Of a stretch of 55,624 nt of DNA, positions 1-55,624 are shown piece after piece (positions within the stretch are counted from its first letter, which is position 1; each line of letters begins with the position of its first letter). The notes below the pieces were generated by a model. It saw only the letters and a list, made by a program, of their open reading frames with translations, had not been told where the DNA came from and made no database searches. The stretch is from Candidatus Gastranaerophilales bacterium (GTDB lineage: Bacteria; Cyanobacteriota; Vampirovibrionia; Gastranaerophilales; Gastranaerophilaceae), in NCBI GenBank assembly GCA_944323145.1, contig CALURJ010000013.1, positions 1-55,624 on the forward strand, in the 5' to 3' direction. A program made the position numbers and the translations under genes.

Positions 1-1352
1 CATATAATCAGGGGGCAGGTTTTGGCGGGGATACTACTGTTGCGGTTGTTACAGAAAATGGTAACATTAATGATTTAGCAACACTTCTCAATGAAAACGG
101 TACCGCATATAGTATTACACAGAGTGATTTACCAACACAAAATCGTACAAATGCAAAAGGCGACGGAGATACATCAAGAATCAAGCTTGTTTATCAAAAC
201 GAAGATGGCAGCTACATTCATAGTACTACAGGTACTGATAATGTTTCATTTACGCTAGGAGATTTGTTAACCGGTAACAAACAATATATGTTGGGTTATG
301 AAGGAATAAGAGGTGAACAAAGCCCTGTATATGGTGTTGCACTGATGCAAAGTTATTTGATGAATGGTACAGAAACTACAGAAAGCATCATTGATTGGAT
401 GTATAATGAATTTTCAGCAATACTTGATTTAGGCGACGGTTATACAGGCAAAGCTCTTGAATATGCTTATACACAGGTTCAAAATCTTATTATGCCAAAT
501 GCAGAAGAATCACGTTATTGGTTAACAAAAAATCATGGAAAAGATACAGATGAAGAAACAGACTATAGAGCGGCTCCGGACGGAAAAGATGTAAGTGATT
601 ATTTAGAGTCATGTGGTAATAAGGTTGCTGGCAAAGGCGACCATGATGAGTATTACCAGCCAGTCTTTGTAGAACAGTCAACAGATTATATAGGTTTTAC
701 TTATGTCGGTTCAGGAAAGGGCGGCGGTGATGATGGTAATGACCATACTACAGGAGGTATAAACCTTAATAACATAGCAAAAGCATTTATTACATACTTC
801 GCAGATTACATGAACGGTGTATCTAAAAAGGATACAAATGGAGATCAGGTATTTTCTGTAGGATTAGGATTAACTAACAACTCTGATGTTAATAATCTAG
901 CAACAGATAACATACTTTATCAGTATACATTTAAATCAGACACTGTAGCAAGTGACGATTTAGGTCAGGCAACATTTTATGATACATTATTCAACCAGCT
1001 CTGTGCTAACGGCTGGACAGAAAATAACAATATAGAAGATAAAGAATATTTGCAGCAAATGCTACAAAGCGGAATGTTGTATATCTCAAAAGTCAAAGAT
1101 GACGGATATTACTATCAGGCTAACTATGCAACAGATTCTTATATAAAAGAAATTGCAGATGAAACCTATATTGCTCAGGCAGAAGCAAAATACAATACAG
1201 AAAAAGAAAAACTTAACGCAAAAGAAGAAACTCTTGATTTAAAGATGAAAAATCTTGATACGGAAATATCTTCTCTTACAACAGAATACGATACTGTAAA
1301 AAATACAATATCCAAAAATATTGAGAAATCATTCAAACGTTATAATGCATAA
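1..1352 (+). CDS. Coiled-coil protein of unknown function, 5' partial
   Basis: The reading frame is open from base 3 of the window, so the gene begins upstream and only its C-terminal part (about 449 residues) is seen; the TTG at 264 is not a credible start. The visible part is rich in Asn, Asp, Thr, Gly and Tyr, like a secreted or surface protein. It ends in a coiled coil (about the last 60 residues, Lys/Glu/Leu-rich) closing with ISKNIEKSFKRYNA. The 8748-9899 protein has a similar coiled coil with the ending VIEKNTESTFKTFG, so the two are paralogues. No enzymatic motif is recognised. The gene is convergent with the acyltransferase gene, 11 bp away. Function unknown; a secreted structural or surface role is inference only. 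Confidence 0.75.
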   Translation, partial: YNQGAGFGGDTTVAVVTENGNINDLATLLNENGTAYSITQSDLPTQNRTNAKGDGDTSRIKLVYQNEDGSYIHSTTGTDNVSFTLGDLLTGNKQYMLGYEGIRGEQSPVYGVALMQSYLMNGTETTESIIDWMYNEFSAILDLGDGYTGKALEYAYTQVQNLIMPNAEESRYWLTKNHGKDTDEETDYRAAPDGKDVSDYLESCGNKVAGKGDHDEYYQPVFVEQSTDYIGFTYVGSGKGGGDDGNDHTTGGINLNNIAKAFITYFADYMNGVSKKDTNGDQVFSVGLGLTNNSDVNNLATDNILYQYTFKSDTVASDDLGQATFYDTLFNQLCANGWTENNNIEDKEYLQQMLQSGMLYISKVKDDGYYYQANYATDSYIKEIADETYIAQAEAKYNTEKEKLNAKEETLDLKMKNLDTEISSLTTEYDTVKNTISKNIEKSFKRYNA

Positions 1353-1363
1353 AAATACAAGTA

Positions 1364-2194
1364 TTAAACACCTGAAACAGGCGGCAAATCAATACTCTTT
1401 AATCGTTGTTCAATTCTTCTGTACCATTTCAGATGCTGCTTGAATAGTATATTGTATTTTGTAATATCTCCGTGAGAAATTTCGTAAGCTTGATTATTAC
1501 AAACTTCTTCCATTGCTCTTTCAAGCTTATGAGTTAAATCTTTTCGGTCTTTAGGCAGATTTTCTTTTGTTAACTCTATCCTTTTCCCAAATTCCACAAT
1601 AACCTCAGGTCTGTTATCTCTAAAAAACGTGTAATCAACTGCCAAAGGAATAAGATTAACTTTCCCGTATCTTTTAACTGCATTCTGTGCAATATATGCA
1701 AGTCCTGTCTGAAATTCAATAGGTCTGTAATGAGGCGGTCTTATAATTCCCTGAGGGAAAATACACAGAATATTCCTTAAATCACCAACAACATCAACAG
1801 AATATTGCAGAGCTTTCATTGCAGACTGAGGAGATTTTTTATTAACAGAATAAGCACCACCGCGTCTTAAAAGCGGAAACCTGTTCAATTCTTCCACCAT
1901 CAAACGAATTTCTTTATGGAAAATTCTATGGGTAATATTATAAAAAACAATTCCGTCCCACCAGTTGCTGTGTGGAGCAAAAAGAATCACAGGAACATTC
2001 GGATCGCCATCAAAATAATTTTCGGCTCCCTTATATCTGAATGCATAAAAACGATTTTGCAGCATGTTGAAGAAAAACATACTTGCAACCCATAGCCAAA
2101 ACTTACTTGTTTTAGCAGGTTTAAATTTTTCCTCCTTGTTCCTCAGCTTCGTTGGCGGGATGTCAGAATATAATTGTTCCTCTGTTACTACCAT
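1364..2194 (-). CDS. PlsC-family phospholipid acyltransferase
   Basis: A 276-residue member of the glycerophospholipid acyltransferase (PlsC/LPLAT) superfamily, which moves acyl chains onto lysophospholipids or glycerol-3-phosphate derivatives at the cytoplasmic membrane. The catalytic HX4D motif is visible as HSNWWD (about residue 75). The substrate-binding block FPQGIIRPP (about residue 147) corresponds to FPEGTRS in PlsC. An aromatic segment near residues 30-45 (FWLWVASMFFFN) may be a membrane anchor. No Shine-Dalgarno is visible before the ATG; a TACAAT lies 10 nt upstream. The exact acceptor cannot be told from sequence; 1-acylglycerol-3-phosphate is the usual guess. Confidence 0.82.
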   Translation of the reverse strand: MVVTEEQLYSDIPPTKLRNKEEKFKPAKTSKFWLWVASMFFFNMLQNRFYAFRYKGAENYFDGDPNVPVILFAPHSNWWDGIVFYNITHRIFHKEIRLMVEELNRFPLLRRGGAYSVNKKSPQSAMKALQYSVDVVGDLRNILCIFPQGIIRPPHYRPIEFQTGLAYIAQNAVKRYGKVNLIPLAVDYTFFRDNRPEVIVEFGKRIELTKENLPKDRKDLTHKLERAMEEVCNNQAYEISHGDITKYNILFKQHLKWYRRIEQRLKSIDLPPVSGV

Positions 2195-2261
2195 AATATA
2201 TTTAATTGTACTCTAGTTATTTAAAATACGCAAATAAGAATGCAATATTTTTTAAGAAAAT

Positions 2262-2951
2262 TTAACTTCTTAAATACACATTTTTTATTTTTGTCTGTAA
2301 ATTTCCAATAATTAATTCAAACTCTTCATTTGAATAAGTTGATGCCGACATAAGATTTTTATCCAGAGTTTTTGAAGGTACAAATTTTTGAAGATAATAT
2401 CTTCCAGCTCCTTTTATTAAATCTGCAATTTTGTCAAAATCTTCAAAAACCAGCTGTTCTTTGACAACAGTTGTTCTGAATTCATAATCTACACAACCGC
2501 TCATTATTATATTAATACTTTTTTTTATATTTTCCGAATTTAGATTTAAGTTTACTATTTCAGGATATTTATAAAGAGGAGCTTTAATATCCATAGCAAC
2601 ATAGTCCACAAAAGGCAGAGCTTCTTTTAAAACTTCCGGCAGCGTTCCGTTTGTATCAAGCTTTACAAGAAATCCCAAATCTTTTATCTGTTTGATAAAA
2701 TCAACTAACCCGCGCTGCATGCACGGTTCTCCGCCCGTTATTACAACCCCGTCAAGTTTACCCTTTCTGGAGTTCAGAAATTCAAAAAAGCCGGCAGTTG
2801 TCCATGCCGGCTCCTTTTTCATGACAATTAATTCGGGATTGTGGCAGTAGCCGCATCTGAAATTACACCCCTGTGTAAAAACAATTGCGCTTATTTTATC
2901 GGGATAGTCTAGCAGTGAAGTTTTTTGAACCCCGCCTATCTGCATTGACAT
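2262..2951 (-). CDS. nrdG: Anaerobic ribonucleotide reductase activating protein
   Basis: A radical SAM activase that installs the glycyl radical on NrdD. The Cx3Cx2C cluster is CNFRCGYC (about residues 30-37), followed by the SAM-binding TGGEP (about residues 72-76). At 229 residues it is longer than E. coli NrdG and resembles the NrdG2 type of many anaerobes. It overlaps the end of nrdD by 16 nt, so the two are translationally coupled and share the cobalamin riboswitch upstream of nrdD. Identity is supported by both motifs and by the neighbour. Confidence 0.93.
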   Translation of the reverse strand: MSMQIGGVQKTSLLDYPDKISAIVFTQGCNFRCGYCHNPELIVMKKEPAWTTAGFFEFLNSRKGKLDGVVITGGEPCMQRGLVDFIKQIKDLGFLVKLDTNGTLPEVLKEALPFVDYVAMDIKAPLYKYPEIVNLNLNSENIKKSINIIMSGCVDYEFRTTVVKEQLVFEDFDKIADLIKGAGRYYLQKFVPSKTLDKNLMSASTYSNEEFELIIGNLQTKIKNVYLRS

Positions 2952-4786
2952 TCCTCGATTTTAAATTCTTTTCTGTCTGAAAATTCTTTCTTTTTGCCTT
3001 TATTCCACTGTTGAACAGGTCTTATATAACCGACGACACGGGAGTAAACTTCACATTGCTCTCCGCATTCAGGACATGTAAAATGTTCGCCCGCAACATA
3101 ACCATGGTTCGGGCAGGTGCTGAATGTCGGCGAAAATGTAAAGTATGGCAAATGATAATTATTACAAATCTTTTTAACAAGATTTTTCATAGTTTCCGGA
3201 CTTTGAATTCTTTCTCCGGCATAAATATGAACAACTGTTCCGCCTGTATATTTAGTCTGTAAATCATCTTGATGGTCAAGAACTTCAAAAATATCATCTG
3301 TGTAATTTACAGGCAATTGTGTTGAATTTGTGTAATAAGGGTATTTTTCTTTATCAAGTTTTGCTAGCCTGTAAGATGTTCCTTCAGCCGGAGTTGCTTC
3401 AAGATTATAATTGTTCCCTGTTTCCTTTTGAAACTCAACAATTTTTGCCCTCATAAAATCCATAACTTCAAGCGCAAACTGTTTTCCTCTAAAAGTTCCA
3501 ATATCACAGTTGAGAAGATTTAAACAAGCTTCATTCATACCTATCAAACCTATAGTTGAAAAATGGTTTTTCCAGTAAACACCGAAGCGTGCTTTAATAT
3601 CTCGCAGATAAAATTTTGTATAAGGATATAAATCTTTATCAGTTAAATCCTCAAGTAATTTACGCTTAATCTCAAGACTTTCTTTTGCAATTTCCATTTT
3701 TTGTGCAAGTTTTTCAAGGAATTCACCTTTAGTCTTTGAAATTTCGGCAATTTTGGGAAGGTTAATTGTTACAACCCCGACCGAGCCTGTAAGCGGATTA
3801 GACCCGAAAAGTCCGCCCCCTCTGTATTCAAGTTCCCTATTGTCTATTCTTAAACGACAGCACATAGAACGGGCATCCTCCGGCGACATATCCGAATTAA
3901 TAAAGTTTGAAAAATACGGAATACCATATTTAGCAGCCATTTCCCAGAGGCCTTTGATATTTTCGTTATCCCAGTCAAAGTCTTTTGTAATATTATAGGT
4001 TGGAATAGGGAATGTGAAAACGCGTCCTGAATTGTCCCCTTCCATCATAACTTCAAAGAATGCCTTATTAAGCATATCCATTTCTTTTTGGAATTCCTTG
4101 TAAGTGCGTTCTTGGAGTTCTCCCCCTATTATAACAGGCTGTTCAGCATAATAAGAAGGGACTGTCAAATCCATTGTAATATTGGTAAAAGGAGTCTGAA
4201 ATCCGACACGGGTCGGAACATTCATATTAAAAATAAATTCCTGCAGCGCCTGTTTAACCTGCTTATAGTCCAAATTATCATAACTTATAAAAGGAGCAAG
4301 AAGCGTATCAAAATTTGAAAAAGCCTGAGCTCCCGCAGCTTCTCCCTGCATTGTATACATAAAATTAACAATCTGCCCCAGAGCAGTTCTAAAGTGTTTT
4401 GCAGGCGCACTCTCAATCTTTCCTCTTACACCGGTAAAACCTTCAGTTAACAAATCTTTTAAATCCCATCCTACACAATAAACAGATATAATATTTAAAT
4501 CATGAATATGAATATCACCATTAAGATGTGCATTTTTTATCTCTACAGGATAAATCTTGTTCAGCCAGTATTGCTTGCTGATTTCAGATGAAATATAGTT
4601 ATTTAAACCCTGAATAGAATATGCCATATTGGAATTTTCATTAACCTTCCAATCAAGCTGTCTTAAATAACTGTCGACAAGATTAATGTTCGAATCCTTA
4701 TCGGATACAAAAGCATTAGACATAAACGCTTTTTTAGCGGAACCTAAATTGACAACTTTGTTGTCATTAAAAATTGCATTTTTCAT
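2936..4786 (-). CDS. nrdD: Anaerobic (class III) ribonucleoside-triphosphate reductase
   Basis: Makes dNTPs from NTPs with a glycyl radical. The ATG at 4786 was chosen over the longer frame at 4852 because GGGAG precedes it by about 10 nt and the extra 22 residues run into the riboswitch. The 616-residue product has the glycyl-radical segment RVVGYIRP (Gly about residue 586). Just before it is a zinc site made of two cysteine pairs, CPNHG and CPECG. The catalytic core motif MCCRLRIDNRE is present. The protein begins almost directly with the catalytic domain; the N-terminal ATP-cone that gives dATP feedback in E. coli NrdD (712 residues) appears to be missing. It overlaps nrdG and lies behind a cobalamin riboswitch, so expression should fall when B12 is plentiful. 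Confidence 0.95.
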   Translation of the reverse strand: MKNAIFNDNKVVNLGSAKKAFMSNAFVSDKDSNINLVDSYLRQLDWKVNENSNMAYSIQGLNNYISSEISKQYWLNKIYPVEIKNAHLNGDIHIHDLNIISVYCVGWDLKDLLTEGFTGVRGKIESAPAKHFRTALGQIVNFMYTMQGEAAGAQAFSNFDTLLAPFISYDNLDYKQVKQALQEFIFNMNVPTRVGFQTPFTNITMDLTVPSYYAEQPVIIGGELQERTYKEFQKEMDMLNKAFFEVMMEGDNSGRVFTFPIPTYNITKDFDWDNENIKGLWEMAAKYGIPYFSNFINSDMSPEDARSMCCRLRIDNRELEYRGGGLFGSNPLTGSVGVVTINLPKIAEISKTKGEFLEKLAQKMEIAKESLEIKRKLLEDLTDKDLYPYTKFYLRDIKARFGVYWKNHFSTIGLIGMNEACLNLLNCDIGTFRGKQFALEVMDFMRAKIVEFQKETGNNYNLEATPAEGTSYRLAKLDKEKYPYYTNSTQLPVNYTDDIFEVLDHQDDLQTKYTGGTVVHIYAGERIQSPETMKNLVKKICNNYHLPYFTFSPTFSTCPNHGYVAGEHFTCPECGEQCEVYSRVVGYIRPVQQWNKGKKKEFSDRKEFKIEECQCR

Positions 4787-4810
4787 AATAAAAAATCTCC
4801 CAGATTTCCG

Positions 4811-4944
4811 TGGTAACATCAACTTCTGCAAGCATTCCGACTTTCTCACCAAATTTGGGAGGTCATGTACAATTTTTAAATTGTACAGAGGACACGGCTG
4901 CGGTCCAGTGTGGGAATTACACCCATGCTTTCCTTACAGGAGTA
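4811..4944 (-). promoter_or_regulatory. Cobalamin riboswitch upstream of nrdDG
   Basis: Read on the minus strand, the region holds the conserved cobalamin core. GGAA is followed by the hairpin TGGGTGTAATTCCCA and then CCGCAGCCGTG (plus-strand 4893-4934). The 3' B12-box-like sequence AGTCGGAATGCTTGC lies at plus-strand 4826-4842. A peripheral hairpin with 10-bp arms (TGTACAATTT, plus-strand about 4866-4887) lies between them. The leader ends close to the nrdD Shine-Dalgarno, where AAATCT-GGG-AGATTT can form a small stem that would hide it. Family membership follows from the core match to the known riboswitch consensus. Ligand-dependent repression of a B12-independent reductase is the known logic for such sites. 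The outer limits are estimates. Confidence 0.85.
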
Positions 4945-4950
4945 ACTATA

Positions 4951-4979
4951 ATTTTATAGCTTTGCTTAAAATTTGTCAA
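4951..4979 (-). promoter_or_regulatory. Sigma-70 promoter of the nrdDG riboswitch leader
   Basis: On the minus strand TTGACA (plus-strand 4974-4979) is followed after 17 nt by TAAAAT (4951-4956). A start near 4944 begins just before the conserved riboswitch core. This gives nrdDG its own promoter, separate from the upstream GNAT-like gene. Confidence 0.75.
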
Positions 4980-4998
4980 CAAATCATAAGATTTATTT

Positions 4999-5724
4999 TT
5001 ATATTTTATAATCAATACCATGTTTGGAAAAAAGAGCATTAAAGAAGTCTTTATTTCCCTTGATTGTCTCCTCTGTTAAAGTCATATCCATTGTCCATCC
5101 AAATTGGTGCTGCTTTATATTTTTCTCCGATAATGCGCGTGTTATATATTCTTTAATAAGCTCATTTGCAGGTCTGCACATACTTCTTTGTTTTTCGCCG
5201 GATAAAATATTTTTTATTTGTTCGGTAAAAATTTTTGCCCGCTGTGATAAATCTTTAAAATCAGGAGACTTATCATCTGCGATTGTTTTTAAAAGTTTAT
5301 CTCTGTCATGAAATGCCGTTACTGAAGGCTGAAATTTATACTTTGCGTGAAAATAAACTGCAGTGCTTTTGGATTTTATAGAAAAATTTTTAACTTTATT
5401 TTCAAGCATTTGAATTATACTTGCAAGTCTTAAAATTTCACCTAAATAATAATTTCTTTGTCTGTATTCCTCATTAACATTTATATATAAACCCGTCATA
5501 CTTTCTGTACCCTCAAAGTGAGAGTAATGTTCAAAACCTAATAAATGTCCGAGTTTATTTTTCAATTCTATAATAAACCTGAAGTTATTGTCATGAGTAA
5601 ATTTTTTTGTATTAATAAACAGGTTACCTGCTTTGTTCTCAAGAACTTCAAACGAACACAATTTTCTTGTATCATCAGGTCTATACAGTCTTATAACAGG
5701 CTTTACCAAATTAATTTTGTTCAT
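4999..5724 (-). CDS. GNAT-like acetyltransferase-related protein
   Basis: The ATG at 5724 is chosen because AAGG lies 5 nt upstream; the longer frame to 5769 has no ribosome site. The 241-residue product resembles the GNAT fold. A strand GLYINVNEEYRQRNYY and helix LGEILRLAS suggest motif A, and STAVYFHAKYKFQP resembles the motif B Ax2FYx2xGF segment (about residues 125-140). The C-terminal 100 residues are helical and unrecognised. Substrate unknown. It lies upstream of nrdD on the same strand, but a strong promoter lies between them, so a functional link is not implied. Confidence refers to a real gene; the fold is tentative. Confidence 0.65.
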   Translation of the reverse strand: MNKINLVKPVIRLYRPDDTRKLCSFEVLENKAGNLFINTKKFTHDNNFRFIIELKNKLGHLLGFEHYSHFEGTESMTGLYINVNEEYRQRNYYLGEILRLASIIQMLENKVKNFSIKSKSTAVYFHAKYKFQPSVTAFHDRDKLLKTIADDKSPDFKDLSQRAKIFTEQIKNILSGEKQRSMCRPANELIKEYITRALSEKNIKQHQFGWTMDMTLTEETIKGNKDFFNALFSKHGIDYKI

Positions 5725-5799
5725 AAATGCCTTAAAAACATAAAAATATAAATTTTTGTTATATATCATAAAATTTATTTAATATTTAAACATAATAAA

Positions 5800-5828
5800 T
5801 TGACTTACAAACTTGCTTATTTTAATCT
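5800..5828 (+). promoter_or_regulatory. Possible promoter of the riboswitch-controlled operon
   Basis: TTGACT (5800-5805), a 17-nt spacer and TAATCT (5823-5828). The -10 is poor (3 of 6 to consensus), but position fits: a start near 5835 begins exactly at the riboswitch core. A 14-bp palindrome CTCTTAATTAAGAG (5827-5840) overlaps the start region. Confidence 0.45.
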
Positions 5829-5835
5829 CTTAATT

Positions 5836-5987
5836 AAGAGGAAATGGAGTGAATATCTCCAGCTGCTGCCGCAGCCGTAAAAGCCGGAACACTCAAAGAA
5901 TACACAAAATAACCTGCGTGCAGTCCGGGTATGTGTAAAATATATTTCTTTGAGTCCTCTATTTTTCTAAAATTAGAGGATTTTTTC
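5836..5987 (+). promoter_or_regulatory. Cobalamin riboswitch with Shine-Dalgarno-masking hairpin
   Basis: The leader carries the cobalamin core: GAGGAA, the stem-loop TGGAGTGAATATCTCCA, then GCCGCAGCCGTAA (5838-5880). A 3' box AGTCCGGGTATG follows at 5922-5933. A perfect 10-bp helix can form between ACTCAAAGAA (5891-5900) and TTCTTTGAGT (5946-5955), enclosing the box. Immediately after comes the hairpin TCCTCTA / TAGAGGA (5955-5961 with 5974-5980) followed by six T. The GAGGA of its 3' arm is the Shine-Dalgarno of the next gene, 7 nt before the ATG. The hairpin could therefore act as terminator, as translation block, or both. The core is compact, with little room for the usual 5' stem. Regulation by B12 is inferred from the family. 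Confidence 0.82.
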
Positions 5988-6686
5988 ATGTCAGTTACAT
6001 CTCTACAAACAAATAGTACACGAGCCGGTACATGTCCCCACGGACTGCCGTTAGGAGCATGTCCTATATGTAACGGGATGTCAGGCGGGGGCGGAATAAA
6101 AAAAGCCGACTTTTCCGCAAAACCGGGCGAAATGAGTTGGAATGAATGCGCTGCAATAGGAGCTTTTTTAAAAGCACAACAGCAGGCAAAACTTCAAAGA
6201 GAACAAGATGCACAAAATTTCGCATTAAGAGTGCAGGCTTTTCAAAACGCACTTATGAATTCAAGCCAAAAATTAGCCAATATTGCACAGTTTTTTTCAA
6301 ATAACACTCCCGCAATAATTGCAAAACCTCTAAATTTTGTATTAAATACAGTCCTCGGAGGGCTTGCAAGAACAATTGCAAATCTTCCGGCAGCTATCTC
6401 CAATACTATACAAACAATTCAGCAAAAACTTGCTGACATATCCGACAAACTGACAGCAATGATGGGTGAATTGAAAGCCTCAATAGAAAAGAAAATATCA
6501 GATGCTTTCAAAGATTTAAAAAAGAAAGTCAAATCATTGTTCTCAATATTTCAGCCTCTTGACGCAGATAATGACGACAAACAAATTGATGAAACCCAAA
6601 AAGCTTTTGAATTAAGAACATTCATACATGAACTTTATAAAAAGCTGACTCAAAACGAAAAGGATTTAGAAGAAAATGACGATTAG
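5988..6686 (+). CDS. Unknown protein with CPHG-CPIC motif, B12-riboswitch operon
   Basis: The ATG at 5988 has GAGGA 7 nt upstream; the longer frame from 5931 would start inside the riboswitch. The 232-residue protein opens with a low-complexity segment holding CPHGLPLGACPIC (about residues 15-27), a Cx7-8Cx2C arrangement that could bind metal, then GMSGGGG. Next is a helical Ala/Gln-rich region, and about residues 105-140 form a hydrophobic stretch (PLNFVLNTVLGGLARTIANL). The rest is a Lys-rich coiled coil. No catalytic family is recognised. It is the first gene of a three-gene operon (11-nt overlap with the next) whose only functional clue is the cobalamin riboswitch. Confidence 0.8.
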   Translation: MSVTSLQTNSTRAGTCPHGLPLGACPICNGMSGGGGIKKADFSAKPGEMSWNECAAIGAFLKAQQQAKLQREQDAQNFALRVQAFQNALMNSSQKLANIAQFFSNNTPAIIAKPLNFVLNTVLGGLARTIANLPAAISNTIQTIQQKLADISDKLTAMMGELKASIEKKISDAFKDLKKKVKSLFSIFQPLDADNDDKQIDETQKAFELRTFIHELYKKLTQNEKDLEENDD

Positions 6687-8151
6687 CCCGCTCAAAGACA
6701 GTGAAACTGTCAGACAACAGAGGAATTTAACCAATTCCCAAAAACGCGCAAACTCTGAAACAAAAGAGGGCGTCCTTGTTAATAATTTTATAAAAGACGA
6801 TACAGGAACAAACCTTGACAACACCTGCGACACTCTCGTTATATCCGAAAGCGTAAAAATGCCCTCAAGGCTTTATGAAAAAAATCCGGATAAATCAAGT
6901 ATATTACCTATAAGCGCAGTAACAATCGGAGTTATGGGCGCAATTGCTCTTATGTCCGCGTTTGTAAGACGCAATACAAAAATTAATTTAAAAATTTCAA
7001 ATGAAAAAAGGCTTCCAGCAACTACAAGAAATGTCGCACTTAATGAAGAAACGCATCAGGCGCTGTATCAAATGATTCAAAGTCCGACCAGAAAAACAAT
7101 TCATGCCGGAATCGGAGTGCTAACTCTTACTGCTATGGCGTTTATGGGTAAAACTTTCTTTGACGGATTTAAAGAAGTTTGGGTTAAAAAGCGTGAGGCT
7201 GATATACAAAAAAATATGCAGGAACAATTGATAAACATAGAAACCCAGTCTTTTGCGGGGAAAATTCAGATAACAAGAAGCATGCTCTCTGAAAAAGCAC
7301 GCGAATTTAGCAAATATCTTTCTGACGACAAAGACAAAATCCTTCCGAACTTTGGGAAACACCTGCAATTTACGGGAAAAACAAAAAATAAAGAAGACTC
7401 CAAAAAAAATAATATGAATTATTTTTTGCTTGGAGCAGCAACTGTTGCAGGAATTGTCGGACTCGGTTATTTATCATTAAGAAATTTAAGCAAAAGCAAA
7501 AACTACCTTGAAAAAGCAGTAAAAGAAACTGAAAATAAAATTACGGATATTGTAAAAAATTCATCAACTAAAACAAAAGATAACGATAAAAAATTACTTG
7601 AAGCATATTTACAATCAATAGATGCAAAAGAGGGAACAATAAAAAAATATCTGGAAAATCTAAATTGGGATAAAGGCGAACTCAATGAATTTATACAAAA
7701 ACTGGTAAAAAAATCAAAAACCTCAACAACAAAAGTAAATGAAACAATAGGCGGCGACGGAACCCCAAAACCCACATTCTATTCTCACGTAGACGATTAC
7801 AGAGCCTTTTTCTATAACTGGCTTCTGGATACTGATAATAAGCAGTTTAAGCAATTATTCTTCGGAATAACAGGACTTACCGCCCTGAGTTACGGAGGGA
7901 AGCTTGCAGGAGAAGCTATAAAAGAAGTTCAGGTAAAAAAATTAAATGCACAAACAGAAGTTGAGCTCCAAAACAGGCTTGTATCAACAGAGTTAAGAAA
8001 TTTTAAGTCAAAAAAGGACGCAGCTATTCAGCCTCTGGTTGATGAGTTTTATAAACAGGTCGATAACGGAAAGCCAAAAGAAGAATTGAAAGTCATGGCT
8101 GAAAATATATTGTTAGAAATCAAAAACGGTCCGCCGTTTGTTTATTCATAG
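6676..8151 (+). CDS. Multi-pass membrane protein of unknown function
   Basis: 491 residues, overlapping the upstream gene by 11 nt. About four hydrophobic segments are visible: near residues 76-96 (ILPISAVTIGVMGAIALM), 142-160 (AGIGVLTLTAMAFMGKTF), 247-267 (YFLLGAATVAGIVGLGYL) and 393-412 (FFGITGLTALSYGG). Long polar, Lys-rich, helix-forming regions lie between them. Two of the segments are each followed by similar tails (FKEVWVKKREADIQ and IKEVQVKKLNAQTEVELQ), so the second and fourth membrane units look like an internal duplication. No transporter or enzyme motif is recognised. Its place in the riboswitch operon suggests B12-regulated expression; function unknown. Confidence 0.82.
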   Translation: MTISPLKDSETVRQQRNLTNSQKRANSETKEGVLVNNFIKDDTGTNLDNTCDTLVISESVKMPSRLYEKNPDKSSILPISAVTIGVMGAIALMSAFVRRNTKINLKISNEKRLPATTRNVALNEETHQALYQMIQSPTRKTIHAGIGVLTLTAMAFMGKTFFDGFKEVWVKKREADIQKNMQEQLINIETQSFAGKIQITRSMLSEKAREFSKYLSDDKDKILPNFGKHLQFTGKTKNKEDSKKNNMNYFLLGAATVAGIVGLGYLSLRNLSKSKNYLEKAVKETENKITDIVKNSSTKTKDNDKKLLEAYLQSIDAKEGTIKKYLENLNWDKGELNEFIQKLVKKSKTSTTKVNETIGGDGTPKPTFYSHVDDYRAFFYNWLLDTDNKQFKQLFFGITGLTALSYGGKLAGEAIKEVQVKKLNAQTEVELQNRLVSTELRNFKSKKDAAIQPLVDEFYKQVDNGKPKEELKVMAENILLEIKNGPPFVYS

Positions 8152-8159
8152 AGGTTAAG

Positions 8160-8639
8160 ATGTATAGTTACATTACACCCGTATATAATTACAATATTGT
8201 ACAGTATAAACCGTGCGAACTGCCTTCGGGCAACAGAAATTATACACTTTTCGACCGGAACAAAGTTGACTGTTTTGTTTCTCAAAAAGAAGCAGCTTTG
8301 CCATATCTTGCAGATATACTAGTTCATTCAAATAATGAAGCCCAAATAACAGAAACACTGTATATTATCGACAGAATGGCAGATTCAGGCGTTAAAGGCA
8401 TTGATAAAATGTATCCTGTACTCTCGCGTTTCAACAATACAACATCCCCTAATATTCAGACATTTCTTGCGGGAATCTACAGAAAAACACAGGTTCCTGA
8501 TGCATTCGGTCCTCTTGTAAAGATGTTAATTCAAAATTCTCTGCGTCCACAAACTTCAAATTTTGATCCGAATGAAGAAATCGGAGGAGCAATCCTGTCT
8601 TACATTTCAGACCGTTTTAAAAGCAAGCCGCAAAATTAA
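8160..8639 (+). CDS. Unknown helical-repeat-like protein
   Basis: 159 residues, 8 nt after the membrane protein gene with AGAGG as ribosome site, so the third gene of the operon. The middle (about residues 50-130) is made of short amphipathic helices, for example LYIIDRMADSGVKGIDKMYPVLSRF and a following repeat-like segment, which resembles a small HEAT-type repeat. There is no signal peptide or membrane segment. Function unknown; a soluble scaffold for the membrane partner is only a guess. Confidence 0.75.
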   Translation: MYSYITPVYNYNIVQYKPCELPSGNRNYTLFDRNKVDCFVSQKEAALPYLADILVHSNNEAQITETLYIIDRMADSGVKGIDKMYPVLSRFNNTTSPNIQTFLAGIYRKTQVPDAFGPLVKMLIQNSLRPQTSNFDPNEEIGGAILSYISDRFKSKPQN

Positions 8640-8655
8640 CATGTTACAATTTCTT

Positions 8656-8711
8656 AACATGATAAGTAACATGATTAAAGTTTTCAAACCCATGTGTCGA
8701 TAACATGATTA
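8656..8711 (+). repeat. Three AACATGAT direct repeats before the 8748 gene
   Basis: AACATGAT occurs at 8656, AACATGATTA at 8668 and again at 8702, all within the 108-bp gap upstream of the coiled-coil protein gene. The first two are 12 bp apart, about one helical turn. This could be a regulator-binding array or chance in AT-rich DNA. Confidence 0.4.
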
Positions 8712-8747
8712 CGAGTACAAAACACAAAGAAAGGAAGATCGACAGAA

Positions 8748-9899
8748 ATGGGAATGGCAGCGTCACAAGCTAGATTTTTAGGTCTGACAGCCAGAAAAAC
8801 CAATGTTGAATTTGAAGGTCAACAGATTAACCAACAAAGAACAACATTGTCTAACCAGTCAGCAAATTACTATAACGATTTGCTCGGTATGTCAGTACCT
8901 GTACCGCCGTCTGTCGATGACTACACAAAAACTGTGTATACTTTCGAAGACGGAGCTTTAACAAACCAGATTACTGCAATGATTGCGCAAACTGATGGAA
9001 CTTACACAGTAAGCTATACAAGACAATGGAAAGATGATTTCTCTGTTGTTACAGCAGCTACAAGTATCGTCAACAGGAATCAAAATGGTAATGATGACCC
9101 GTCCGATGATATTTACAAAGTCGGTTCTACGACTTTAAGAAATATGTCAGATGCAATCACTTATAATATTGGCGGTCAAACAGCTTACTATAATCCGTCC
9201 GATAAACAATATTATACTACAGCAGATTTCCAACAAGGTACCAATATAGATACAAAAGACAAGGAAATAACACTTAACAGCGATGATGAGTACCTTAAGA
9301 GTTTATCAGCCGACCAGCTTGCTAATTTGCAAAAAGAAGAAGAACAATATCTTGAACTTCTTAAACAAAAATATGGCGACGGCGACTATATGATTAGATA
9401 TATACAAAATTCTTCAACAGGTGAGTATGTTCCTTACTTCTACAAAAAATCCGATTTAGAAGTTGCAAACTATGACGCTAACGGAAACTCACAGTCAAAT
9501 ATTAACTGTTATACAATCGGCAGTGAAACAAAAACTGAAGAAGTTAAGGCTACAGAAGGATGTAGACTTGAAAAAGACAGTTCCGGACGTTATATTAACA
9601 TAACAATACCAAGCGGAGATGGAAAAACTGAAACAACTTATTCATTAACAACATCTACAGTCACTGATCAGGCCGCATACGAAGATGCAATGAATCAGTA
9701 TGAATTCGACAAACAGGAATACGATCAGGCAATAAATGATATTAACGCAAAAATCGAAATCATTCAGGCTCAAGACAAAAACCTTGAATTAAGATTGAAG
9801 CAACTTGATACAGAACAAGATGCTATACAAACTGAAATGGATGCAGTTCAAAAAGTTATTGAAAAGAACACAGAATCTACATTCAAAACATTCGGTTAG
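8748..9899 (+). CDS. Coiled-coil protein of unknown function, paralogue of the first gene
   Basis: 383 residues; GAAAGGAAG lies about 11 nt before the ATG. The N-terminus MGMAASQARFLGLTARKTN, followed by a Gln/Asn-rich helix, has no classical signal peptide. In pattern it is reminiscent of the N-terminal helix of flagellar hook-associated proteins, though no flagellar motif can be assigned. The middle is Asp/Tyr/Thr-rich and probably beta-structured. About the last 65 residues form a coiled coil ending VIEKNTESTFKTFG, related to the end of the 1-1352 protein. Own transcription unit: a 108-bp gap lies before it and a hairpin GGAACG-TAGC-CGTTCC just after its stop. Secreted or surface location is inference. 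Confidence 0.8.
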   Translation: MGMAASQARFLGLTARKTNVEFEGQQINQQRTTLSNQSANYYNDLLGMSVPVPPSVDDYTKTVYTFEDGALTNQITAMIAQTDGTYTVSYTRQWKDDFSVVTAATSIVNRNQNGNDDPSDDIYKVGSTTLRNMSDAITYNIGGQTAYYNPSDKQYYTTADFQQGTNIDTKDKEITLNSDDEYLKSLSADQLANLQKEEEQYLELLKQKYGDGDYMIRYIQNSSTGEYVPYFYKKSDLEVANYDANGNSQSNINCYTIGSETKTEEVKATEGCRLEKDSSGRYINITIPSGDGKTETTYSLTTSTVTDQAAYEDAMNQYEFDKQEYDQAINDINAKIEIIQAQDKNLELRLKQLDTEQDAIQTEMDAVQKVIEKNTESTFKTFG

Positions 9900-10104
9900 G
9901 GAACGTAGCCGTTCCATCCTACACACAGGGGCCGATGGGAAATTACAAAGTAAAATACATAAAAATTAAGAAAGGTAATAATTATTAAAAGATAAATAAT
10001 AACAACAGGTAAATATTATGTTGAACGGCAAATAATATAATCCGTATCAACAAGGAAAAAAAGATTTATATGTTTCCTTTCCCTTTTTCCTATTGATTTT
10101 CCTA

Positions 10105-10135
10105 CGACAAGCGCAAAAGTTTGTCGTTTTTTTTT
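10105..10135 (+). terminator. Rho-independent terminator
   Basis: Stem CGACAA / TTGTCG around the loop GCGCAAAAGT, followed by nine T. It ends transcription from the 8748-9899 gene before the prenyl synthase promoter. Confidence 0.8.
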
Positions 10136-10242
10136 GCAGCGTGCCACTGCATCCGTCATCTAGAAACTCATACTAACTTACAAAGTCTTACTAAAGAAGA
10201 AGCGTGCCACAAAAGCGGACAAGCAGAGTACATTTTTTATGC

Positions 10243-10248
10243 TAAAAT
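10243..10248 (+). promoter_or_regulatory. Extended -10 element, leaderless start
   Basis: TGCTAAAAT is an extended -10 whose hexamer TAAAAT ends exactly 6 nt before the ATG at 10255. There is no Shine-Dalgarno between them. Transcription would begin at or next to the start codon. Confidence 0.6.
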
Positions 10249-10254
10249 ATTTTT

Positions 10255-11115
10255 ATGAGTTTTCAGGAAAAATATATTGAAATTACATCCGTTATTCAAG
10301 ATGATATAAATAAAGTTAAACAAAGACTTACCTCGGATATAAATATTAAAGCGCCTTTAAAATCAAAACTTACTGCGATTCTCAATGCCCCCTCAAAGCA
10401 CATAAGAGCTGCAGCTGCGTTTTTATATTTAAAAGCAATAGGCGAAGATATTGATGAAAAGCAAATTATTTTTCAATTAGCGGTTGAACTTGTTCATAAT
10501 GCATCTTTAATTCATGATGATGTTATTGATGAGTGCAAAGTTAGACGTAATCAAAAAACTCTTAACAGCGAATTTGAAAATAAACTTGCAGTAATATCAG
10601 GCGATTACCTGCTGTCAATAGCTTTAAAAAAAATTTGTGTTCTGAATTCAGTTGGTTTGACCGAAATGTTTGCTAAGACTCTTGATAAAATGTGTCAGGG
10701 GGAAATAAACCAACATTTTAACAGGTTTAAAATACCATCACTCGATGATTATTTACAAAAAACCGGACAAAAAACAGCATCATTATTTGAAACAGCAATT
10801 TGCGGAGCCGTTTTTCTATCCGGGGCAAAAAGTAATGCTTTAGAATTTGCAAATAATTTCGGACTTGCCTTTCAAATCAGAGATGACCTGATTAACGTAA
10901 AAACAACAAAATCAGACATTAACGACGGTATTTATACAGCTCCCGTCATATTTTCCGGTGATATAACCGCACCAGAAAAAGGTATTGAAAAAACTGTTCT
11001 TTTGTTAAATAATTACGTTAACAAAGCCATAAAATCACTTGAAAATATTGAAAATAATATATACAAACAAAAATTAAAGGAGCTTGCGGAGCTTTTAACA
11101 GATGGAGAAACTTAA
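10255..11115 (+). CDS. Polyprenyl diphosphate synthase
   Basis: A 286-residue trans-isoprenyl diphosphate synthase; members join isopentenyl diphosphate to an allylic primer to make quinone side chains or other prenyl chains. The first Asp-rich motif is present as HDDVID (about residue 88). The second is RDDLIN (about residue 209), where the last Asp of DDxxD is Asn. The GGKRLRP block near the N-terminus is replaced by PSKHIRA. It is shorter than the usual 300-330 residues. The enzyme is probably active but divergent; chain length cannot be read. It overlaps lepB by 14 nt and seems to be expressed from a leaderless promoter. Confidence 0.8.
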   Translation: MSFQEKYIEITSVIQDDINKVKQRLTSDINIKAPLKSKLTAILNAPSKHIRAAAAFLYLKAIGEDIDEKQIIFQLAVELVHNASLIHDDVIDECKVRRNQKTLNSEFENKLAVISGDYLLSIALKKICVLNSVGLTEMFAKTLDKMCQGEINQHFNRFKIPSLDDYLQKTGQKTASLFETAICGAVFLSGAKSNALEFANNFGLAFQIRDDLINVKTTKSDINDGIYTAPVIFSGDITAPEKGIEKTVLLLNNYVNKAIKSLENIENNIYKQKLKELAELLTDGET

Positions 11116-11758
11116 AGAGCTAATAAAAAAAATAAAAAGCGAGTACAGCAAAATTAACCCTATGGCAAGGGAAATTATAGAAACTGTTGTATTTGTTGTT
11201 GTAATGGTTATAATAATCAGGTTTTTTATAGGAGAAATTCGTTGGATTCCTTCAGCATCAATGCGTCCTACATTAATAGAAGGCGACAGAATTGTAGTAG
11301 AAAGATTTTCAAGATTTTACAAATCTCCGCAGCGCGGAGATATAATGGTTTTTTATCCTCCGTTTGAAAAACTTCCAAATACCCCGTGGAGAATTTTTTC
11401 GCGTTTAACAGGCTTTTTCTGTAAAGATATTGCCTATATCAAACGTGTAATTGGAGTTCCAGGTGACAAATTCGAAATAAAAACCGATAATACAGGAAAA
11501 AGCACTATATATATTAATGACAAACCGCTTGAAGAACAATATATAATGAGCGAATATTATGAAAAACCTTGCACTAAAGATATGCTCTGCGGTCCTATGA
11601 TTATTCCGGAACACAAATATTTTATGATGGGTGATAACAGAGGTAACTCATTTGACAGCAGATGGTGGGGATTTTTACCTGAAGACAGATTTGTAGGAAG
11701 AGCAGTACTACTTTTCTGGCCGTTTAACAGGATAAAAGTCTTTAATCATTTGAAGTGA
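11102..11758 (+). CDS. lepB: Signal peptidase I
   Basis: Membrane-bound serine protease that removes signal peptides from exported proteins. After a cytoplasmic N-terminus there is one membrane segment (about residues 26-43, rich in Val/Ile). The catalytic Ser lies in PSASMRPTL (about residue 54), the general-base Lys in IKRVIGVPGD (about residue 104) and the box GDNRGNSFDSR at about residues 178-188. At 218 residues the length is normal. Translationally coupled to the prenyl synthase by a 14-nt overlap. Confidence 0.95.
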   Translation: MEKLKELIKKIKSEYSKINPMAREIIETVVFVVVMVIIIRFFIGEIRWIPSASMRPTLIEGDRIVVERFSRFYKSPQRGDIMVFYPPFEKLPNTPWRIFSRLTGFFCKDIAYIKRVIGVPGDKFEIKTDNTGKSTIYINDKPLEEQYIMSEYYEKPCTKDMLCGPMIIPEHKYFMMGDNRGNSFDSRWWGFLPEDRFVGRAVLLFWPFNRIKVFNHLK

Positions 11759-11773
11759 ACAGACAAATAAAAT

Positions 11774-12160
11774 CTACATCAACATGTGGTAATACTTCAT
11801 ATAATCAGCCATAATCTGTGAACTTGTCGCATTTGCAACAGTTGCTTTAATATCCTGATTTTTATCATTTTCCGTAGACTGCTGAACCTTATCCGTTTCT
11901 TTATTTTCAGGCTGATTTTGCTGAATTTTTTCCTGCTGCTGCAGTTCATTAACATATTCTTCAACAGCAAGCTGAACTTCTTGCATTCTTGCTTTATCAC
12001 CTGCATAGGAACCGGTTGACTCAATACCGTTTTCAGCAAATTCCTTAAGAATTTCCGACCATTCATTATAATTTGTTATAGAAGTCCCCTGAGCCTGCGC
12101 AGCCGCCTGAGCTTTTCTTAATTCATCTTCTGATTCTATACCGTCTACTCTTATAGCCAT
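11774..12160 (-). CDS. Small Gln/Glu-rich protein of unknown function
   Basis: 128 residues with GGAG 7 nt before the ATG. The N-terminal half is helical and Ala/Gln-rich (KAQAAAQAQG). The centre is a Gln/Asn/Lys-rich disordered linker, and the end ANATSSQIMADYMKYYHMLM is a short amphipathic helix. No signal peptide or known domain. It is convergent with lepB. Confidence 0.7.
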   Translation of the reverse strand: MAIRVDGIESEDELRKAQAAAQAQGTSITNYNEWSEILKEFAENGIESTGSYAGDKARMQEVQLAVEEYVNELQQQEKIQQNQPENKETDKVQQSTENDKNQDIKATVANATSSQIMADYMKYYHMLM

Positions 12161-12308
12161 AAATATCTCCGAAATTCTTATACTCTAAATATATTAAGTA
12201 TATTATTCCCGTTGAATTTCAGAAAATAAAAAACTTGTAATAAAAGTTAACAGTTGACAAAAAATAATAAATATTAAATAATATTATATAAATAAGGAGG
12301 CTAAAATT

Positions 12309-13076
12309 ATGATTATGAAAGAGCTCAGAATTGGCCCCCCCCCCGCAAAAGCTTCTGATATAAAGGGATTCACATTAGCAGAAGTTTTAATTACTCTCGG
12401 AATTATTGGCGTGGTCGCAGCAATGACAATGCCGTCGCTTATTGCTAACTACAAAGTTAAACAAACAGTTACCCAGCTAAAAAAAATAGATTCCACGCTT
12501 CAAAATGCATTTATGTATATGAAAACTACTGAATTTTCAGGTGCAGAAGTTGAAAATTGGGATTACATGACTGAAAATGAATTTAACCAAAAGTTCGCAG
12601 AAAGTTTAAAAGTATTAGAAGTTTGTGATAAAGGCGATTCTGATAGGTGTTTTAATGATATAAAATATACAAATCTGAATGGAGATGCTAATCAATTACA
12701 ATTTAAAACATTTCCTGGGATGGTACTGGGCGACGGAACAGTTTTGGCAATAAATTATTTAGCTGATACAGATCCGACACATGCTGCCCGTTATGGTGAT
12801 TACGGGCAAATATTTGTAGATATTAATGGCCCAAAAGCTCCAAATGTATTAGGAAAAGACGTATTTTCATTTATTATTCGGAAAGATAAACTTGTAGCAA
12901 GAGGCACTGCAACAAGTTCAAGTTCGCAATCATTAGGTGCAGCATCATATTGTTCAACAAAAGACGGCGCCGGGCATAACGGACTCGGATGTACAGCCTG
13001 GGTAATTTATAACGAAAATATGGATTATTTGAAATGTGAAGGTTTAAGCTGGAACGGAAAAACTAGCTGCAATTGA
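12309..13076 (+). CDS. Type IV prepilin-like protein with poly-C leader
   Basis: A prepilin: GFTLAEVLITLGIIGVVAA (about residues 21-39) is the classical type IV pilin / type II pseudopilin N-terminus. Cleavage would fall after the Gly, and Glu is at position 5 of the mature protein. It is preceded by an unusually long leader containing PPP encoded by a run of ten C. The mature part has an amphipathic helix followed by a Cys-containing globular domain (CDKGDSDRC, CSTKDG, GLGCTAW, KTSC), probably disulfide-bonded. AAGGAGG lies 8 nt before the ATG, a near-perfect ribosome site. No downstream in-frame start precedes the pilin motif, so any change in the C tract would abolish the product. Monocistronic. 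Confidence 0.9.
   Translation: MIMKELRIGPPPAKASDIKGFTLAEVLITLGIIGVVAAMTMPSLIANYKVKQTVTQLKKIDSTLQNAFMYMKTTEFSGAEVENWDYMTENEFNQKFAESLKVLEVCDKGDSDRCFNDIKYTNLNGDANQLQFKTFPGMVLGDGTVLAINYLADTDPTHAARYGDYGQIFVDINGPKAPNVLGKDVFSFIIRKDKLVARGTATSSSSQSLGAASYCSTKDGAGHNGLGCTAWVIYNENMDYLKCEGLSWNGKTSCN
12335..12344 (+). repeat. C10 homopolymer in prepilin leader
   Basis: Ten consecutive C in a strongly AT-rich genome, about 26 nt after the ATG of the prepilin gene and in frame in this copy. Homopolymer G/C tracts at this position are the standard substrate of slipped-strand phase variation in other bacteria. Here phase variation is inference. Confidence 0.6.
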
Positions 13077-13332
13077 TTTTGTTTTATTAAAAATAAAATA
13101 ATTAAAATTATTAAGAAAAATTTACAAAATTCCGGAAACTTGCAAAAATAACATATTTTCAACAATATTATTAATATTGAAAGTGTGCCTTTATTAAAAA
13201 AACAAATAAATAATAACTCTATTTATTTTTACATGAAAACATGTCAAACCGCTTGCAAATGAATATTTTGCAAGTATGATTATTATAACGCCTAAAATAG
13301 GTGTATCATGTACAGCCGAAAAAGAGGAATAT
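13077..13332 (+). other. 256-bp intergenic region with ribosomal-operon promoter
   Basis: AT-rich, no ORF. It contains imperfect A/T inverted repeats just after the prepilin stop and the promoter with its internal inverted repeat at 13252-13280. Confidence 0.55.
13252..13280 (+). promoter_or_regulatory. Promoter of the ribosomal operon with operator-like inverted repeat
   Basis: TTGCAA (13253-13258), a 16-nt spacer and TATGAT (13275-13280). The spacer itself is bounded by the perfect inverted repeat CTTGCAAA / TTTGCAAG (13252-13259 and 13267-13274, 7 nt apart), which overlaps the -35. A dimeric regulator bound there would block RNA polymerase. The regulator is unknown. Confidence 0.6.
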
Positions 13333-13548
13333 ATGTCAAAAGACGTAATTGAAATAGAAGGTACAATACTTGAAGCTATGCCTAACGCAATGTTTCGTGT
13401 AAAACTTGAAAATGACCACGAAATCCTTGCACACATATCAGGCAAAATTCGAAAAAATTTCATCAGGATTTTGCCGGGCGACAGAGTTAAAGTTGAAATG
13501 ACACCTTATGATTTAAGCAGAGGCAGAATTACATTCAGACTTAAATAA
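13333..13548 (+). CDS. infA: Translation initiation factor IF-1
   Basis: 71 residues from the ATG at 13333 (AGAGGA upstream); the frame extends further 5' but only this start gives the family N-terminus [12 protein letters not shown]. Complete S1/OB-fold protein with [22 protein letters not shown] and the conserved end SRGRITFR. Binds the 30S A site during initiation. First gene of the ribosomal operon. Confidence 0.97.
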
Positions 13549-13582
13549 TAGAAAAAAGTACAAAACATAAAGGAAAAAAACA

Positions 13583-13696
13583 ATGAAAGTAAGATCATCA
13601 GTAAAACCAATGTGCGATAAATGCAAATGCATTAAAAGAAAAGGCAGAATCGCAGTTATTTGTGAAAACCCTAAACATAAACAAAGACAAGGCTGA
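13583..13696 (+). CDS. rpmJ: 50S ribosomal protein L36
   Basis: 37 residues beginning [15 protein letters not shown], with AAGGA upstream. The zinc-ribbon Cys/His set (CDKCK ... CENPKH) is complete, so this is the zinc-binding C+ form. Between infA and rpsM as in most bacteria. Ends in TGA. Confidence 0.96.
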
Positions 13697-13983
13697 TTTT
13701 TGCGTAGAGTGGAGTGAACTTAAGTGAACTAACTCAAAGAAATGCGAAACGGAATGAGCAAAAATTTTATAGAATAAAATGAAGCGAATGACATGTAGCG
13801 TGAAGCAATAAATCAGAATAATCGTCAAATATAGTTGAATTGACGGACTTAAACGGTCAATGGTGAGGAAGTATTTAAGCCTCATACACAAAAAAATCTA
13901 ACAACAAGGGGGCGGTAATAAAGGGCACGTAGAAATAACAAACCCGAAGCCGCACCAAAAGCCAAGAAAAGGAGAAATTAAAA
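13697..13983 (+). other. 287-bp structured spacer between rpmJ and rpsM
   Basis: No ORF. The spacer begins at the stop codon with TTTTTGC and has a matching GCAAAAA about 75 nt later (near 13760), so it can fold into a framed stem. Inside are short repeats such as GTGGAGTGAACTTAAGTGAAC. Farther on is GTCAAATATAGTTGAATTGAC, which contains GTCAA / TTGAC arms. An AAGGAG ribosome site for rpsM ends it. This length is exceptional inside a ribosomal operon. Confidence 0.5.
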
Positions 13984-14355
13984 ATGGCAAGACTAGCAGG
14001 GGTCGATTTACCCCGTAACAAAAGAATGGAAGTAGCATTAACCTACATCTACGGTATAGGACCAACAAGAGCAAAAAAAATCTTAGAAGCTACTAAAATA
14101 TCACCGGACTTAAGAACAGACGATTTAACTGATGAAGATATTAAATTGTTAAGAAACGAATTGGCTAACTACCACATTGAAGGTGACCTCCGCCGTGAAG
14201 TTTCATTACACATCAAACGTCTTCAGGAAATCGGTTCTTACAGAGGCCTAAGACATAAACGCAACCTCCCATGCCGCGGTCAGCGAACTAAAACAAACGC
14301 AAGAACAAGACGCGGTAAAAAAGGTTTGGCAATAACTAAAAAGAAAACAGCATAG
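13984..14355 (+). CDS. rpsM: 30S ribosomal protein S13
   Basis: 123 residues, full length, starting [19 protein letters not shown] and ending in the basic tail [14 protein letters not shown]. Conserved YIYGIG and [19 protein letters not shown] segments are visible. Head protein of the small subunit, contacting S19 and the P-site tRNA. AAGGAG lies about 9 nt upstream. Confidence 0.98.
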
Positions 14356-14549
14356 CGGATTTTGGCAAGTGCGCCGTGTGAGCTCGGGCGAGCTGCTGAA
14401 TTTAAAATCAAAAATATCGGAAATACAAAAACAGCGAGCAGCAACAAAGCGAACCTAGCACGTCCTAACGAGAAACTTGATGTAACGGAATAAATTTGTA
14501 AAATTTATGGAGTGAAATGGAAAGTTTCGAGTTGCCAATAATTCAAGAC
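14353..14549 (+). repeat. Structured intergenic repeat, copy A (rpsM-rpsK)
   Basis: Begins exactly at the rpsM stop codon with TAGCGGATTTTGGCAAGTG. Outer arms TTGGCAA (14362) and TTGCCAA (14532) pair. Inside are the hairpin AGCTCG-GG-CGAGCT (14381-14394) and a GAAACTT / AAGTTTC pairing near the 3' end. Nearly the same sequence follows rpoA (copy B). Copy A has about 38 extra nt in the 3' part, including ATAAATTTGTAAAATTTAT, which is itself a hairpin. No ORF. A structured RNA or a non-autonomous mobile repeat. Confidence 0.75.
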
Positions 14550-14591
14550 AAAATGAAAATTCAAAACAACAAAACATAAAGGAAAGTAAAA

Positions 14592-14978
14592 ATGGCAAGA
14601 CCAGTAAAAACTAAGAAAAAAGAAAAAAAGAACGTATTGCAGGGTGTTGTACACATTCAGTCAACATTTAACAATACAATCGTAACTTCAACAGATACTC
14701 AAGGTAATGCTATTGCTTGGGCTACAGCAGGTGCTACAGGCTTCAAAGGGGCAAGAAAAGGAACTCCTTTTGCAGCTCAATCAGCAGCTGAACTTGTTGC
14801 TAAAAAGTCAATAGACCAAGGCATGAAAAAAGTTGAAGTACACATCAAAGGACCGGGCTCAGGCAGAGAAACTGCAATCAGAGCAATCCAGGCTGCAGGT
14901 TTGGAAATTACATTGATTAAAGATGTAACACCTATCCCGCACAACGGATGCCGTCCGCCTAAAAAACGCAGAGTATAA
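14592..14978 (+). CDS. rpsK: 30S ribosomal protein S11
   Basis: 128 residues with the typical [20 protein letters not shown] and the C-terminal [12 protein letters not shown] signature. Platform protein of the 30S subunit. An AAAGGA ribosome site precedes it, downstream of repeat copy A. Same operon as rpsM. Confidence 0.98.
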
Positions 14979-15141
14979 CAGGATGGTAGGAAAATAGGAA
15001 GGTTAGACGATAAGCATTTTAATAAAGCCTACCCTCTTATCATCTTAACTTCTTATCATCAGATGTATTGCAGGGGCTTGCTTTATAAGCCAAAAAGTAA
15101 ACCATAGATGCCCTGCACAAAAGTAAAGGAGAAAATAAAAA
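14979..15141 (+). other. 163-bp hairpin-rich spacer between rpsK and rpsD
   Basis: Two nested stems are visible: TGCAGGG / CCCTGCA (about 15067 and 15111), and inside it GGCTT / AAGCC. A GATAAG / CTTATC pair lies upstream (about 15015 and 15035). It ends with AAAGGAG for rpsD. S4 is a known translational autoregulator in other bacteria; whether these stems serve that purpose is inference. Confidence 0.45.
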
Positions 15142-15744
15142 ATGGCTAGATATACAGGACCATCAAACAAATTATTCAGAAATAAAAAAGTTAAAGATTT
15201 GTCAAACAGAAAATTAACTTCTTCTATGAGACAAACAGCTTCAGGCCAACACGGCGCTGTTAGAAAAAAACTTTCTGAATACGCGATTCATTTGGCAGAA
15301 AAACAAAAAATCAGATTTACATATCTGGTAAGTGAAAAACAATTTGCAAAATACTACAACGAAGCAGCAAGAAGAAAAGGCGTAACAGGTACAATTTTGT
15401 TACAAATTCTTGAATCAAGATTAGACAACGTTCTATATAGAGCAGGATTGGGTATCACACGTAAACAAACAAGACAAATTGTTAACCACGGACATATTCT
15501 TGTAAACGATAAAAAAGTTGATATTCCGTCTTACCTTGTAAAAGCTGGCGATGTTATAACCGTAAAATCAAGAAGCAACGCATTTTTAAAAAGCGTTACT
15601 GAAATGATTGACATGGCTTGCGCACCTGCCTGGATGACAATCGACAAAGAAGCTCTAAAAATAACTTTCGACAGAATTCCCGAAAGAGAAGAATTAGATC
15701 CTGAATTCAAAGAACAGCTCGTAATCGAGTACTACTCTAAGTAG
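15142..15744 (+). CDS. rpsD: 30S ribosomal protein S4
   Basis: 200 residues with the S4 RNA-binding domain (about residues 90-150: LESRLDNVLYRAGLGITRKQ, RQIVNHGHILVN). The N-terminal region lacks the zinc-binding cysteines, so this is the C- form. Primary 16S rRNA-binding protein and often the operon's autorepressor. AAAGGAG precedes the ATG. Confidence 0.98.
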   Translation: MARYTGPSNKLFRNKKVKDLSNRKLTSSMRQTASGQHGAVRKKLSEYAIHLAEKQKIRFTYLVSEKQFAKYYNEAARRKGVTGTILLQILESRLDNVLYRAGLGITRKQTRQIVNHGHILVNDKKVDIPSYLVKAGDVITVKSRSNAFLKSVTEMIDMACAPAWMTIDKEALKITFDRIPEREELDPEFKEQLVIEYYSK

Positions 15745-15867
15745 AAGGCAAGAAGTCCGGAAGGCAGGAAGGCAAGTCTTTTAATATAAATAACCTGACG
15801 TCCTGACCTCTGTTCATCCGGCCATCTAAAGAACAAATAGTTAGCAACAACTAGGAGATTAAAAAAT

Positions 15868-16836
15868 ATGGAATTGAAAATTAAATGTGTTAATACAACA
15901 ACAAGTTCTGACGGTTCACAATACGGTAAATTCGTAATTGAACCATTAGAAAAAGGGTTTGGTACAACAATCGGGAATTCATTAAGACGAGTTCTTCTTT
16001 CAAGCCTTGAAGGTACAGCTGTTACTGCTGTAAGAATAGAAGGTATTACTCATGAATACACTGCTATCCCCGGCGTTTTGGAAGATGTAATCGATGTTAT
16101 GCTTAACCTTAAAGGATTGGTTGTAAAAACTGATTCCAAAGAACCTCAAACCTTAAGAATTGATGTTGATCGTCCGGGCGCTGTTCTTGCAAGCGATATT
16201 CAGCTTCCTGCAGGCGTTAAAGTTGTTAATCCGGACTGGCTGATTTGTACAGTTGCTGACGGCGGAAGCTTCCACGCAGACATTACTGTAGAAACAGGAA
16301 AAGGTTACGTTGCACACGATGTTCCAAGGGATTCTAAAGGCGTTTCAATAGATGTTCTTCCTATAGATGCAACATTCATGCCTATCAAAAGAGTAAGCTA
16401 CAATGTAGAAAGCACTCGTGTAGGAGATTCTATTGACTTTGATAAATTAACTCTTGAAATTTGGTCAAACGGTTCAATCGATGTAACTAATGCATTAAGC
16501 CAGGCTTCAAATCTTTTAATTGAACACTTTATGCAGATTGCATCAATTGCGGGACAGCCTGTTGTAGCTCCTTCTATGGTTGTTGAAGAAGAAAAGGAAG
16601 ATGATTCAAATACTCCTTCTATGACTATTGAAGAACTTGAACTTTCAGTTAGAGCTTACAACTGCTTGAAACGTGCAAGCATTAATTCAATGGCAGAATT
16701 ATTGAAAAAATCAGAACATGATTTATTAAATATTAAAAACTTCGGTAAGAAATCTTCTGACGAAGTTATCGAAAGACTTCACCACTTCGGTTTAGATTTG
16801 GCTCCAAATCCTGAAACAGAAGAAGAAGTTGGATAG
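15868..16836 (+). CDS. rpoA: RNA polymerase alpha subunit
   Basis: 322 residues. The N-terminal dimerisation domain shows FVIEPLEKGFGTTIGNSLRRVLLSSL (residues about 24-49). A flexible acidic linker (VEEEKEDDSN) leads to the C-terminal UP-element-binding domain with LSVRAYNCLKRASINSMAEL and a helix-hairpin-helix LLNIKNFGKKSSDEV. AGGAG lies about 11 nt before the ATG. Followed directly by repeat copy B, which begins at its stop codon. Confidence 0.98.
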   Translation: MELKIKCVNTTTSSDGSQYGKFVIEPLEKGFGTTIGNSLRRVLLSSLEGTAVTAVRIEGITHEYTAIPGVLEDVIDVMLNLKGLVVKTDSKEPQTLRIDVDRPGAVLASDIQLPAGVKVVNPDWLICTVADGGSFHADITVETGKGYVAHDVPRDSKGVSIDVLPIDATFMPIKRVSYNVESTRVGDSIDFDKLTLEIWSNGSIDVTNALSQASNLLIEHFMQIASIAGQPVVAPSMVVEEEKEDDSNTPSMTIEELELSVRAYNCLKRASINSMAELLKKSEHDLLNIKNFGKKSSDEVIERLHHFGLDLAPNPETEEEVG

Positions 16837-16992
16837 CGGATTTTGGCAAGTGTGCCGTGTGAGCTCGGGCGAGCTGATGAATTTAAAATCAGGAATATCG
16901 TAAATAAAAAAACAGTGAGCAACAACAAAGCGAACCCAGCACGTCCTAACGAGAAACTTGATGAAAAGTTTCGAGTTGCCAATAATCCAGGA
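16834..16992 (+). repeat. Structured intergenic repeat, copy B (rpoA-rplQ)
   Basis: Second copy of the element found after rpsM, again starting at the stop codon with TAGCGGATTTTGGCAAGTG. It has the same outer arms TTGGCAA (16843) and TTGCCAA (16976), the same hairpin AGCTCG-GG-CGAGCT (16862-16875) and the same CGTCCTAACGAGAAACTTGATG block. Most differences from copy A are single substitutions plus the missing internal insertion. About 40 nt separate its end from the rplQ ATG. Confidence 0.75.
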
Positions 16993-17030
16993 CAGGATAA
17001 ATAATTTACACAAAATAAAGGATAAAAACA

Positions 17031-17459
17031 ATGAGACACCAAACTAAAAAACATACGCTCGGAAAGGCAAAGGATCAAAGAGATGCTTTGTTACGCTCCT
17101 TAGCGACAGAACTTTTTGTACATGGTGAAATCAAAACAACTATGGCAAGAGCAAAAGCTTTGAAGCCATACGCTGAAGAAATTATCACCCTTGCAAAAAG
17201 AGGCGACCTTCACGCTCGTCGTCAAGCTGCTAAATTCATTTTTGACAAAGAAACCGGCAAATTTATGGATTTAGCTACAGGAGAAGTTTTTGAAGCTCCT
17301 TCTGCCGATAAAAAATTGGCTGAAGAAACTGTTTTAAGAAAACTTTTCACCGTAATCGGCAAAAAATATTCAGACCGTCAAGGCGGTTACACAAGAATAT
17401 TCAGACTGCCTCCAAGACGCGGTGACGCATCAGAAATGGCTTTAATCCAGTTGGTATAA
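17031..17459 (+). CDS. rplQ: 50S ribosomal protein L17
   Basis: 142 residues. MRHQTKKHTLGKAKDQRDALLRSL is the family N-terminus, and KKYSDRQGGYTRIFRLPPRRGDA the conserved C-terminal block. A central insertion (KETGKFMDLATGEVFEAPSAD) is slightly longer than in short L17 forms. AAAGGA lies upstream; truA follows after 6 nt. Confidence 0.97.
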   Translation: MRHQTKKHTLGKAKDQRDALLRSLATELFVHGEIKTTMARAKALKPYAEEIITLAKRGDLHARRQAAKFIFDKETGKFMDLATGEVFEAPSADKKLAEETVLRKLFTVIGKKYSDRQGGYTRIFRLPPRRGDASEMALIQLV

Positions 17460-17465
17460 GCTAAA

Positions 17466-18239
17466 ATGCGTTACGCTCTTCAAGTTCAGTATATCGGAAA
17501 AAACTATGCCGGAAGCCAAATTCAATTTAAAAACGGCAAAGAAATAGATACTCCGACTATACAGGGAGAACTTGAAAAAGCACTTTGTACATTAATAACC
17601 GGTGGCAAAAACACCGAAAATAATAACCGGCGATTTAAAACGGTCTTTTCCGGACGTACAGACAGAGGCGTAAATTCTCTCGGACAGGTTGTTCATTTTG
17701 ATACGGATGAACCTATTGTTGCTTCAAAGTTTGTCTATCAGTTGAATGAAATCCTCCCGAAGGATATTTCTGTCAGTGGCTTGAAAGAAGTTGATAATCA
17801 TTTTCACGCTCAAAAATCAGCCAGAAGCAGACATTACAGATATGTTTTTATTAACCGTAAATGTAAAAACGCTTTCGACGGTGATTTAATGAGGGTAAAA
17901 TTTGATATCAATTTAGAAAGAATGCAAACGGCCTTGAATTATCTTCTGGGCGAACATGATTTCTCAAGCTTTAAGAGTTCCGGAACGCTGAACCCGAGCA
18001 AAGTCTGTTTTATTGAAAAAGCCGAGTGTAAAAAAGACGGCGATAAAGTGATTATTGATATTGTTGGAAACAGGTTTCTGTACAACATGGTAAGAACAAT
18101 CGTCGGAACCCTTCTTGAAATAGAAGGGCATAATCGTTCCGCAGAGTATATGAAACAGGTTCTCGAAGCCTGTGACAGAACAAAAGCGGGACAAACCGTC
18201 AGCCCCTACGGACTGACTTTGATTGAAGTAACATATTAA
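17466..18239 (+). CDS. truA: tRNA pseudouridine(38-40) synthase
   Basis: 257 residues. The catalytic Asp lies in [18 protein letters not shown] (about residue 64). The second conserved block [18 protein letters not shown] is at about residues 200-217. Converts U38-U40 of the tRNA anticodon stem to pseudouridine. 6 nt after rplQ, so co-transcribed with the ribosomal genes, a common arrangement. Confidence 0.95.
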
Positions 18240-18241
18240 TG

Positions 18242-18264
18242 AAAATACCGCAGCTGGTATTTTT
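18242..18264 (+). terminator. Terminator-like hairpin between truA and rplM
   Basis: AAAATACC / GGTATTTT (8 bp) around the loop GCAGCT, followed by a short T run. It starts 3 nt after the truA stop. It may attenuate read-through into rplM or act as a processing site; the U-tract is short. Confidence 0.5.
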
Positions 18265-18286
18265 ATATAAAAAATGGAGAATAAGC

Positions 18287-18730
18287 ATGAAAACATATTC
18301 AGCAAAACCTCTGGAAGTAGAAAGAAAATGGTATCTGATTGATGCTGAAGGCGAAATCCTCGGCAGATTGGCTACCAGAGTTGCTAATATTCTAAGAGGT
18401 AAAAATAAACCTGAATATACACCAAACGTTGATACAGGTGATTTCGTTATCGTAATCAATGCTGACAAAGTTTTGGTTTCAGGTAAAAAAGAAACTGATA
18501 AAATTTATTATCACCATACAGGTTATCCGGGCGGATTAAAATCTGCCAGCGTAAAAGAATTACGTGAAAAAGATGCCACATTATTAATCAAAAAAGCAGT
18601 AAAAGGAATGCTTCAGCACAATACTTTAGGTGATACTCAATTCACAAAATTAAAAGTATACAATGGATCTGAACATCCACACGCTGCTCAAAAACCAATC
18701 GTACTTGAAAAAGAAGGAGGTAACAACTAA
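18287..18730 (+). CDS. rplM: 50S ribosomal protein L13
   Basis: 147 residues from the ATG at 18287 (GGAG 8 nt upstream). The 16 additional in-frame codons from 18239 overlap the hairpin and are not family sequence. Conserved [24 protein letters not shown] and AVKGMLQHN segments are present. Its stop shares a base with the rpsI start (TAATG). Confidence 0.97.
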
Positions 18731-19125
18731 TGGCTGATAAAGAAATTATGGCTACAGGAAGAAGAAAAACCTCTATTGCGGTTGTAAAACTTGTTAAAGG
18801 AAAAGGCAGAATTTTCGTTAACGGTAAAACATTGAAAAACTATATCGGCAACAGACCTGCTATTGAAATGTTAGTTTACAGACCTTTAGTTTTAACTGAC
18901 AATCAGGAAAAATATGATGTAAGAGTTAAAGCTGTAGGCGGCGGTGTTGTAGCTCAATGCGGAGCTATCAGACATGGTATTTCAAGAGCTTTGGTTAAAG
19001 CTAACGAAGAATACAGAAACGTTTTACGTTTGGAAGGACTTTTAACCCGCGACCCGCGTGTTAAAGAACGTAAAAAATACGGACGCAAACGTGCAAGAAA
19101 ACGCTTCCAGTTCTCAAAACGTTAA
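18730..19125 (+). CDS. rpsI: 30S ribosomal protein S9
   Basis: 131 residues with the family signature GGGVVAQCGAIRHGISRAL and the C-terminal tail ending KRFQFSKR, whose last residues reach the P-site tRNA. GGAGG lies upstream inside rplM. Overlaps rplM by 1 nt, the classical rplM-rpsI pair. Followed by a strong terminator. Confidence 0.98.
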   Translation: MADKEIMATGRRKTSIAVVKLVKGKGRIFVNGKTLKNYIGNRPAIEMLVYRPLVLTDNQEKYDVRVKAVGGGVVAQCGAIRHGISRALVKANEEYRNVLRLEGLLTRDPRVKERKKYGRKRARKRFQFSKR

Positions 19126-19141
19126 TATTAAAAAAAACTAT

Positions 19142-19169
19142 AAAAAACCGGCTTGTCAGCCGGTTTTTT
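19142..19169 (+). terminator. Rho-independent terminator after rpsI
   Basis: AAAACCGGCT / AGCCGGTTTT around TGTC, with a T run. It closes the ribosomal operon. Confidence 0.92.
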
Positions 19170-19178
19170 ATTTTATGA

Positions 19179-19184
19179 TAAAAT
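19179..19184 (+). promoter_or_regulatory. Extended -10 element of mfd, leaderless start
   Basis: TGATAAAAT is an extended -10; the hexamer TAAAAT ends 6 nt before the ATG at 19191 and no Shine-Dalgarno is present. Confidence 0.6.
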
Positions 19185-19190
19185 AATATT

Positions 19191-22100
19191 ATGTTTAAAA
19201 TTCAAAGTCCTGAAAATGATCCGAATTATGCTTTGTTTGAAAGGTATCTCACAAAGTCGTTTTCGTTTGCCGTCACAGGACTTACGACACTTTTAAGACT
19301 TTTATTAATCCAGAAAATTCAAAAAATAACAGGGAAAAAACTTCTTGTTATAACATCTACCGAACAAAACGCACTCAAATATCAAAACGACTTAAAAAAA
19401 GCTTTCGGTCTTGATGCGGATTTAATACCATTCCAAAATATTTCAATGTATGAAAGCGTTCCGCCTAACCGCTACGATTACGCAGAACAGGTCAGAATTT
19501 TACTTGAAAAACCCGATATTGTTATTGCTCCCGTAAAAACATTGCTTGAAAAATTTCCGGCAGAAGATTTTTATAACAAGAATTCAATAAATTTTAAAGT
19601 CGGTGACGAAATTGACGTAAAAGAAACAGCGCAAAAATTTATTGATCTTGGCTATAAACATTCCACAATGGTCAGTGATATAGGCGAATTCAGTATAAGA
19701 GGGGATATTATAGACATATTCTCTCTCGACAAAAATGCTGTCAGAATTGAATTATGGGGAGATGAAATTGTTGATATAAGGTATTTCAACAACGAAACCC
19801 AGAAATCAATTGAAAAAGTTAAATCCGTAAAAATTATGCCGATGTACAAATTTACACTGAAAAACGGCATACCTGACATTATAAAAAGAGAAGATGAAGA
19901 AGGATACTTTGAAGGAATTGATGTTTATCAAAGTTATTTCAATGATAATTTAGCCGGAATATTAGACTACTTTAAGGATTATATTCTAATTTATGATGAA
20001 ACATCAGAGCTTTATGCAAAATATGAATATGTAGATAAAAATTTTGAGGAACAGCTGCAGGAAAATCTGAAACTCGGATTAAATGTCGAGCTAAAAAGCC
20101 GCAACCACATAACTTTTGAAGAATTTATTCAAAAAAGTGCGGGCTTTGTAAAAGTTGCACTAAATAACTTTTTAGACAGCGAAATGGAAGAAGTTATTGA
20201 ATTCAACTCTCTGCCGGTACAGAATTTCGGAGCAAATCTTGATGAAATAGCGGATTTTATAAGAAAATACACTCTCAAAACCGGTGGGAATACCGGCTAC
20301 AGGATAATAATAGCGACCGATTACCCAGAAAGAGTAAAAGAAATTTTATCTGAAAGGGATATCTTTGATGTTGAATATAACGAGAGTATTTCATCAGCCG
20401 GCTCAATACTTGAAGACTTTAAAACTGTTGTCCTGACAGACAGGGAATTGTTTAATAAAAGAACAAAAGAAGTTACATCAACCAAGTGTTCATATTATAA
20501 AGAAAAACCTGAATATATTGAAAATATAAACGACATCAAAGAAGGCGAATATGTTGTTCACAGTGTTCATGGCGTCGGTATTTACAAGGGTTTGTCACAA
20601 CAGGAAATTGACGGGCAGCTGAAAGACTATCTTACAATTGAATACGCAAATAAAGACAGACTTCATATTCCCGCAGAGCAGATTAACCTTCTTGTCCGCT
20701 ACCGCGGGTCGGGAGCTATAAAGCCTAAACTTTCCAGAATGGGCGGTAAAGACTGGGAAAATACCAAAACCCGTGTAAAAAAAGAAGTAGAACAGGTTGC
20801 TTACGATCTTTTGAGGCTTTACGCGAAACGGAAAATGCAAAAAGGCATTCAATTCCTGCCTGACACAACATGGCAGGTGGAAATGGAAGAAGCATTTGAA
20901 TATACGGAAACTCCTGACCAGATGAAGGCAATAAGTGATGTCAAAGCTGATATGGAAAGCGAACAGCCTATGGACAGACTTATTTGCGGGGACGTCGGCT
21001 TTGGCAAAACAGAAGTTGCAATGCGCGGAATATTTAAAGCCGTAACATCAGGCAAACAGGTTGCAGTAGTTGTTCCGACAACAATTCTGGCGTTTCAGCA
21101 CTTCCAGACAATCTCTGAGAGATTTAAGCCGTTCGGGGTTAATGTAGAACTTTTATCCCGCTTCAGAAGCCAGAAGGAACAAAAAGAAACAGTTAAGCAT
21201 CTTGCAACCGGTGAATGTGACGTTGTAATAGGAACTCACAGACTTTTACAGGACGGTATAATTTTTAAAGACCTTGGCTTGCTCGTAATAGATGAAGAAC
21301 ACAGATTTGGCGTAAGACATAAAGAAAAATTAAAACAATTGAGAGAAAATATTGATATTATAACAATGTCAGCAACACCGATTCCGAGAACACTTTATAT
21401 GTCTTTATCAGGGATTAAAGATATGTCAATTATCAATACTCCGCCTAAAAACAGATTGCCTATCAAAACCTATGTCGGCGAGTGGAATGAAAATATTGTA
21501 AAAAATGCCATTATTCACGAACTTGATAGAGAAGGACAGGTGTTCTATCTTTACAACCGTGTTGAAACAATTGACGAATTTAGAATGCAGCTTCAAAAAC
21601 TCGTTCCGAATGCCAGAATTGCAATAGGTCATGGTCAAATGGATGAAAAAACACTTGAAAAAGTTATTATTGATTTTGCAAACCACGAGTATGACGTACT
21701 TCTGGCTACAACCATTATTGAAAACGGCATTGATATTCCGAACGCAAATACAATGATTATACATAATGCCGATAAATTCGGGCTTGCACAGCTTTACCAG
21801 TTAAGAGGACGTGTCGGACGTTCACAAAGACAGGCTTACTGCTATTGTCTTTACACAAAATCAAAAGAGATTACACGCGACGCAGTTCAGCGGCTTAAAG
21901 CGATTAAGGAATTTACAACACTCGGAAGCGGCTATCAGATTGCAATGCGGGATGTAGAAATCCGCGGAGTCGGAAATATTCTGGGGACGAAACAGCACGG
22001 ACACATGGTTAATGTCGGTTTTGACACATATTGCCAGCTTCTGGAAGAAACAGTACACGAACTTCAGGGCGAAATAGTTGATAAAACTCAGCCGACTATT

Positions 22101-22568
22101 GTTGATATCAATGTAACGGCATTTATTCCGGATGAATGGGTTGGTTCTGCCGAACAGAAAATGATTGAATACAAACGTCTGGCAGATGTAAAATCCGAGG
22201 TTGAACTCGACTATATTACAGAAGAATGGAAGGATCGTTTCGCAAAACCGCCGGAAAGCGTTGAAAACCTTATAAAATTAATAAGATTAAGACTTGCGGC
22301 AACCGAGGCGAAAATATCTTTAATACGCGAAACAGAAGATAACATAAGAATATACACACCATATCTTCAAGCGGAATGGAAACTTATACAGCAGAAACTC
22401 CCCGGAGAAATTCTCAAACGCATAAAATACACAATTGCTCCAAAGTCTTGCCTTGAAGGTAATTCTATTCTGCTTTTAAACAATGCCTATATGAACTTTA
22501 ATGAAGTATTTAACATTTTAACAGATTTGTTTTATTATATAAATAAAACCCGCAATGAATTTGTATAA
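19191..22568 (+). CDS. mfd: Transcription-repair coupling factor
   Basis: 1125 residues, normal for Mfd. It displaces RNA polymerase stalled at DNA lesions and recruits UvrA. A UvrB-like N-terminal region is followed by the RNA polymerase-interacting domain (about residues 450-510, with EGEYVVHSVHGVGIYKGL). The superfamily 2 translocase has Walker A GDVGFGKTE (about 600-608), DEEH and the TRG-type block QLRGRVGRS. The C-terminal TRCF domain (about residue 970 on) is complete. It starts with a leaderless arrangement and ends 17 nt before the PpiC gene. Confidence 0.97.
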   Translation: MFKIQSPENDPNYALFERYLTKSFSFAVTGLTTLLRLLLIQKIQKITGKKLLVITSTEQNALKYQNDLKKAFGLDADLIPFQNISMYESVPPNRYDYAEQVRILLEKPDIVIAPVKTLLEKFPAEDFYNKNSINFKVGDEIDVKETAQKFIDLGYKHSTMVSDIGEFSIRGDIIDIFSLDKNAVRIELWGDEIVDIRYFNNETQKSIEKVKSVKIMPMYKFTLKNGIPDIIKREDEEGYFEGIDVYQSYFNDNLAGILDYFKDYILIYDETSELYAKYEYVDKNFEEQLQENLKLGLNVELKSRNHITFEEFIQKSAGFVKVALNNFLDSEMEEVIEFNSLPVQNFGANLDEIADFIRKYTLKTGGNTGYRIIIATDYPERVKEILSERDIFDVEYNESISSAGSILEDFKTVVLTDRELFNKRTKEVTSTKCSYYKEKPEYIENINDIKEGEYVVHSVHGVGIYKGLSQQEIDGQLKDYLTIEYANKDRLHIPAEQINLLVRYRGSGAIKPKLSRMGGKDWENTKTRVKKEVEQVAYDLLRLYAKRKMQKGIQFLPDTTWQVEMEEAFEYTETPDQMKAISDVKADMESEQPMDRLICGDVGFGKTEVAMRGIFKAVTSGKQVAVVVPTTILAFQHFQTISERFKPFGVNVELLSRFRSQKEQKETVKHLATGECDVVIGTHRLLQDGIIFKDLGLLVIDEEHRFGVRHKEKLKQLRENIDIITMSATPIPRTLYMSLSGIKDMSIINTPPKNRLPIKTYVGEWNENIVKNAIIHELDREGQVFYLYNRVETIDEFRMQLQKLVPNARIAIGHGQMDEKTLEKVIIDFANHEYDVLLATTIIENGIDIPNANTMIIHNADKFGLAQLYQLRGRVGRSQRQAYCYCLYTKSKEITRDAVQRLKAIKEFTTLGSGYQIAMRDVEIRGVGNILGTKQHGHMVNVGFDTYCQLLEETVHELQGEIVDKTQPTIVDINVTAFIPDEWVGSAEQKMIEYKRLADVKSEVELDYITEEWKDRFAKPPESVENLIKLIRLRLAATEAKISLIRETEDNIRIYTPYLQAEWKLIQQKLPGEILKRIKYTIAPKSCLEGNSILLLNNAYMNFNEVFNILTDLFYYINKTRNEFV

Positions 22569-22584
22569 AAGTAAAGGAGAAATT

Positions 22585-23736
22585 ATGAGAGGAAAAAAAT
22601 TATTGGCAGTACTTGCCGTTTCAGCAGTAATGTTTGCAGGATGCGGGCTGAAATCGCATGAAGCCATTATAAAAGTCAATGACAAAGCTATTACTCAGGC
22701 ACAATTTGACCAGATGATGGACAAACAGGCAGGCAGCGGAATGCTTGCAGCAATGGGGGTTGATGTAAAAAGCGATAAAAACAGCTTTATATACCTTCTT
22801 TTAAAAGATAGAATAGTAAATGAATTAATTGTTAAAACACTGCTTGAAGAAGAAATTGCAAAACGCGGCATCAAAGTTTCTAATGCAGACGTTGATGAAG
22901 CTGTAAAAACAATTATCGACAAAGTTGGTTCAAAAGAGCAGCTTAATAAACTATTAAAAGAAAACGGTATTTCAAATTCACAGTTCAGAGATGATTTGAA
23001 AGAAGAAGTTAAGATGAAAAAACTTGCTCAGGAATTAGGCAGCTCATCAGTTTCAGATGCTGAAGCAAAAAAATTCTATGACGAAAATCTAAATAAATTC
23101 AAATATCCTGACAAAGTAAGGGCTTCACATATTCTTATTTCCGTTAATCCGGCTGAAATAACAGAAATTATAAAATCGGACGCAAAAAATAAAAATCTGG
23201 ATGAAGCAGGCGTAAAAGCTAAAGTTAATGAAGAAATTAAAAACAGAGAAGCAAAAATTAATAAACTTCTTGCAGAAGTAAAGAAAGATCCTGCACAGTT
23301 TGCAAAACTGGCTAAAGAAAACTCTGAAGATACAGCAACAGCTGTAAAAGGCGGAGATTTAGGCTTCTTTACGGCAAAAGAAATGGTTCCTGAATTTTCA
23401 AAAGCAGCTTTTTCAATGAAACCAAATACTATTTCAGACAAACCGGTTAAAACTCAATTCGGCTACCATATCATAATGGTTACTGACAGAGCAGCAGCAG
23501 GTCAGACACCTTATGAAAAAGTAAAAAATGATATTAAAAGCTACCTTGAAAATCAAAAACAACTTGAAATGCTCGACAATTTAACAGAATCTTTAAAGAA
23601 AACAGCTAAAATCGAGTATGTGAATAAAGAATACGACCCTTCTTACGTAAAAAAAGAAGTTCAGGAATCAATCAAAAACAGTGAAGAAACAGCTAAAAAG
23701 CTTAAACAGGAAGCTGAAGCAAAAAACAAAAAATAA
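22585..23736 (+). CDS. Peptidyl-prolyl isomerase lipoprotein (PrsA/SurA-like)
   Basis: Starts at 22585 with AAGGAG 7 nt upstream; the longer frame from 22555 overlaps the end of mfd. 383 residues: signal sequence MRGKKLLAVLAVSAVMFAGC with a lipobox (FAGC), so membrane-anchored outside the cytoplasm. A SurA-type N-terminal chaperone helix region (about 30-165) is followed by a parvulin (PpiC) domain at about residues 180-315 (VRASHILISVNP ... GGDLGFF ... QFGYHIIMV). A charged Lys/Glu tail ends the protein. It would assist folding of exported proteins. Family clear; the name prsA is not assigned because the clade uses several such paralogues. Confidence 0.9.
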   Translation: MRGKKLLAVLAVSAVMFAGCGLKSHEAIIKVNDKAITQAQFDQMMDKQAGSGMLAAMGVDVKSDKNSFIYLLLKDRIVNELIVKTLLEEEIAKRGIKVSNADVDEAVKTIIDKVGSKEQLNKLLKENGISNSQFRDDLKEEVKMKKLAQELGSSSVSDAEAKKFYDENLNKFKYPDKVRASHILISVNPAEITEIIKSDAKNKNLDEAGVKAKVNEEIKNREAKINKLLAEVKKDPAQFAKLAKENSEDTATAVKGGDLGFFTAKEMVPEFSKAAFSMKPNTISDKPVKTQFGYHIIMVTDRAAAGQTPYEKVKNDIKSYLENQKQLEMLDNLTESLKKTAKIEYVNKEYDPSYVKKEVQESIKNSEETAKKLKQEAEAKNKK

Positions 23737-23755
23737 ATTTAAATTTCATTAACAT

Positions 23756-23788
23756 AAAAAATACCTCTCATACGAGAGGTATTTTTTT
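23756..23788. terminator. Bidirectional terminator
   Basis: TACCTCTC / GAGAGGTA around ATAC, flanked by an A run on the left and a T run on the right. It can serve both the PpiC gene (plus) and RNase P RNA (minus). Confidence 0.88.
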
Positions 23789-23795
23789 ATAAAAT

Positions 23796-24141
23796 AAAGC
23801 AACTCATAAGCCGTGTTCTGTTTCTAAATAATCATCTGTCTGGTATTGAAATTACTTTCAATCTCTAGCGGTTTTTTCTGAGGTAGGCGGACAGCCTTTA
23901 TAACCCTCAACTCAACCTTGCATTCTACAGGGGTTTACCTGGCCGGTATTTCTCAATACCGCCGGTGAAGCTCTTAACTCACCGTTGCACCATCGCTCGT
24001 ACTTTGAAAAGCCGTTAGCAGTATATTTTCTGTGGCACTATCCACCGGCTCACGCCGTCCGGGATTTCCCCGGCTGTCTGTCCTTGAATGCACGGACTTT
24101 CCTCACCTGAATATTTTCAGGCGCGATTATTCGATTGCTTT
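23796..24141 (-). ncRNA. rnpB: RNase P RNA
   Basis: The catalytic RNA that matures tRNA 5' ends. On the minus strand the universal P4 region GAGGAAAGTCCGTGC (plus-strand about 24089-24103) lies near the 5' end, and the 3' hallmark AGAACACGGCTTATGAG (plus-strand 23803-23819) near the 3' end. Between them are the conserved ACAGAAA and GGTAAACCC segments. P1 is closed by AAAGCAA at the 5' end and TTGCTTT at the 3' end. About 346 nt, a type A-like length. The 5' end coincides with the stop codon of the prepilin gene upstream; a possible -10 (TATAAG on the minus strand, plus 24147-24152) lies within that gene's last codons. Confidence 0.95.
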
Positions 24142-24790
24142 AATCTCTTATAGAAGTGTTAATTGTTGCAAATTCTGCAGCTTTTGAATCATTCTCATTG
24201 ATGCGCATTTTTCCGTTTGCAAGAATTTCTATTCTGTACTGATCAAAGTTTTCTTCATCACAGCCGCTATCAGTTTGCAAACAGTTAGGCTCATCAGCTC
24301 CGTTAACATCAATTAATATTGTTCCGATACCTGCATCTTCCACACTGCTTCTATGTCCGGGGTCCCATGCTCCGATAGTATCTGTTAAATCCCAGGTTAC
24401 GCCGTCATTTGTTGTTACTACATAATCATCATCGGCCGAACCGGATTTAATGTTTAACATACTTTTGAACAAACCTGCAAATTTATCATCACCGACATAA
24501 TCTACGCCTTCGTGCCTTACTGATTCATCATAATCAAATCCCCAGGCACATTCATAATCAACAGCTCCTTCATCTAAATCGCATGCCAGATGCATATCAG
24601 GATAAAGACGCTGATCGTTTATAAGTGTACTTACAATTTGTTCGGTTGTATAAAAAGTTTTCTTAACCATCATTTTAGTTTTATTCGGCCTCATACGGAC
24701 AATAGCAGGAGTAACAACCGCTACAATAATACCAATTACCGCAAGAGCAACCATTAATTCTGTAAGTGTAAAACCTCTAAATCTTCTCAT
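24140..24790 (-). CDS. Type IV prepilin-like protein
   Basis: 216 residues with the prepilin N-terminus RGFTLTELMVALAVIGIIVAVV (residues about 5-26): short basic leader, Gly before the cleavage site and Glu at mature position 5. The mature domain has several cysteines (CDLDEGAVDYEC, CLQTDSGC), suggesting disulfides. It ends in ANGKMRINENDS, typical of these pilin-like proteins. GGAAGGA precedes the ATG. Its stop codon overlaps the first bases of rnpB. Major pilin, minor pilin or type II secretion pseudopilin cannot be distinguished. Confidence 0.88.
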   Translation of the reverse strand: MRRFRGFTLTELMVALAVIGIIVAVVTPAIVRMRPNKTKMMVKKTFYTTEQIVSTLINDQRLYPDMHLACDLDEGAVDYECAWGFDYDESVRHEGVDYVGDDKFAGLFKSMLNIKSGSADDDYVVTTNDGVTWDLTDTIGAWDPGHRSSVEDAGIGTILIDVNGADEPNCLQTDSGCDEENFDQYRIEILANGKMRINENDSKAAEFATINTSIRD

Positions 24791-24826
24791 AAATATCCTT
24801 CCCTGTTTTTAATAAAACATATTATT

Positions 24827-24855
24827 ATAATAACATATATTAACCTTTTTTTCAA
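24827..24855 (-). promoter_or_regulatory. Promoter of the minus-strand prepilin gene
   Basis: On the minus strand TTGAAA (plus 24850-24855), a 17-nt spacer and TATTAT (plus 24827-24832), about 37 nt before the ATG. Confidence 0.6.
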
Positions 24856-25016
24856 TATTGGGGCAGTACATATTTATTGCTCCTAAAAAACACCTTTGGG
24901 AAATGTAACATTTTATTAATATTGTAGCAAAATAATCCATTCAGACGAGTTAATATACCATTAAATCTGGTATTATTTATCAGGAAATTTAATAAACACA
25001 CATAGAGGGTTAGAAC

Positions 25017-25415
25017 ATGGTCGATAACAGATCAGCAGGATTCTTCGGAATCGGCGGTTCCTTCAATTTCAAAAGCGGAGATATCTCAGGCACAGCTGCC
25101 AAAACCCAGGATGACAAAATGGGACAGGGCGGAGAATATTTTGCGCAGCAAAGACAAGCGGAAGAAGAAGAAAATCAAGACAGCCAAAAATATACTGACA
25201 GAAGCGCCCAGCTGCGTGCGACCTTAAATTCCCTTGCAATGATGAATGTTGCAAATGTAATTAATGCAAGAAAAAAAGCCCTTGAAGAGCAGAAAGAACG
25301 TGAAAAAAATTCCGGCTCACGCAATTTAAATAGCGATAAAAGTGAAAATGCAGAAAAAGAGCTTGAGCAGGAATTTTATAATCTCGCCAGAGAACTAAAA
25401 GAAGATGAGGAGTAA
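25017..25415 (+). CDS. Small charged protein of unknown function
   Basis: 132 residues, GAGGG about 10 nt upstream. The N-terminal 25 residues are Gly/Phe/Ser-rich (SAGFFGIGGSFNFKSGD). The rest is a Gln/Glu/Lys-rich helix or coiled coil with the more hydrophobic stretch LNSLAMMNVANVINAR. No signal peptide and no known domain. Expressed from its own transcription unit. Function unknown. Confidence 0.72.
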   Translation: MVDNRSAGFFGIGGSFNFKSGDISGTAAKTQDDKMGQGGEYFAQQRQAEEEENQDSQKYTDRSAQLRATLNSLAMMNVANVINARKKALEEQKEREKNSGSRNLNSDKSENAEKELEQEFYNLARELKEDEE

Positions 25416-25461
25416 ACTTCATCCATCTTCTATTTTTCACATATTTTAGAATTTTTTTATT

Positions 25462-25962
25462 TTAAATTGCATTAGCTTCTTCTTTTTCTTTATCTTTTTT
25501 GATAAATAAGAATTCACCTTTGTATGAAGGAGCAGAACCATTTTTATCTTTACCTGTCGACATGCTTATAATGCTGTTAAATTTCGGAGCAGTTTCAGTT
25601 TTTTGCATATTACCAACCCCTTCATTTAATGCTACGGTAATTTTTCCTTCAACATTTTTCTGAACATTTTGTGCTGCTTTTGCATTTAAATACTGGATTG
25701 ATTGCATTACATTCTGGTTTAATTGAATCTGAAAACCGGAATTGTTCATTGCAACTTGTCTTGCAACATTTGTATCAACATTGCCTTTATACAAATCCAG
25801 ACCGATATCTGCGGATTTGAAAATATTATTGACAGAAGATGTATTAGTATTATACTGGCTGTTTTTTTCAGCAGCACGTTTCAAAATTTCCTGAGAAACC
25901 TGTTTTAATACACTTGTATCAATTCCTAATTTGTATTGTGCATTGTAGATACTTGTTGACAT
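25462..25962 (-). CDS. Protein of unknown function, lineage-specific type
   Basis: 166 residues with AAAGGGA about 9 nt before the ATG. Asn/Gln-rich, with an N-terminal helix (LKQVSQEILKRAAEKN), a polar middle and a Lys/Glu-rich end. No signal peptide or membrane segment. Convergent with the 25017 gene. No function can be suggested. Confidence 0.7.
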   Translation of the reverse strand: MSTSIYNAQYKLGIDTSVLKQVSQEILKRAAEKNSQYNTNTSSVNNIFKSADIGLDLYKGNVDTNVARQVAMNNSGFQIQLNQNVMQSIQYLNAKAAQNVQKNVEGKITVALNEGVGNMQKTETAPKFNSIISMSTGKDKNGSAPSYKGEFLFIKKDKEKEEANAI

Positions 25963-26136
25963 AACATCAAATCCCTTTTTCTATTGTTTCCTTATTATTG
26001 TTATCGGCTCCTTTTTATGGAAACTTTAAGGTTTTAGGAGAATCACTTTACATAACTTAATAAATTAAAAGATTTTAGCAATTTTTATATTTTAAAATAC
26101 TTTTTATATATATAGTATATATTTAGAGAGAAAATT

Positions 26137-26583
26137 ATGAGTTTAGATAACGCAATATACGCACTTAGCAACGTTAATGCCCTGATGGGAAGCACTCTTG
26201 GAATGGTTAATGCCAGAAATAACGGCGTGCCCGCAGATGCCGCCCTAATGGATTTCGGATTTAACGTTATGAACGGTGCATTAAGAAACGAAGCATCCAG
26301 AGAAATTCAAAGACATACAGGAAGTTATCTGGGTTATGCAGTAAACAGTATCGCAGGATACGGAAATCCCGTTTCAAATTATGCAGGTACAGTCGGAACA
26401 ATCGGAGCTGCAATGATTTCATCCCCATTTGGAATTTTCGGGTGCAGTCCGTTTATGACATCTACAATTTACGGATGCGGGCCGTTTGGCGGCGGGTTCT
26501 TCGGATTTAACCCCGGTTTCAGCCCATTTGGCTGCGGACTTGGGATGCCGAGCTTTTTCAGTCCGTTCGGATTTTACTGTTAA
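26137..26583 (+). CDS. Gly/Phe/Cys-rich tailed protein of unknown function
   Basis: 148 residues. The first 95 are Ala/Asn/Gly-rich and moderately hydrophobic (LMGSTLGMVNARNNGVPADAAL, a possible Gly-zipper). The last 45 are a low-complexity tail of FG, GCG and PFG units ending SPFGFYC, with four spaced Cys. AGAGAG precedes the ATG. The tail could aggregate, crosslink or anchor the protein. Its end overlaps the end of the convergent binding-protein gene by 4 bp. Confidence 0.72.
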   Translation: MSLDNAIYALSNVNALMGSTLGMVNARNNGVPADAALMDFGFNVMNGALRNEASREIQRHTGSYLGYAVNSIAGYGNPVSNYAGTVGTIGAAMISSPFGIFGCSPFMTSTIYGCGPFGGGFFGFNPGFSPFGCGLGMPSFFSPFGFYC

Positions 26584-27809
26584 TCATTAAGCAATTTTTC
26601 ATATTTTACAGAAACATCATCAAGAATATTTTTGGTGGTGTTTTTGTTTATAAGAATTTGCTGCACTGCTGTATTTATAAGGGTATTAATTTCTTTTTGA
26701 TTTTTCACAGGCTTCATAGACGGTTCAATTTTATAAAGCTGTTTGGCGCTTATAACCCTTGCCTTTGCCATTAAATCATTGTTATCATAATATTTATAGA
26801 AATCATCTTGCAAAGTTTCTTCGTTAACTGCAAGAACATTTGTAAGTTTCGCAAGTTCAATCTGATTTTCTCTGTTTGTAAGGTAGAGAGCAAATTTTAC
26901 AGCCTCATCCTTATGTTTAGCCCGCACAGGGATAACAAAATTCATCAGAGAAAAATCATTCTGACCGAGTTTTCCGGTAATCTGAGGTGCGAGATCAGTA
27001 TTTGCATAGGTTGACGGCGCATTTTCTTTTATCATAGTTAAAAAATTAGCCCCTGCCTGAAAAAATACAATATTTTCGGCCATGTATTTTTCCAGAGCTT
27101 CCCTGTGGGTCTGAGTAATTGACTCTTTAGGAATAAGATTTTTTTCATACAAATCTTTAAACATGTTAAAAACATGCTGCGACTGTTGAGAATTTATATC
27201 TTTTGCGGAATTTACACCGTACTTATTCAAAATTCGCAGCATAGTATCATTCTCGGTAATATTCGGGAGTAAAACATAAGCATCAGTTTTTTCCTTAACC
27301 AACGGGGCTATTTTTGCAAGTTCTTCGTATGTAGAAGGCATTTTTGCGCCTGATTTCTCAAGCAGTTTTTTATTATAAATAGTTACTGCAGAAGTTGCAT
27401 ACCATGGGAGAGAATAAAGTTTACCGTTTAATTTTAAAGAATCAATAACAGGTTTATGAAATTGGGTTGTATATTTATCATCAATTTCATAAAGAGCACC
27501 TCTTTGAGCTAAAAGGGCCGCAAAATCAGGATTTAAATTAATTAAATCAGGCGGATTATCACTTAAAACCGAGGCAAGAGTTCTTTTTTCACCTTCTGAA
27601 AATGGAACATCTATCCATTTTATTTTAATATTAGGGTTTTCCGCCTCAAACTCTTTTATAACCTTATTCATATAAGGCGCAAAATCACTCATCTGAAGCG
27701 TCCAGAAGATGACATCGTTATCCGCACTTTCATGACGCATCGGGAATGTAAATATACATATAAGTATAACAATTAATAAAGTGGCATATTTTAATAATAA
27801 ATTTTTCAC
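26580..27809 (-). CDS. Extracellular solute-binding protein (ABC sugar-type)
   Basis: 409 residues beginning at a GTG. The N-terminus is one hydrophobic segment (YATLLIVILICIFTF) without a lipobox, so an uncleaved anchor or ordinary signal peptide. It belongs to the family 1 solute-binding proteins: VIKEFEAENPNIKIKWIDVPF, DLINLNPDFAALLAQRGALY and KLYSLPWYATSAVTIYNKKLL are typical. These capture sugars or glycerol-phosphates for an ABC importer. No permease or ATPase gene lies next to it, so the partner is elsewhere. There is no Shine-Dalgarno; TAATGT lies 5 nt before the GTG. Confidence 0.88.
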   Translation of the reverse strand: MKNLLLKYATLLIVILICIFTFPMRHESADNDVIFWTLQMSDFAPYMNKVIKEFEAENPNIKIKWIDVPFSEGEKRTLASVLSDNPPDLINLNPDFAALLAQRGALYEIDDKYTTQFHKPVIDSLKLNGKLYSLPWYATSAVTIYNKKLLEKSGAKMPSTYEELAKIAPLVKEKTDAYVLLPNITENDTMLRILNKYGVNSAKDINSQQSQHVFNMFKDLYEKNLIPKESITQTHREALEKYMAENIVFFQAGANFLTMIKENAPSTYANTDLAPQITGKLGQNDFSLMNFVIPVRAKHKDEAVKFALYLTNRENQIELAKLTNVLAVNEETLQDDFYKYYDNNDLMAKARVISAKQLYKIEPSMKPVKNQKEINTLINTAVQQILINKNTTKNILDDVSVKYEKLLND

Positions 27810-27856
27810 TTTTTACATTACCCGTAATTTATTCTTCAATATTAAAAACTCTAATC

Positions 27857-28423
27857 TTATTGAGCCGGTTCTTCCATAGGAATTATGAGTTTTTGTCCTA
27901 TAGATAATTTATTAGGATTAGTTAAATTATTTGTTTTCAAAACAAGCGCTTCCTTATCTTTAGAATATGCGCCGTAAAATCTGACGAGAATAGCTTCCAT
28001 TGTATCGCCGCTTTGCACTGTATATTGTTCATTTGCAACGGCTTCATCCCCTGTCTTTTCAGAAGAAGTTGCAGGGATAAAATTCAAGCTTAATTTTTCT
28101 TTTTTAACAGGAGCCGGAGAAGATGAAAGGTTTTCTCCTAAAGAGTTTATTCCCTTTGCAGAAAGACTGATAAGAACAACTAACAAAAGCATTACAACCG
28201 CACCTGTAATAAAACCTGCGGCAAGATAAATATTTGGAGATTTGTCATTTTTTTGATTAATTTTGAAATTCTGCCATAACAAATCCAACTCTTTTTCCTT
28301 ATTCGGTCTTACATAAACGTTCGGCGAATTGTCATAGTATGTTGACTTATAATTGGATAAAGCTTCCAATACAGCCATTTTTTCCTTTGATAAATTTGAT
28401 CTTCTGATAGTCGAACTCTTCAT
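27857..28423 (-). CDS. LysM-domain membrane protein
   Basis: 188 residues. A cytoplasmic N-terminus of about 65 residues is followed by one membrane helix (about 70-92, ITGAVVMLLLVVLISL) and a periplasmic linker. A C-terminal LysM domain (about 135-185: YTVQSGDTMEAILVRFYG ... NKLSIGQKLIIP) is expected to bind peptidoglycan. It lies 47 nt downstream of nothing on its own strand and 47 nt upstream of the binding-protein gene, so the two may be co-transcribed. Role at the cell wall is inferred from the domain. Confidence 0.85.
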   Translation of the reverse strand: MKSSTIRRSNLSKEKMAVLEALSNYKSTYYDNSPNVYVRPNKEKELDLLWQNFKINQKNDKSPNIYLAAGFITGAVVMLLLVVLISLSAKGINSLGENLSSSPAPVKKEKLSLNFIPATSSEKTGDEAVANEQYTVQSGDTMEAILVRFYGAYSKDKEALVLKTNNLTNPNKLSIGQKLIIPMEEPAQ

Positions 28424-28551
28424 TTTTCCATACCCTAATTAAAAACTATAAATTGTTCATAGGTGAAATATATCATAACAAAAAAATTAATTCAAGTATT
28501 TGCGAAATTGTTACAAAACATCCATTGACTTAAACTATTTTAACATGCAGC

Positions 28552-28579
28552 TTGATTTTTGATATTTTTCATATATTAT
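28552..28579 (+). promoter_or_regulatory. Promoter of rpmB
   Basis: TTGATT (28552-28557), a 16-nt spacer and TATTAT (28574-28579). The start would lie about 30 nt before the ATG. Confidence 0.55.
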
Positions 28580-28617
28580 GGAGATACACTAACTAGCTAG
28601 AAAAGGAAATTAGAATT

Positions 28618-28809
28618 ATGGCAAAAAAATGTGAAATATGCGGTAAAGCACCGATTAAGGCAGCGAAGTTAACATTCTCGCATAAACAAATAGTTCATAC
28701 ACAGGAACCTAACTTACAGTCTGTTAAAGTTAACCTTAACGGAACAGTTAAAAGAATTAAAGTCTGCACATCTTGCTTAAGAGCAGGCAAAGTTCAAAAA
28801 GCTGTGTAA
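28618..28809 (+). CDS. rpmB: 50S ribosomal protein L28
   Basis: 63 residues, zinc-binding form with CEICG near the N-terminus and CTSC near the C-terminus. Characteristic NLQSVKVNLNGTVKRIKVC. AAGGA lies upstream. Monocistronic, with its own promoter and a strong terminator. Confidence 0.96.
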   Translation: MAKKCEICGKAPIKAAKLTFSHKQIVHTQEPNLQSVKVNLNGTVKRIKVCTSCLRAGKVQKAV

Positions 28810-28826
28810 AACTAATTTATAGGCAT

Positions 28827-28862
28827 ACAAAAAAGAGAACCTTTTCAGGTTCTCTTTTTTGT
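28827..28862. terminator. Rho-independent terminator after rpmB
   Basis: AGAGAACCT / AGGTTCTCT around TTTC, flanked by A and T runs, so it can also work for the minus-strand TonB-C gene. Confidence 0.92.
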
Positions 28863-28864
28863 AT

Positions 28865-29683
28865 TTATAAAACTGATTTTTTGAATCTTCCATAATCAAA
28901 CACAAACTGGAAGTTATAACTTCTTGTATTTTTCTTCATATTCGGAAATTTTGGGAAAGGAACAGTCTGCTTAAGTGCACTAATAATAGAACGATCTGTA
29001 GATTCATCACCTGAAGATTTTGCAAATCTATACCCGTATAAACTTCCATCAGAACCTATAGTTACAATAACAACAGCCTGAGTTTTACGTCCTGTAGCAG
29101 GCGGCTGCCAGTTATCATTCAACAATTCAGATACTGATGATACATATTCTTTCAAATTTGAAGAATTTGTCTGCATTTGTTCTTCAAAACGGACTTCTTT
29201 ATATTTTACCGGTTTAATATTACTTTCCTGTTTTGTATGATCTGAAACCTTTTTATAGTTATCGTTAACGAATGGCTGTGGAGCCTCATTTTTAGCCGTT
29301 GTCGCAGAAAAGCCAGATGACATATTCAAAACATATTTATGCGAAAAAGTTAAAAAAGACTCATCATTGATTGGTTTCATAAACACATGCACATTTGCAA
29401 AAACAGCTTTTGGACTGTAAGTTTCTGCCTCAAAATCACCGGCCTGAATAACTCCGATATAATTGTCAGAATTTGACTTTATATATGCGACTTTTTCCTT
29501 GCCGCCGGTATAATAATATCTAACCGCATACAGATAATTACCGTTATCATCAGACTTTAAAGAATCATTATCAATATAAAGATTGAAATTTGGGATATTT
29601 GTTTCAACTGCCTGCCAGTCAACCGCACCCGCAGAAATAGCAGACATCAAAACAGCCATTAGTAATAAAATATTTTTTTTCAT
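28865..29683 (-). CDS. Exported protein with TonB-C domain
   Basis: 272 residues with signal peptide MKKNILLLMAVLMSAISAGA. The N-terminal half (about 25-125) resembles the surface-adhesin/CNP1-like fold in being a beta-rich module, but this is uncertain. The C-terminal 90 residues match the TonB/TolA C-terminal domain: LLNDNWQPPATGRKTQAVVIVTI, GSLYGYRFAKSSGDESTDRSIISAL. TonB-C domains transmit energy or protein contacts across the envelope. This one lacks the Pro-rich linker and membrane anchor of a classical TonB, so an energy-coupling role is doubtful. Confidence 0.8.
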   Translation of the reverse strand: MKKNILLLMAVLMSAISAGAVDWQAVETNIPNFNLYIDNDSLKSDDNGNYLYAVRYYYTGGKEKVAYIKSNSDNYIGVIQAGDFEAETYSPKAVFANVHVFMKPINDESFLTFSHKYVLNMSSGFSATTAKNEAPQPFVNDNYKKVSDHTKQESNIKPVKYKEVRFEEQMQTNSSNLKEYVSSVSELLNDNWQPPATGRKTQAVVIVTIGSDGSLYGYRFAKSSGDESTDRSIISALKQTVPFPKFPNMKKNTRSYNFQFVFDYGRFKKSVL

Positions 29684-29803
29684 ACATAACCGCCTTTTTC
29701 CTTATTATAATAGAAAATTTTATATTAACAAGTATAAAAATAAACTTTCGGCTAAGTGCATTACATTAAGATAAATGATAAAATTATTTAAATGGAGAAT
29801 AGT

Positions 29804-30040
29804 ATGGACCAAGATAACTTAGAAATTTTTGAGGAAAACCTCAGCACAATACTTTGCGATTTTGAAAAAATAACAACAATCAGCAAAGTCCTGTATCAAA
29901 CATTAGTAGAAAATTCGGACTTTGAAATCAGGGATACCCAGAACCTGTGTTCAATTCTGCTTGATGAACTAAAAAATACAAAAATAAAACTCAGCGAATT
30001 TGAAAAAAACTTTTCTCAATATAAATCTTCTTGTAGATAA
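29804..30040 (+). CDS. Small acidic helical protein of unknown function
   Basis: 78 residues from the ATG at 29804, preceded by GGAG at the right distance. An alternative ATG at 29792 lies 7 nt after a TAAAAT -10 and would be near-leaderless. Sequence is helical and Glu/Leu-rich (FEENLSTILCDFEKITTISKVLYQTL). 65 nt upstream of nusB with a possible promoter between. Function unknown. Confidence 0.65.
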   Translation: MDQDNLEIFEENLSTILCDFEKITTISKVLYQTLVENSDFEIRDTQNLCSILLDELKNTKIKLSEFEKNFSQYKSSCR

Positions 30041-30105
30041 AAATTTTTCATGCTAGCATAAAGCTTGTATAAAATAGTATTAGTAATTGATAAAGAGGTA
30101 AATAT

Positions 30106-30765
30106 ATGCAAGCCCGCAGAGCAGCAAGAGAATTAGCATTTATTCTTTTTTCGCAATTTGATAAAAAAATAACAACCTATGCAAAAAAAGATTTGGACGA
30201 TATAATTCTAAAATCGGTCAGAATTTTAAAAAGCAGCGCAACAGATGAATTAAAAACAGCAGTCGGCTCTTTAATAGTTATGCGCGACCAGATTGAAAAC
30301 TATGAAGCAGACGCAGAAATCAACCTTAAACGCCCGATAGGAGCGGTTAATATTCCTGTTCAGCTTCCAATGACGTCAGATATGACAAAAAATATTAATG
30401 AAATGATTGAAATTGCGGAAAAAGCCCTGACAGCACTGGAAATCGCCGAGTTTACAACCCTTGACTCTCAGAATGAGGTAAAAGAATACGCAATAAGAAT
30501 TGCAGAACTTTTCCAGAAACACCATAAAGAAATTGATGATACAATTCAAAAATATGTTAAAAACTGGGATCTGGCACGTCTTATAAGAATGGATAAAGAT
30601 ATTTTGCGCATAGCAATCATTGAACTTTTATATATGAAAGAAGCACCTATGAAAGTTGTTGTTGATGAAGCGCTTGAACTTGCAAAAAAATACTCTACAG
30701 AGGACAGTGCCGCATTTATTAACGGTATTCTTGCAAAAGTTATTGTTGATAACGGAATTAATTAA
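30106..30765 (+). CDS. nusB: Transcription antitermination factor NusB
   Basis: 219 residues, longer than the 140 of E. coli NusB and similar to the extended cyanobacterial type. N-terminal RRAARELAFILFSQFD matches the family start; the C-terminal half holds DLARLIRMDKDILRIAIIELLYM and VVVDEALELAKKYSTEDSAAFINGIL. Binds boxA RNA with S10 in rRNA antitermination. AGAGG upstream; followed by ftsY after 24 nt. Confidence 0.94.
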   Translation: MQARRAARELAFILFSQFDKKITTYAKKDLDDIILKSVRILKSSATDELKTAVGSLIVMRDQIENYEADAEINLKRPIGAVNIPVQLPMTSDMTKNINEMIEIAEKALTALEIAEFTTLDSQNEVKEYAIRIAELFQKHHKEIDDTIQKYVKNWDLARLIRMDKDILRIAIIELLYMKEAPMKVVVDEALELAKKYSTEDSAAFINGILAKVIVDNGIN

Positions 30766-30789
30766 AAATATCCGATTTGAAGGAAAATC

Positions 30790-31701
30790 ATGTTTGGATT
30801 TTTTAAAGATAAATTTAACAATTTAAAACAGGCTGTTTCAAACACCGCAACTGCCCTTGTCAGCAGTGTTACAAGTACGATTGAAAAGGAAGAAGAATTT
30901 TCCGAATTTGTTCTTGATGAAATGGAAGAAAAACTTATCAGCGCGGATCTTGGCGTCGGATACGCCGCACAGCTTGTTGATAATTTAAGAGATCAAACAA
31001 CAATTAAACCTGCAGACGTTAAAAATTATCTTAAAGAGGAATTTTCGAAAACTTTACGGGATGCGGGAAATACTGAATTAAATGTTCAGGACGGTTTAAA
31101 TATATACTTTATATGCGGCGTTAACGGAGTGGGTAAAACTACTCTTATCGGTAAACTGGCTTATAAATTTAAAAACAGCGGTAAAAAAGTTTTGATTGCA
31201 GCGGGCGATACTTTCAGAGCAGCTGCAGAAGAACAGCTTGATATATGGTCAAAACGCGCCGGGGCGGATATAGTCAGACGTGACAAGGCAGACCCTGCAT
31301 CCGTTGTCTATGAGGCAATTGAAAAAGCAAAAGCGGAGAATTTTGATGTCATTTTAGTTGATACGGCCGGACGTTTGCAAAACAAATTCAATCTTATGGA
31401 AGAATTGAAAAAAATTAAGTCAGTAATTGATAAAAAAGCTCCCGACTCTTTGCGCGAATGTATGCTTGTATTAGATGCAAACACAGGCCAAAACGGATTA
31501 CAGCAGGCAAGAGTTTTTACTGACGCCGTTAATCTCACATCTGTTGCCCTGACAAAACTTGACGGTTCCGCCAAAGGTGCAATAATATTAGCTGTAGCAA
31601 AGGAATTAAAGCTTCCTGTCAAGCTTGTCGGAGTTGGCGAAAAGATGGAAGATTTAAAGGAGTTTAATCCTCAAGAATTCATTGAAGCGTTATTTGAGTG
31701 A
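30790..31701 (+). CDS. ftsY: Signal recognition particle receptor FtsY
   Basis: 303 residues: N domain, then the SRP GTPase with G1 GVNGVGKTT (about residue 112), DTFRAAAEEQL, the G3 VDTAGR, the G4 TKLDG and GVGEKMEDL near the end. The acidic N-terminal A domain is almost absent, as in many short FtsY forms. Docks SRP-ribosome complexes at the membrane. Likely operon with nusB. Confidence 0.97.
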   Translation: MFGFFKDKFNNLKQAVSNTATALVSSVTSTIEKEEEFSEFVLDEMEEKLISADLGVGYAAQLVDNLRDQTTIKPADVKNYLKEEFSKTLRDAGNTELNVQDGLNIYFICGVNGVGKTTLIGKLAYKFKNSGKKVLIAAGDTFRAAAEEQLDIWSKRAGADIVRRDKADPASVVYEAIEKAKAENFDVILVDTAGRLQNKFNLMEELKKIKSVIDKKAPDSLRECMLVLDANTGQNGLQQARVFTDAVNLTSVALTKLDGSAKGAIILAVAKELKLPVKLVGVGEKMEDLKEFNPQEFIEALFE

Positions 31702-31711
31702 AGTATAAAAA

Positions 31712-32350
31712 GTGAACAGCGGAAAAAATTATAAAACTTTAAAATCAAAAAAAACAAAACTCGGCAATGTTATTGAATTAGTTGCCAGTTCTCACTTCAC
31801 ACTTCACAATTCACTTATTATAGGTGTGTTTCATGGTGATGAACCACAGGGAAAATTTTTAATAGAAGAATATATAAAAAATAACGTCACTGACAGTTTA
31901 TCATTCATTCCATGCCTGAACCCTGACGGTATGCAGCTCGGACAAAGAACAAATGCAAACGGAGTTGATTTAAACAGAAATTTCCCGACAAAAAATTGGG
32001 AATTAACGAAAAAAAATGAATTTTTCGGCGGGAAAGCACCTGCAAGTGAAATTGAAACTCAATTTGTTATTGATATTATCCAAGAATATAAACCTTCATT
32101 AATATTAACGCTCCATGCACCGTTTAAAGTGGTAAATTATGACGGGCCTGCCAAAAGTACTGCGGAAAAAATTTCAGAAATAATTAAATATCCCGTAGAA
32201 GCAAGCATCGGCTATCCGACTCCAGGGAGCTTCGGAACTTTTGCCGGAATAGAAAGACAGATTCCGACAATAACCCTTGAGCTTGACGAAACCTGTCCCG
32301 TTGAAAACTTGATAAAACCAGTACATAAAATATTTGATTTACTTTTGTAA
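31712..32350 (+). CDS. M14-like zinc carboxypeptidase / amidase
   Basis: 212 residues starting at a GTG 10 nt after ftsY. The M14 metallopeptidase pattern is visible: the zinc HxxE in FHGDEPQG (about residues 46-49), then NPDG, the substrate-binding RTNANGVDLNRNFP, the third ligand His in LTLHAP, and the catalytic Glu in TLELDE near the end. The small size and motif order resemble MpaA murein-peptide amidase. A role in cell-wall peptide trimming is inference. No good ribosome site; coupled to ftsY. Confidence 0.85.
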   Translation: MNSGKNYKTLKSKKTKLGNVIELVASSHFTLHNSLIIGVFHGDEPQGKFLIEEYIKNNVTDSLSFIPCLNPDGMQLGQRTNANGVDLNRNFPTKNWELTKKNEFFGGKAPASEIETQFVIDIIQEYKPSLILTLHAPFKVVNYDGPAKSTAEKISEIIKYPVEASIGYPTPGSFGTFAGIERQIPTITLELDETCPVENLIKPVHKIFDLLL

Positions 32351-32447
32351 ACTTTTTTAATTAACATAGCAATTTTTTATATAAAAAATATTTATTGTAT
32401 ATATAAAGTTCATTTAACAGAGTGTTATGCAATAAAGGAGAATTTTT

Positions 32448-32891
32448 ATGACAGGATCAGTACAAGTCACTTTAAAATGCGGCAGCCAAACAATGAGGGT
32501 ATCTATACCGCAGAACTCACAAATAGTAACTAACTCAAATCTATTTGAAAATTTAAAAAATGGTGCCGTGATTAATTTAAACAAAGAAGAATATGCAGCA
32601 TTTTCACAACTTTTAAGCTATGACAAGGATAAAACAGATTTAACAGCTGCTGATTTACAAACTTTTAAAAAGCTGAATAAAGCACAGCAGACGGAGGCCA
32701 TTAATAATGCTTTAAAAAGAGCAGGCTCATCTTCAAGAATAGGAAACGTCATTATGAATGAAACACTGGAAGCCACAAATATACATAATACCCCTACAGG
32801 TATTGCAATTAATATGACTCCGAATGGAAAAACACTTTCATCAGACGATAGAAATGCAAAATTTTTAGGTGTATACCTACAAAATAAGTAA
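32448..32891 (+). CDS. Protein of unknown function
   Basis: 147 residues with AAGGAG 8 nt before the ATG. The N-terminus (VQVTLKCGSQTMRVSIPQ) is beta-rich and ubiquitin-like in feel, the centre helical. The end IGNVIMNETLEATNIHNTPTGIAINMTP is polar. No signal peptide. Lineage-specific; no function suggested. Confidence 0.72.
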   Translation: MTGSVQVTLKCGSQTMRVSIPQNSQIVTNSNLFENLKNGAVINLNKEEYAAFSQLLSYDKDKTDLTAADLQTFKKLNKAQQTEAINNALKRAGSSSRIGNVIMNETLEATNIHNTPTGIAINMTPNGKTLSSDDRNAKFLGVYLQNK

Positions 32892-32965
32892 TATAAATTA
32901 ATAATTTGTAAAAACAAAATCCTTCTTTTTATGATAAAATAATCATTGAAAAGAGGGATTTTTAT

Positions 32966-34339
32966 ATGAAACTGCATAATTCTTATACAAATAAAACCGA
33001 GGAATTCGTTCCTATTGAAGAGAATAAAGTTAGAATGTATGTCTGCGGGCCTACAGTATATGACTTTGCACATCTTGGACACGCCAGATGCTATATAACA
33101 TGGGATGTTTTATACAGATACTTAAAATTTAAAGGCTATGATGTTACATACTGCCGTAATGTAACAGATGTTGACGATAAAATCTTGAAAAAAGCCGAAA
33201 AAGAAGGGAAAACACCCGAAGAAGTTTCACAATACTGGTATAAGCAGTTTGAAAATTCAATGAAAGCACTTAATACTTTAAAACCTGATATTGAACCTTT
33301 TGCGACAAAAACATTAGGTGAAATGATTGGAATGGTAAAAGATTTAATCAATAAAGGCTTTGCTTATGAAGTCGACGGAGATGTTTATTTCAGAGTAAAA
33401 AAATTCCCTCAGTACGGTGCACTTTCAAAACAACCTATAGATCAACTTGAAAGCGGTGCAAGAATAGAAGTCGGTGAACATAAAGAGGACCCGCTTGATT
33501 TTGCGTTATGGAAAAAAGATGAAAAATTCGGATACAAATCTCCGTGGGGAGTTGGGCGTCCGGGCTGGCATATTGAGTGTTCTGCTATGAGCAGAAAATA
33601 TCTAGGGAAAACTATTGATATTCATGCCGGTGGAGCTGACTTAATATTCCCACACCACGAAAATGAAATTGCGCAATCAGAATGCGCTAACGGCTGTAAG
33701 TTCGTTAATTACTGGCTTCACAACGGTTTTGTAACCATAAATAAAGAAAAAATGTCTAAATCTTTGGGCAATTTCTTAACGATAGATGAGCTTTTAAAAA
33801 AATATGATTCAAATACAATAAGATTTTTCATTCTGACAAACCATTACAGAATGCCTGTAGAATTTTCAGATGAAGCATTGTCATCAGCTCAGGCAGGGGT
33901 TAAAAGAATGCTTAACGCCAAACGTACAAAAATTAACGAAGATTTAGATATTACAAAAACAGATGAGTATAAAGCCTTTGTTGACGCAATGGATGATGAC
34001 TTGAATACATCAAAGGCGTTGGCAGTTCTTTTTGAACTTACAAACAAGGCAAATAAAGATGACAAAGACGCCTTTACAATTCTTTTTAAACTTGCATCAG
34101 TACTTGGCTTTACTTTTGAAAAAGCAACTCTTTCCGAAGATGAATTGAAAAATGCGGTTAAACATGTTTCTGAAAAACTCGGCAAAGACTTCAATTCAAT
34201 GGAAGAATTAATCACTTTCAGAAAAGAAGCAAGAGATGCAAAAAACTGGGATATTGCAGACAAAATCAGGATTGCACTTGATGAGGTTAACATTGTCCTG
34301 AAAGACTCCAAAGAAGGTACAAACTGGGAAGTTAAGTAA
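32966..34339 (+). CDS. cysS: Cysteinyl-tRNA synthetase
   Basis: 457 residues, full length. Class I synthetase with GPTVYDFAHLGHAR (the HIGH box as HLGH, about residues 36-39), a zinc site that includes the cysteine of CNGC and HHENEIAQSE, and KMSKSLGNF (about residue 263). Attaches Cys to tRNA-Cys. AGAGGG precedes the ATG and a TAAAAT -10 lies farther upstream, so its mRNA has a leader, unlike several neighbours. Confidence 0.97.
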   Translation: MKLHNSYTNKTEEFVPIEENKVRMYVCGPTVYDFAHLGHARCYITWDVLYRYLKFKGYDVTYCRNVTDVDDKILKKAEKEGKTPEEVSQYWYKQFENSMKALNTLKPDIEPFATKTLGEMIGMVKDLINKGFAYEVDGDVYFRVKKFPQYGALSKQPIDQLESGARIEVGEHKEDPLDFALWKKDEKFGYKSPWGVGRPGWHIECSAMSRKYLGKTIDIHAGGADLIFPHHENEIAQSECANGCKFVNYWLHNGFVTINKEKMSKSLGNFLTIDELLKKYDSNTIRFFILTNHYRMPVEFSDEALSSAQAGVKRMLNAKRTKINEDLDITKTDEYKAFVDAMDDDLNTSKALAVLFELTNKANKDDKDAFTILFKLASVLGFTFEKATLSEDELKNAVKHVSEKLGKDFNSMEELITFRKEARDAKNWDIADKIRIALDEVNIVLKDSKEGTNWEVK

Positions 34340-34390
34340 AACTTTTTTAACAAACTGGCAAAAATTTTTTTTACAATACTTATAAATAAT

Positions 34391-34909
34391 ATGGTAGATG
34401 TAAATATTACAACAAATTCAATATTACCGGCAATCCCTAAAGAAACAGGGAAAACTTCTGACGGACAGATTATTTATGAAACGAAATATGACACAGGAAA
34501 AGTAAAAAAATTTACTATTCCCGAAGAAAATAAGGACAAATTTGAAAAAGTCATTCAAGAAGTTCATAAAAAATATGGTAAATATAACATCGACCCTGAA
34601 AAGAAATTTACAAAAGCTGCACATCTGGCAACTCTTGGCGGAGCAATAATCGGCGGAGCGTTAACAGCATCGCTTATCAAAACAAAATCAAAAATGGGTA
34701 AGTTCACTAAAACTCTCGGCGGGGCTCTGGGCGGTGTAGTTATTGCAAGCCTGGCATTGACCGGAGCAATAGTATATCCGATAATAAAATATACAAGAGA
34801 ACTGAAAAAATTAGGATTTAAACCGTTAGAAATGCCTCCTCAAGAAACTGCAAAAACAAATGATCCCAAAACAGAAGAAAAAGAATTAGCAAAAACTGAA
34901 AAAGAATAA
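34391..34909 (+). CDS. Gly-zipper membrane protein of unknown function
   Basis: 172 residues. The N-terminal 75 are polar. Two adjacent glycine-rich hydrophobic segments follow (about 78-96 LATLGGAIIGGALTASLI and 107-132 GGALGGVVIASLALTGAIV). A Lys/Glu tail ends the protein. Gly-zipper pairs often pack tightly in membranes. No Shine-Dalgarno; TATAAA lies 4 nt before the ATG, so the start may also be leaderless. Confidence 0.72.
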   Translation: MVDVNITTNSILPAIPKETGKTSDGQIIYETKYDTGKVKKFTIPEENKDKFEKVIQEVHKKYGKYNIDPEKKFTKAAHLATLGGAIIGGALTASLIKTKSKMGKFTKTLGGALGGVVIASLALTGAIVYPIIKYTRELKKLGFKPLEMPPQETAKTNDPKTEEKELAKTEKE

Positions 34910-34933
34910 CTGTTACTTTTTACGGGTTTGTCA

Positions 34934-34939
34934 TATAAT
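34934..34939 (+). promoter_or_regulatory. -10 element of the SpoIID-like gene, leaderless start
   Basis: Perfect TATAAT ending 6 nt before the ATG at 34946. No Shine-Dalgarno. Confidence 0.6.
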
Positions 34940-34945
34940 AGTTTT

Positions 34946-36685
34946 ATGAAAAAACTGTTATTTTTAATTACAATTTTGAGCTTTATATCCGGTTCTGAAC
35001 CGTCTGCAGCACAGGTGCTTCCGCAAATTCCCGCAGCAACACTTGCCGCAGCTCAGCAGGCTGTTGTTAATCAAAATGTGCCGTCATCAGAAGTTATCAG
35101 AGTCGGTATAGGAACCCAAAACTTCGGGACTTATCAATATAAAAATATAACTGTTTTTGGTACAGGCGATACACAAATTTATGATAACAGACTTCTCATC
35201 GGGAATTACCCGCCAAATCAGGAAATCTCAATTTCTTATAATAATGGCATGTTCAGTATATACACACCCGGGAATATATTCCCCGAAAAGATTAAAGGCC
35301 CTGTACAAATAACCAGCAATTTCGGGCTTCTGGGAGTAACAGGTTTGAAACGCGCCGGCAAGCAGGCTCTTTACCACGGAGCATTTGAGCTTGCACCTAA
35401 CAGTAACGGAACTTTCAATCTTGTTAATATGATTGAAGTTGAAGATTATCTCAAAGGGGTTGTTCCAAATGAAATGCCTGTTCATTTCGGTCTTGAAGCA
35501 TTGAAAGCGCAGAGTGTCGCCGCAAGAAACTATGTACTTTCACCGAGAGTTAAATCATCGCCGAATTATGATGTTGTAGACAGTGTTGCAAGTCAGGTTT
35601 ATTACGGAGCAAACACCGAAAAAGAGCTTTCCAATCAGGCTGTTGAAGAAACAGAAGGAATGGTTGCAATTTATAATTGGGATTTAATCCTTGCACAATA
35701 CTCATCTACAGCCGGCGGTTATACAGAGAGTTTTTCAAACGCTTTTTCAGACCCGAAAACAAAAGAATTCCCCTCACATGAAAAACCATACTTAAAAGCT
35801 AAAGCTGATATTATAGGGCAGACTCCTCTTAATAAAGAAGAAGACGCACAGGCTTATTATAAATCAAAACCCGATGCTTATGATATCCGTTCCCCATATT
35901 TTAGATGGGAACGAGAATGGAACACGGATGAGTTAAAAAACGTTCTGGAATATACACTTTCAGCACAATCCGCAACAGGTTTTGTACACCCGCAGTTTAA
36001 AAAGGGAGATAAATTAGATGATTTAGTGGAATTAAAAGTTCTAAAACGCGGTGATTCTGGTAAAATCATTGAAATGGAAGTTGTTACCCGCTCCCAGACT
36101 TATAAAATATTCAAAGAACTGGTAGTGAGAAGGCTGTTAACAAAAGACGGTAAAGCACTGCCGAGTGCTAATGTAGTGTTTGATAATATTCAGGATGAAA
36201 ACGGCAATTTGATTTCCGTTCACGCTTACGGCGGCGGTTTCGGCCACGGAGTCGGAATGAGTCAGTATGGAGCCGGTTTTATGGGTTCTGAAATGCACAT
36301 TCCTTTTGAGAAGATATTACAGCATTATTATACAGGCATAACCCTTTCTACAAAACCTGTAATTATTTCAACAGAAACCGGCCAGCAAAGCGTAACACAA
36401 CATTTTTATTCAAAAGATAAAAAGGCAAAAATTATAATTGACAATAAATTCGGAGTAAACAGCTTAAGTGTCGACATAAACGGTTACAAACAGACATTTG
36501 AACTGCCAAAAGAAGTATTCGGGTATAAAAGATATGTAGAAATAGATATCTCAAAATATTTAAAAAAAGGACGTAACACAGTTACATTCACATCTCCGGA
36601 ATTTTTTGAAAGCTCAGCAAGAAAAGGTTTAAGATTATATGTGGAATTGGTAGCTAAAGATGACGACGAATACATCTGGAAATAA
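34946..36685 (+). CDS. SpoIID/LytB-like peptidoglycan hydrolase
   Basis: The ATG at 34946 gives the signal peptide MKKLLFLITILSFISGSEPS; a longer frame from 34928 adds six residues that would lie upstream of the predicted transcript start. 579 residues. The SpoIID (stage II sporulation D) domain is at about 150-460, with VEDYLKGVVPNEMPVHFGLEALKAQ (catalytic Glu in NEMP), YSSTAGGYTESF and GGGFGHGVGMSQYGA. In Bacillus SpoIID is a lytic transglycosylase for denuded glycan. Related proteins occur in non-sporulating bacteria including cyanobacteria. It overlaps murJ by 26 nt, which agrees with a cell-wall role. Confidence 0.9.
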   Translation: MKKLLFLITILSFISGSEPSAAQVLPQIPAATLAAAQQAVVNQNVPSSEVIRVGIGTQNFGTYQYKNITVFGTGDTQIYDNRLLIGNYPPNQEISISYNNGMFSIYTPGNIFPEKIKGPVQITSNFGLLGVTGLKRAGKQALYHGAFELAPNSNGTFNLVNMIEVEDYLKGVVPNEMPVHFGLEALKAQSVAARNYVLSPRVKSSPNYDVVDSVASQVYYGANTEKELSNQAVEETEGMVAIYNWDLILAQYSSTAGGYTESFSNAFSDPKTKEFPSHEKPYLKAKADIIGQTPLNKEEDAQAYYKSKPDAYDIRSPYFRWEREWNTDELKNVLEYTLSAQSATGFVHPQFKKGDKLDDLVELKVLKRGDSGKIIEMEVVTRSQTYKIFKELVVRRLLTKDGKALPSANVVFDNIQDENGNLISVHAYGGGFGHGVGMSQYGAGFMGSEMHIPFEKILQHYYTGITLSTKPVIISTETGQQSVTQHFYSKDKKAKIIIDNKFGVNSLSVDINGYKQTFELPKEVFGYKRYVEIDISKYLKKGRNTVTFTSPEFFESSARKGLRLYVELVAKDDDEYIWK

Positions 36686-38276
36686 AAATATTGAAAAAAC
36701 TGAAAGTGTGCTTAAAGCTGCGTGGATAATTGCGGTTGTTACTATTATAAGTAAACTTATAGGATTTATAAGAGATATTGTTATCGCAAATTATTACGGT
36801 GCCTCGCTTGTTTCTGATGCTTACTATTATGCCTATCAAATCCCCTCGCTTTCCTTAATTTTACTTGGCGGTGTCGGCGGGCCTTTTCACAGTGCAACGG
36901 TTGCGGTATTTTCAAAGCTTATACCGAGCCTGAAAGAAAAACCGGCCGATGAAGTTAATAAACTATATTCAACATTTATGACCGGAACAACAATATTTTT
37001 CCTTGTTCTGTCTGTTATAATGTTTGTATTCCCACGCCAGATAATGGGATTGATTATATCAAACGGCTCTGCGGATATGATTAACCTTGCTGCAGAACAT
37101 TTAAAAATTATGACGCCGCTTTTGATTATCGGCGGAATTGTCGGGATTTATTATGGCATTTTGATTATATATAAACAATTTATGCTTCCGAACCTGTCAC
37201 CTATCATTATGAGTGCTGCGATTATCGGAGTCGTAATGGCTGTTCCTGATGACAGCAAGGGTTATGCTCTTGCCTGGGCAACAACAATCGGTGCAATATT
37301 ACAGCTTGTAATCCAGTACCCGAATGTCAGAAAGCTCGGTTTTAAGTGGAAACCGGATTTTCATTTTTTTAATAATCCCGGTTTCAGAGAAATAAATGAA
37401 TTGTTATTCCCGGCGGTTTTAAGCTCCACTGTCGGACAAATTCATATTTATGTGGATATGTTCTTTACTTCATCAATTTCAGAAGGAGCATGGACTGCAA
37501 TCGGTTATGCAAACCGAGTTTTTCAGTTTCCTGTAGGGATATTAGTAACCGCTTTTCTGGTTCCGTTGTTTCCGATATTTTCAAGACTTGTTGCCGACAA
37601 AGATTTAGAAGGAATAAAAACCTATTTTAATAAAGGGGTAGGTGTGTTATTTTTTGCCGCAATTCCGATTATCATAGGAATTTTAACAGTAGGAACGGAT
37701 GCGGTAAGGCTTGTATTTGAACGCGGAGCCTTTGACGAAAATGCAACATTTATGGTAACGGAAGCATTATGGTTTTTATCCGTTTCAATACTGCCCTATG
37801 TTTTCAGAGATTCTATCACAAGGGTTTATTATTCTTTCAATGATTCAAAAACACCTTTTACGGTAGCTTTTTCTTCAATCGTTTTAAAATATTTATTGAA
37901 TGTAATCTTTATAAACAAGCTCGGGATGGGAATAGGAGGAATTACACTTTCAACATCTCTTGTAACTTTATTCAATGCCTGCGTTTTAGGCGGCCTGATT
38001 TATAAAAAAGTAAAAATGGATTACAAATCTCTATTCACAAATTTATTAAAAATGTGTATTGCAGGTGTTGTAACAATTGCAGTATGTTTCGGGGCTGCAG
38101 TTTGCTTTGACAAATTCATTGAACTTCCCAAAATACTCTTTGAGATTACAAAAATCACAACAGTCGGCATTGTCTGTATCGTAATATACACAGGGATTAA
38201 TCTTTCATTAAAAATGGAATATGCAAGAGAACTTTCAGAACGATTAATGAGGAAAATAAATGTTAGAAGAAAATAA
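36660..38276 (+). CDS. murJ: Lipid II flippase MurJ
   Basis: 538 residues, MviN/MurJ family, about 14 membrane helices. After a 20-residue polar start come SKLIGFIRDIVIANYYGAS and DAYYYAYQIPSL, the usual first blocks with the conserved Arg. It carries lipid-linked peptidoglycan precursor across the membrane. The start overlaps the SpoIID-like gene by 26 nt and the end overlaps tsaC by 17 nt, a tightly packed operon. Confidence 0.94.
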   Translation: MTTNTSGNKNIEKTESVLKAAWIIAVVTIISKLIGFIRDIVIANYYGASLVSDAYYYAYQIPSLSLILLGGVGGPFHSATVAVFSKLIPSLKEKPADEVNKLYSTFMTGTTIFFLVLSVIMFVFPRQIMGLIISNGSADMINLAAEHLKIMTPLLIIGGIVGIYYGILIIYKQFMLPNLSPIIMSAAIIGVVMAVPDDSKGYALAWATTIGAILQLVIQYPNVRKLGFKWKPDFHFFNNPGFREINELLFPAVLSSTVGQIHIYVDMFFTSSISEGAWTAIGYANRVFQFPVGILVTAFLVPLFPIFSRLVADKDLEGIKTYFNKGVGVLFFAAIPIIIGILTVGTDAVRLVFERGAFDENATFMVTEALWFLSVSILPYVFRDSITRVYYSFNDSKTPFTVAFSSIVLKYLLNVIFINKLGMGIGGITLSTSLVTLFNACVLGGLIYKKVKMDYKSLFTNLLKMCIAGVVTIAVCFGAAVCFDKFIELPKILFEITKITTVGIVCIVIYTGINLSLKMEYARELSERLMRKINVRRK

Positions 38277-38847
38277 AGAAGAAATCAAAAAAGTTTTAGA
38301 AAACGACGGTGTTATTGCATACGTTACAGACACTGTCTGGGGTTTGGGGTGTCTGCCGTCATCAGAAAAAGCAGTAAAAAAAATTTATGAAATAAAAAAA
38401 CGCGAAGCGCAAAAACCGCTTATTTTAATGTCAAATGAAACTTACAATCTGCTTGAATATGTAAAACCAATCCCAAAAACCGGATGCCGTTTGATAAAAA
38501 AATATTTTCCTGGTGCATTAACTCTTGTTGTAGAAAAAAGTGAAAAAACTCCGTATTACATTACATCAAACTTGGAAACAGTCGGAATAAGAGTTCCCGA
38601 CAATGAAGTTTTTAAGGAGATTTGCGAAACTGCTCCGGGGCATGTGCTTGCAACAACAAGCGCAAATCTTTCGCATCAACCGTCTGCCATAACTTATGAG
38701 CAGGCTTTGGAAAATATGCAAGGTTTAGTGGATATGATAATCCCTGACTACGGACACATCTGCAAAGGTTTAGAATCTACAGTGTGCGGAGTGTTCGGGG
38801 ATGAATTGAAGATTTTCCGTCAGGGAACAATTACAATAGAATTATAA
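38260..38847 (+). CDS. tsaC: Threonylcarbamoyl-AMP synthase
   Basis: 195 residues, YrdC/Sua5 domain: VIAYVTDTVWGLGCLPSS near the N-terminus, KRExQKPLILM, the KYFPGALTLVV block and TSANLSHQPS. Makes threonylcarbamoyl-AMP for t6A37 of tRNA. The extra C-terminal Sua5 domain is absent, so it is the short TsaC type. Overlaps murJ by 17 nt; convergent with the DUF2963-like gene (6-bp overlap). Confidence 0.93.
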   Translation: MLEENKEEIKKVLENDGVIAYVTDTVWGLGCLPSSEKAVKKIYEIKKREAQKPLILMSNETYNLLEYVKPIPKTGCRLIKKYFPGALTLVVEKSEKTPYYITSNLETVGIRVPDNEVFKEICETAPGHVLATTSANLSHQPSAITYEQALENMQGLVDMIIPDYGHICKGLESTVCGVFGDELKIFRQGTITIEL

Positions 38848-39453
38848 CGTTTCTTCAACCCTGTCCACGGTCACTCCATCCAGCTTATAATAAGTTATAC
38901 AAAGTTCTTCATGGGTTGCAGGAGAAAAATCAATAATATAATCTACCGTTTTGCCATCTTTTTTAAAATATGTTTCTTTTATAAGATTTCCGTCCCTGTT
39001 ATACTCAGCTAAAATTTCCATATTTTTACCGTCATCGTAATAATATGTTGCTTTTAATAAATCTTCATTTTCAGGGTCATAATCATAAGTATACGAAACA
39101 GTTTTCCCATCATCAAAATAACCTGTTTCTTTAATCTTATTTAAACTTACAGGGTCATAGTCCTCTACACATTCAACTGTTTTACCATCATCTCTATAAC
39201 TTATTCCCTTTAATAAATTTCCGGTTACAGGGTCAAACTTTTCTATATATGAATTCTTAATTTCATCTGTTTGCGATTTTTCATCTGTGGCAATTCCACT
39301 ACTTGCCTGAAACAATATTGAAGGTATATAATTAACTGCATTAAAGTTACATTTATTATTTTCTGAAAAATTTTGAAGGGAATTTACTTTTGCAGTAACA
39401 CCAAAATTCTGACTTTGTATGCCCCGGGGAAAACTTATTTTATTTACCCTCAT
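38842..39453 (-). CDS. Tandem-repeat protein, DUF2963-like
   Basis: 203 residues with AAGGA before the ATG. From about residue 65 to the end there are five imperfect repeats of 24-26 residues on the pattern (E/Y)-(Y/F)-DP-x3-L-x-K-x-x-YY-x-DDGKTV-(x)4, for example EDYDPVSLNKIKETGYFDDG and AEYNRDGNLIKETYFKKDG. The pattern is that of DUF2963, a repeat best known from phytoplasmas, and resembles beta-hairpin repeats such as MORN. The N-terminal 60 residues are polar and not a signal peptide. Function unknown. The repeat structure is seen directly; the family name comes from memory. Confidence 0.78.
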   Translation of the reverse strand: MRVNKISFPRGIQSQNFGVTAKVNSLQNFSENNKCNFNAVNYIPSILFQASSGIATDEKSQTDEIKNSYIEKFDPVTGNLLKGISYRDDGKTVECVEDYDPVSLNKIKETGYFDDGKTVSYTYDYDPENEDLLKATYYYDDGKNMEILAEYNRDGNLIKETYFKKDGKTVDYIIDFSPATHEELCITYYKLDGVTVDRVEETL

Positions 39454-39480
39454 AAAATTTTTCCTTTCTCTTACAAAGAG

Positions 39481-40323
39481 TTAAACCAATTCTGCGGCCC
39501 TGTATGAACTTCTTACCAGCGGCCCTATTTGATAATGCTTTATCCCGATTTGGCCGGCAAGGGATTTCAACTTTTCATACTCCTCAGGAGTATAATATTT
39601 TGCCACCTCAAGATGAGCTTTCGAAGGCTGAATATACTGCCCTATAGTTAAAATATCACAGCCGGCATTTTTCAAATCTATAAGTGTTTCTTCAATATCT
39701 TCAAATGTTTCGCCTAAACCTATCATTAAACCTGATTTTGTAACAATGTCACTGTTATCTTTAACATATTTCAAAACTTCAAGCGAGCAGTCGTAATTTC
39801 CCTGAGGTCTTGCGGTCTTAAAAACTTTACGGACAGTTTCAATATTATGGTTAAATACATCAGGATGTGCCTTAATTATTGTATCAAGAGAACTTTTATT
39901 CCCCTTAAAATCAGGGGTTAAAATTTCAATTTTTATATCAGATGAAATTTTTCTGATTTCATAAATACAATTTGCAAAATGTTCAGCCCCGCCGTCAGGC
40001 AGGTCATCACGCGTTACAGAAGTTATTACCGCATATTTCAGCCCCAAATCTTTTACTGCTTCTGCCACATGCTGAGGTTCGTTCAAATCCAATGGTTCAG
40101 GACGATTACAGGTAATATTGCAATATCTGCAGTTGCGTGTACAATTATTGCCCATAATCAAAAATGTCGCCGTATTTTTCGTATAGCATTCATTTTTATT
40201 CGGACAGCGCGCGTTTTCGCAAACCGTATTCAAACATTTTGTCTTTAAAATTCTGCGCACAGTACGAGTTTTATCTGTATCTATAATTGGTCTTTTTAAA
40301 TATTCCGGTAATCTTTTCTGCAT
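39481..40323 (-). CDS. lipA: Lipoyl synthase
   Basis: 280 residues. Two 4Fe-4S sites: the auxiliary CENARCPNKNEC (about residues 33-44) and the radical SAM CTRNCRYC (about 58-65). The closing segment GPLVRSSYRA carries the Ser that binds the auxiliary cluster. Inserts sulfur into octanoyl groups on lipoyl domains. The presence of lpdA nearby fits a lipoate-dependent dehydrogenase complex. Confidence 0.96.
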   Translation of the reverse strand: MQKRLPEYLKRPIIDTDKTRTVRRILKTKCLNTVCENARCPNKNECYTKNTATFLIMGNNCTRNCRYCNITCNRPEPLDLNEPQHVAEAVKDLGLKYAVITSVTRDDLPDGGAEHFANCIYEIRKISSDIKIEILTPDFKGNKSSLDTIIKAHPDVFNHNIETVRKVFKTARPQGNYDCSLEVLKYVKDNSDIVTKSGLMIGLGETFEDIEETLIDLKNAGCDILTIGQYIQPSKAHLEVAKYYTPEEYEKLKSLAGQIGIKHYQIGPLVRSSYRAAELV

Positions 40324-40358
40324 ATTATTATCATAATACCAAAATTTAATTTATTGTC

Positions 40359-40387
40359 TAGACATATTTACAAAAAACAGTTATTAT
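40359..40387 (+). promoter_or_regulatory. Promoter with leaderless start before the 40394 gene
   Basis: TAGACA (40359-40364), a 17-nt spacer and TATTAT (40382-40387), whose end lies exactly 6 nt before the ATG at 40394. No Shine-Dalgarno. Confidence 0.62.
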
Positions 40388-40393
40388 ATAAAT

Positions 40394-41032
40394 ATGGACG
40401 CCAAAGAAATTTATAAATTAATTCTAGAAAAATTTTATGATCCATCTTTACAAAATTATATTGATGTAATTGATTTATGCACAAATAATATTAATAAAAA
40501 TTACAACGATGTCAATGCTCATTATGTTAAATCAATGGCTCTTTTTGGAATAGCAACTCTTATTAATAAAGCAGATGAAATATATGCTTATAACCACAAT
40601 GAAGAAGTTAAGCATTCAAGTAATGGGGAATTAATGAGAAAAATTGAAGATAATTTTAAATTAGCGGATAATGCTGTCGAAGAATTTAATATAGCATATA
40701 ATATAGATAATAAAATAATAGAAAAACATCCGTATCTAAAAGTGATTGTAAACTATAAATTAACGGGAGTAAGATATTTATTTTCCAGACCAATACCATC
40801 AAAAGATATCATGGATTTGATATTTCAAAATAAAAAATGGGGTTTCATATCTGTCATTGGAATTTTATTCTTTTGCGCAACAATTCTCGCATTAATATTA
40901 GTAGGAGAATTATTTGGAGTAAAAATTCTTCTAATAGGCATGTCTTTTGTAATAATGTTAATTTTTATTTACCCTAATGAAAACAAAAAAATAATAAATA
41001 AATACAAAGAATATATTTTAAAACAACAATAA
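40394..41032 (+). CDS. Membrane-anchored protein of unknown function
   Basis: 212 residues. The N-terminal 135 are helical and polar with TPR-like features (IDVIDLCTNNINKNYNDVNAHYVKSMALF, then FKLADNAVEEFNIAYNIDNK). Two adjacent hydrophobic helices follow near the C-terminus (about 152-174 and 178-194) and then a Lys-rich end. The soluble part would face the cytoplasm. Richer in A/T and Asn/Lys/Ile codons than its neighbours. Function unknown. Confidence 0.75.
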   Translation: MDAKEIYKLILEKFYDPSLQNYIDVIDLCTNNINKNYNDVNAHYVKSMALFGIATLINKADEIYAYNHNEEVKHSSNGELMRKIEDNFKLADNAVEEFNIAYNIDNKIIEKHPYLKVIVNYKLTGVRYLFSRPIPSKDIMDLIFQNKKWGFISVIGILFFCATILALILVGELFGVKILLIGMSFVIMLIFIYPNENKKIINKYKEYILKQQ

Positions 41033-41113
41033 ATAAACTTACAAAAATATTGATTTTCATGACTTAAAACGTTATAATATAAATAAAAGAAATGCTAAAA
41101 AGGAGTAGCAATT

Positions 41114-41359
41114 ATGAAGAATTTAATAACAGTTTTATGTTTACTTTGCTTTGCCGGATGTGCTTATGCTGAAGTTTACGAAGTTCCGGGTTCTCAAGTA
41201 GTTACAGAAGAAGAAGTACAGGTTCAAGAAGATAACAACGCTAAGGACAAATCGGAAACAAAGGTTGAGCGTAAAAAGATTTTACGCCACAGGGATCTCA
41301 ATCCGACAAATACCTACTGGAATTTCGGAAAAGTTCCATTCTGGACAGGAACTATTTAG
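41114..41359 (+). CDS. Small exported or lipoprotein
   Basis: 81 residues with AAGGAG about 9 nt upstream. MKNLITVLCLLCFAGC is a signal with a lipobox-like LCFAGC; the following AYA could alternatively be a signal peptidase I site. The mature part is short, acidic then basic, ending NTYWNFGKVPFWTGTI. No known domain. The stop codon is the first base of the structured spacer that follows. Confidence 0.72.
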   Translation: MKNLITVLCLLCFAGCAYAEVYEVPGSQVVTEEEVQVQEDNNAKDKSETKVERKKILRHRDLNPTNTYWNFGKVPFWTGTI

Positions 41360-41471
41360 CGCGAGGCGGCAGAGAGCGGAGTGCATTTGCAAAAGTGCAG
41401 AATGCACGTAAGCAAATCACGAAGACTCATTTAACGTCGATGAGTAAGAAACGCGAGGCGGCAGTTTCAAA
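41360..41471 (+). repeat. Structured GC-rich spacer with direct repeat
   Basis: CGCGAGGCGGCAG occurs at 41360-41372 and again at 41452-41464. Between them are ATTTGC / GCAAAT, GTGCATT / AATGCAC and ACTCAT / ATGAGT stems. The block is clearly GC-richer than its surroundings, has no credible ORF and starts at a stop codon like the repeats in the ribosomal operon. Confidence 0.6.
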
Positions 41472-42701
41472 CTACCTGAACAAACATTCAAAAATACCTT
41501 CCGAATATGTCGGGTGGGCAAAACAAACTTTTTTCAAATCATCAATTGATATGTTATTCTGCATAGCAATTATTATTTGCTGAATTAGAGCAGATGCTTC
41601 TTTTGAAACTATATGAGCGCCGATAATTTTTCCATCACGCGAAAGAATTTTTATAAACCCGTCAGAACAGTTGTCACAATGTGATTTTCCAAGCGCTGAA
41701 ATAAGAAGATTTGATTTTTTGTAAGTTCCTTCCTCTAAATCCTGCTCACGCTTTCCTACCCATGCGATTTCAGGACAGCCGTAAACAACAGAAGGAACAA
41801 GCTCTTCATTAAATTCAACTCCGGAAACTTCTGCCACAGCCTGTTTTATTGCAAAATGCGCAAGCTGAATTTTCCCGCAGGCATCACCGATGCAAGACAA
41901 GGCATTATCTAACGGATGTGGTTTTCTGCCCGCTGCAAGAAGGACAAGTTCAGGCTCTAGCACATCTCCTGATGATAAATAAACTTTTTTATCCTCTATT
42001 TTTTCAACGCTGTTTGCAATGTAAGTCTTGATTTTCTTAGCCTTAAAAATTCTTTCAACCCGTTTTGAAACCTCAATATCTGCCAGAGGTAAAATATGTT
42101 CTGCAAGTTCAACAACTGTAACCTCAACCTCAAAAGCAGAAAAAATTCTTGCCCACTCAACTCCGATTGCACCGCTTCCTATTATAAGAATAGTTTTAGG
42201 AAGAGTTTTCAAATTTAAAATATCATCAGAGCTTAATATAAATTCGTGGTCAAACCTTAAATTTTCAAAATCCCGCGGGGCAGAACCAGTTGCCGTAATG
42301 ATTTTTTCGCATTCATAAATTTCACCGCCTGCAGAAATTTTGCGATTATCTAAAACATTTGCTTCAGCGTTAACCGTGACAACTCCGGAATTTTTCAGAG
42401 AAAGTTCAAGAGATTTTCTCAATTTTTCAACAATTTTATCTTTGCGCTCAACAACTTTCGCATAGTCAACGAAAATATCAGAACAGGTTATACCTAAATC
42501 ATCAGAACACTTCATTTCTTCATAAAGCTCTGCCGAATGTAAAATAGCTTTTGTTGGGATACAACCCTTGTTAAGGCAAACACCGCCGACTTTATCTTTT
42601 TCAAACAGAACAACTGATAATCCCTTTGCTCTCGCATGAAATGCTGCAGTATACCCTGCGGGCCCCGCACCGATTATACCTAAATCAAATTTATTTTCCA
42701 T
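41472..42701 (-). CDS. lpdA: Dihydrolipoyl dehydrogenase, short form
   Basis: 409 residues of the flavoprotein disulfide reductase family. FAD-binding GAGPAGYTAA at residue 11, redox-active disulfide GGVCLNKGCIPTK (about 39-51), NAD-binding GSGAIGVEWA (about 172), catalytic His-Glu pair in HPTYSE near the C-terminus. It is about 50 residues shorter than usual. The stretch after AAGRKP, normally holding the T-x-x-P-G-I-Y-A segment, is condensed, and CIGDACGKIQLAHFA follows directly. It reoxidises the lipoyl arm of 2-oxoacid dehydrogenase or glycine cleavage complexes. Confidence 0.88.
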   Translation of the reverse strand: MENKFDLGIIGAGPAGYTAAFHARAKGLSVVLFEKDKVGGVCLNKGCIPTKAILHSAELYEEMKCSDDLGITCSDIFVDYAKVVERKDKIVEKLRKSLELSLKNSGVVTVNAEANVLDNRKISAGGEIYECEKIITATGSAPRDFENLRFDHEFILSSDDILNLKTLPKTILIIGSGAIGVEWARIFSAFEVEVTVVELAEHILPLADIEVSKRVERIFKAKKIKTYIANSVEKIEDKKVYLSSGDVLEPELVLLAAGRKPHPLDNALSCIGDACGKIQLAHFAIKQAVAEVSGVEFNEELVPSVVYGCPEIAWVGKREQDLEEGTYKKSNLLISALGKSHCDNCSDGFIKILSRDGKIIGAHIVSKEASALIQQIIIAMQNNISIDDLKKVCFAHPTYSEGIFECLFR

Positions 42702-42746
42702 AATACCCTCTCCCTGTCCCTCTCTCCAAACGGCAAGGGGAAATTG

Positions 42747-43925
42747 TTATCTGGTATAAATTCTCGGCAGTCTGACCTTTAAGCGGCAGGTCAATTCGTA
42801 ATTAATTGTTCCGAGAATTTTTGCCCAGTTATCTATTGAATGTTTTTCATCCAACACAGTAACCACATCACCGAGCTTTGCATCAACTCCAGTGATATCA
42901 AACATCATTTGATCCATCGTAATGTTTCCGACCTGAGGAACATCTTTTCCATTCAAAGAACCTGAAATTTTGTTTGAAAGTCCGCGCGGTACACCATCGG
43001 CATAACCCAGAGGAACTGTTGCAATTTTTCGATTACCATGAGCCGTAAATGTGTGCCCATAACTTATTCCTTCACCGTCACGGGCTTCATGGATATTTAC
43101 AATGCGCGCTTTTAATGACATAACAGGTCTTAAATCAGGCTTTTTTACTACACTATGAAAACTATTGTAATCTCCGTCTGTTTTGCATATAGGCTTTTTG
43201 CTTTCCCCATCCTCAGGCAAATCCGGATAAAGTCCGTAAATTCCTATACCTGCCCTGTACATATTAGAATTCGGCACATCATAACACATCGCACCGGCAG
43301 TATTTAAGATATGAAGAAGCAAACCGTTTGTATCAATTTGAGAAATAACCCTATTCCATCTGTCAATTTGAATTTGCGTTTTTTCTCTGTTTTCGGCATT
43401 GGCAAGGTGGGTAAATATCCCGCCGAACTCTAAATAATCAGCTTTTCGAACTTCATTAATAAATTCAACTGCATCATCAGAAGAAACACCAATTCTATTC
43501 ATGCCCGTATCAAGTTTTACATGAACTTTCGGCTTTTTCCCTGTTCTTTCGTAAGCCTGTTTACAGGCTGCTAAGTGTTCTTTTGAAAAAATTGCAATTA
43601 TTAAATCTGCTTTAACTGCGCTTTCTACAGCCCACACAGGCACTGCTCCGAGAACAAGAATTTCACAATTTATTTTTGCCTGCCTTAAATCGACTCCTTC
43701 GTCAATTGATGCAACGCCGAGCATATCAGCCCCCGATGCAAGAAGTGTCGGAGCAATCATAACTGATCCATGCCCGTATGCGTCTGCTTTTACGACCGCA
43801 AGAAGTTTTTTGTCATTCGGGGTATTTTTTCTTATTGAACGCATATTATAAGCGATATTTTCTAAATTAATTTCAACCCAGCTGTCTCTGTGAATATTTA
43901 TATTTGTTTGTCTAATGTTTTTCAT
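42747..43925 (-). CDS. alr: Alanine racemase
   Basis: 392 residues, PLP-dependent fold-type III. Catalytic Lys in VVKADAYGHG (about residue 46), RAGIGIYGLYP (PLP phosphate-binding Tyr) and GISYGHTFTA with the second catalytic Tyr. Provides D-Ala for peptidoglycan. A 24-residue loop near 235-260 (EDGESKKPICKTDGD) is longer than usual. Adjacent to lpdA with 45 bp between. Own promoter likely, TATACT upstream of the start. Confidence 0.95.
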   Translation of the reverse strand: MKNIRQTNINIHRDSWVEINLENIAYNMRSIRKNTPNDKKLLAVVKADAYGHGSVMIAPTLLASGADMLGVASIDEGVDLRQAKINCEILVLGAVPVWAVESAVKADLIIAIFSKEHLAACKQAYERTGKKPKVHVKLDTGMNRIGVSSDDAVEFINEVRKADYLEFGGIFTHLANAENREKTQIQIDRWNRVISQIDTNGLLLHILNTAGAMCYDVPNSNMYRAGIGIYGLYPDLPEDGESKKPICKTDGDYNSFHSVVKKPDLRPVMSLKARIVNIHEARDGEGISYGHTFTAHGNRKIATVPLGYADGVPRGLSNKISGSLNGKDVPQVGNITMDQMMFDITGVDAKLGDVVTVLDEKHSIDNWAKILGTINYELTCRLKVRLPRIYTR

Positions 43926-44011
43926 AGTAACTTTAGTATATAACTAAATTTATTATGGTGCAATTTATTTCAATAACATAAAAATTTTACCGCTTACAAA
44001 ATTTTTTGTAA

Positions 44012-44017
44012 TATAAT
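44012..44017 (+). promoter_or_regulatory. -10 element of proB, leaderless start
   Basis: Perfect TATAAT ending 6 nt before the ATG at 44024. No Shine-Dalgarno in between. Confidence 0.62.
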
Positions 44018-44023
44018 TTATTT

Positions 44024-45163
44024 ATGGACAGACAGGAATTTATCAACGCAAAACGTATCGTTTTCAAATTCGGAACAAACATTTTAAGAGGGGATGACGG
44101 TTATGTATCGCTCCCGAGAGTTTTTTCATTTATTGAAGATCTTGCACGCCTTGCAAGACAGGGTAAAGAAGTTATCGTAATCACATCCGGCGCGGTAGGT
44201 TTGGGGAAAAAGAGACTCGGACTTGAAAGCACCGAAGGTGTAGCCCTAAAACAAGCCTGCGCCGCAATTGGTCAGAGTAAATTAATGTCTATTTATGAAA
44301 CAGGTTTTGATACTTACGGTCTTATTGCTTCACAAATTCTTCTTACAGAAGATGATTTCTCTTTAAGACAAAGATATTTAAGCCTCAGAACAACATTAAA
44401 TAAACTTTTGGAGCTCGGGGTTGTTCCAATTATCAACCAGAACGATACAGTGTCAACCGTAGAAGTGCATCCGCAGTTTGAGCATATGCAGGTATGTTTT
44501 TCAGATAACGACAAACTCTCAGCCCTTGTTGCAAGTGAACTTGACGCAGATTTGCTCATAATTCTTTCTGATGTTGAAGGCTTATATGACAAAAACCCGA
44601 AAACAAATCCTGACGCAAAAATTATAAGAACTGTTGAAGAAGTCACAGAAGATATTCTCGCACTAGGCACAGATGCCTCTGAAGGCGGAAGAGGCGGTAT
44701 GAGAACAAAATTAAAAGCCGCAAGAATGGTTACAAGATTCGGGGGAAAAGTCTTAATTGCAAATGGAAAAATTCCTTATGTAATCAAAAAAATATTTGAA
44801 GGTGAAGATATCGGTACAATGTTTTTACCGCAAACAGAAAATTTACCTGACAAAAAACGATGGATTGGCTACGCTACAAATATTATCGGGCAGATTGTCG
44901 TCAATGACGGAGCAAAAAAAGCACTGCTTAAGCAAAAAAGTCTGCTCCCAATCGGTGTTTGCGAGGTAATAAATGAATTTAACAAGGGCGATGTTGTATC
45001 TATCCTTGATGAAAAACATAACGAAATTGCACGCGGAATAGTAAATTACAGCTCGGATTCCTGCAGAAAAGTTATTGGATGCCACTCTGATAATATTATG
45101 GAAATTCTCGGCTTCAAAAACTATGATGCAATAATTACACGCGACAATATTACATTGCTTTAA
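44024..45163 (+). CDS. proB: Glutamate 5-kinase
   Basis: 379 residues: amino acid kinase domain (FKFGTNIL, ITSGAVGLGKKRL, NQNDTVSTVEV, LSDVEGLYDKNP, EGGRGGMRTKLKAA) followed by a C-terminal PUA domain (about 280-379). First step of proline synthesis, feedback-inhibited by proline in the family. Followed by proA. Confidence 0.96.
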   Translation: MDRQEFINAKRIVFKFGTNILRGDDGYVSLPRVFSFIEDLARLARQGKEVIVITSGAVGLGKKRLGLESTEGVALKQACAAIGQSKLMSIYETGFDTYGLIASQILLTEDDFSLRQRYLSLRTTLNKLLELGVVPIINQNDTVSTVEVHPQFEHMQVCFSDNDKLSALVASELDADLLIILSDVEGLYDKNPKTNPDAKIIRTVEEVTEDILALGTDASEGGRGGMRTKLKAARMVTRFGGKVLIANGKIPYVIKKIFEGEDIGTMFLPQTENLPDKKRWIGYATNIIGQIVVNDGAKKALLKQKSLLPIGVCEVINEFNKGDVVSILDEKHNEIARGIVNYSSDSCRKVIGCHSDNIMEILGFKNYDAIITRDNITLL

Positions 45164-45169
45164 CAAATC

Positions 45170-45232
45170 CTCCCTTGCCCCATCGGATTGATCTCCGTGC
45201 GGGAGAGGGTTAGAGTGAGGGGTAAAATACAA
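45170..45232 (+). repeat. C/G-rich REP-like sequence before proA
   Basis: The proB-proA gap holds CCTCCCTTGCCCC and then GGGAGAGGGTTAGAGTGAGG, a pattern seen in many genomes as dispersed palindromic repeats. A related piece, CCCTCTCCCTGTCCCTCTC, lies between lpdA and alr (42706-42724). The right end supplies the GAGGGG ribosome site of proA. Confidence 0.5.
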
Positions 45233-46486
45233 ATGGACTTTATACAAATAGCTAAAAACGCAAAAGAAGCTTCACTAAAAATTGCAGATTTATCAACTGA
45301 AATAAAAAATAAAGCATTAATTCAAATAGCAGATGAAATTGAAGCACACAAAAACGAAATATTTGAAGCCAATAAAACAGATTTGACCGATGCAGAAAAA
45401 CTTGTTCAAAACGGCAAACTTTCAAAATCTACATTCAACCGCCTAAAGCTTGATGATAACAAAATGCGCGATATGATTCAAGGTATTAGAGACGTCGCTA
45501 AACTTGAAGATCCCGTAAATAAAAAATTACTTGTCCGTGAACTCGATAGCGACCTTACATTATATAAAGTTTCATGTCCTATCGGAGTCCTAGGGATAAT
45601 CTTTGAGGCAAGACCGGATGTTATCGCGCAAATCTCGTCTCTTGCAATTAAATCCGCAAATGCAGTAATTCTAAAAGGCGGAAAAGAAAGTATTAACACA
45701 AATAAGACAATTCTTTCCGTTATAAATTCGGCTCTTGAAAAAGTTCAAGAATTTCCAAAAAATGTTGTTCAACAGGTCTTTACGCATGAAGATGTCGCCC
45801 AAATGCTCAAATGTGATAAATATATTAACCTGATTATCCCGCGCGGCGGAAACAAACTCGTTAAATTCATTAAAGAAAACACTAAAATTCCTGTTCTTGG
45901 GCACGCTGACGGAATTTGTCATATATTTGTCGATGAAACCGCTGAGCTTGATATGGCAATAAAAATTGTAACAGATGCAAAAACACAATATCCAAGTGCC
46001 TGCAATTCTGTTGAAACACTTTTAATCCATGAAAAATTTCCAAAAATTGATAATCTTCTTGCAGCCTTACAGCTATCAGAAATTCAGCTTATTAATAATC
46101 CCGAAAGCTGGTCGCATGAATATGGTGATAAAATTCTTTCGTTCAAACTCGTTAAAAATGTTGATGAAGCAATTGAACACATAAACACATACGGCTCAGG
46201 GCACACAGACAGCATTATTACAAAAAATATTGAAAATGCAGAAAATTTTATGAACAAAGTAGATTCAGCAGGAGTATACTTTAATGCATCAACAAGATTT
46301 GCAGACGGCTTCCGCTACGGCTTCGGAGCAGAGGTCGGAATTTCCACGAACAAAACTCACGCCAGAGGACCTGTAGGCTTAGAAGGACTGACAATATACA
46401 AATATAAACTCATCGGCAACGGCAATATAGTAAAAGATTATGTTGACGGAACAAAATGTTTTCATCATAATGATATTAAAATTTAA
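45233..46486 (+). CDS. proA: Glutamate-5-semialdehyde dehydrogenase
   Basis: The ATG at 45233 begins MDFIQIAKNAKEAS, the family start; the extra 15 codons from 45188 fall in the repeat. 417 residues, aldehyde dehydrogenase fold: CPIGVLGIIFEARPDV, the GGKESINTN block, catalytic Cys in YPSACNSVETLL (about residue 256), TRFADGFRYGFGAEVGIST. Second step of proline synthesis, with proB. tRNA-Ser begins 8 nt after its stop. Confidence 0.96.
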   Translation: MDFIQIAKNAKEASLKIADLSTEIKNKALIQIADEIEAHKNEIFEANKTDLTDAEKLVQNGKLSKSTFNRLKLDDNKMRDMIQGIRDVAKLEDPVNKKLLVRELDSDLTLYKVSCPIGVLGIIFEARPDVIAQISSLAIKSANAVILKGGKESINTNKTILSVINSALEKVQEFPKNVVQQVFTHEDVAQMLKCDKYINLIIPRGGNKLVKFIKENTKIPVLGHADGICHIFVDETAELDMAIKIVTDAKTQYPSACNSVETLLIHEKFPKIDNLLAALQLSEIQLINNPESWSHEYGDKILSFKLVKNVDEAIEHINTYGSGHTDSIITKNIENAENFMNKVDSAGVYFNASTRFADGFRYGFGAEVGISTNKTHARGPVGLEGLTIYKYKLIGNGNIVKDYVDGTKCFHHNDIKI

Positions 46487-46494
46487 ATAAAAAA

Positions 46495-46581
46495 GGAGAG
46501 GTGTCCGAGTGGTTTAAGGTGCGGATCTCGAAAGTCTGTGAGGGGTAACACTCTCCGTGGGTTCGAATCCCACCCTCTCCG
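46495..46581 (+). tRNA. tRNA-Ser (anticodon CGA)
   Basis: 87 nt class II tRNA: acceptor GGAGAGG / CCTCTCC with discriminator G, anticodon loop CTCGAAA, a long variable arm and the T-loop GTTCGAATC. CCA is not encoded. The reverse strand gives the familiar RGWDSNPR spurious ORF. The Mu-like element begins about 70 nt downstream. Confidence 0.97.
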
Positions 46582-46995
46582 TTTTTTGGGGCACGCAAGG
46601 GTCTTTTTTATGTGGCGGGATGAGAACCACTGTATTGAAGAGAGTGTTTTGCGTATGACAGATGGTGCGATTATTTCGGGCAATCGGCTTGTGTAGCGGA
46701 TTTTAGGGGTAGGAAATAATCAAACCATGTGTACCATAAATACTCTTTTTACTCTTTTTCTACTCGGCACAGATGGTGTGATTATTTCGGGCAAAAGGAT
46801 TACAACCCTCTTTCTGCTTGTGTTTTAGGGCGATTAAGGCTTGGTACAAATGGTATGATTATTTTGGGCAAGTGAGTCGTTTGAGGTTTTTGAAAATTCT
46901 GCCGTTCTGTTAAATTTTTTAATTGATACGAAACCGACACAATGCTCGGAAGTAGTGTTCCAATTCTTCATCTTCAGAGTTAATGTGTGTGTACC
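46582..46995 (+). other. Left flank of the Mu-like element, no gene
   Basis: About 410 bp without an ORF. It holds three transposase-binding-like repeats (46657-46871). It also holds a 14-bp near-repeat TGTGTACCATAAAT (46728-46741), which matches TGTGTACCATGAAT at the transposase start codon (46988-47001) except for one base. A T-rich tract follows the tRNA. The boundary with chromosomal DNA must lie between 46582 and about 46657. Confidence 0.65.
46657..46871 (+). repeat. Three 27-bp direct repeats, putative transposase-binding sites
   Basis: Copies at 46657-46683, 46768-46794 and 46845-46871 share the pattern ACARATGGTRYGATTATTT followed by YGGGCAA. Starts are 111 and 77 bp apart. Three like-oriented sites ahead of a MuA homologue mirror the L1-L2-L3 layout of phage Mu. 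A TG dinucleotide at 46656, before the first copy, would fit a TG...CA terminus. Confidence 0.82.
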
Positions 46996-48984
46996 ATGAA
47001 TGAATATGTAACTATTAAAGAAATCGCACAGGCTAAGGGGTTAAAGAGCACTCGTTCAATCCGAATGGAAATCAACAAACCTGAAAGCAAATATATTTCA
47101 AGGGAAGTCAAAGTTAACGGCGGTATCTCATACGAAATATTGTTTTCAAGTTTAGAACCTGAATTACAACAAAAACTTCGGGAATGCGAAACAAAATCAA
47201 CGGCAATTGTTCCGTTGAATTACAAACCGCCTATTATTACAGATAAAGCAAGACAGACGGCAAATCACAGAATGAACATTGTTAAAGCCGCACTTGAACA
47301 CAGAAATAAATATCCGAGTATAAAAGAGGCTGATGCTGAATTTTTAGACCTGTATAATTCTGGATTGTATTTACCAAAAGCATACGAATTTCTGGGCCGT
47401 ATTTCAATCGGAACATTAAGAAGATACATACAAGCCTACAAGAAAACAGGCAACGCAGAATCCCTAATACCTCAATACAAAATAACAAAACAGGGTGAAT
47501 ATAACAGCATTTTAGATGACAATATGAAAAAAGTTCTGCTTGCTCTTTTACTTCATCAGAATAAATTCGGGTACAATACGGCAATCAGGCTTGCAAAACA
47601 AGTGTTGATTAAAAAAGGATATGATGAAGATGCTCTGCCGAGTAATATAACTTTTAAACGGTTTGCGGAGCATTTCAGAAAAAATAATTATGCGGAATGG
47701 GTGTTAAGACGTGAGGGTATGAAAGCCTACCACGATAAGGTTGAACCGTATATTGAAAGGGATATAAGTAAAATAGAAGTTGGAGATGTGTTAATCGCAG
47801 ACGGACACGTTCTCAATTTTCAAGTAATAAATCCGTTTACAGGAAAACCGACCAGAGCAACTTTGGTCGGTTTTTTAGACTGGAAGTCAACAGCTCTTGT
47901 CGGCTATGAAATTATGATGACTGAAAATACTCAGTGCATAGCCTCTGCCCTTAGAAATGCAATTATTAATTTAGGTATTATCCCGAAAGTAGTTTATCAA
48001 GATAATGGTAAAGCATTTAAGGCAAAGTATTTTCAATCTTGTGATTTTGACGAGGAGTGTTTTAACGGAGTGTATGCCAATTTAGATATTCACTCCGTTT
48101 TTGCTAAACCATACAATGCACGTGCAAAAGTTATAGAAAGATTTTTCTTAGATTTTCAGGAAGAATTTGAAAAACTTATGCCAAGTTATATCGGCACTTC
48201 AATTGAAAACCGTCCTGCGTGGATGAATAGAAATGAAAAACTGCATTTACAACTTCATAATCAACAAACAAAAGGAAATATTCCGACAGTACAAGAGACT
48301 ATTAAATATATTAATGCCTGGCTTGAATACAGGAATCAAAAAGCCTGTCCTAATGATCGTTCAAAGAGAATTCAAGAGGTATTAAATTCTGTTCGGAAAC
48401 AAGATATTAATAAATCTGCACTCGATTATTTAATGATGCAAACAGAATCACGAACTATAAATAAACACGGAATAACATTTCTCGGAATGCATTACAGGAG
48501 TGACGTTATACTTGGACTTCGGGATAAGGTTTATGTCAGATATAGCTTATTTGATCTTTCAAAGGTTCATGTTTATTCAATGAAAGGTGAATTTTTATGC
48601 GTGGCTCACAGGGTACAAAAAGTGCATCCGATGGCAAATATTCTTGGCACAGTTAAAGATATGGAGGAATACAAGCAGCAGTACCAAAAGCAACAGAAAA
48701 TTAAAAGCAGACTTATCAAACAAATTAAAAAGACATTTACTAAAGATGAACTTCAGGTTTTAGAAATTGAACCGGAACCTGTTTTGGAAATAGAAGAACA
48801 ACCAAAGCCGAAACGTGAACATAAGCAAACACCTCGTGAACAGCAGATGAACGTGCCGATGTTTAATTCAAATTATGAAAAATATGAATGGTTGATGACA
48901 AACGGAACAACAAATCCGCAGGATAGAAAGTGGCTTGCGGATTATATAAAAAGCGATGAATATTACAACTTATATGGAGATTAA
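46996..48984 (+). CDS. MuA-type DDE transposase, module 1
   Basis: 662 residues from the ATG at 46996; a GTG three codons earlier is possible. The N-terminal winged-helix DNA-binding domain (about 1-60, VTIKEIAQAKGLKSTRSIRM) resembles the Mu end-binding domain. A further helical DNA-binding region follows (about 75-210). The RNase H-like catalytic core has Asp269 (IADGH), Asp336 (YQDNGKAFK) and Glu381 (IERFF). A beta-barrel Mu C-terminal domain is at about 475-550. The acidic and Lys-rich tail (about 580-660) could contact the ATPase, as in MuA. No good Shine-Dalgarno. The ATPase gene follows after 3 nt. Confidence 0.92.
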   Translation: MNEYVTIKEIAQAKGLKSTRSIRMEINKPESKYISREVKVNGGISYEILFSSLEPELQQKLRECETKSTAIVPLNYKPPIITDKARQTANHRMNIVKAALEHRNKYPSIKEADAEFLDLYNSGLYLPKAYEFLGRISIGTLRRYIQAYKKTGNAESLIPQYKITKQGEYNSILDDNMKKVLLALLLHQNKFGYNTAIRLAKQVLIKKGYDEDALPSNITFKRFAEHFRKNNYAEWVLRREGMKAYHDKVEPYIERDISKIEVGDVLIADGHVLNFQVINPFTGKPTRATLVGFLDWKSTALVGYEIMMTENTQCIASALRNAIINLGIIPKVVYQDNGKAFKAKYFQSCDFDEECFNGVYANLDIHSVFAKPYNARAKVIERFFLDFQEEFEKLMPSYIGTSIENRPAWMNRNEKLHLQLHNQQTKGNIPTVQETIKYINAWLEYRNQKACPNDRSKRIQEVLNSVRKQDINKSALDYLMMQTESRTINKHGITFLGMHYRSDVILGLRDKVYVRYSLFDLSKVHVYSMKGEFLCVAHRVQKVHPMANILGTVKDMEEYKQQYQKQQKIKSRLIKQIKKTFTKDELQVLEIEPEPVLEIEEQPKPKREHKQTPREQQMNVPMFNSNYEKYEWLMTNGTTNPQDRKWLADYIKSDEYYNLYGD

Positions 48985-48987
48985 TCT

Positions 48988-49704
48988 ATGAAGAAAACAT
49001 TTATTAAAACAAAAAACGTCAAGCGGTTTGTGGCTTTGATGGATGAGTTGCAGAAACTTCCGCCGAACATTCCAAAACTTGCATTAGTTTACGGCGACCA
49101 TGGGCTTGGAAAATCTCAGACAATCCAGTGGTGGGCAGATAAAAACGATTCTGTATATGTTCGGGCAACGCAAGGGATGACGAGCAGATGGCTTTTATCT
49201 GAAATTGCGGAGGAACTTGGAGAAGAACCTTACTGGCATACGCAGGAAACATTTGAACTCATAGAGAATTATTTAAGGCAGAATCCTAAAATAATTATTG
49301 TTGATGAGATTGATTATTTGATTGAAAAACATACGGTTGAGACTTTAAGGGATTTGCACGATAGGACAGCTTGTCCGATAGTTCTAGTCGGAATGGGGGC
49401 GGCTGACAAAAAACTTGCAAGATATCCGCATCTTGTAGATCGTCTGTATAAAACTTTGAAATTTGAACAATTTAATGCTGAAGATATAACCGAGATTCTT
49501 CAACAAATAACCGATTTGGAGTTTACTCCTGATGCAATAAATTACCTTACAACAAGGACAAACCAATTCAGGCAACTGGTTAAGTTGATTAATAAAATAG
49601 AAAAACTGTCTGAAACAAACAAAATTGATGAGATAGACGAATATACATTGAAAGGATTATTAAATGAAAGACAGAATCTTAAGGCTTTGCAGAAGGTTGG
49701 ATAA
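48988..49704 (+). CDS. MuB/TniB-type AAA+ ATPase, module 1
   Basis: 238 residues, GGAG upstream. Walker A GDHGLGKSQ (about 36-44), Walker B IIIVDEID (about 98-105), sensor-like LVGMG, and a C-terminal helical lid. Such ATPases coat target DNA, select insertion sites and activate the transposase. It lacks the N-terminal helix-turn-helix of MuB that the second module's ATPase has, so it resembles TniB or TnsC-like proteins in length. The next gene overlaps by 41 nt. Confidence 0.9.
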   Translation: MKKTFIKTKNVKRFVALMDELQKLPPNIPKLALVYGDHGLGKSQTIQWWADKNDSVYVRATQGMTSRWLLSEIAEELGEEPYWHTQETFELIENYLRQNPKIIIVDEIDYLIEKHTVETLRDLHDRTACPIVLVGMGAADKKLARYPHLVDRLYKTLKFEQFNAEDITEILQQITDLEFTPDAINYLTTRTNQFRQLVKLINKIEKLSETNKIDEIDEYTLKGLLNERQNLKALQKVG

Positions 49705-50338
49705 ATTTACACTTGATGAGATTTCAACTATTGCTGAAGATGTTGATGAGGCTGTTTTAGAGTTACTTCTCTTGACATTGGTTAAAGAGGGAAAATTAAC
49801 TTTAAGAAATGACCTGTATTTTTATAATAAACAGAGTTTTAATAAAAAATATTCCATATTATCTTATTATCCGGCAAAGATTTTGGATATTGTAATACGG
49901 TGTTTTTGCCTTTCAATTCCGGCATATAAAGCCAAAGACGTAATTGGTATTGCAGAAAGTTCTACGATGCAATTATATTATATTTTTAGGGAGTTAATTT
50001 ACGAACGGCAGACAAATAAATTAAAATCACTATATGATAAATCTCCGCAGCAAGGCAGAAACAGAATTTTTTACGATGAGGAATTTTCTTTTTATGTTTA
50101 CGATAATCAGGTCTTTGTAAGTGAAAAATCATTTCAAAGCCCTGAAGAAAAAGCATTTACAAAACCTGAAATTCAAGAATTCAAAAAGGTTTACAGTTAT
50201 CTGACGAGATTTACCTCTCACAATTCAAACAAAGTTGACCTGCTGCAAAAACTCGCCGAGGGAATCTGGAGGAGAAACAAGGAATTTGAGGAACTTTATT
50301 TTGATTTAAAAGTTAATTTACTTAATATTTCTTCATAA
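49664..50338 (+). CDS. Third gene of transposition module 1, unknown function
   Basis: 224 residues, overlapping the ATPase gene by 41 nt, hence translationally coupled. The N-terminal 55 residues look like a winged helix (LDKFTLDEISTIAEDVDEAV, LTLVKEGKLTLRNDLYFYN). A second helical region with possible helix-turn-helix character (IPAYKAKDVIGIAESSTMQLYY) follows at about 90-115. The rest is mixed and Phe/Lys-rich. It is not TniQ, as the zinc cysteines are absent, and not a recombinase. It might be a targeting or regulatory factor; this is inference from position. Confidence 0.75.
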   Translation: MKDRILRLCRRLDKFTLDEISTIAEDVDEAVLELLLLTLVKEGKLTLRNDLYFYNKQSFNKKYSILSYYPAKILDIVIRCFCLSIPAYKAKDVIGIAESSTMQLYYIFRELIYERQTNKLKSLYDKSPQQGRNRIFYDEEFSFYVYDNQVFVSEKSFQSPEEKAFTKPEIQEFKKVYSYLTRFTSHNSNKVDLLQKLAEGIWRRNKEFEELYFDLKVNLLNISS

Positions 50339-50682
50339 ACTTTTCCCCGATTTTTTTAATAGTCCTTATCCTTTTTGTTATCTGATTTTAAAGTAAATAT
50401 AAAAAATTCGTTCATTTTTTCTGTTCCTGTTATTACTGTTTTTTATTTTCAAAAGTCGGGGAATATTCCCCGCTGTTGAATTTTCGCCTCTTCCATATAT
50501 AAATAATTTTCATATAATTGAGTTATAGGTTAAAGATTTCCCGGTAGAGCCAGTCATATTGCCTTATTAGGCATTATTCTGCTGTGCAAAAAATACTGGA
50601 CAGTCGGCTTATAGAAAAATTTTCAAAATCTTATACAGCTTGATTATAGACAACTAACTATATCAAGAGAGGATTGAAAAAT
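50339..50682 (+). promoter_or_regulatory. Junction region between the two modules with 16-bp palindrome
   Basis: 344 bp without a gene. It contains the perfect palindrome CGGGGAATATTCCCCG (50457-50472) and a related half site TTCCCCGA (50345-50352) after the module 1 stop. A T-rich run follows that half site. The AGAGAGG ribosome site of the HTH gene closes it. The palindrome is operator-like. No reverse copy of the 27-bp end repeats is recognisable here, so I see no right end of module 1. Confidence 0.6.
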
Positions 50683-50898
50683 ATGTCAAATTGTGTTTAT
50701 TGCAAAAAACAAATTTTAACTAAATTTATTTTTTCCCTTTTGGATCTTAAATCAAAAGAAATTCAGATGGCTTTGAATATTTCCAAAAGTGTAGTAAGCC
50801 GCTATTTGACTGGGGAGAGAGGGTGTCCGGAAATTGACCTTTATATTATTGAAAAGATTTTCGGAATAAAAGTAAAGGATTACACAATTAATGAATGA
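50683..50898 (+). CDS. Small helix-turn-helix protein
   Basis: 71 residues from the ATG at 50683 (GAGAGG upstream; an in-frame TTG lies three codons earlier). A Cro/CI-type helix-turn-helix is visible: SKEIQMALNISKSVVSRYLTGER (about 24-46). The N-terminus has CVYCKKQ, a lone Cys pair that may bind metal. It overlaps the transposase start by 8 nt. By position it could be the module's repressor or the Mu Ner equivalent, acting on the upstream palindrome. Confidence 0.75.
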   Translation: MSNCVYCKKQILTKFIFSLLDLKSKEIQMALNISKSVVSRYLTGERGCPEIDLYIIEKIFGIKVKDYTINE

Positions 50899-52834
50899 AA
50901 CCAAGCAAGTAAAATCAAATATTCCGGCTTGGATTTCAATTCAAGAAGCGTGTAATCTTTTGAATGTCAAAGAGAAGACAATCAAAAATCGCTGCTACAA
51001 AGGTGATTTTATTTATAAAATTGAAGTAAAAGATAATATAAAACAAATTTTTATTCGTTATTCATCTTTACCTATATCAAAAAAAATTGACAACGAATCT
51101 GATAATAAAAAATATTCTGAAGCCCCTTTATGGTCACGCATTCAGGCAGATAAATACATAGATGTTATCCAAAAAAGTCTTTGTTTGAGAGGCAGAGCCT
51201 TAAAACTGTTCATCGAAAATTGGAATAAAAATAATCCTGATAACCAAACGTCTTATTCTTCCTTAATTAGAATGAGAAATAGATACTTTGCTTGTGGAAT
51301 AAATGGTTTACTATCAAGATATGGAAACAATTCAGGCAGATCAATAATAAAAGATTGCTATTTTGATTACTTCAAAAATTTGTATTTGATGGAGGGTGCT
51401 CCCTCTTTACAAACCTGTTGGGATTTGACACTTGGCTATGCAATGAGAGAAAACGGAGTTGAAAGAGTCAATTTCCCAAGTTGTTCAACCTTTAAACGCA
51501 GGTTAAGACGTGAAGTACCAAAACAAAGTATTTATTTAGCGAGATATGGGGAATCCGCTTGGAATAGGAAATACGGCAATTACATTGATAGAGACTACTC
51601 TACTGTAATTTGCGGTGAAGCGTGGGTTTCAGATCACGCTCAGATAGACGTTGCCTGTCTTACTCAAGACGGCAACGTTGTATTTCCTTGGGTTACAGCT
51701 TGGAGAGATTATAAATCAGGGAAATGGCTCGGTTGGATATTGCAATCAGGAAATCCAAATTCGGATCATATTTTTCAATCATTTTATTATGCGGTCAATG
51801 AATTTGGCTTACCTAAAGATGTCATCATAGATAACGGCAAGGACTATCGTTCGAAAGACTTTGCCGGCGGACGTCAATTTAAAGTTGAAACCAATCAACG
51901 CAAAACAAGGTCTATGCTTGGAGAATTGAATGTCAATGTACACTTCGCTCTTCCATATAATGCACAGACAAAACCAATTGAAAGAGATTTCTTAAAAATA
52001 AAGGAACTGCTCTCTAAACACTGTGTTGGATATCGTGGCGGCAATGTTGTTGAACGACCTGAAAAACTTGCAAAAGAGATTAAAGCAGGAAAAATCATTC
52101 CGTTTGAACAGTTTAAGGAAATATTTGACGATTTTGTGATTAATGTCTTAAACAAACGTCCGTCACAAGGTAAAAATCTTGCGGGATTATCACCAAACCA
52201 ATTATTTAATCAGGAATTTGCAGAAAAAATCAGACCATCAAAAGATGCTCTTAAATTGTTCTGCATGAGGACATCAAAAACATTCACAATTATTAGAAAC
52301 GGCATTAAGGATAATGAACTCGGTATTACTTATTGGGCTGATTGGATGGTTTCAAAAACGAGATTAAAGGTTTATCTCCGTCGGGATGTTCAAAATTACA
52401 AAGAGGCTTGGGCTTTTAGAGCCGATAATAACGAATTTGTCGGCAAAGTTACTGCGGTCAAAGCTGTTGCGGCTCTTCAAGCAGACGAAATTTCAAAAGA
52501 AGCTTTCAAAGAGGCTATGGCTATTAAAAAACGCAGTTTGAAGATTGCAAAATCATATATTAAACAAACTCGTGAGATTAGCCTTGAAGAAAAATGTGCA
52601 AATTATAAAGCCGCATACGCAAGCGTTGAAAAGCAAACCAAGCCAAAAGTTTCGTTAATCGCTAACACCAAAATGGATAAAGTTATTCAAAAAAGTAAAG
52701 AAATGGAATCCTTTGGGAAATACGATTTATCAATGTTTTTAAACGATAGCAAGCCAGAAGAAAAACCGCTCTATTTATACGAGACGGATAAAATTCTCGA
52801 TCAAGAATTAAAAGGAGTCGCCAATGGATATTAG
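50891..52834 (+). CDS. MuA-type DDE transposase, module 2
   Basis: 647 residues. N-terminal MuA-like winged helix (about 10-60, WISIQEACNLLNVKEKTIKNRCYKG). Helical end-binding domain (about 75-220). Catalytic triad Asp248 (VSDHAQID), Asp314 (IIDNGKDYR) and Glu364 (PIERDF). Mu C-terminal barrel (about 455-525) and a helical tail. It is clearly divergent from module 1's transposase: no long identical stretches, and different spacing from Asp to Glu. Overlaps the HTH gene and the next ATPase gene, as in a Mu-type operon. Confidence 0.92.
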   Translation: MNETKQVKSNIPAWISIQEACNLLNVKEKTIKNRCYKGDFIYKIEVKDNIKQIFIRYSSLPISKKIDNESDNKKYSEAPLWSRIQADKYIDVIQKSLCLRGRALKLFIENWNKNNPDNQTSYSSLIRMRNRYFACGINGLLSRYGNNSGRSIIKDCYFDYFKNLYLMEGAPSLQTCWDLTLGYAMRENGVERVNFPSCSTFKRRLRREVPKQSIYLARYGESAWNRKYGNYIDRDYSTVICGEAWVSDHAQIDVACLTQDGNVVFPWVTAWRDYKSGKWLGWILQSGNPNSDHIFQSFYYAVNEFGLPKDVIIDNGKDYRSKDFAGGRQFKVETNQRKTRSMLGELNVNVHFALPYNAQTKPIERDFLKIKELLSKHCVGYRGGNVVERPEKLAKEIKAGKIIPFEQFKEIFDDFVINVLNKRPSQGKNLAGLSPNQLFNQEFAEKIRPSKDALKLFCMRTSKTFTIIRNGIKDNELGITYWADWMVSKTRLKVYLRRDVQNYKEAWAFRADNNEFVGKVTAVKAVAALQADEISKEAFKEAMAIKKRSLKIAKSYIKQTREISLEEKCANYKAAYASVEKQTKPKVSLIANTKMDKVIQKSKEMESFGKYDLSMFLNDSKPEEKPLYLYETDKILDQELKGVANGY

Positions 52835-53702
52835 AGCCGAATTAAAAGATTTGATGGAATCTAAAAATTACAGTATAGCATACGTTTCAACCGCTACAGG
52901 GATTGCTAAGTCTACAATCAGTATGTGGATGAACGGTAATTACAACGGCAAAAACGATAAAATTACCGATGCTATAAATAATTTTATCCAACGTGAACAC
53001 GAACGTTCCGGCAACAGCGACCTGCCTTTTGTAGATATTTCAACGGTTAAATATATCACTGAAATCGGCAGACTGTGCCATACACAGGGTAAAATCGGAG
53101 TTTGTGTCGGTAAAGCCGGACTCGGTAAAACCGTTGCCGTAAAAAGATATACCAAAGAATTTATGGACTCAATCCTTATTGAAAGCGATTCAGGCTACAC
53201 TGCAAAATCTCTTCTCAAGGAAATTCACAGACGTTTAGGACTTTCCGGTAAGGGTTCGGTTTATGACTTGATGGATGAAGTCGTCAGAAAATTAAACCAA
53301 TCAGGCAGACTTTTAATTATTGATGAGGCTGAAAATCTTCCATATAGAGCCTTAGAAATTACTCGCCGGATCCACGATAAAACAGGTGTAGGTATTCTTT
53401 TAGTGGGTAGAGGAATTCTGTTAGAAAACCTGAAAGGTTACAACAATCAGTATGACCAGTTGTACTCAAGAGTCAAATTTACAAAAATTATAGACAAAAT
53501 TTTAATTCAAGACGTCATAAAAATTCTTGAATCTATCGGACAGAATACAAAACTGGCTGAAACATATCTTCAGTATTCGGATGGAAATACCAGAAGATTA
53601 GAACACTTAATTTCCCACAGTATCAGCATTGCCAAATTCAACGGTAAAGCGGAGGTCGATGATGCTGTGCTTAAACAAACTTCCAAATTATTAATGGCAT
53701 AG
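52824..53702 (+). CDS. MuB-type AAA+ target-activating ATPase, module 2
   Basis: 292 residues, the size of Mu MuB (312). N-terminal helix-turn-helix (about 1-60, YSIAYVSTATGIAKSTISMWMNG) as in MuB, then AAA+ with Walker A GKAGLGKT (about 96-103), Walker B LLIIDEAENL and LLVGRG, then a C-terminal helical domain. Binds DNA cooperatively and delivers targets to the transposase, giving immunity in Mu. Overlaps the transposase gene by 11 nt. Confidence 0.93.
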   Translation: MDIRAELKDLMESKNYSIAYVSTATGIAKSTISMWMNGNYNGKNDKITDAINNFIQREHERSGNSDLPFVDISTVKYITEIGRLCHTQGKIGVCVGKAGLGKTVAVKRYTKEFMDSILIESDSGYTAKSLLKEIHRRLGLSGKGSVYDLMDEVVRKLNQSGRLLIIDEAENLPYRALEITRRIHDKTGVGILLVGRGILLENLKGYNNQYDQLYSRVKFTKIIDKILIQDVIKILESIGQNTKLAETYLQYSDGNTRRLEHLISHSISIAKFNGKAEVDDAVLKQTSKLLMA

Positions 53703-53712
53703 GGGGTATTAA

Positions 53713-53874
53713 ATGAACGGTAAGAACTTCCAACCCGACACTTCATTATGGTTACACATATTTTTAATAGCTCTAGCCATTTTTATTTTGGGAGTTCAAA
53801 TCGGAATCAAGCACGGACGTGAGTTACAGCTTGAGGATATGAGGATAAAGTATGGCTACGACTTTTCAGATTAG
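53713..53874 (+). CDS. Small single-pass membrane peptide
   Basis: 53 residues, GGGGG upstream. One membrane helix (LHIFLIALAIFILGVQIGI, about residues 14-32), a polar N-terminus and a basic then acidic C-terminus. It overlaps the gemA start by 23 nt, so it belongs to the same transcript. Role unknown; early regions of Mu-like phages often contain such peptides. Confidence 0.68.
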   Translation: MNGKNFQPDTSLWLHIFLIALAIFILGVQIGIKHGRELQLEDMRIKYGYDFSD

Positions 53875-54304
53875 AAAAATTCATGCATTAAAAAATGTTA
53901 TAGGTATGGATGACGACTTATATCGTGAAATGCTTATGTCTTTTGATGTTACATCATCAAAGGATTTGACATTTACTGAAGCTGCAATTTTTGTAGATAT
54001 CCTTGAAGATAAAGCCGTTGCAATAAACAAATGGATTAAACAGCCGAAAAAATATGCGGATTTGAATCGCACAGAAAACATGGCATCTGATGCACAACTC
54101 AGAATGATTGAGGGATTGTGGAGAGATGTTTGCTATTTCAATGATGATAAGTTTGCGAAAAAATCCCTGAGAAAGTTTTTAAAATCAAAGTTTAAGGTCG
54201 ATGACATTATGTTTTTGACCAGAGCCAAAGCCTGTAAAGTTATTCAGGCAATAACGGCAATAAAAAAGAAATTAAAAGAAAAAAGTGCGGCCACACTTGA
54301 GTAG
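53852..54304 (+). CDS. Mu gp16-family regulatory protein GemA
   Basis: 150 residues matching the GemA/gp16 (DUF1018) family. The N-terminal block IRKIHALKNVIGMDDDLYREML is followed by ASDAQLRMIEGLWRDVC and RKFLKSKFKVDDIMFLTRAKACKVIQAI. In Mu, GemA alters host gene expression and DNA supercoiling and acts in the early operon. Strong support that this region is Mu-like rather than a bare transposon. Confidence 0.88.
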   Translation: MATTFQIRKIHALKNVIGMDDDLYREMLMSFDVTSSKDLTFTEAAIFVDILEDKAVAINKWIKQPKKYADLNRTENMASDAQLRMIEGLWRDVCYFNDDKFAKKSLRKFLKSKFKVDDIMFLTRAKACKVIQAITAIKKKLKEKSAATLE

Positions 54305-54329
54305 TAGAAGAGAAAGTAAAGGAGAAAAA

Positions 54330-54653
54330 ATGATGCTAACAGCAGAAAAAACAACCGATTCAATGGGTTCGTTGATGAAAAACCAATTTTTTGGAGAAGT
54401 CTCTCACAGTTCTGATGATCCTAAAGAATGTGCAATGATGGGATTAATCAGGAATCAAAAAATTGACCTTGAAGAGCGTTTGAACGATGCAAAATTGAAG
54501 TTTGCCGATGCAAATCTGGTTAAAGATAACTGGAGTTGTGCCAAAGAACGTGAAATTGATTGCAAGGTTCTTGAAGGACAAATCTTCATCTTATCTAAGA
54601 TCGAACGAGACTTAGAAGATATGCTTACCCCTGCAAAAATGCCTCCCGACTAA
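54330..54653 (+). CDS. Phage protein of unknown function
   Basis: 107 residues from the ATG at 54330 with AAGGAG 6 nt upstream; the frame back to 54285 overlaps gemA and has no ribosome site. Acidic, helical, with a coiled-coil-like second half (IDLEERLNDAKLKFADANL, ILSKIERDLEDML). No known domain. The hammerhead ribozyme begins about 12 nt after its stop. Confidence 0.7.
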   Translation: MMLTAEKTTDSMGSLMKNQFFGEVSHSSDDPKECAMMGLIRNQKIDLEERLNDAKLKFADANLVKDNWSCAKEREIDCKVLEGQIFILSKIERDLEDMLTPAKMPPD

Positions 54654-54664
54654 AGTTTACACGA

Positions 54665-54729
54665 GGTCGAAACGGTCGGCTAACAGTGCAAGCTGACCGT
54701 CTTAACGTAATGCGTTAACTGATGAGACC
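54665..54729 (+). ncRNA. Type II hammerhead self-cleaving ribozyme
   Basis: Stem II strands GGTC (54665-54668) and GACC (54726-54729), open at the ends, make it type II. GAA is at 54669-54671. Stem III is 54672-54681 with 54691-54700: ten pairs including A15.1-U16.1 and one G-U, loop of 9 nt. Cleavage nucleotide C17 is 54701. Stem I is TTAACG / CGTTAA (54702-54707 and 54713-54718), loop of 5 nt. The core CUGAUGA is at 54719-54725, with G10.1 and C11.1 as required. Every conserved core base is present. Self-cleavage after 54701 would split the early transcript 49 nt before the Mor-like start codon. Not tested here. Confidence 0.95.
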
Positions 54730-54750
54730 ATCATTAAATAAGAGGAGATT

Positions 54751-55062
54751 ATGGATTACAAGCCTTGGATGGATTTAATAAAACCTGAAGATATGCCAAA
54801 CGATGACTTGAAGTTCATCGCAGAATCTGCCGGCATAAAATCTGCCTTGGCTCTTATTTTCTGCTCGCCGGGATTAACAGTAAGTATCCCGAAAAATCCG
54901 TTTCGTGAGATAAAAGAAAAATATATCATGAGCCAGTATGATGGCAGAAAATATACCGTAAACCGCCTCGCAATTGAATGTGATTTATCTCAAAGATATA
55001 TTTATAAAATTATAAAAAAGAATCTCCACAAAAAGCACAACTTGCCAAAGTCGGATAAATAG
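54751..55062 (+). CDS. Mor/C-type transcription activator
   Basis: 103 residues with AGAGGAG before the ATG. Mor-family architecture: an N-terminal dimerisation part (about 1-60, LKFIAESAGIKSALALIFCSPGLTVSIPK) and a C-terminal helix-turn-helix (about 66-95, GRKYTVNRLAIECDLSQRYIYKII). In Mu, Mor switches on middle transcription. The hammerhead lies in its leader, so RNA cleavage would separate it from the upstream early mRNA. A terminator follows. Confidence 0.85.
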   Translation: MDYKPWMDLIKPEDMPNDDLKFIAESAGIKSALALIFCSPGLTVSIPKNPFREIKEKYIMSQYDGRKYTVNRLAIECDLSQRYIYKIIKKNLHKKHNLPKSDK

Positions 55063-55086
55063 TAAATCTTTAAACATCACTTCTTT

Positions 55087-55123
55087 GCTCTAATGTTTCG
55101 TTGATTTGCATTAGGGCTTTTTT
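55087..55123 (+). terminator. Rho-independent terminator after the Mor-like gene
   Basis: GCTCTAATG / CATTAGGGC (one G-T pair) with a 13-nt loop and a T run. Ends the early operon. Confidence 0.8.
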
Positions 55124-55159
55124 ATGATAATTTAAATTTAAACTAAAAGGAAGGCTTGT

Positions 55160-55591
55160 ATGAATGAGTGGAACAAATTAGAATATATTGCAAGGAAATA
55201 TTATGATGCTGTATTTACATTGTCAAATTATAGTGGAACTCCTGCTGAGGCAATATGTTGGCTGTTTGATAATGCTTCTTTTAGAGGATTTATGGAAGCA
55301 GGAATCCATTTTGCAAACATACCTGAGACCTGTGCTGAGTATTTTAAAGAACTTAAAAACGAACTTGAGTATATCTATAAAAAGCAAGAAAAAGAAAGAA
55401 GTAGACAGATTGAGTTATTTCCCAATTTAAGAAATGATATAATGTTGCACGTAACCCCAAGTACAATAGTTGCAAAATTCAGAAGAGGTAAACATACAGA
55501 AAATATAATAAATAATATATGTTACATTGCATTTGAATTAAATAAATTAAGGCTCTGTCACAACAAATGGTTGATTTTTGACGAGAAATAG
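55160..55591 (+). CDS. Phage-region protein of unknown function, possibly truncated
   Basis: 143 residues, AAGGAAGG upstream. Aromatic and helical (YIARKYYDAVFTLSNYSG, AEYFKELKNELEYIYKKQEKE). No known domain. The last 15 or so residues (from about 55547) are read from a sequence that resembles an insertion-sequence end with a promoter, so the natural C-terminus may have been cut off by that insertion. Confidence 0.6.
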   Translation: MNEWNKLEYIARKYYDAVFTLSNYSGTPAEAICWLFDNASFRGFMEAGIHFANIPETCAEYFKELKNELEYIYKKQEKERSRQIELFPNLRNDIMLHVTPSTIVAKFRRGKHTENIINNICYIAFELNKLRLCHNKWLIFDEK

Positions 55592-55624
55592 CGTATAATA
55601 ATAGTAAGAAACAGTACCACCGAA
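55551..55624 (+). mobile_element. Possible left end of an insertion sequence (ISL3-like)
   Basis: From GGCTCTGTCACAACAAATGG onward the sequence has the look of an ISL3-family left end: a GGCTCT-type terminus, then a strong promoter reading inward to a transposase that would start beyond the window. The transposase itself is not visible. The assignment is from resemblance only. Confidence 0.35.
55571..55599 (+). promoter_or_regulatory. Near-consensus sigma-70 promoter reading out of the window
   Basis: TTGATT (55571-55576), a 17-nt spacer and perfect TATAAT (55594-55599). It straddles the stop codon of the 55160 gene and points into the next sequence. Confidence 0.75.

Follow-up and report, generated by a model that had tools for sequence, protein, structure and literature searches.

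A cobalamin riboswitch aptamer precedes a conserved operon of three genes in Candidatus Gastranaerophilales

The stretch of DNA that we analysed, here called the window, comprises 55,624 nt of a Candidatus Gastranaerophilales genome. Directly downstream of a cobalamin aptamer, the window sequence carries a three-gene operon on the plus strand: gene A (5988-6686, 232 aa), gene B (6676-8151, 491 aa) and gene C (8160-8639, 159 aa), together referred to as ABC. The gene A protein contains a CPHG-x5-CPxC motif followed by a glycine stretch and then by predicted long helices. Residues C16, P17, H18, G19, C25, P26 and C28 are invariant in the family alignment (A1), so that the CPHG...CPIC motif pointed out in the initial annotation is a property of the whole family. 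The gene B protein has four predicted transmembrane helices, seen as hydropathy peaks, and a tandem duplication of a unit made of a membrane segment and a long helix. The two halves match each other with an hhalign probability of 98%, and the internal duplication described earlier is real. Gene C encodes a conserved soluble protein (family alignment A3) that is possibly armadillo/HEAT-like; its armadillo-like matches were weak only.

Searches of Pfam, NCBIfam, PADLOC, PHROG and PDB sequences with A, B and C returned only weak coiled-coil or helical matches and no convincing family. Within Pfam and NCBIfam, nothing above the curated cut-offs related the three proteins to the BtuCDF families, no match to the B12-independent isozymes MetE and NrdD was obtained, and other B12 or cobalt importers (ECF-type BtuM/CbrT, CbiMNQO), compared via these profiles alone, gave no match above cut-off. 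We rejected an assignment of gene A as a cobalamin adenosyltransferase; the match to PF01923 (Cob_adeno_trans) scored 13.4 bits against a cut-off of 24 (E 0.081) and was one of many weak helical matches. AlphaFold models were poor for both A (pLDDT 51) and B (pLDDT 64), and a Foldseek search with the latter model gave no match at E<=0.001. Downstream of gene C lies gene D (8748-9899, plus strand; N-terminus MGMAASQARFLGLTAR), a member of a lineage-specific family with extra copies nearby in some relatives. Gene D follows ABC in family f1 only, and the C-terminal part of another gene in the window (264-1352, plus strand) looks similar to it. Elsewhere in the window, reading of the translations identified two successive pairs of Mu-like transposase and MuB-type ATPase genes (46987-53702, plus strand) just after a tRNA (46495-46581), suggestive of a transposable phage or element, perhaps two.

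The leader of ABC was compared with the Rfam models of cobalamin riboswitches. The AdoCbl-II model (RF01689; cut-off 36.5 bits) matched positions 5825-5900 of the plus strand with a score of 42.0 bits and an E of 9.6e-7 over the window, and this was its single match in the whole genome. RF00174 also matched the leader (5805-5914, 25.6 bits), under its cut-off. Following RF01689, the aptamer core P3-P6 lies at 5836-5894 on the plus strand, with P3 at 5838-5840/5892-5894, P4 at 5845-5849/5857-5861, P5 at 5863-5865/5872-5874 and P6 at 5875-5877/5885-5887. Loop L5 (CUGCCG, 5866-5871) forms a kissing loop with 5917-5923 (CG-U-GCAG), the partner strand being located in a P13-L13 hairpin that we assigned from the sequence (5901-5937, plus strand).

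Covariation was analysed in an alignment of 44 leaders from relatives. P4 was paired in 100% of cells, with covariation in four of its five pairs. The L5-L13 kissing loop was paired in 94.8% of cells with three pairs changed on both sides, and matched variants were found in other lineages, where L5 reads CUGGCG and its partner CGCUCAG or CGCACAG. Inner pairs of P13 covary (CG/UA/GC/AU), while the outer pairs were paired in 48% of cells only. Taken together, the aptamer, the kissing loop and the Shine-Dalgarno (SD) hairpin described below were paired in 91% of cells, with 15 pairs changed on both sides. The covariation score was higher than in any of 500 shuffles and in any slid control, a comparison in which the shuffles overstate the signal since the leaders are kin. 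With RF01689 above its cut-off and with covariation in both P4 and the kissing loop, the cobalamin core is as clear as first described and, judged by its sequence, the ABC leader contains a cobalamin riboswitch aptamer.

A putative promoter lies at 5800-5828 on the plus strand (TTGACT at 5800-5805, a 17-nt spacer and TAATCT at 5823-5828). The T, A and final T of the -10 box are invariant in the 44 leaders; the promoter was absent from the output of a consensus promoter scan. The -10 box is probably at 5823-5828 and transcription probably starts near 5836. P1 as drawn by Rfam pairs 5825-5830 with 5895-5900, and its 5′ arm overlaps the putative -10 box. Consequently, the P1 5′ arm is probably not transcribed and the switch would start at P3.

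The aptamer is followed by a terminator-like hairpin that sequesters the SD (5955-5986, plus strand), with the anti-SD at 5955-5961, the SD arm at 5974-5980 and a U-run at 5981-5986. As the initial annotation had noted, the GAGGA that starts translation of gene A (5976-5980) is the 3′ arm of this hairpin; it is followed by UUUUUU and by the gene A ATG at 5988. The UCCUC/GAGGA core pairs are invariant in all 44 aligned leaders and the U-run is nearly so. Such invariance establishes conservation but is no proof of pairing in itself. The hairpin (5955-5980) was not reported by a consensus terminator scan, probably owing to the loop and G-C limits of the scan. Besides hiding the SD, the hairpin with its six U residues may be able to terminate transcription. 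A 10-bp helix with arms at 5891-5900 and 5946-5955 (5891-5955, plus strand) encloses the P13-L13 hairpin. It was first described as a perfect alternative helix and is indeed perfect in the window, but it is no alternative to the terminator, as the predicted fold holds both. It was paired in only 60% of cells among the 44 relatives (nine of the ten pairs counted) and so is a feature of a subclade.

Predicted folds of the leader suggest how these elements could be connected. Each of 200 dinucleotide shuffles folded less stably than the leader (z -3.9). As long as the SD hairpin lacks its 3′ arm, the nascent RNA is predicted to form a helix of AGAGGA (5837-5842) and UCCUCU (5955-5960) that stacks on the 10-bp helix. 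In the best unconstrained fold of the full-length leader the SD hairpin forms and the SD is already hidden, so that an open state would depend on the order of folding. The AGAGGA strand includes the 5′ half of P3 (GAG at 5838-5840, with CUC at 5892-5894). Pairing of the 5′ strand with the anti-SD hardly varies among the leaders, and covariation is uninformative for it; by eye, several relatives outside the genus have AAG in the 5′ strand and CUU on the 3′ side. The expression platform of those relatives differs, and some have separate terminator-like hairpins. The aptamer thus appears to have been kept while the expression platform changed between lineages, as expected if selection keeps B12 control itself.

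We propose that, when there is little B12, AGAGGA at 5837-5842 would hold the anti-SD (UCCUCU, 5955-5960) in a pairing stacked on the 10-bp helix, leaving the ribosome site open and no terminator formed. With cobalamin bound, the P3-P6 core would close, pairing GAG 5838-5840 with CUC 5892-5894, and L5 would kiss L13. The freed anti-SD would then pair with AGAGGA at 5975-5980, and the resulting hairpin with its six U residues would hide the SD and turn the operon off. We infer both the binding of the ligand and the order of switching.

The distribution of ABC was examined using gene B, which 182 of the 289 genomes sampled from the class contain. The carriers are 176 of the 188 members of the family to which the window belongs, the five listed order members from other families and, outside the order, a single genome whose match is weak. 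All named records with the operon are Candidatus Gastranaerophilales or unclassified gut genomes, and ABC appears to be a conserved operon confined to Candidatus Gastranaerophilales. In almost all loci that we read, gene A is accompanied by gene B, and C comes next in most families; gene C was not found in the loci read from family f3. All three genes are present in 78 of 80 named loci, a set that had been fetched with gene C.

Linkage of the operon to the switch is almost complete. Of 50 genomes that have gene A, 48 carry an Rfam cobalamin aptamer 27-349 nt upstream of it on the same strand. One genome (G039) has a recognisable aptamer with an enlarged P4 ahead of gene A; inspection of the leader of another (G052) revealed no recognisable switch upstream of gene A. 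A covariance model trained on leaders of this order, when applied to the 80 named loci, placed an aptamer just upstream of A in 79. In the 80th locus gene A was not found; gene B starts 172 bases from the start of the contig, whose end cuts the locus. The figure of 79/80 is a linkage count rather than an independent discovery, as part of the training set of the model came from the same species. The initial annotation had suggested checking whether homologues elsewhere are preceded by a B12 riboswitch, and had considered its proposal refuted should the operons of most relatives lack one. Nearly all homologues carry the switch. The initial proposal, a three-gene operon without known family relationships under the control of a B12 riboswitch, with the SD lying within the terminator-like hairpin, is supported. 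We regard B12 control of ABC as close to certain on these sequence comparisons, and repression by B12 as nearly certain.

A second cobalamin riboswitch is found on the other side of the locus. On the minus strand, the window encodes nrdD (2936-4789; Pfam NRDD 688 bits, NCBIfam PRK08270 991 bits), the anaerobic B12-independent ribonucleotide reductase, and nrdG (2262-2951), the activase of this class III enzyme, which was recognized by its position after nrdD and by a CxxxCxxC (CNFRCGYC) radical-SAM motif. The riboswitch upstream of nrdD (4810-4956, minus strand) scored 21.6 bits with RF00174, below cut-off, because its P6 loop is enlarged. The nrdD leaders of four relatives agree with its core at almost every base, and RF01689 matches in these leaders were above cut-off once and below it three times. 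In the window, nrdDG and ABC are divergent, each with its own B12 switch, and a divergent nrdD with its own aptamer is also present in at least seven related loci. Several ABC homologues are head to head with switch-controlled nrdDG. It was proposed earlier that a B12-element controls nrdDG, NrdJ being the B12-dependent counterpart, and that such elements repress B12-independent isozymes, nrdDG included (PMC545781). We also inspected 28 aptamers away from gene A and six more, naming their targets from translations except for the NrdD of the window, which was scanned. Most precede nrdDG, btuB-btuC-btuD, metE, cbiM/cbiN or cobT-type genes, and a few precede proteins without assignment. In L058, a locus of family f4, an aptamer on the reverse strand (1008-1102) lies upstream of a small ORF and a radical-SAM-like protein. 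Between nrdD and the ABC leader, the window has a gene for a 256-aa protein without a Pfam match (4999-5769, minus strand). The place of this gene is conserved in two related genomes; in other relatives, the nrdD and ABC switches are nearly back to back. A match to the Hatchet ribozyme within this ORF (5163-5267, minus strand; 28 bits against a cut-off of 51) is probably due to chance.

Gastranaerophilales are gut relatives of cyanobacteria, and nearly all of what is known of them here comes from genomes assembled from metagenomes. Judged by titles and abstracts, no paper evidently about B12 riboswitches in this order was found in the literature. In order to assess the B12 physiology of the order we used 56 members, chosen by hand so as to include the 12 family members without ABC. 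The B12-dependent reductase NrdJ was above cut-off in 38 of the 56, and the source genome of the window has it. MetH was above cut-off in four and QueG in none, and no CobS match was obtained in any of the 56. A BtuC relative was found in 10 of them, and most sampled ABC genomes are without one; ABC and btuC coexist in four genomes. The sample includes 33 NrdJ genomes of family f1; a BtuC relative is missing from 29, of which 26 carry ABC. NrdJ was absent in 8 of 12 genomes without ABC compared with 10 of 39 genomes with it (Fisher p 0.015, for a hand-picked sample and with phylogeny ignored). Two other indicators were discarded. Strong matches to the Pfam B12-binding domain (PF02310) were mostly to proteins of ∼470 aa, probably radical SAM proteins, in genomes with and without ABC; a joint loss of AdoCbl-II matches and ABC is no evidence, since the ABC switch itself usually is the match. 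From the gene content, Gastranaerophilales appear unable to complete B12 themselves and to need B12 from outside.

The operon encodes what may be described as a four-helix membrane protein (B), a helical protein with a Cys3His motif (A) and, in C, a small protein resembling helical repeats. All three would serve the acquisition or handling of corrinoids in bacteria that mostly use the B12-dependent NrdJ. Such a role is the most likely one and our best guess from the regulon, given that those switch targets of the order to which a function can be assigned take up B12, make it or replace it, and that the bacteria seem to rely on an external supply. The aptamer, kissing loop, SD hairpin and linkage are observed; for the full reading, in which B12 represses the operon through the switch described and the proteins act in corrinoid acquisition or handling, we estimate an even chance. 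A stronger version, that ABC is a new system by which gut Gastranaerophilales, dependent on the B12 of their neighbours, take up or handle corrinoids, with no relation to BtuBCDF or the ECF importers, is more tentative, and we hold it to be possible rather than probable. It counts against a corrinoid role that the sequences of A, B and C show no resemblance to transporters, ATPases or enzymes, that ABC coexists with btuC in four genomes and that one operon is without a recognisable switch. A simple importer model is disfavoured by three genomes that have NrdJ and neither ABC nor a BtuC relative, where assembly gaps are possible, and by ten ABC-bearing genomes of the 56-member sample without NrdJ above cut-off.

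The divergent nrdDG brings up a different role, in which the operon would support a B12-independent process when B12 is scarce, such as class III ribonucleotide reduction or the supply of a cofactor. The shared type of switch in the neighbouring nrdDG, the divergent arrangement in several species and the earlier proposal of nrdDG repression all agree with this role. However, neither an enzyme fold nor a catalytic pattern was recognised in A, B or C, nrdDG often lies at another place in the genome, and ABC occurs in sampled genomes without NrdJ, MetH or QueG above cut-off, which therefore have no evident B12 enzyme to spare. We consider B12 sparing unlikely. We give a similarly low probability to B12 acting as an environmental cue for the host gut or for neighbours, with the operon building an envelope or contact structure that has no part in B12 metabolism. 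A membrane protein with long helices next to a helical protein would suit such a structure, as would the repeated lineage-specific family of gene D, the next gene in family f1, and the PHROG tail and tape-measure matches to A, though these are weak helical matches; yet gene D is not conserved beside ABC outside family f1, and the assignable targets of B12 switches in the order are genes of B12 metabolism. That the aptamer has decayed, or that its linkage is mere inheritance of one ancestral arrangement with no B12 response today, is very improbable, for despite the single-lineage distribution, the P1 arm that is probably missing from the transcript and the one operon without a switch, the core bases are invariant while platforms were remodelled across families, and the kissing loop and P4 covary.

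With few recognisable BtuC proteins and no CobS match in the 56 genomes, most of which carry NrdJ, ABC, present in about 94% of sampled main-family members, is a direct and testable candidate for the supply of corrinoids in Gastranaerophilales. If the proposal is true, three protein families would be added to B12 biology.

Compared with known systems, the ABC leader shares the P3-P6 core of AdoCbl-II riboswitches (RF01689, clan CL00101), with a score above gathering, and has the L5-L13 kissing loop described for cobalamin riboswitches (PMC9600662). It differs from AdoCbl-II in that its transcript appears to begin at P3, the 5′ strand of the aptamer itself appears to hold the anti-SD and its target genes are not known B12 genes. 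The divergent nrdDG of the window carries a B12-element of the kind reported upstream of nrdDG (PMC545781); that regulation is already known, whereas ABC is not a ribonucleotide reductase. The BtuBCDF uptake system is likewise under cobalamin switches in several relatives. However, its families gave no match to A, B or C, which are found mostly in sampled genomes that have no BtuC relative.

Follow-up and report, generated by a model that had tools for sequence, protein, structure and literature searches.

A type II hammerhead ribozyme linked to the mor activator gene of Mu-like prophages in Gastranaerophilales

The window, which here means the whole analysed stretch of 55,624 nucleotides from a Candidatus Gastranaerophilales bacterium, contained a complete type II hammerhead on the + strand at 54665-54729, with stem II open and stems I and III closed by loops, as read directly from the sequence. 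The element is hosted by a Mu-like prophage and lies upstream of a gene for a Mor-like transcription activator (mor). It is very probably a functional hammerhead, judging from sequence, structure, and covariation. With a probability of roughly 65%, it processes the early polycistronic RNA of the prophage and frees mor as an mRNA of its own.

All bases of the catalytic core were present, including CUGAUGA, GAA, the A15.1-U16.1 pair, and C17 at 54701. Stem I comprised 6 bp, stem II 4 bp, and stem III 10 bp (Table 1). In order, the element consists of GGTC GAA ACGGTCGGCT AACAGTGCA AGCTGACCGT C TTAACG TAATG CGTTAA CTGATGA GACC. An earlier note on this DNA had listed the core bases and coordinates of a type II hammerhead, which proved exact to the base on direct reading, and the three stems open at stem II that it described were recovered both in the sequence and by folding. 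The unconstrained minimum free energy (MFE) structure of the 65-mer alone was the hammerhead fold (-23.0 kcal/mol, z -3.5). With native flanks, the MFE structure kept stems I and III and paired the stem II/core region otherwise, which counts against functional processing; nearest-neighbour MFE models omit the energy of the non-canonical hammerhead core. A minus-strand R1 match at 54672-54700 was considered as a second ribozyme and rejected, as it represents the near-palindromic stem III.

Table 1. Parts of the hammerhead and neighbouring prophage features in the window.
Feature	Position	Strand	Basis or remark
MuA-like transposase and MuB-like ATPase, same early region	50891-53702	+	Profile matches
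GemA-like early protein of Mu-like phages	53852-54304	+	Pfam GemA 1.1e-17
Upstream ORF without assigned function	54330-54653	+	Stop TAA 11 nt before ribozyme
Stem II 5' strand GGUC (GGTC)	54665-54668	+	Open end; pairs with GACC 54726-54729; A54664 precedes
Catalytic core G12 A13 A14 (GAA)	54669-54671	+	Invariant in 10-sequence alignment A1
Stem III hairpin ACGGUCGGCU / AGCUGACCGU, 9-nt loop, A15.1-U16.1 at base	54672-54700	+	Sequence, fold
Stem III strands ACGGTCGGCT x AGCTGACCGT	54672-54681 x 54691-54700	+	Includes A15.1-U16.1
C17, predicted cleavage 3' of base	54701	+	Direct sequence reading
Stem I hairpin UUAACG-UAAUG-CGUUAA	54702-54718	+	TTAACG 54702-54707 x CGTTAA 54713-54718
Catalytic core CUGAUGA (CTGATGA)	54719-54725	+	Direct sequence reading
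Stem II 3' strand GACC	54726-54729	+	Direct sequence reading
mor, Mor-like transcription activator, 103 aa	54751-55062	+	PHROG 836 late transcriptional activator, E 4e-13
Intrinsic-terminator-like hairpin + U6 after mor	55087-55123	+	Fold -12.5 kcal/mol, z -4.4

The number of hammerheads expected by chance was estimated in 826 Mb of simulated sequence with the dinucleotide composition of the window. A permissive descriptor (stems I/II/III of at least 3/2/4 bp) gave 0.12 expected matches per window, a descriptor of at least 4/4/5 bp gave 0.003, and one of at least 6/4/8 bp found no match in the entire 826 Mb. The window contained exactly one match at each of these three levels, and its hammerhead is thus far beyond chance. 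Ten hammerheads from homologous mor loci formed an alignment of 66 columns (A1) in which the core did not vary. Scored against the hammerhead structure, 99.5% of the pair cells in A1 were paired and nine pairs changed on both sides, including five of the ten pairs in stem III and four of the six in stem I. The covariation score was 0.379, compared with 0.119 in shuffles (0/500), and it was lost when partners were slid. Stem II was invariant in A1 and varied only in A2, a broader collection of 50 distinct sequences, where 18 of 20 pairs changed on both sides, in an alignment that leans towards the structure because it was fitted to the model. The earlier note had looked for a refutation to homologous prophages whose stems lacked compensatory changes, and the hammerhead survived this comparison through the covariation in A1 and A2. 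An inert relic or a chance fold without activity, for which the ability of the flanks to compete with the hammerhead fold might speak, is therefore extremely unlikely given the chance estimate, the covariation, and a core that was invariant in all aligned relatives.

The early region of the window held MuA-like, MuB-like, GemA, and Mor genes together, which bears out the assignment of the ribozyme to a Mu-like early region in the earlier note. The mor product also matched PHROG 532 (E 1e-4), and its match to Pfam Mor was marginal (23.6 bits, just under the cut-off of 24.9). Mor activates middle transcription in phage Mu (PMC4390567). The early region was approximately 96% identical to that of a related prophage in G001, which carried portal, terminase, major head, sheath, tape measure, and baseplate genes. 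The window contig stops at 55624, so phage structural genes were seen only in the G001 prophage, whose head, tail, and terminase genes indicate that the hammerhead-bearing elements are real phages. Two complete pairs of MuA-like and MuB-like genes were arranged in tandem in the window, at 46987-49704 and 50891-53702 (PHROG 310 and 296 in each). This arrangement is no artefact of a single genome assembly, because the region from 48078, with parts of both sets, was 96% identical in G001. Elsewhere, the window contained ordinary host RNAs, namely an AdoCbl-II riboswitch (5825-5900) and a class A RNase P RNA (23791-24142).

Homologues of the downstream Mor-like protein were found in nine of the 33 genomes of the genus and in one IMG/VR contig. 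A covariance model identified 61 hammerheads in the family, spread over 40 of 288 genomes and 19 of 41 genera; across the order, 34 of 192 sampled genomes gave a match. Among 386 genomes sampled across the phylum there were 29 positives, all within the order Gastranaerophilales. In paired coordinates from the 288 genomes, 42 of the 61 family hammerheads preceded a Mor homologue by 14-140 nt, and another 13 were located 292-329 nt before the first Mor homologue, ahead of a small gene. Four matches in further families of the order had divergent stems, and the next gene, 11-78 nt downstream, again encoded a Mor-like protein, itself divergent. The position directly upstream of a Mor-like activator, already pointed out in the earlier note, was thus confirmed and is conserved in dozens of prophages. 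Nearly all Mor homologues of at least 50% identity had the ribozyme (23 of 25), with the gene starting 14-26 nt after it, compared with four of 26 at 30-35% identity; most Mor homologues below 40% identity had no detectable ribozyme upstream. Upstream of 20 ribozyme-less mor genes, neither Rfam nor type I/II/III descriptors revealed any other ribozyme. Judging from these comparisons, the association of the hammerhead with mor is ancient and specific but does not extend to every case. In G205 (L126, G205:C3), whose Mor is 60% identical, a perfect 11-bp hairpin and no hammerhead lay between the upstream stop codon and mor. A plain hairpin at the site of the ribozyme fits a role in defining an RNA end and argues against an indispensable catalytic switch. 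Since some Mor homologues lack it, the ribozyme is not essential to mor function in general, and such homologues, in G205 and among most of those below 40% identity, count against functional processing.

Neither the Mor protein nor the ribozyme DNA had a match in the phage collection, and no R1 match was present in the first 5.8 kb of Burkholderia phage Paku, which among named relatives is closest to one of the viral contigs with a hammerhead. Several viral contigs contained multiple hammerheads: L037 (IMGVR_UViG_3300036832_000364) harbored six type II hammerheads within 2.7 kb (60-2753), in nearly every intergenic gap, and four, three, and three were present in L040, L033, and L031, respectively. 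In L054, L055, L147-L149, and L152, hammerheads of a second lineage, whose stem II is ATTCC/GGAAT (or AATCC/GGATT), were located 5-6 nt before small genes of no assigned function that were not mor-like.

Compared with the G001 prophage, the window lacked 353 bp, comprising exactly one hammerhead and the 89-aa gene that separates the two hammerheads there. On its left side, the window ribozyme had the flank of the first copy in G001, and its body was identical to the second copy, which places the join within the first 17 shared bases. The window allele is best read, on this sequence pattern, as a deletion by recombination between ribozymes; an insertion in the other direction, by which G001 gained the segment, could also account for the difference. 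A loss of exactly one ribozyme and one gene, joined inside shared ribozyme sequence, is what would be expected if the ribozyme pair were kept mainly as short homology that allows genes to be gained or lost without disturbing their neighbours, with cleavage being secondary. Such a module border is distinctly improbable, as the allele represents a single event of unproven direction and the stems vary by compensation rather than remaining identical, a pattern that selection for homology alone would not yield.

The reading preferred here is the processing of the early transcript. The early RNA is predicted to cut itself by default, without a ligand, between C54701 and U54702. The downstream piece would be a short mor mRNA with a 5'-hydroxyl, the stem I hairpin at its 5' terminus, and a 49-nt leader that contains a Shine-Dalgarno sequence; this leader length, from 54702 to the ATG at 54751, agrees with the earlier note. 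Its 3' end would be formed by the terminator-like hairpin after mor, and the upstream piece would carry the stable stem III hairpin and a 2',3'-cyclic phosphate at its own 3' end. Stabilisation through 5'-hydroxyl and hairpin RNA ends is a general expectation. The likely benefit would be that the stability and dosage of the activator mRNA are uncoupled from the long transposase/early-gene RNA. The second copy, which occurs in many relatives and was lost in the window, may serve the same role for the small gene ahead of mor. Processing is favored by the lack of a consensus promoter on the + strand between the ribozyme and mor, and by the terminator-like hairpin after mor in two prophages, as G001 likewise had a hairpin and U-run 3' of mor; the hairpin in the window was missed by a consensus scan because its loop is 11 nt long. 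A precedent is provided by tandem phage hammerheads that were cleaved in vitro and in E. coli, for which the processing of long phage transcripts was proposed (PMC3088659).

The earlier note had instead suggested RNA-level control of the switch from early to middle transcription. In such a regulated switch, cleavage would be conditional on upstream ORF translation, on a ligand, or on a phage protein, and would time Mor synthesis. The conserved link to an activator gene is consistent with this proposal, as is the upstream stop codon, which in 45 of 60 cases was 0-11 nt away from the ribozyme, so that a terminating ribosome could mask stem II. On the other hand, stop codons this close are expected anyway from compact phage genomes, no conserved aptamer-like insertion was observed, and the ribozyme also precedes an unrelated small gene and, in other phages, many different genes, for which constitutive processing is the simpler reading. 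A regulated switch is therefore considered unlikely. Its ribosome-gated form, in which ribosomes finishing the upstream ORF would keep the ribozyme unfolded and the mor mRNA would be freed when early translation changes, appears doubtful to a high degree; if true, such a hammerhead would be a translation-sensing timer of the phage switch. Hammerheads in 5'-UTRs serve as off-switches in engineered systems, and the ribozyme does sit upstream of an ORF, so that cleavage might instead strip the 5' end from the early RNA, with the mor mRNA decaying and Mor staying low in the lysogen. Down-regulation of this kind is very unlikely, because the ribosome-binding site and a 5'-terminal hairpin remain with mor after cleavage and translation of mor does not need the upstream piece.

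The anatomy of the subtype was compared among 72 distinct hammerheads, some of them from 23 viral contigs, many of which belong to unrelated phages. Immediately before stem II (54664 in the window), all 72 had A, compared with 28% at other GGTC sites, and the base after stem II was A in 62. The stem I loop was mostly U-N-R-N-G, and H17 was C in 67 and A in five. The conservation of stem II in the viral contigs is partly by construction, because GGTC/GACC was prescribed by the pattern used to collect them, which placed no constraint on the flanking A or the loop I sequence. These sequences suggest that loop I makes a tertiary contact with stem II at its open end. The window also had a perfect match between UAAUG in loop I (54708-54712) and CAUUA in the 3' tail (54732-54736). 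Among the 71 hammerheads with a 5-nt loop, six had such a pairing of at least 4 bp, compared with 6.9 expected from shuffled tails, and the pseudoknot was rejected as a feature of the subtype. A loop I/3'-tail pseudoknot is present in most published type II hammerheads (PMC3088659), whereas in the window group it did not exceed shuffles.

The Rfam hammerhead models, which the earlier note had offered as a check, gave no match in the window, whether at the gathering score or with E<=10. The best-scoring of the relatives tested reached 30.4 bits with RF02276 (Hammerhead_II), below the gathering cut-off of 37. This model shares the core, the A-U base of stem III, C17, and a consensus A before stem II with the window element, but it has a 2-bp stem II and a 3' tail, whereas stem II in the window is 4 bp. 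The miss is probably due to the 2-bp stem II and tail of the model and not to the absence of a hammerhead. The current Rfam model thus misses a widespread 4-bp stem II subtype.

Type II hammerheads are very common in bacteria (Perreault, 2011; PMC3088659), and the statement in the earlier note that type II is the rarest topology is wrong for this domain. In prophages, multiple copies flank single genes, and cleavage was shown for three arrays (PMC3088659). These bacterial and phage ribozymes resemble the window group in their core, three stems, open stem II, intergenic location in prophages, and multi-copy flanking, whereas the window group is distinguished by a 4-bp stem II (GGUC/GACC), a U-N-R-N-G pentaloop, and a fixed position beside mor. 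The HHphage of haloviruses HF1/HF2 is also a hammerhead located 13 nt upstream of an early gene, but it has a variant core, belongs to an archaeal lytic virus, and precedes a helicase gene rather than an activator (PMC3088659). According to the accessible text of PMC10085705, the strongest gene association of bacterial hammerheads and twisters is with Mu-like phages, for a reason given as unknown; those ribozymes are likewise self-cleaving and associated with Mu-like phages, and a link to mor itself is not stated in that text. Ribozymes of this kind in Mu-like phages are therefore already known. What appears to be new is the conserved linkage to mor, the 4-bp stem II subtype missed by Rfam, and the window allele without the gene between two ribozymes.

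The roles of hammerheads in bacteria and phages are an acknowledged open question (PMC6155905; PMC10085705). The present case links a ribozyme, in different genera and families, to a single gene whose role is known, as its product starts middle transcription in Mu-like phages. Natural comparisons, between prophages with and without the second ribozyme and with one in which a plain hairpin replaces the ribozyme, make its function testable.
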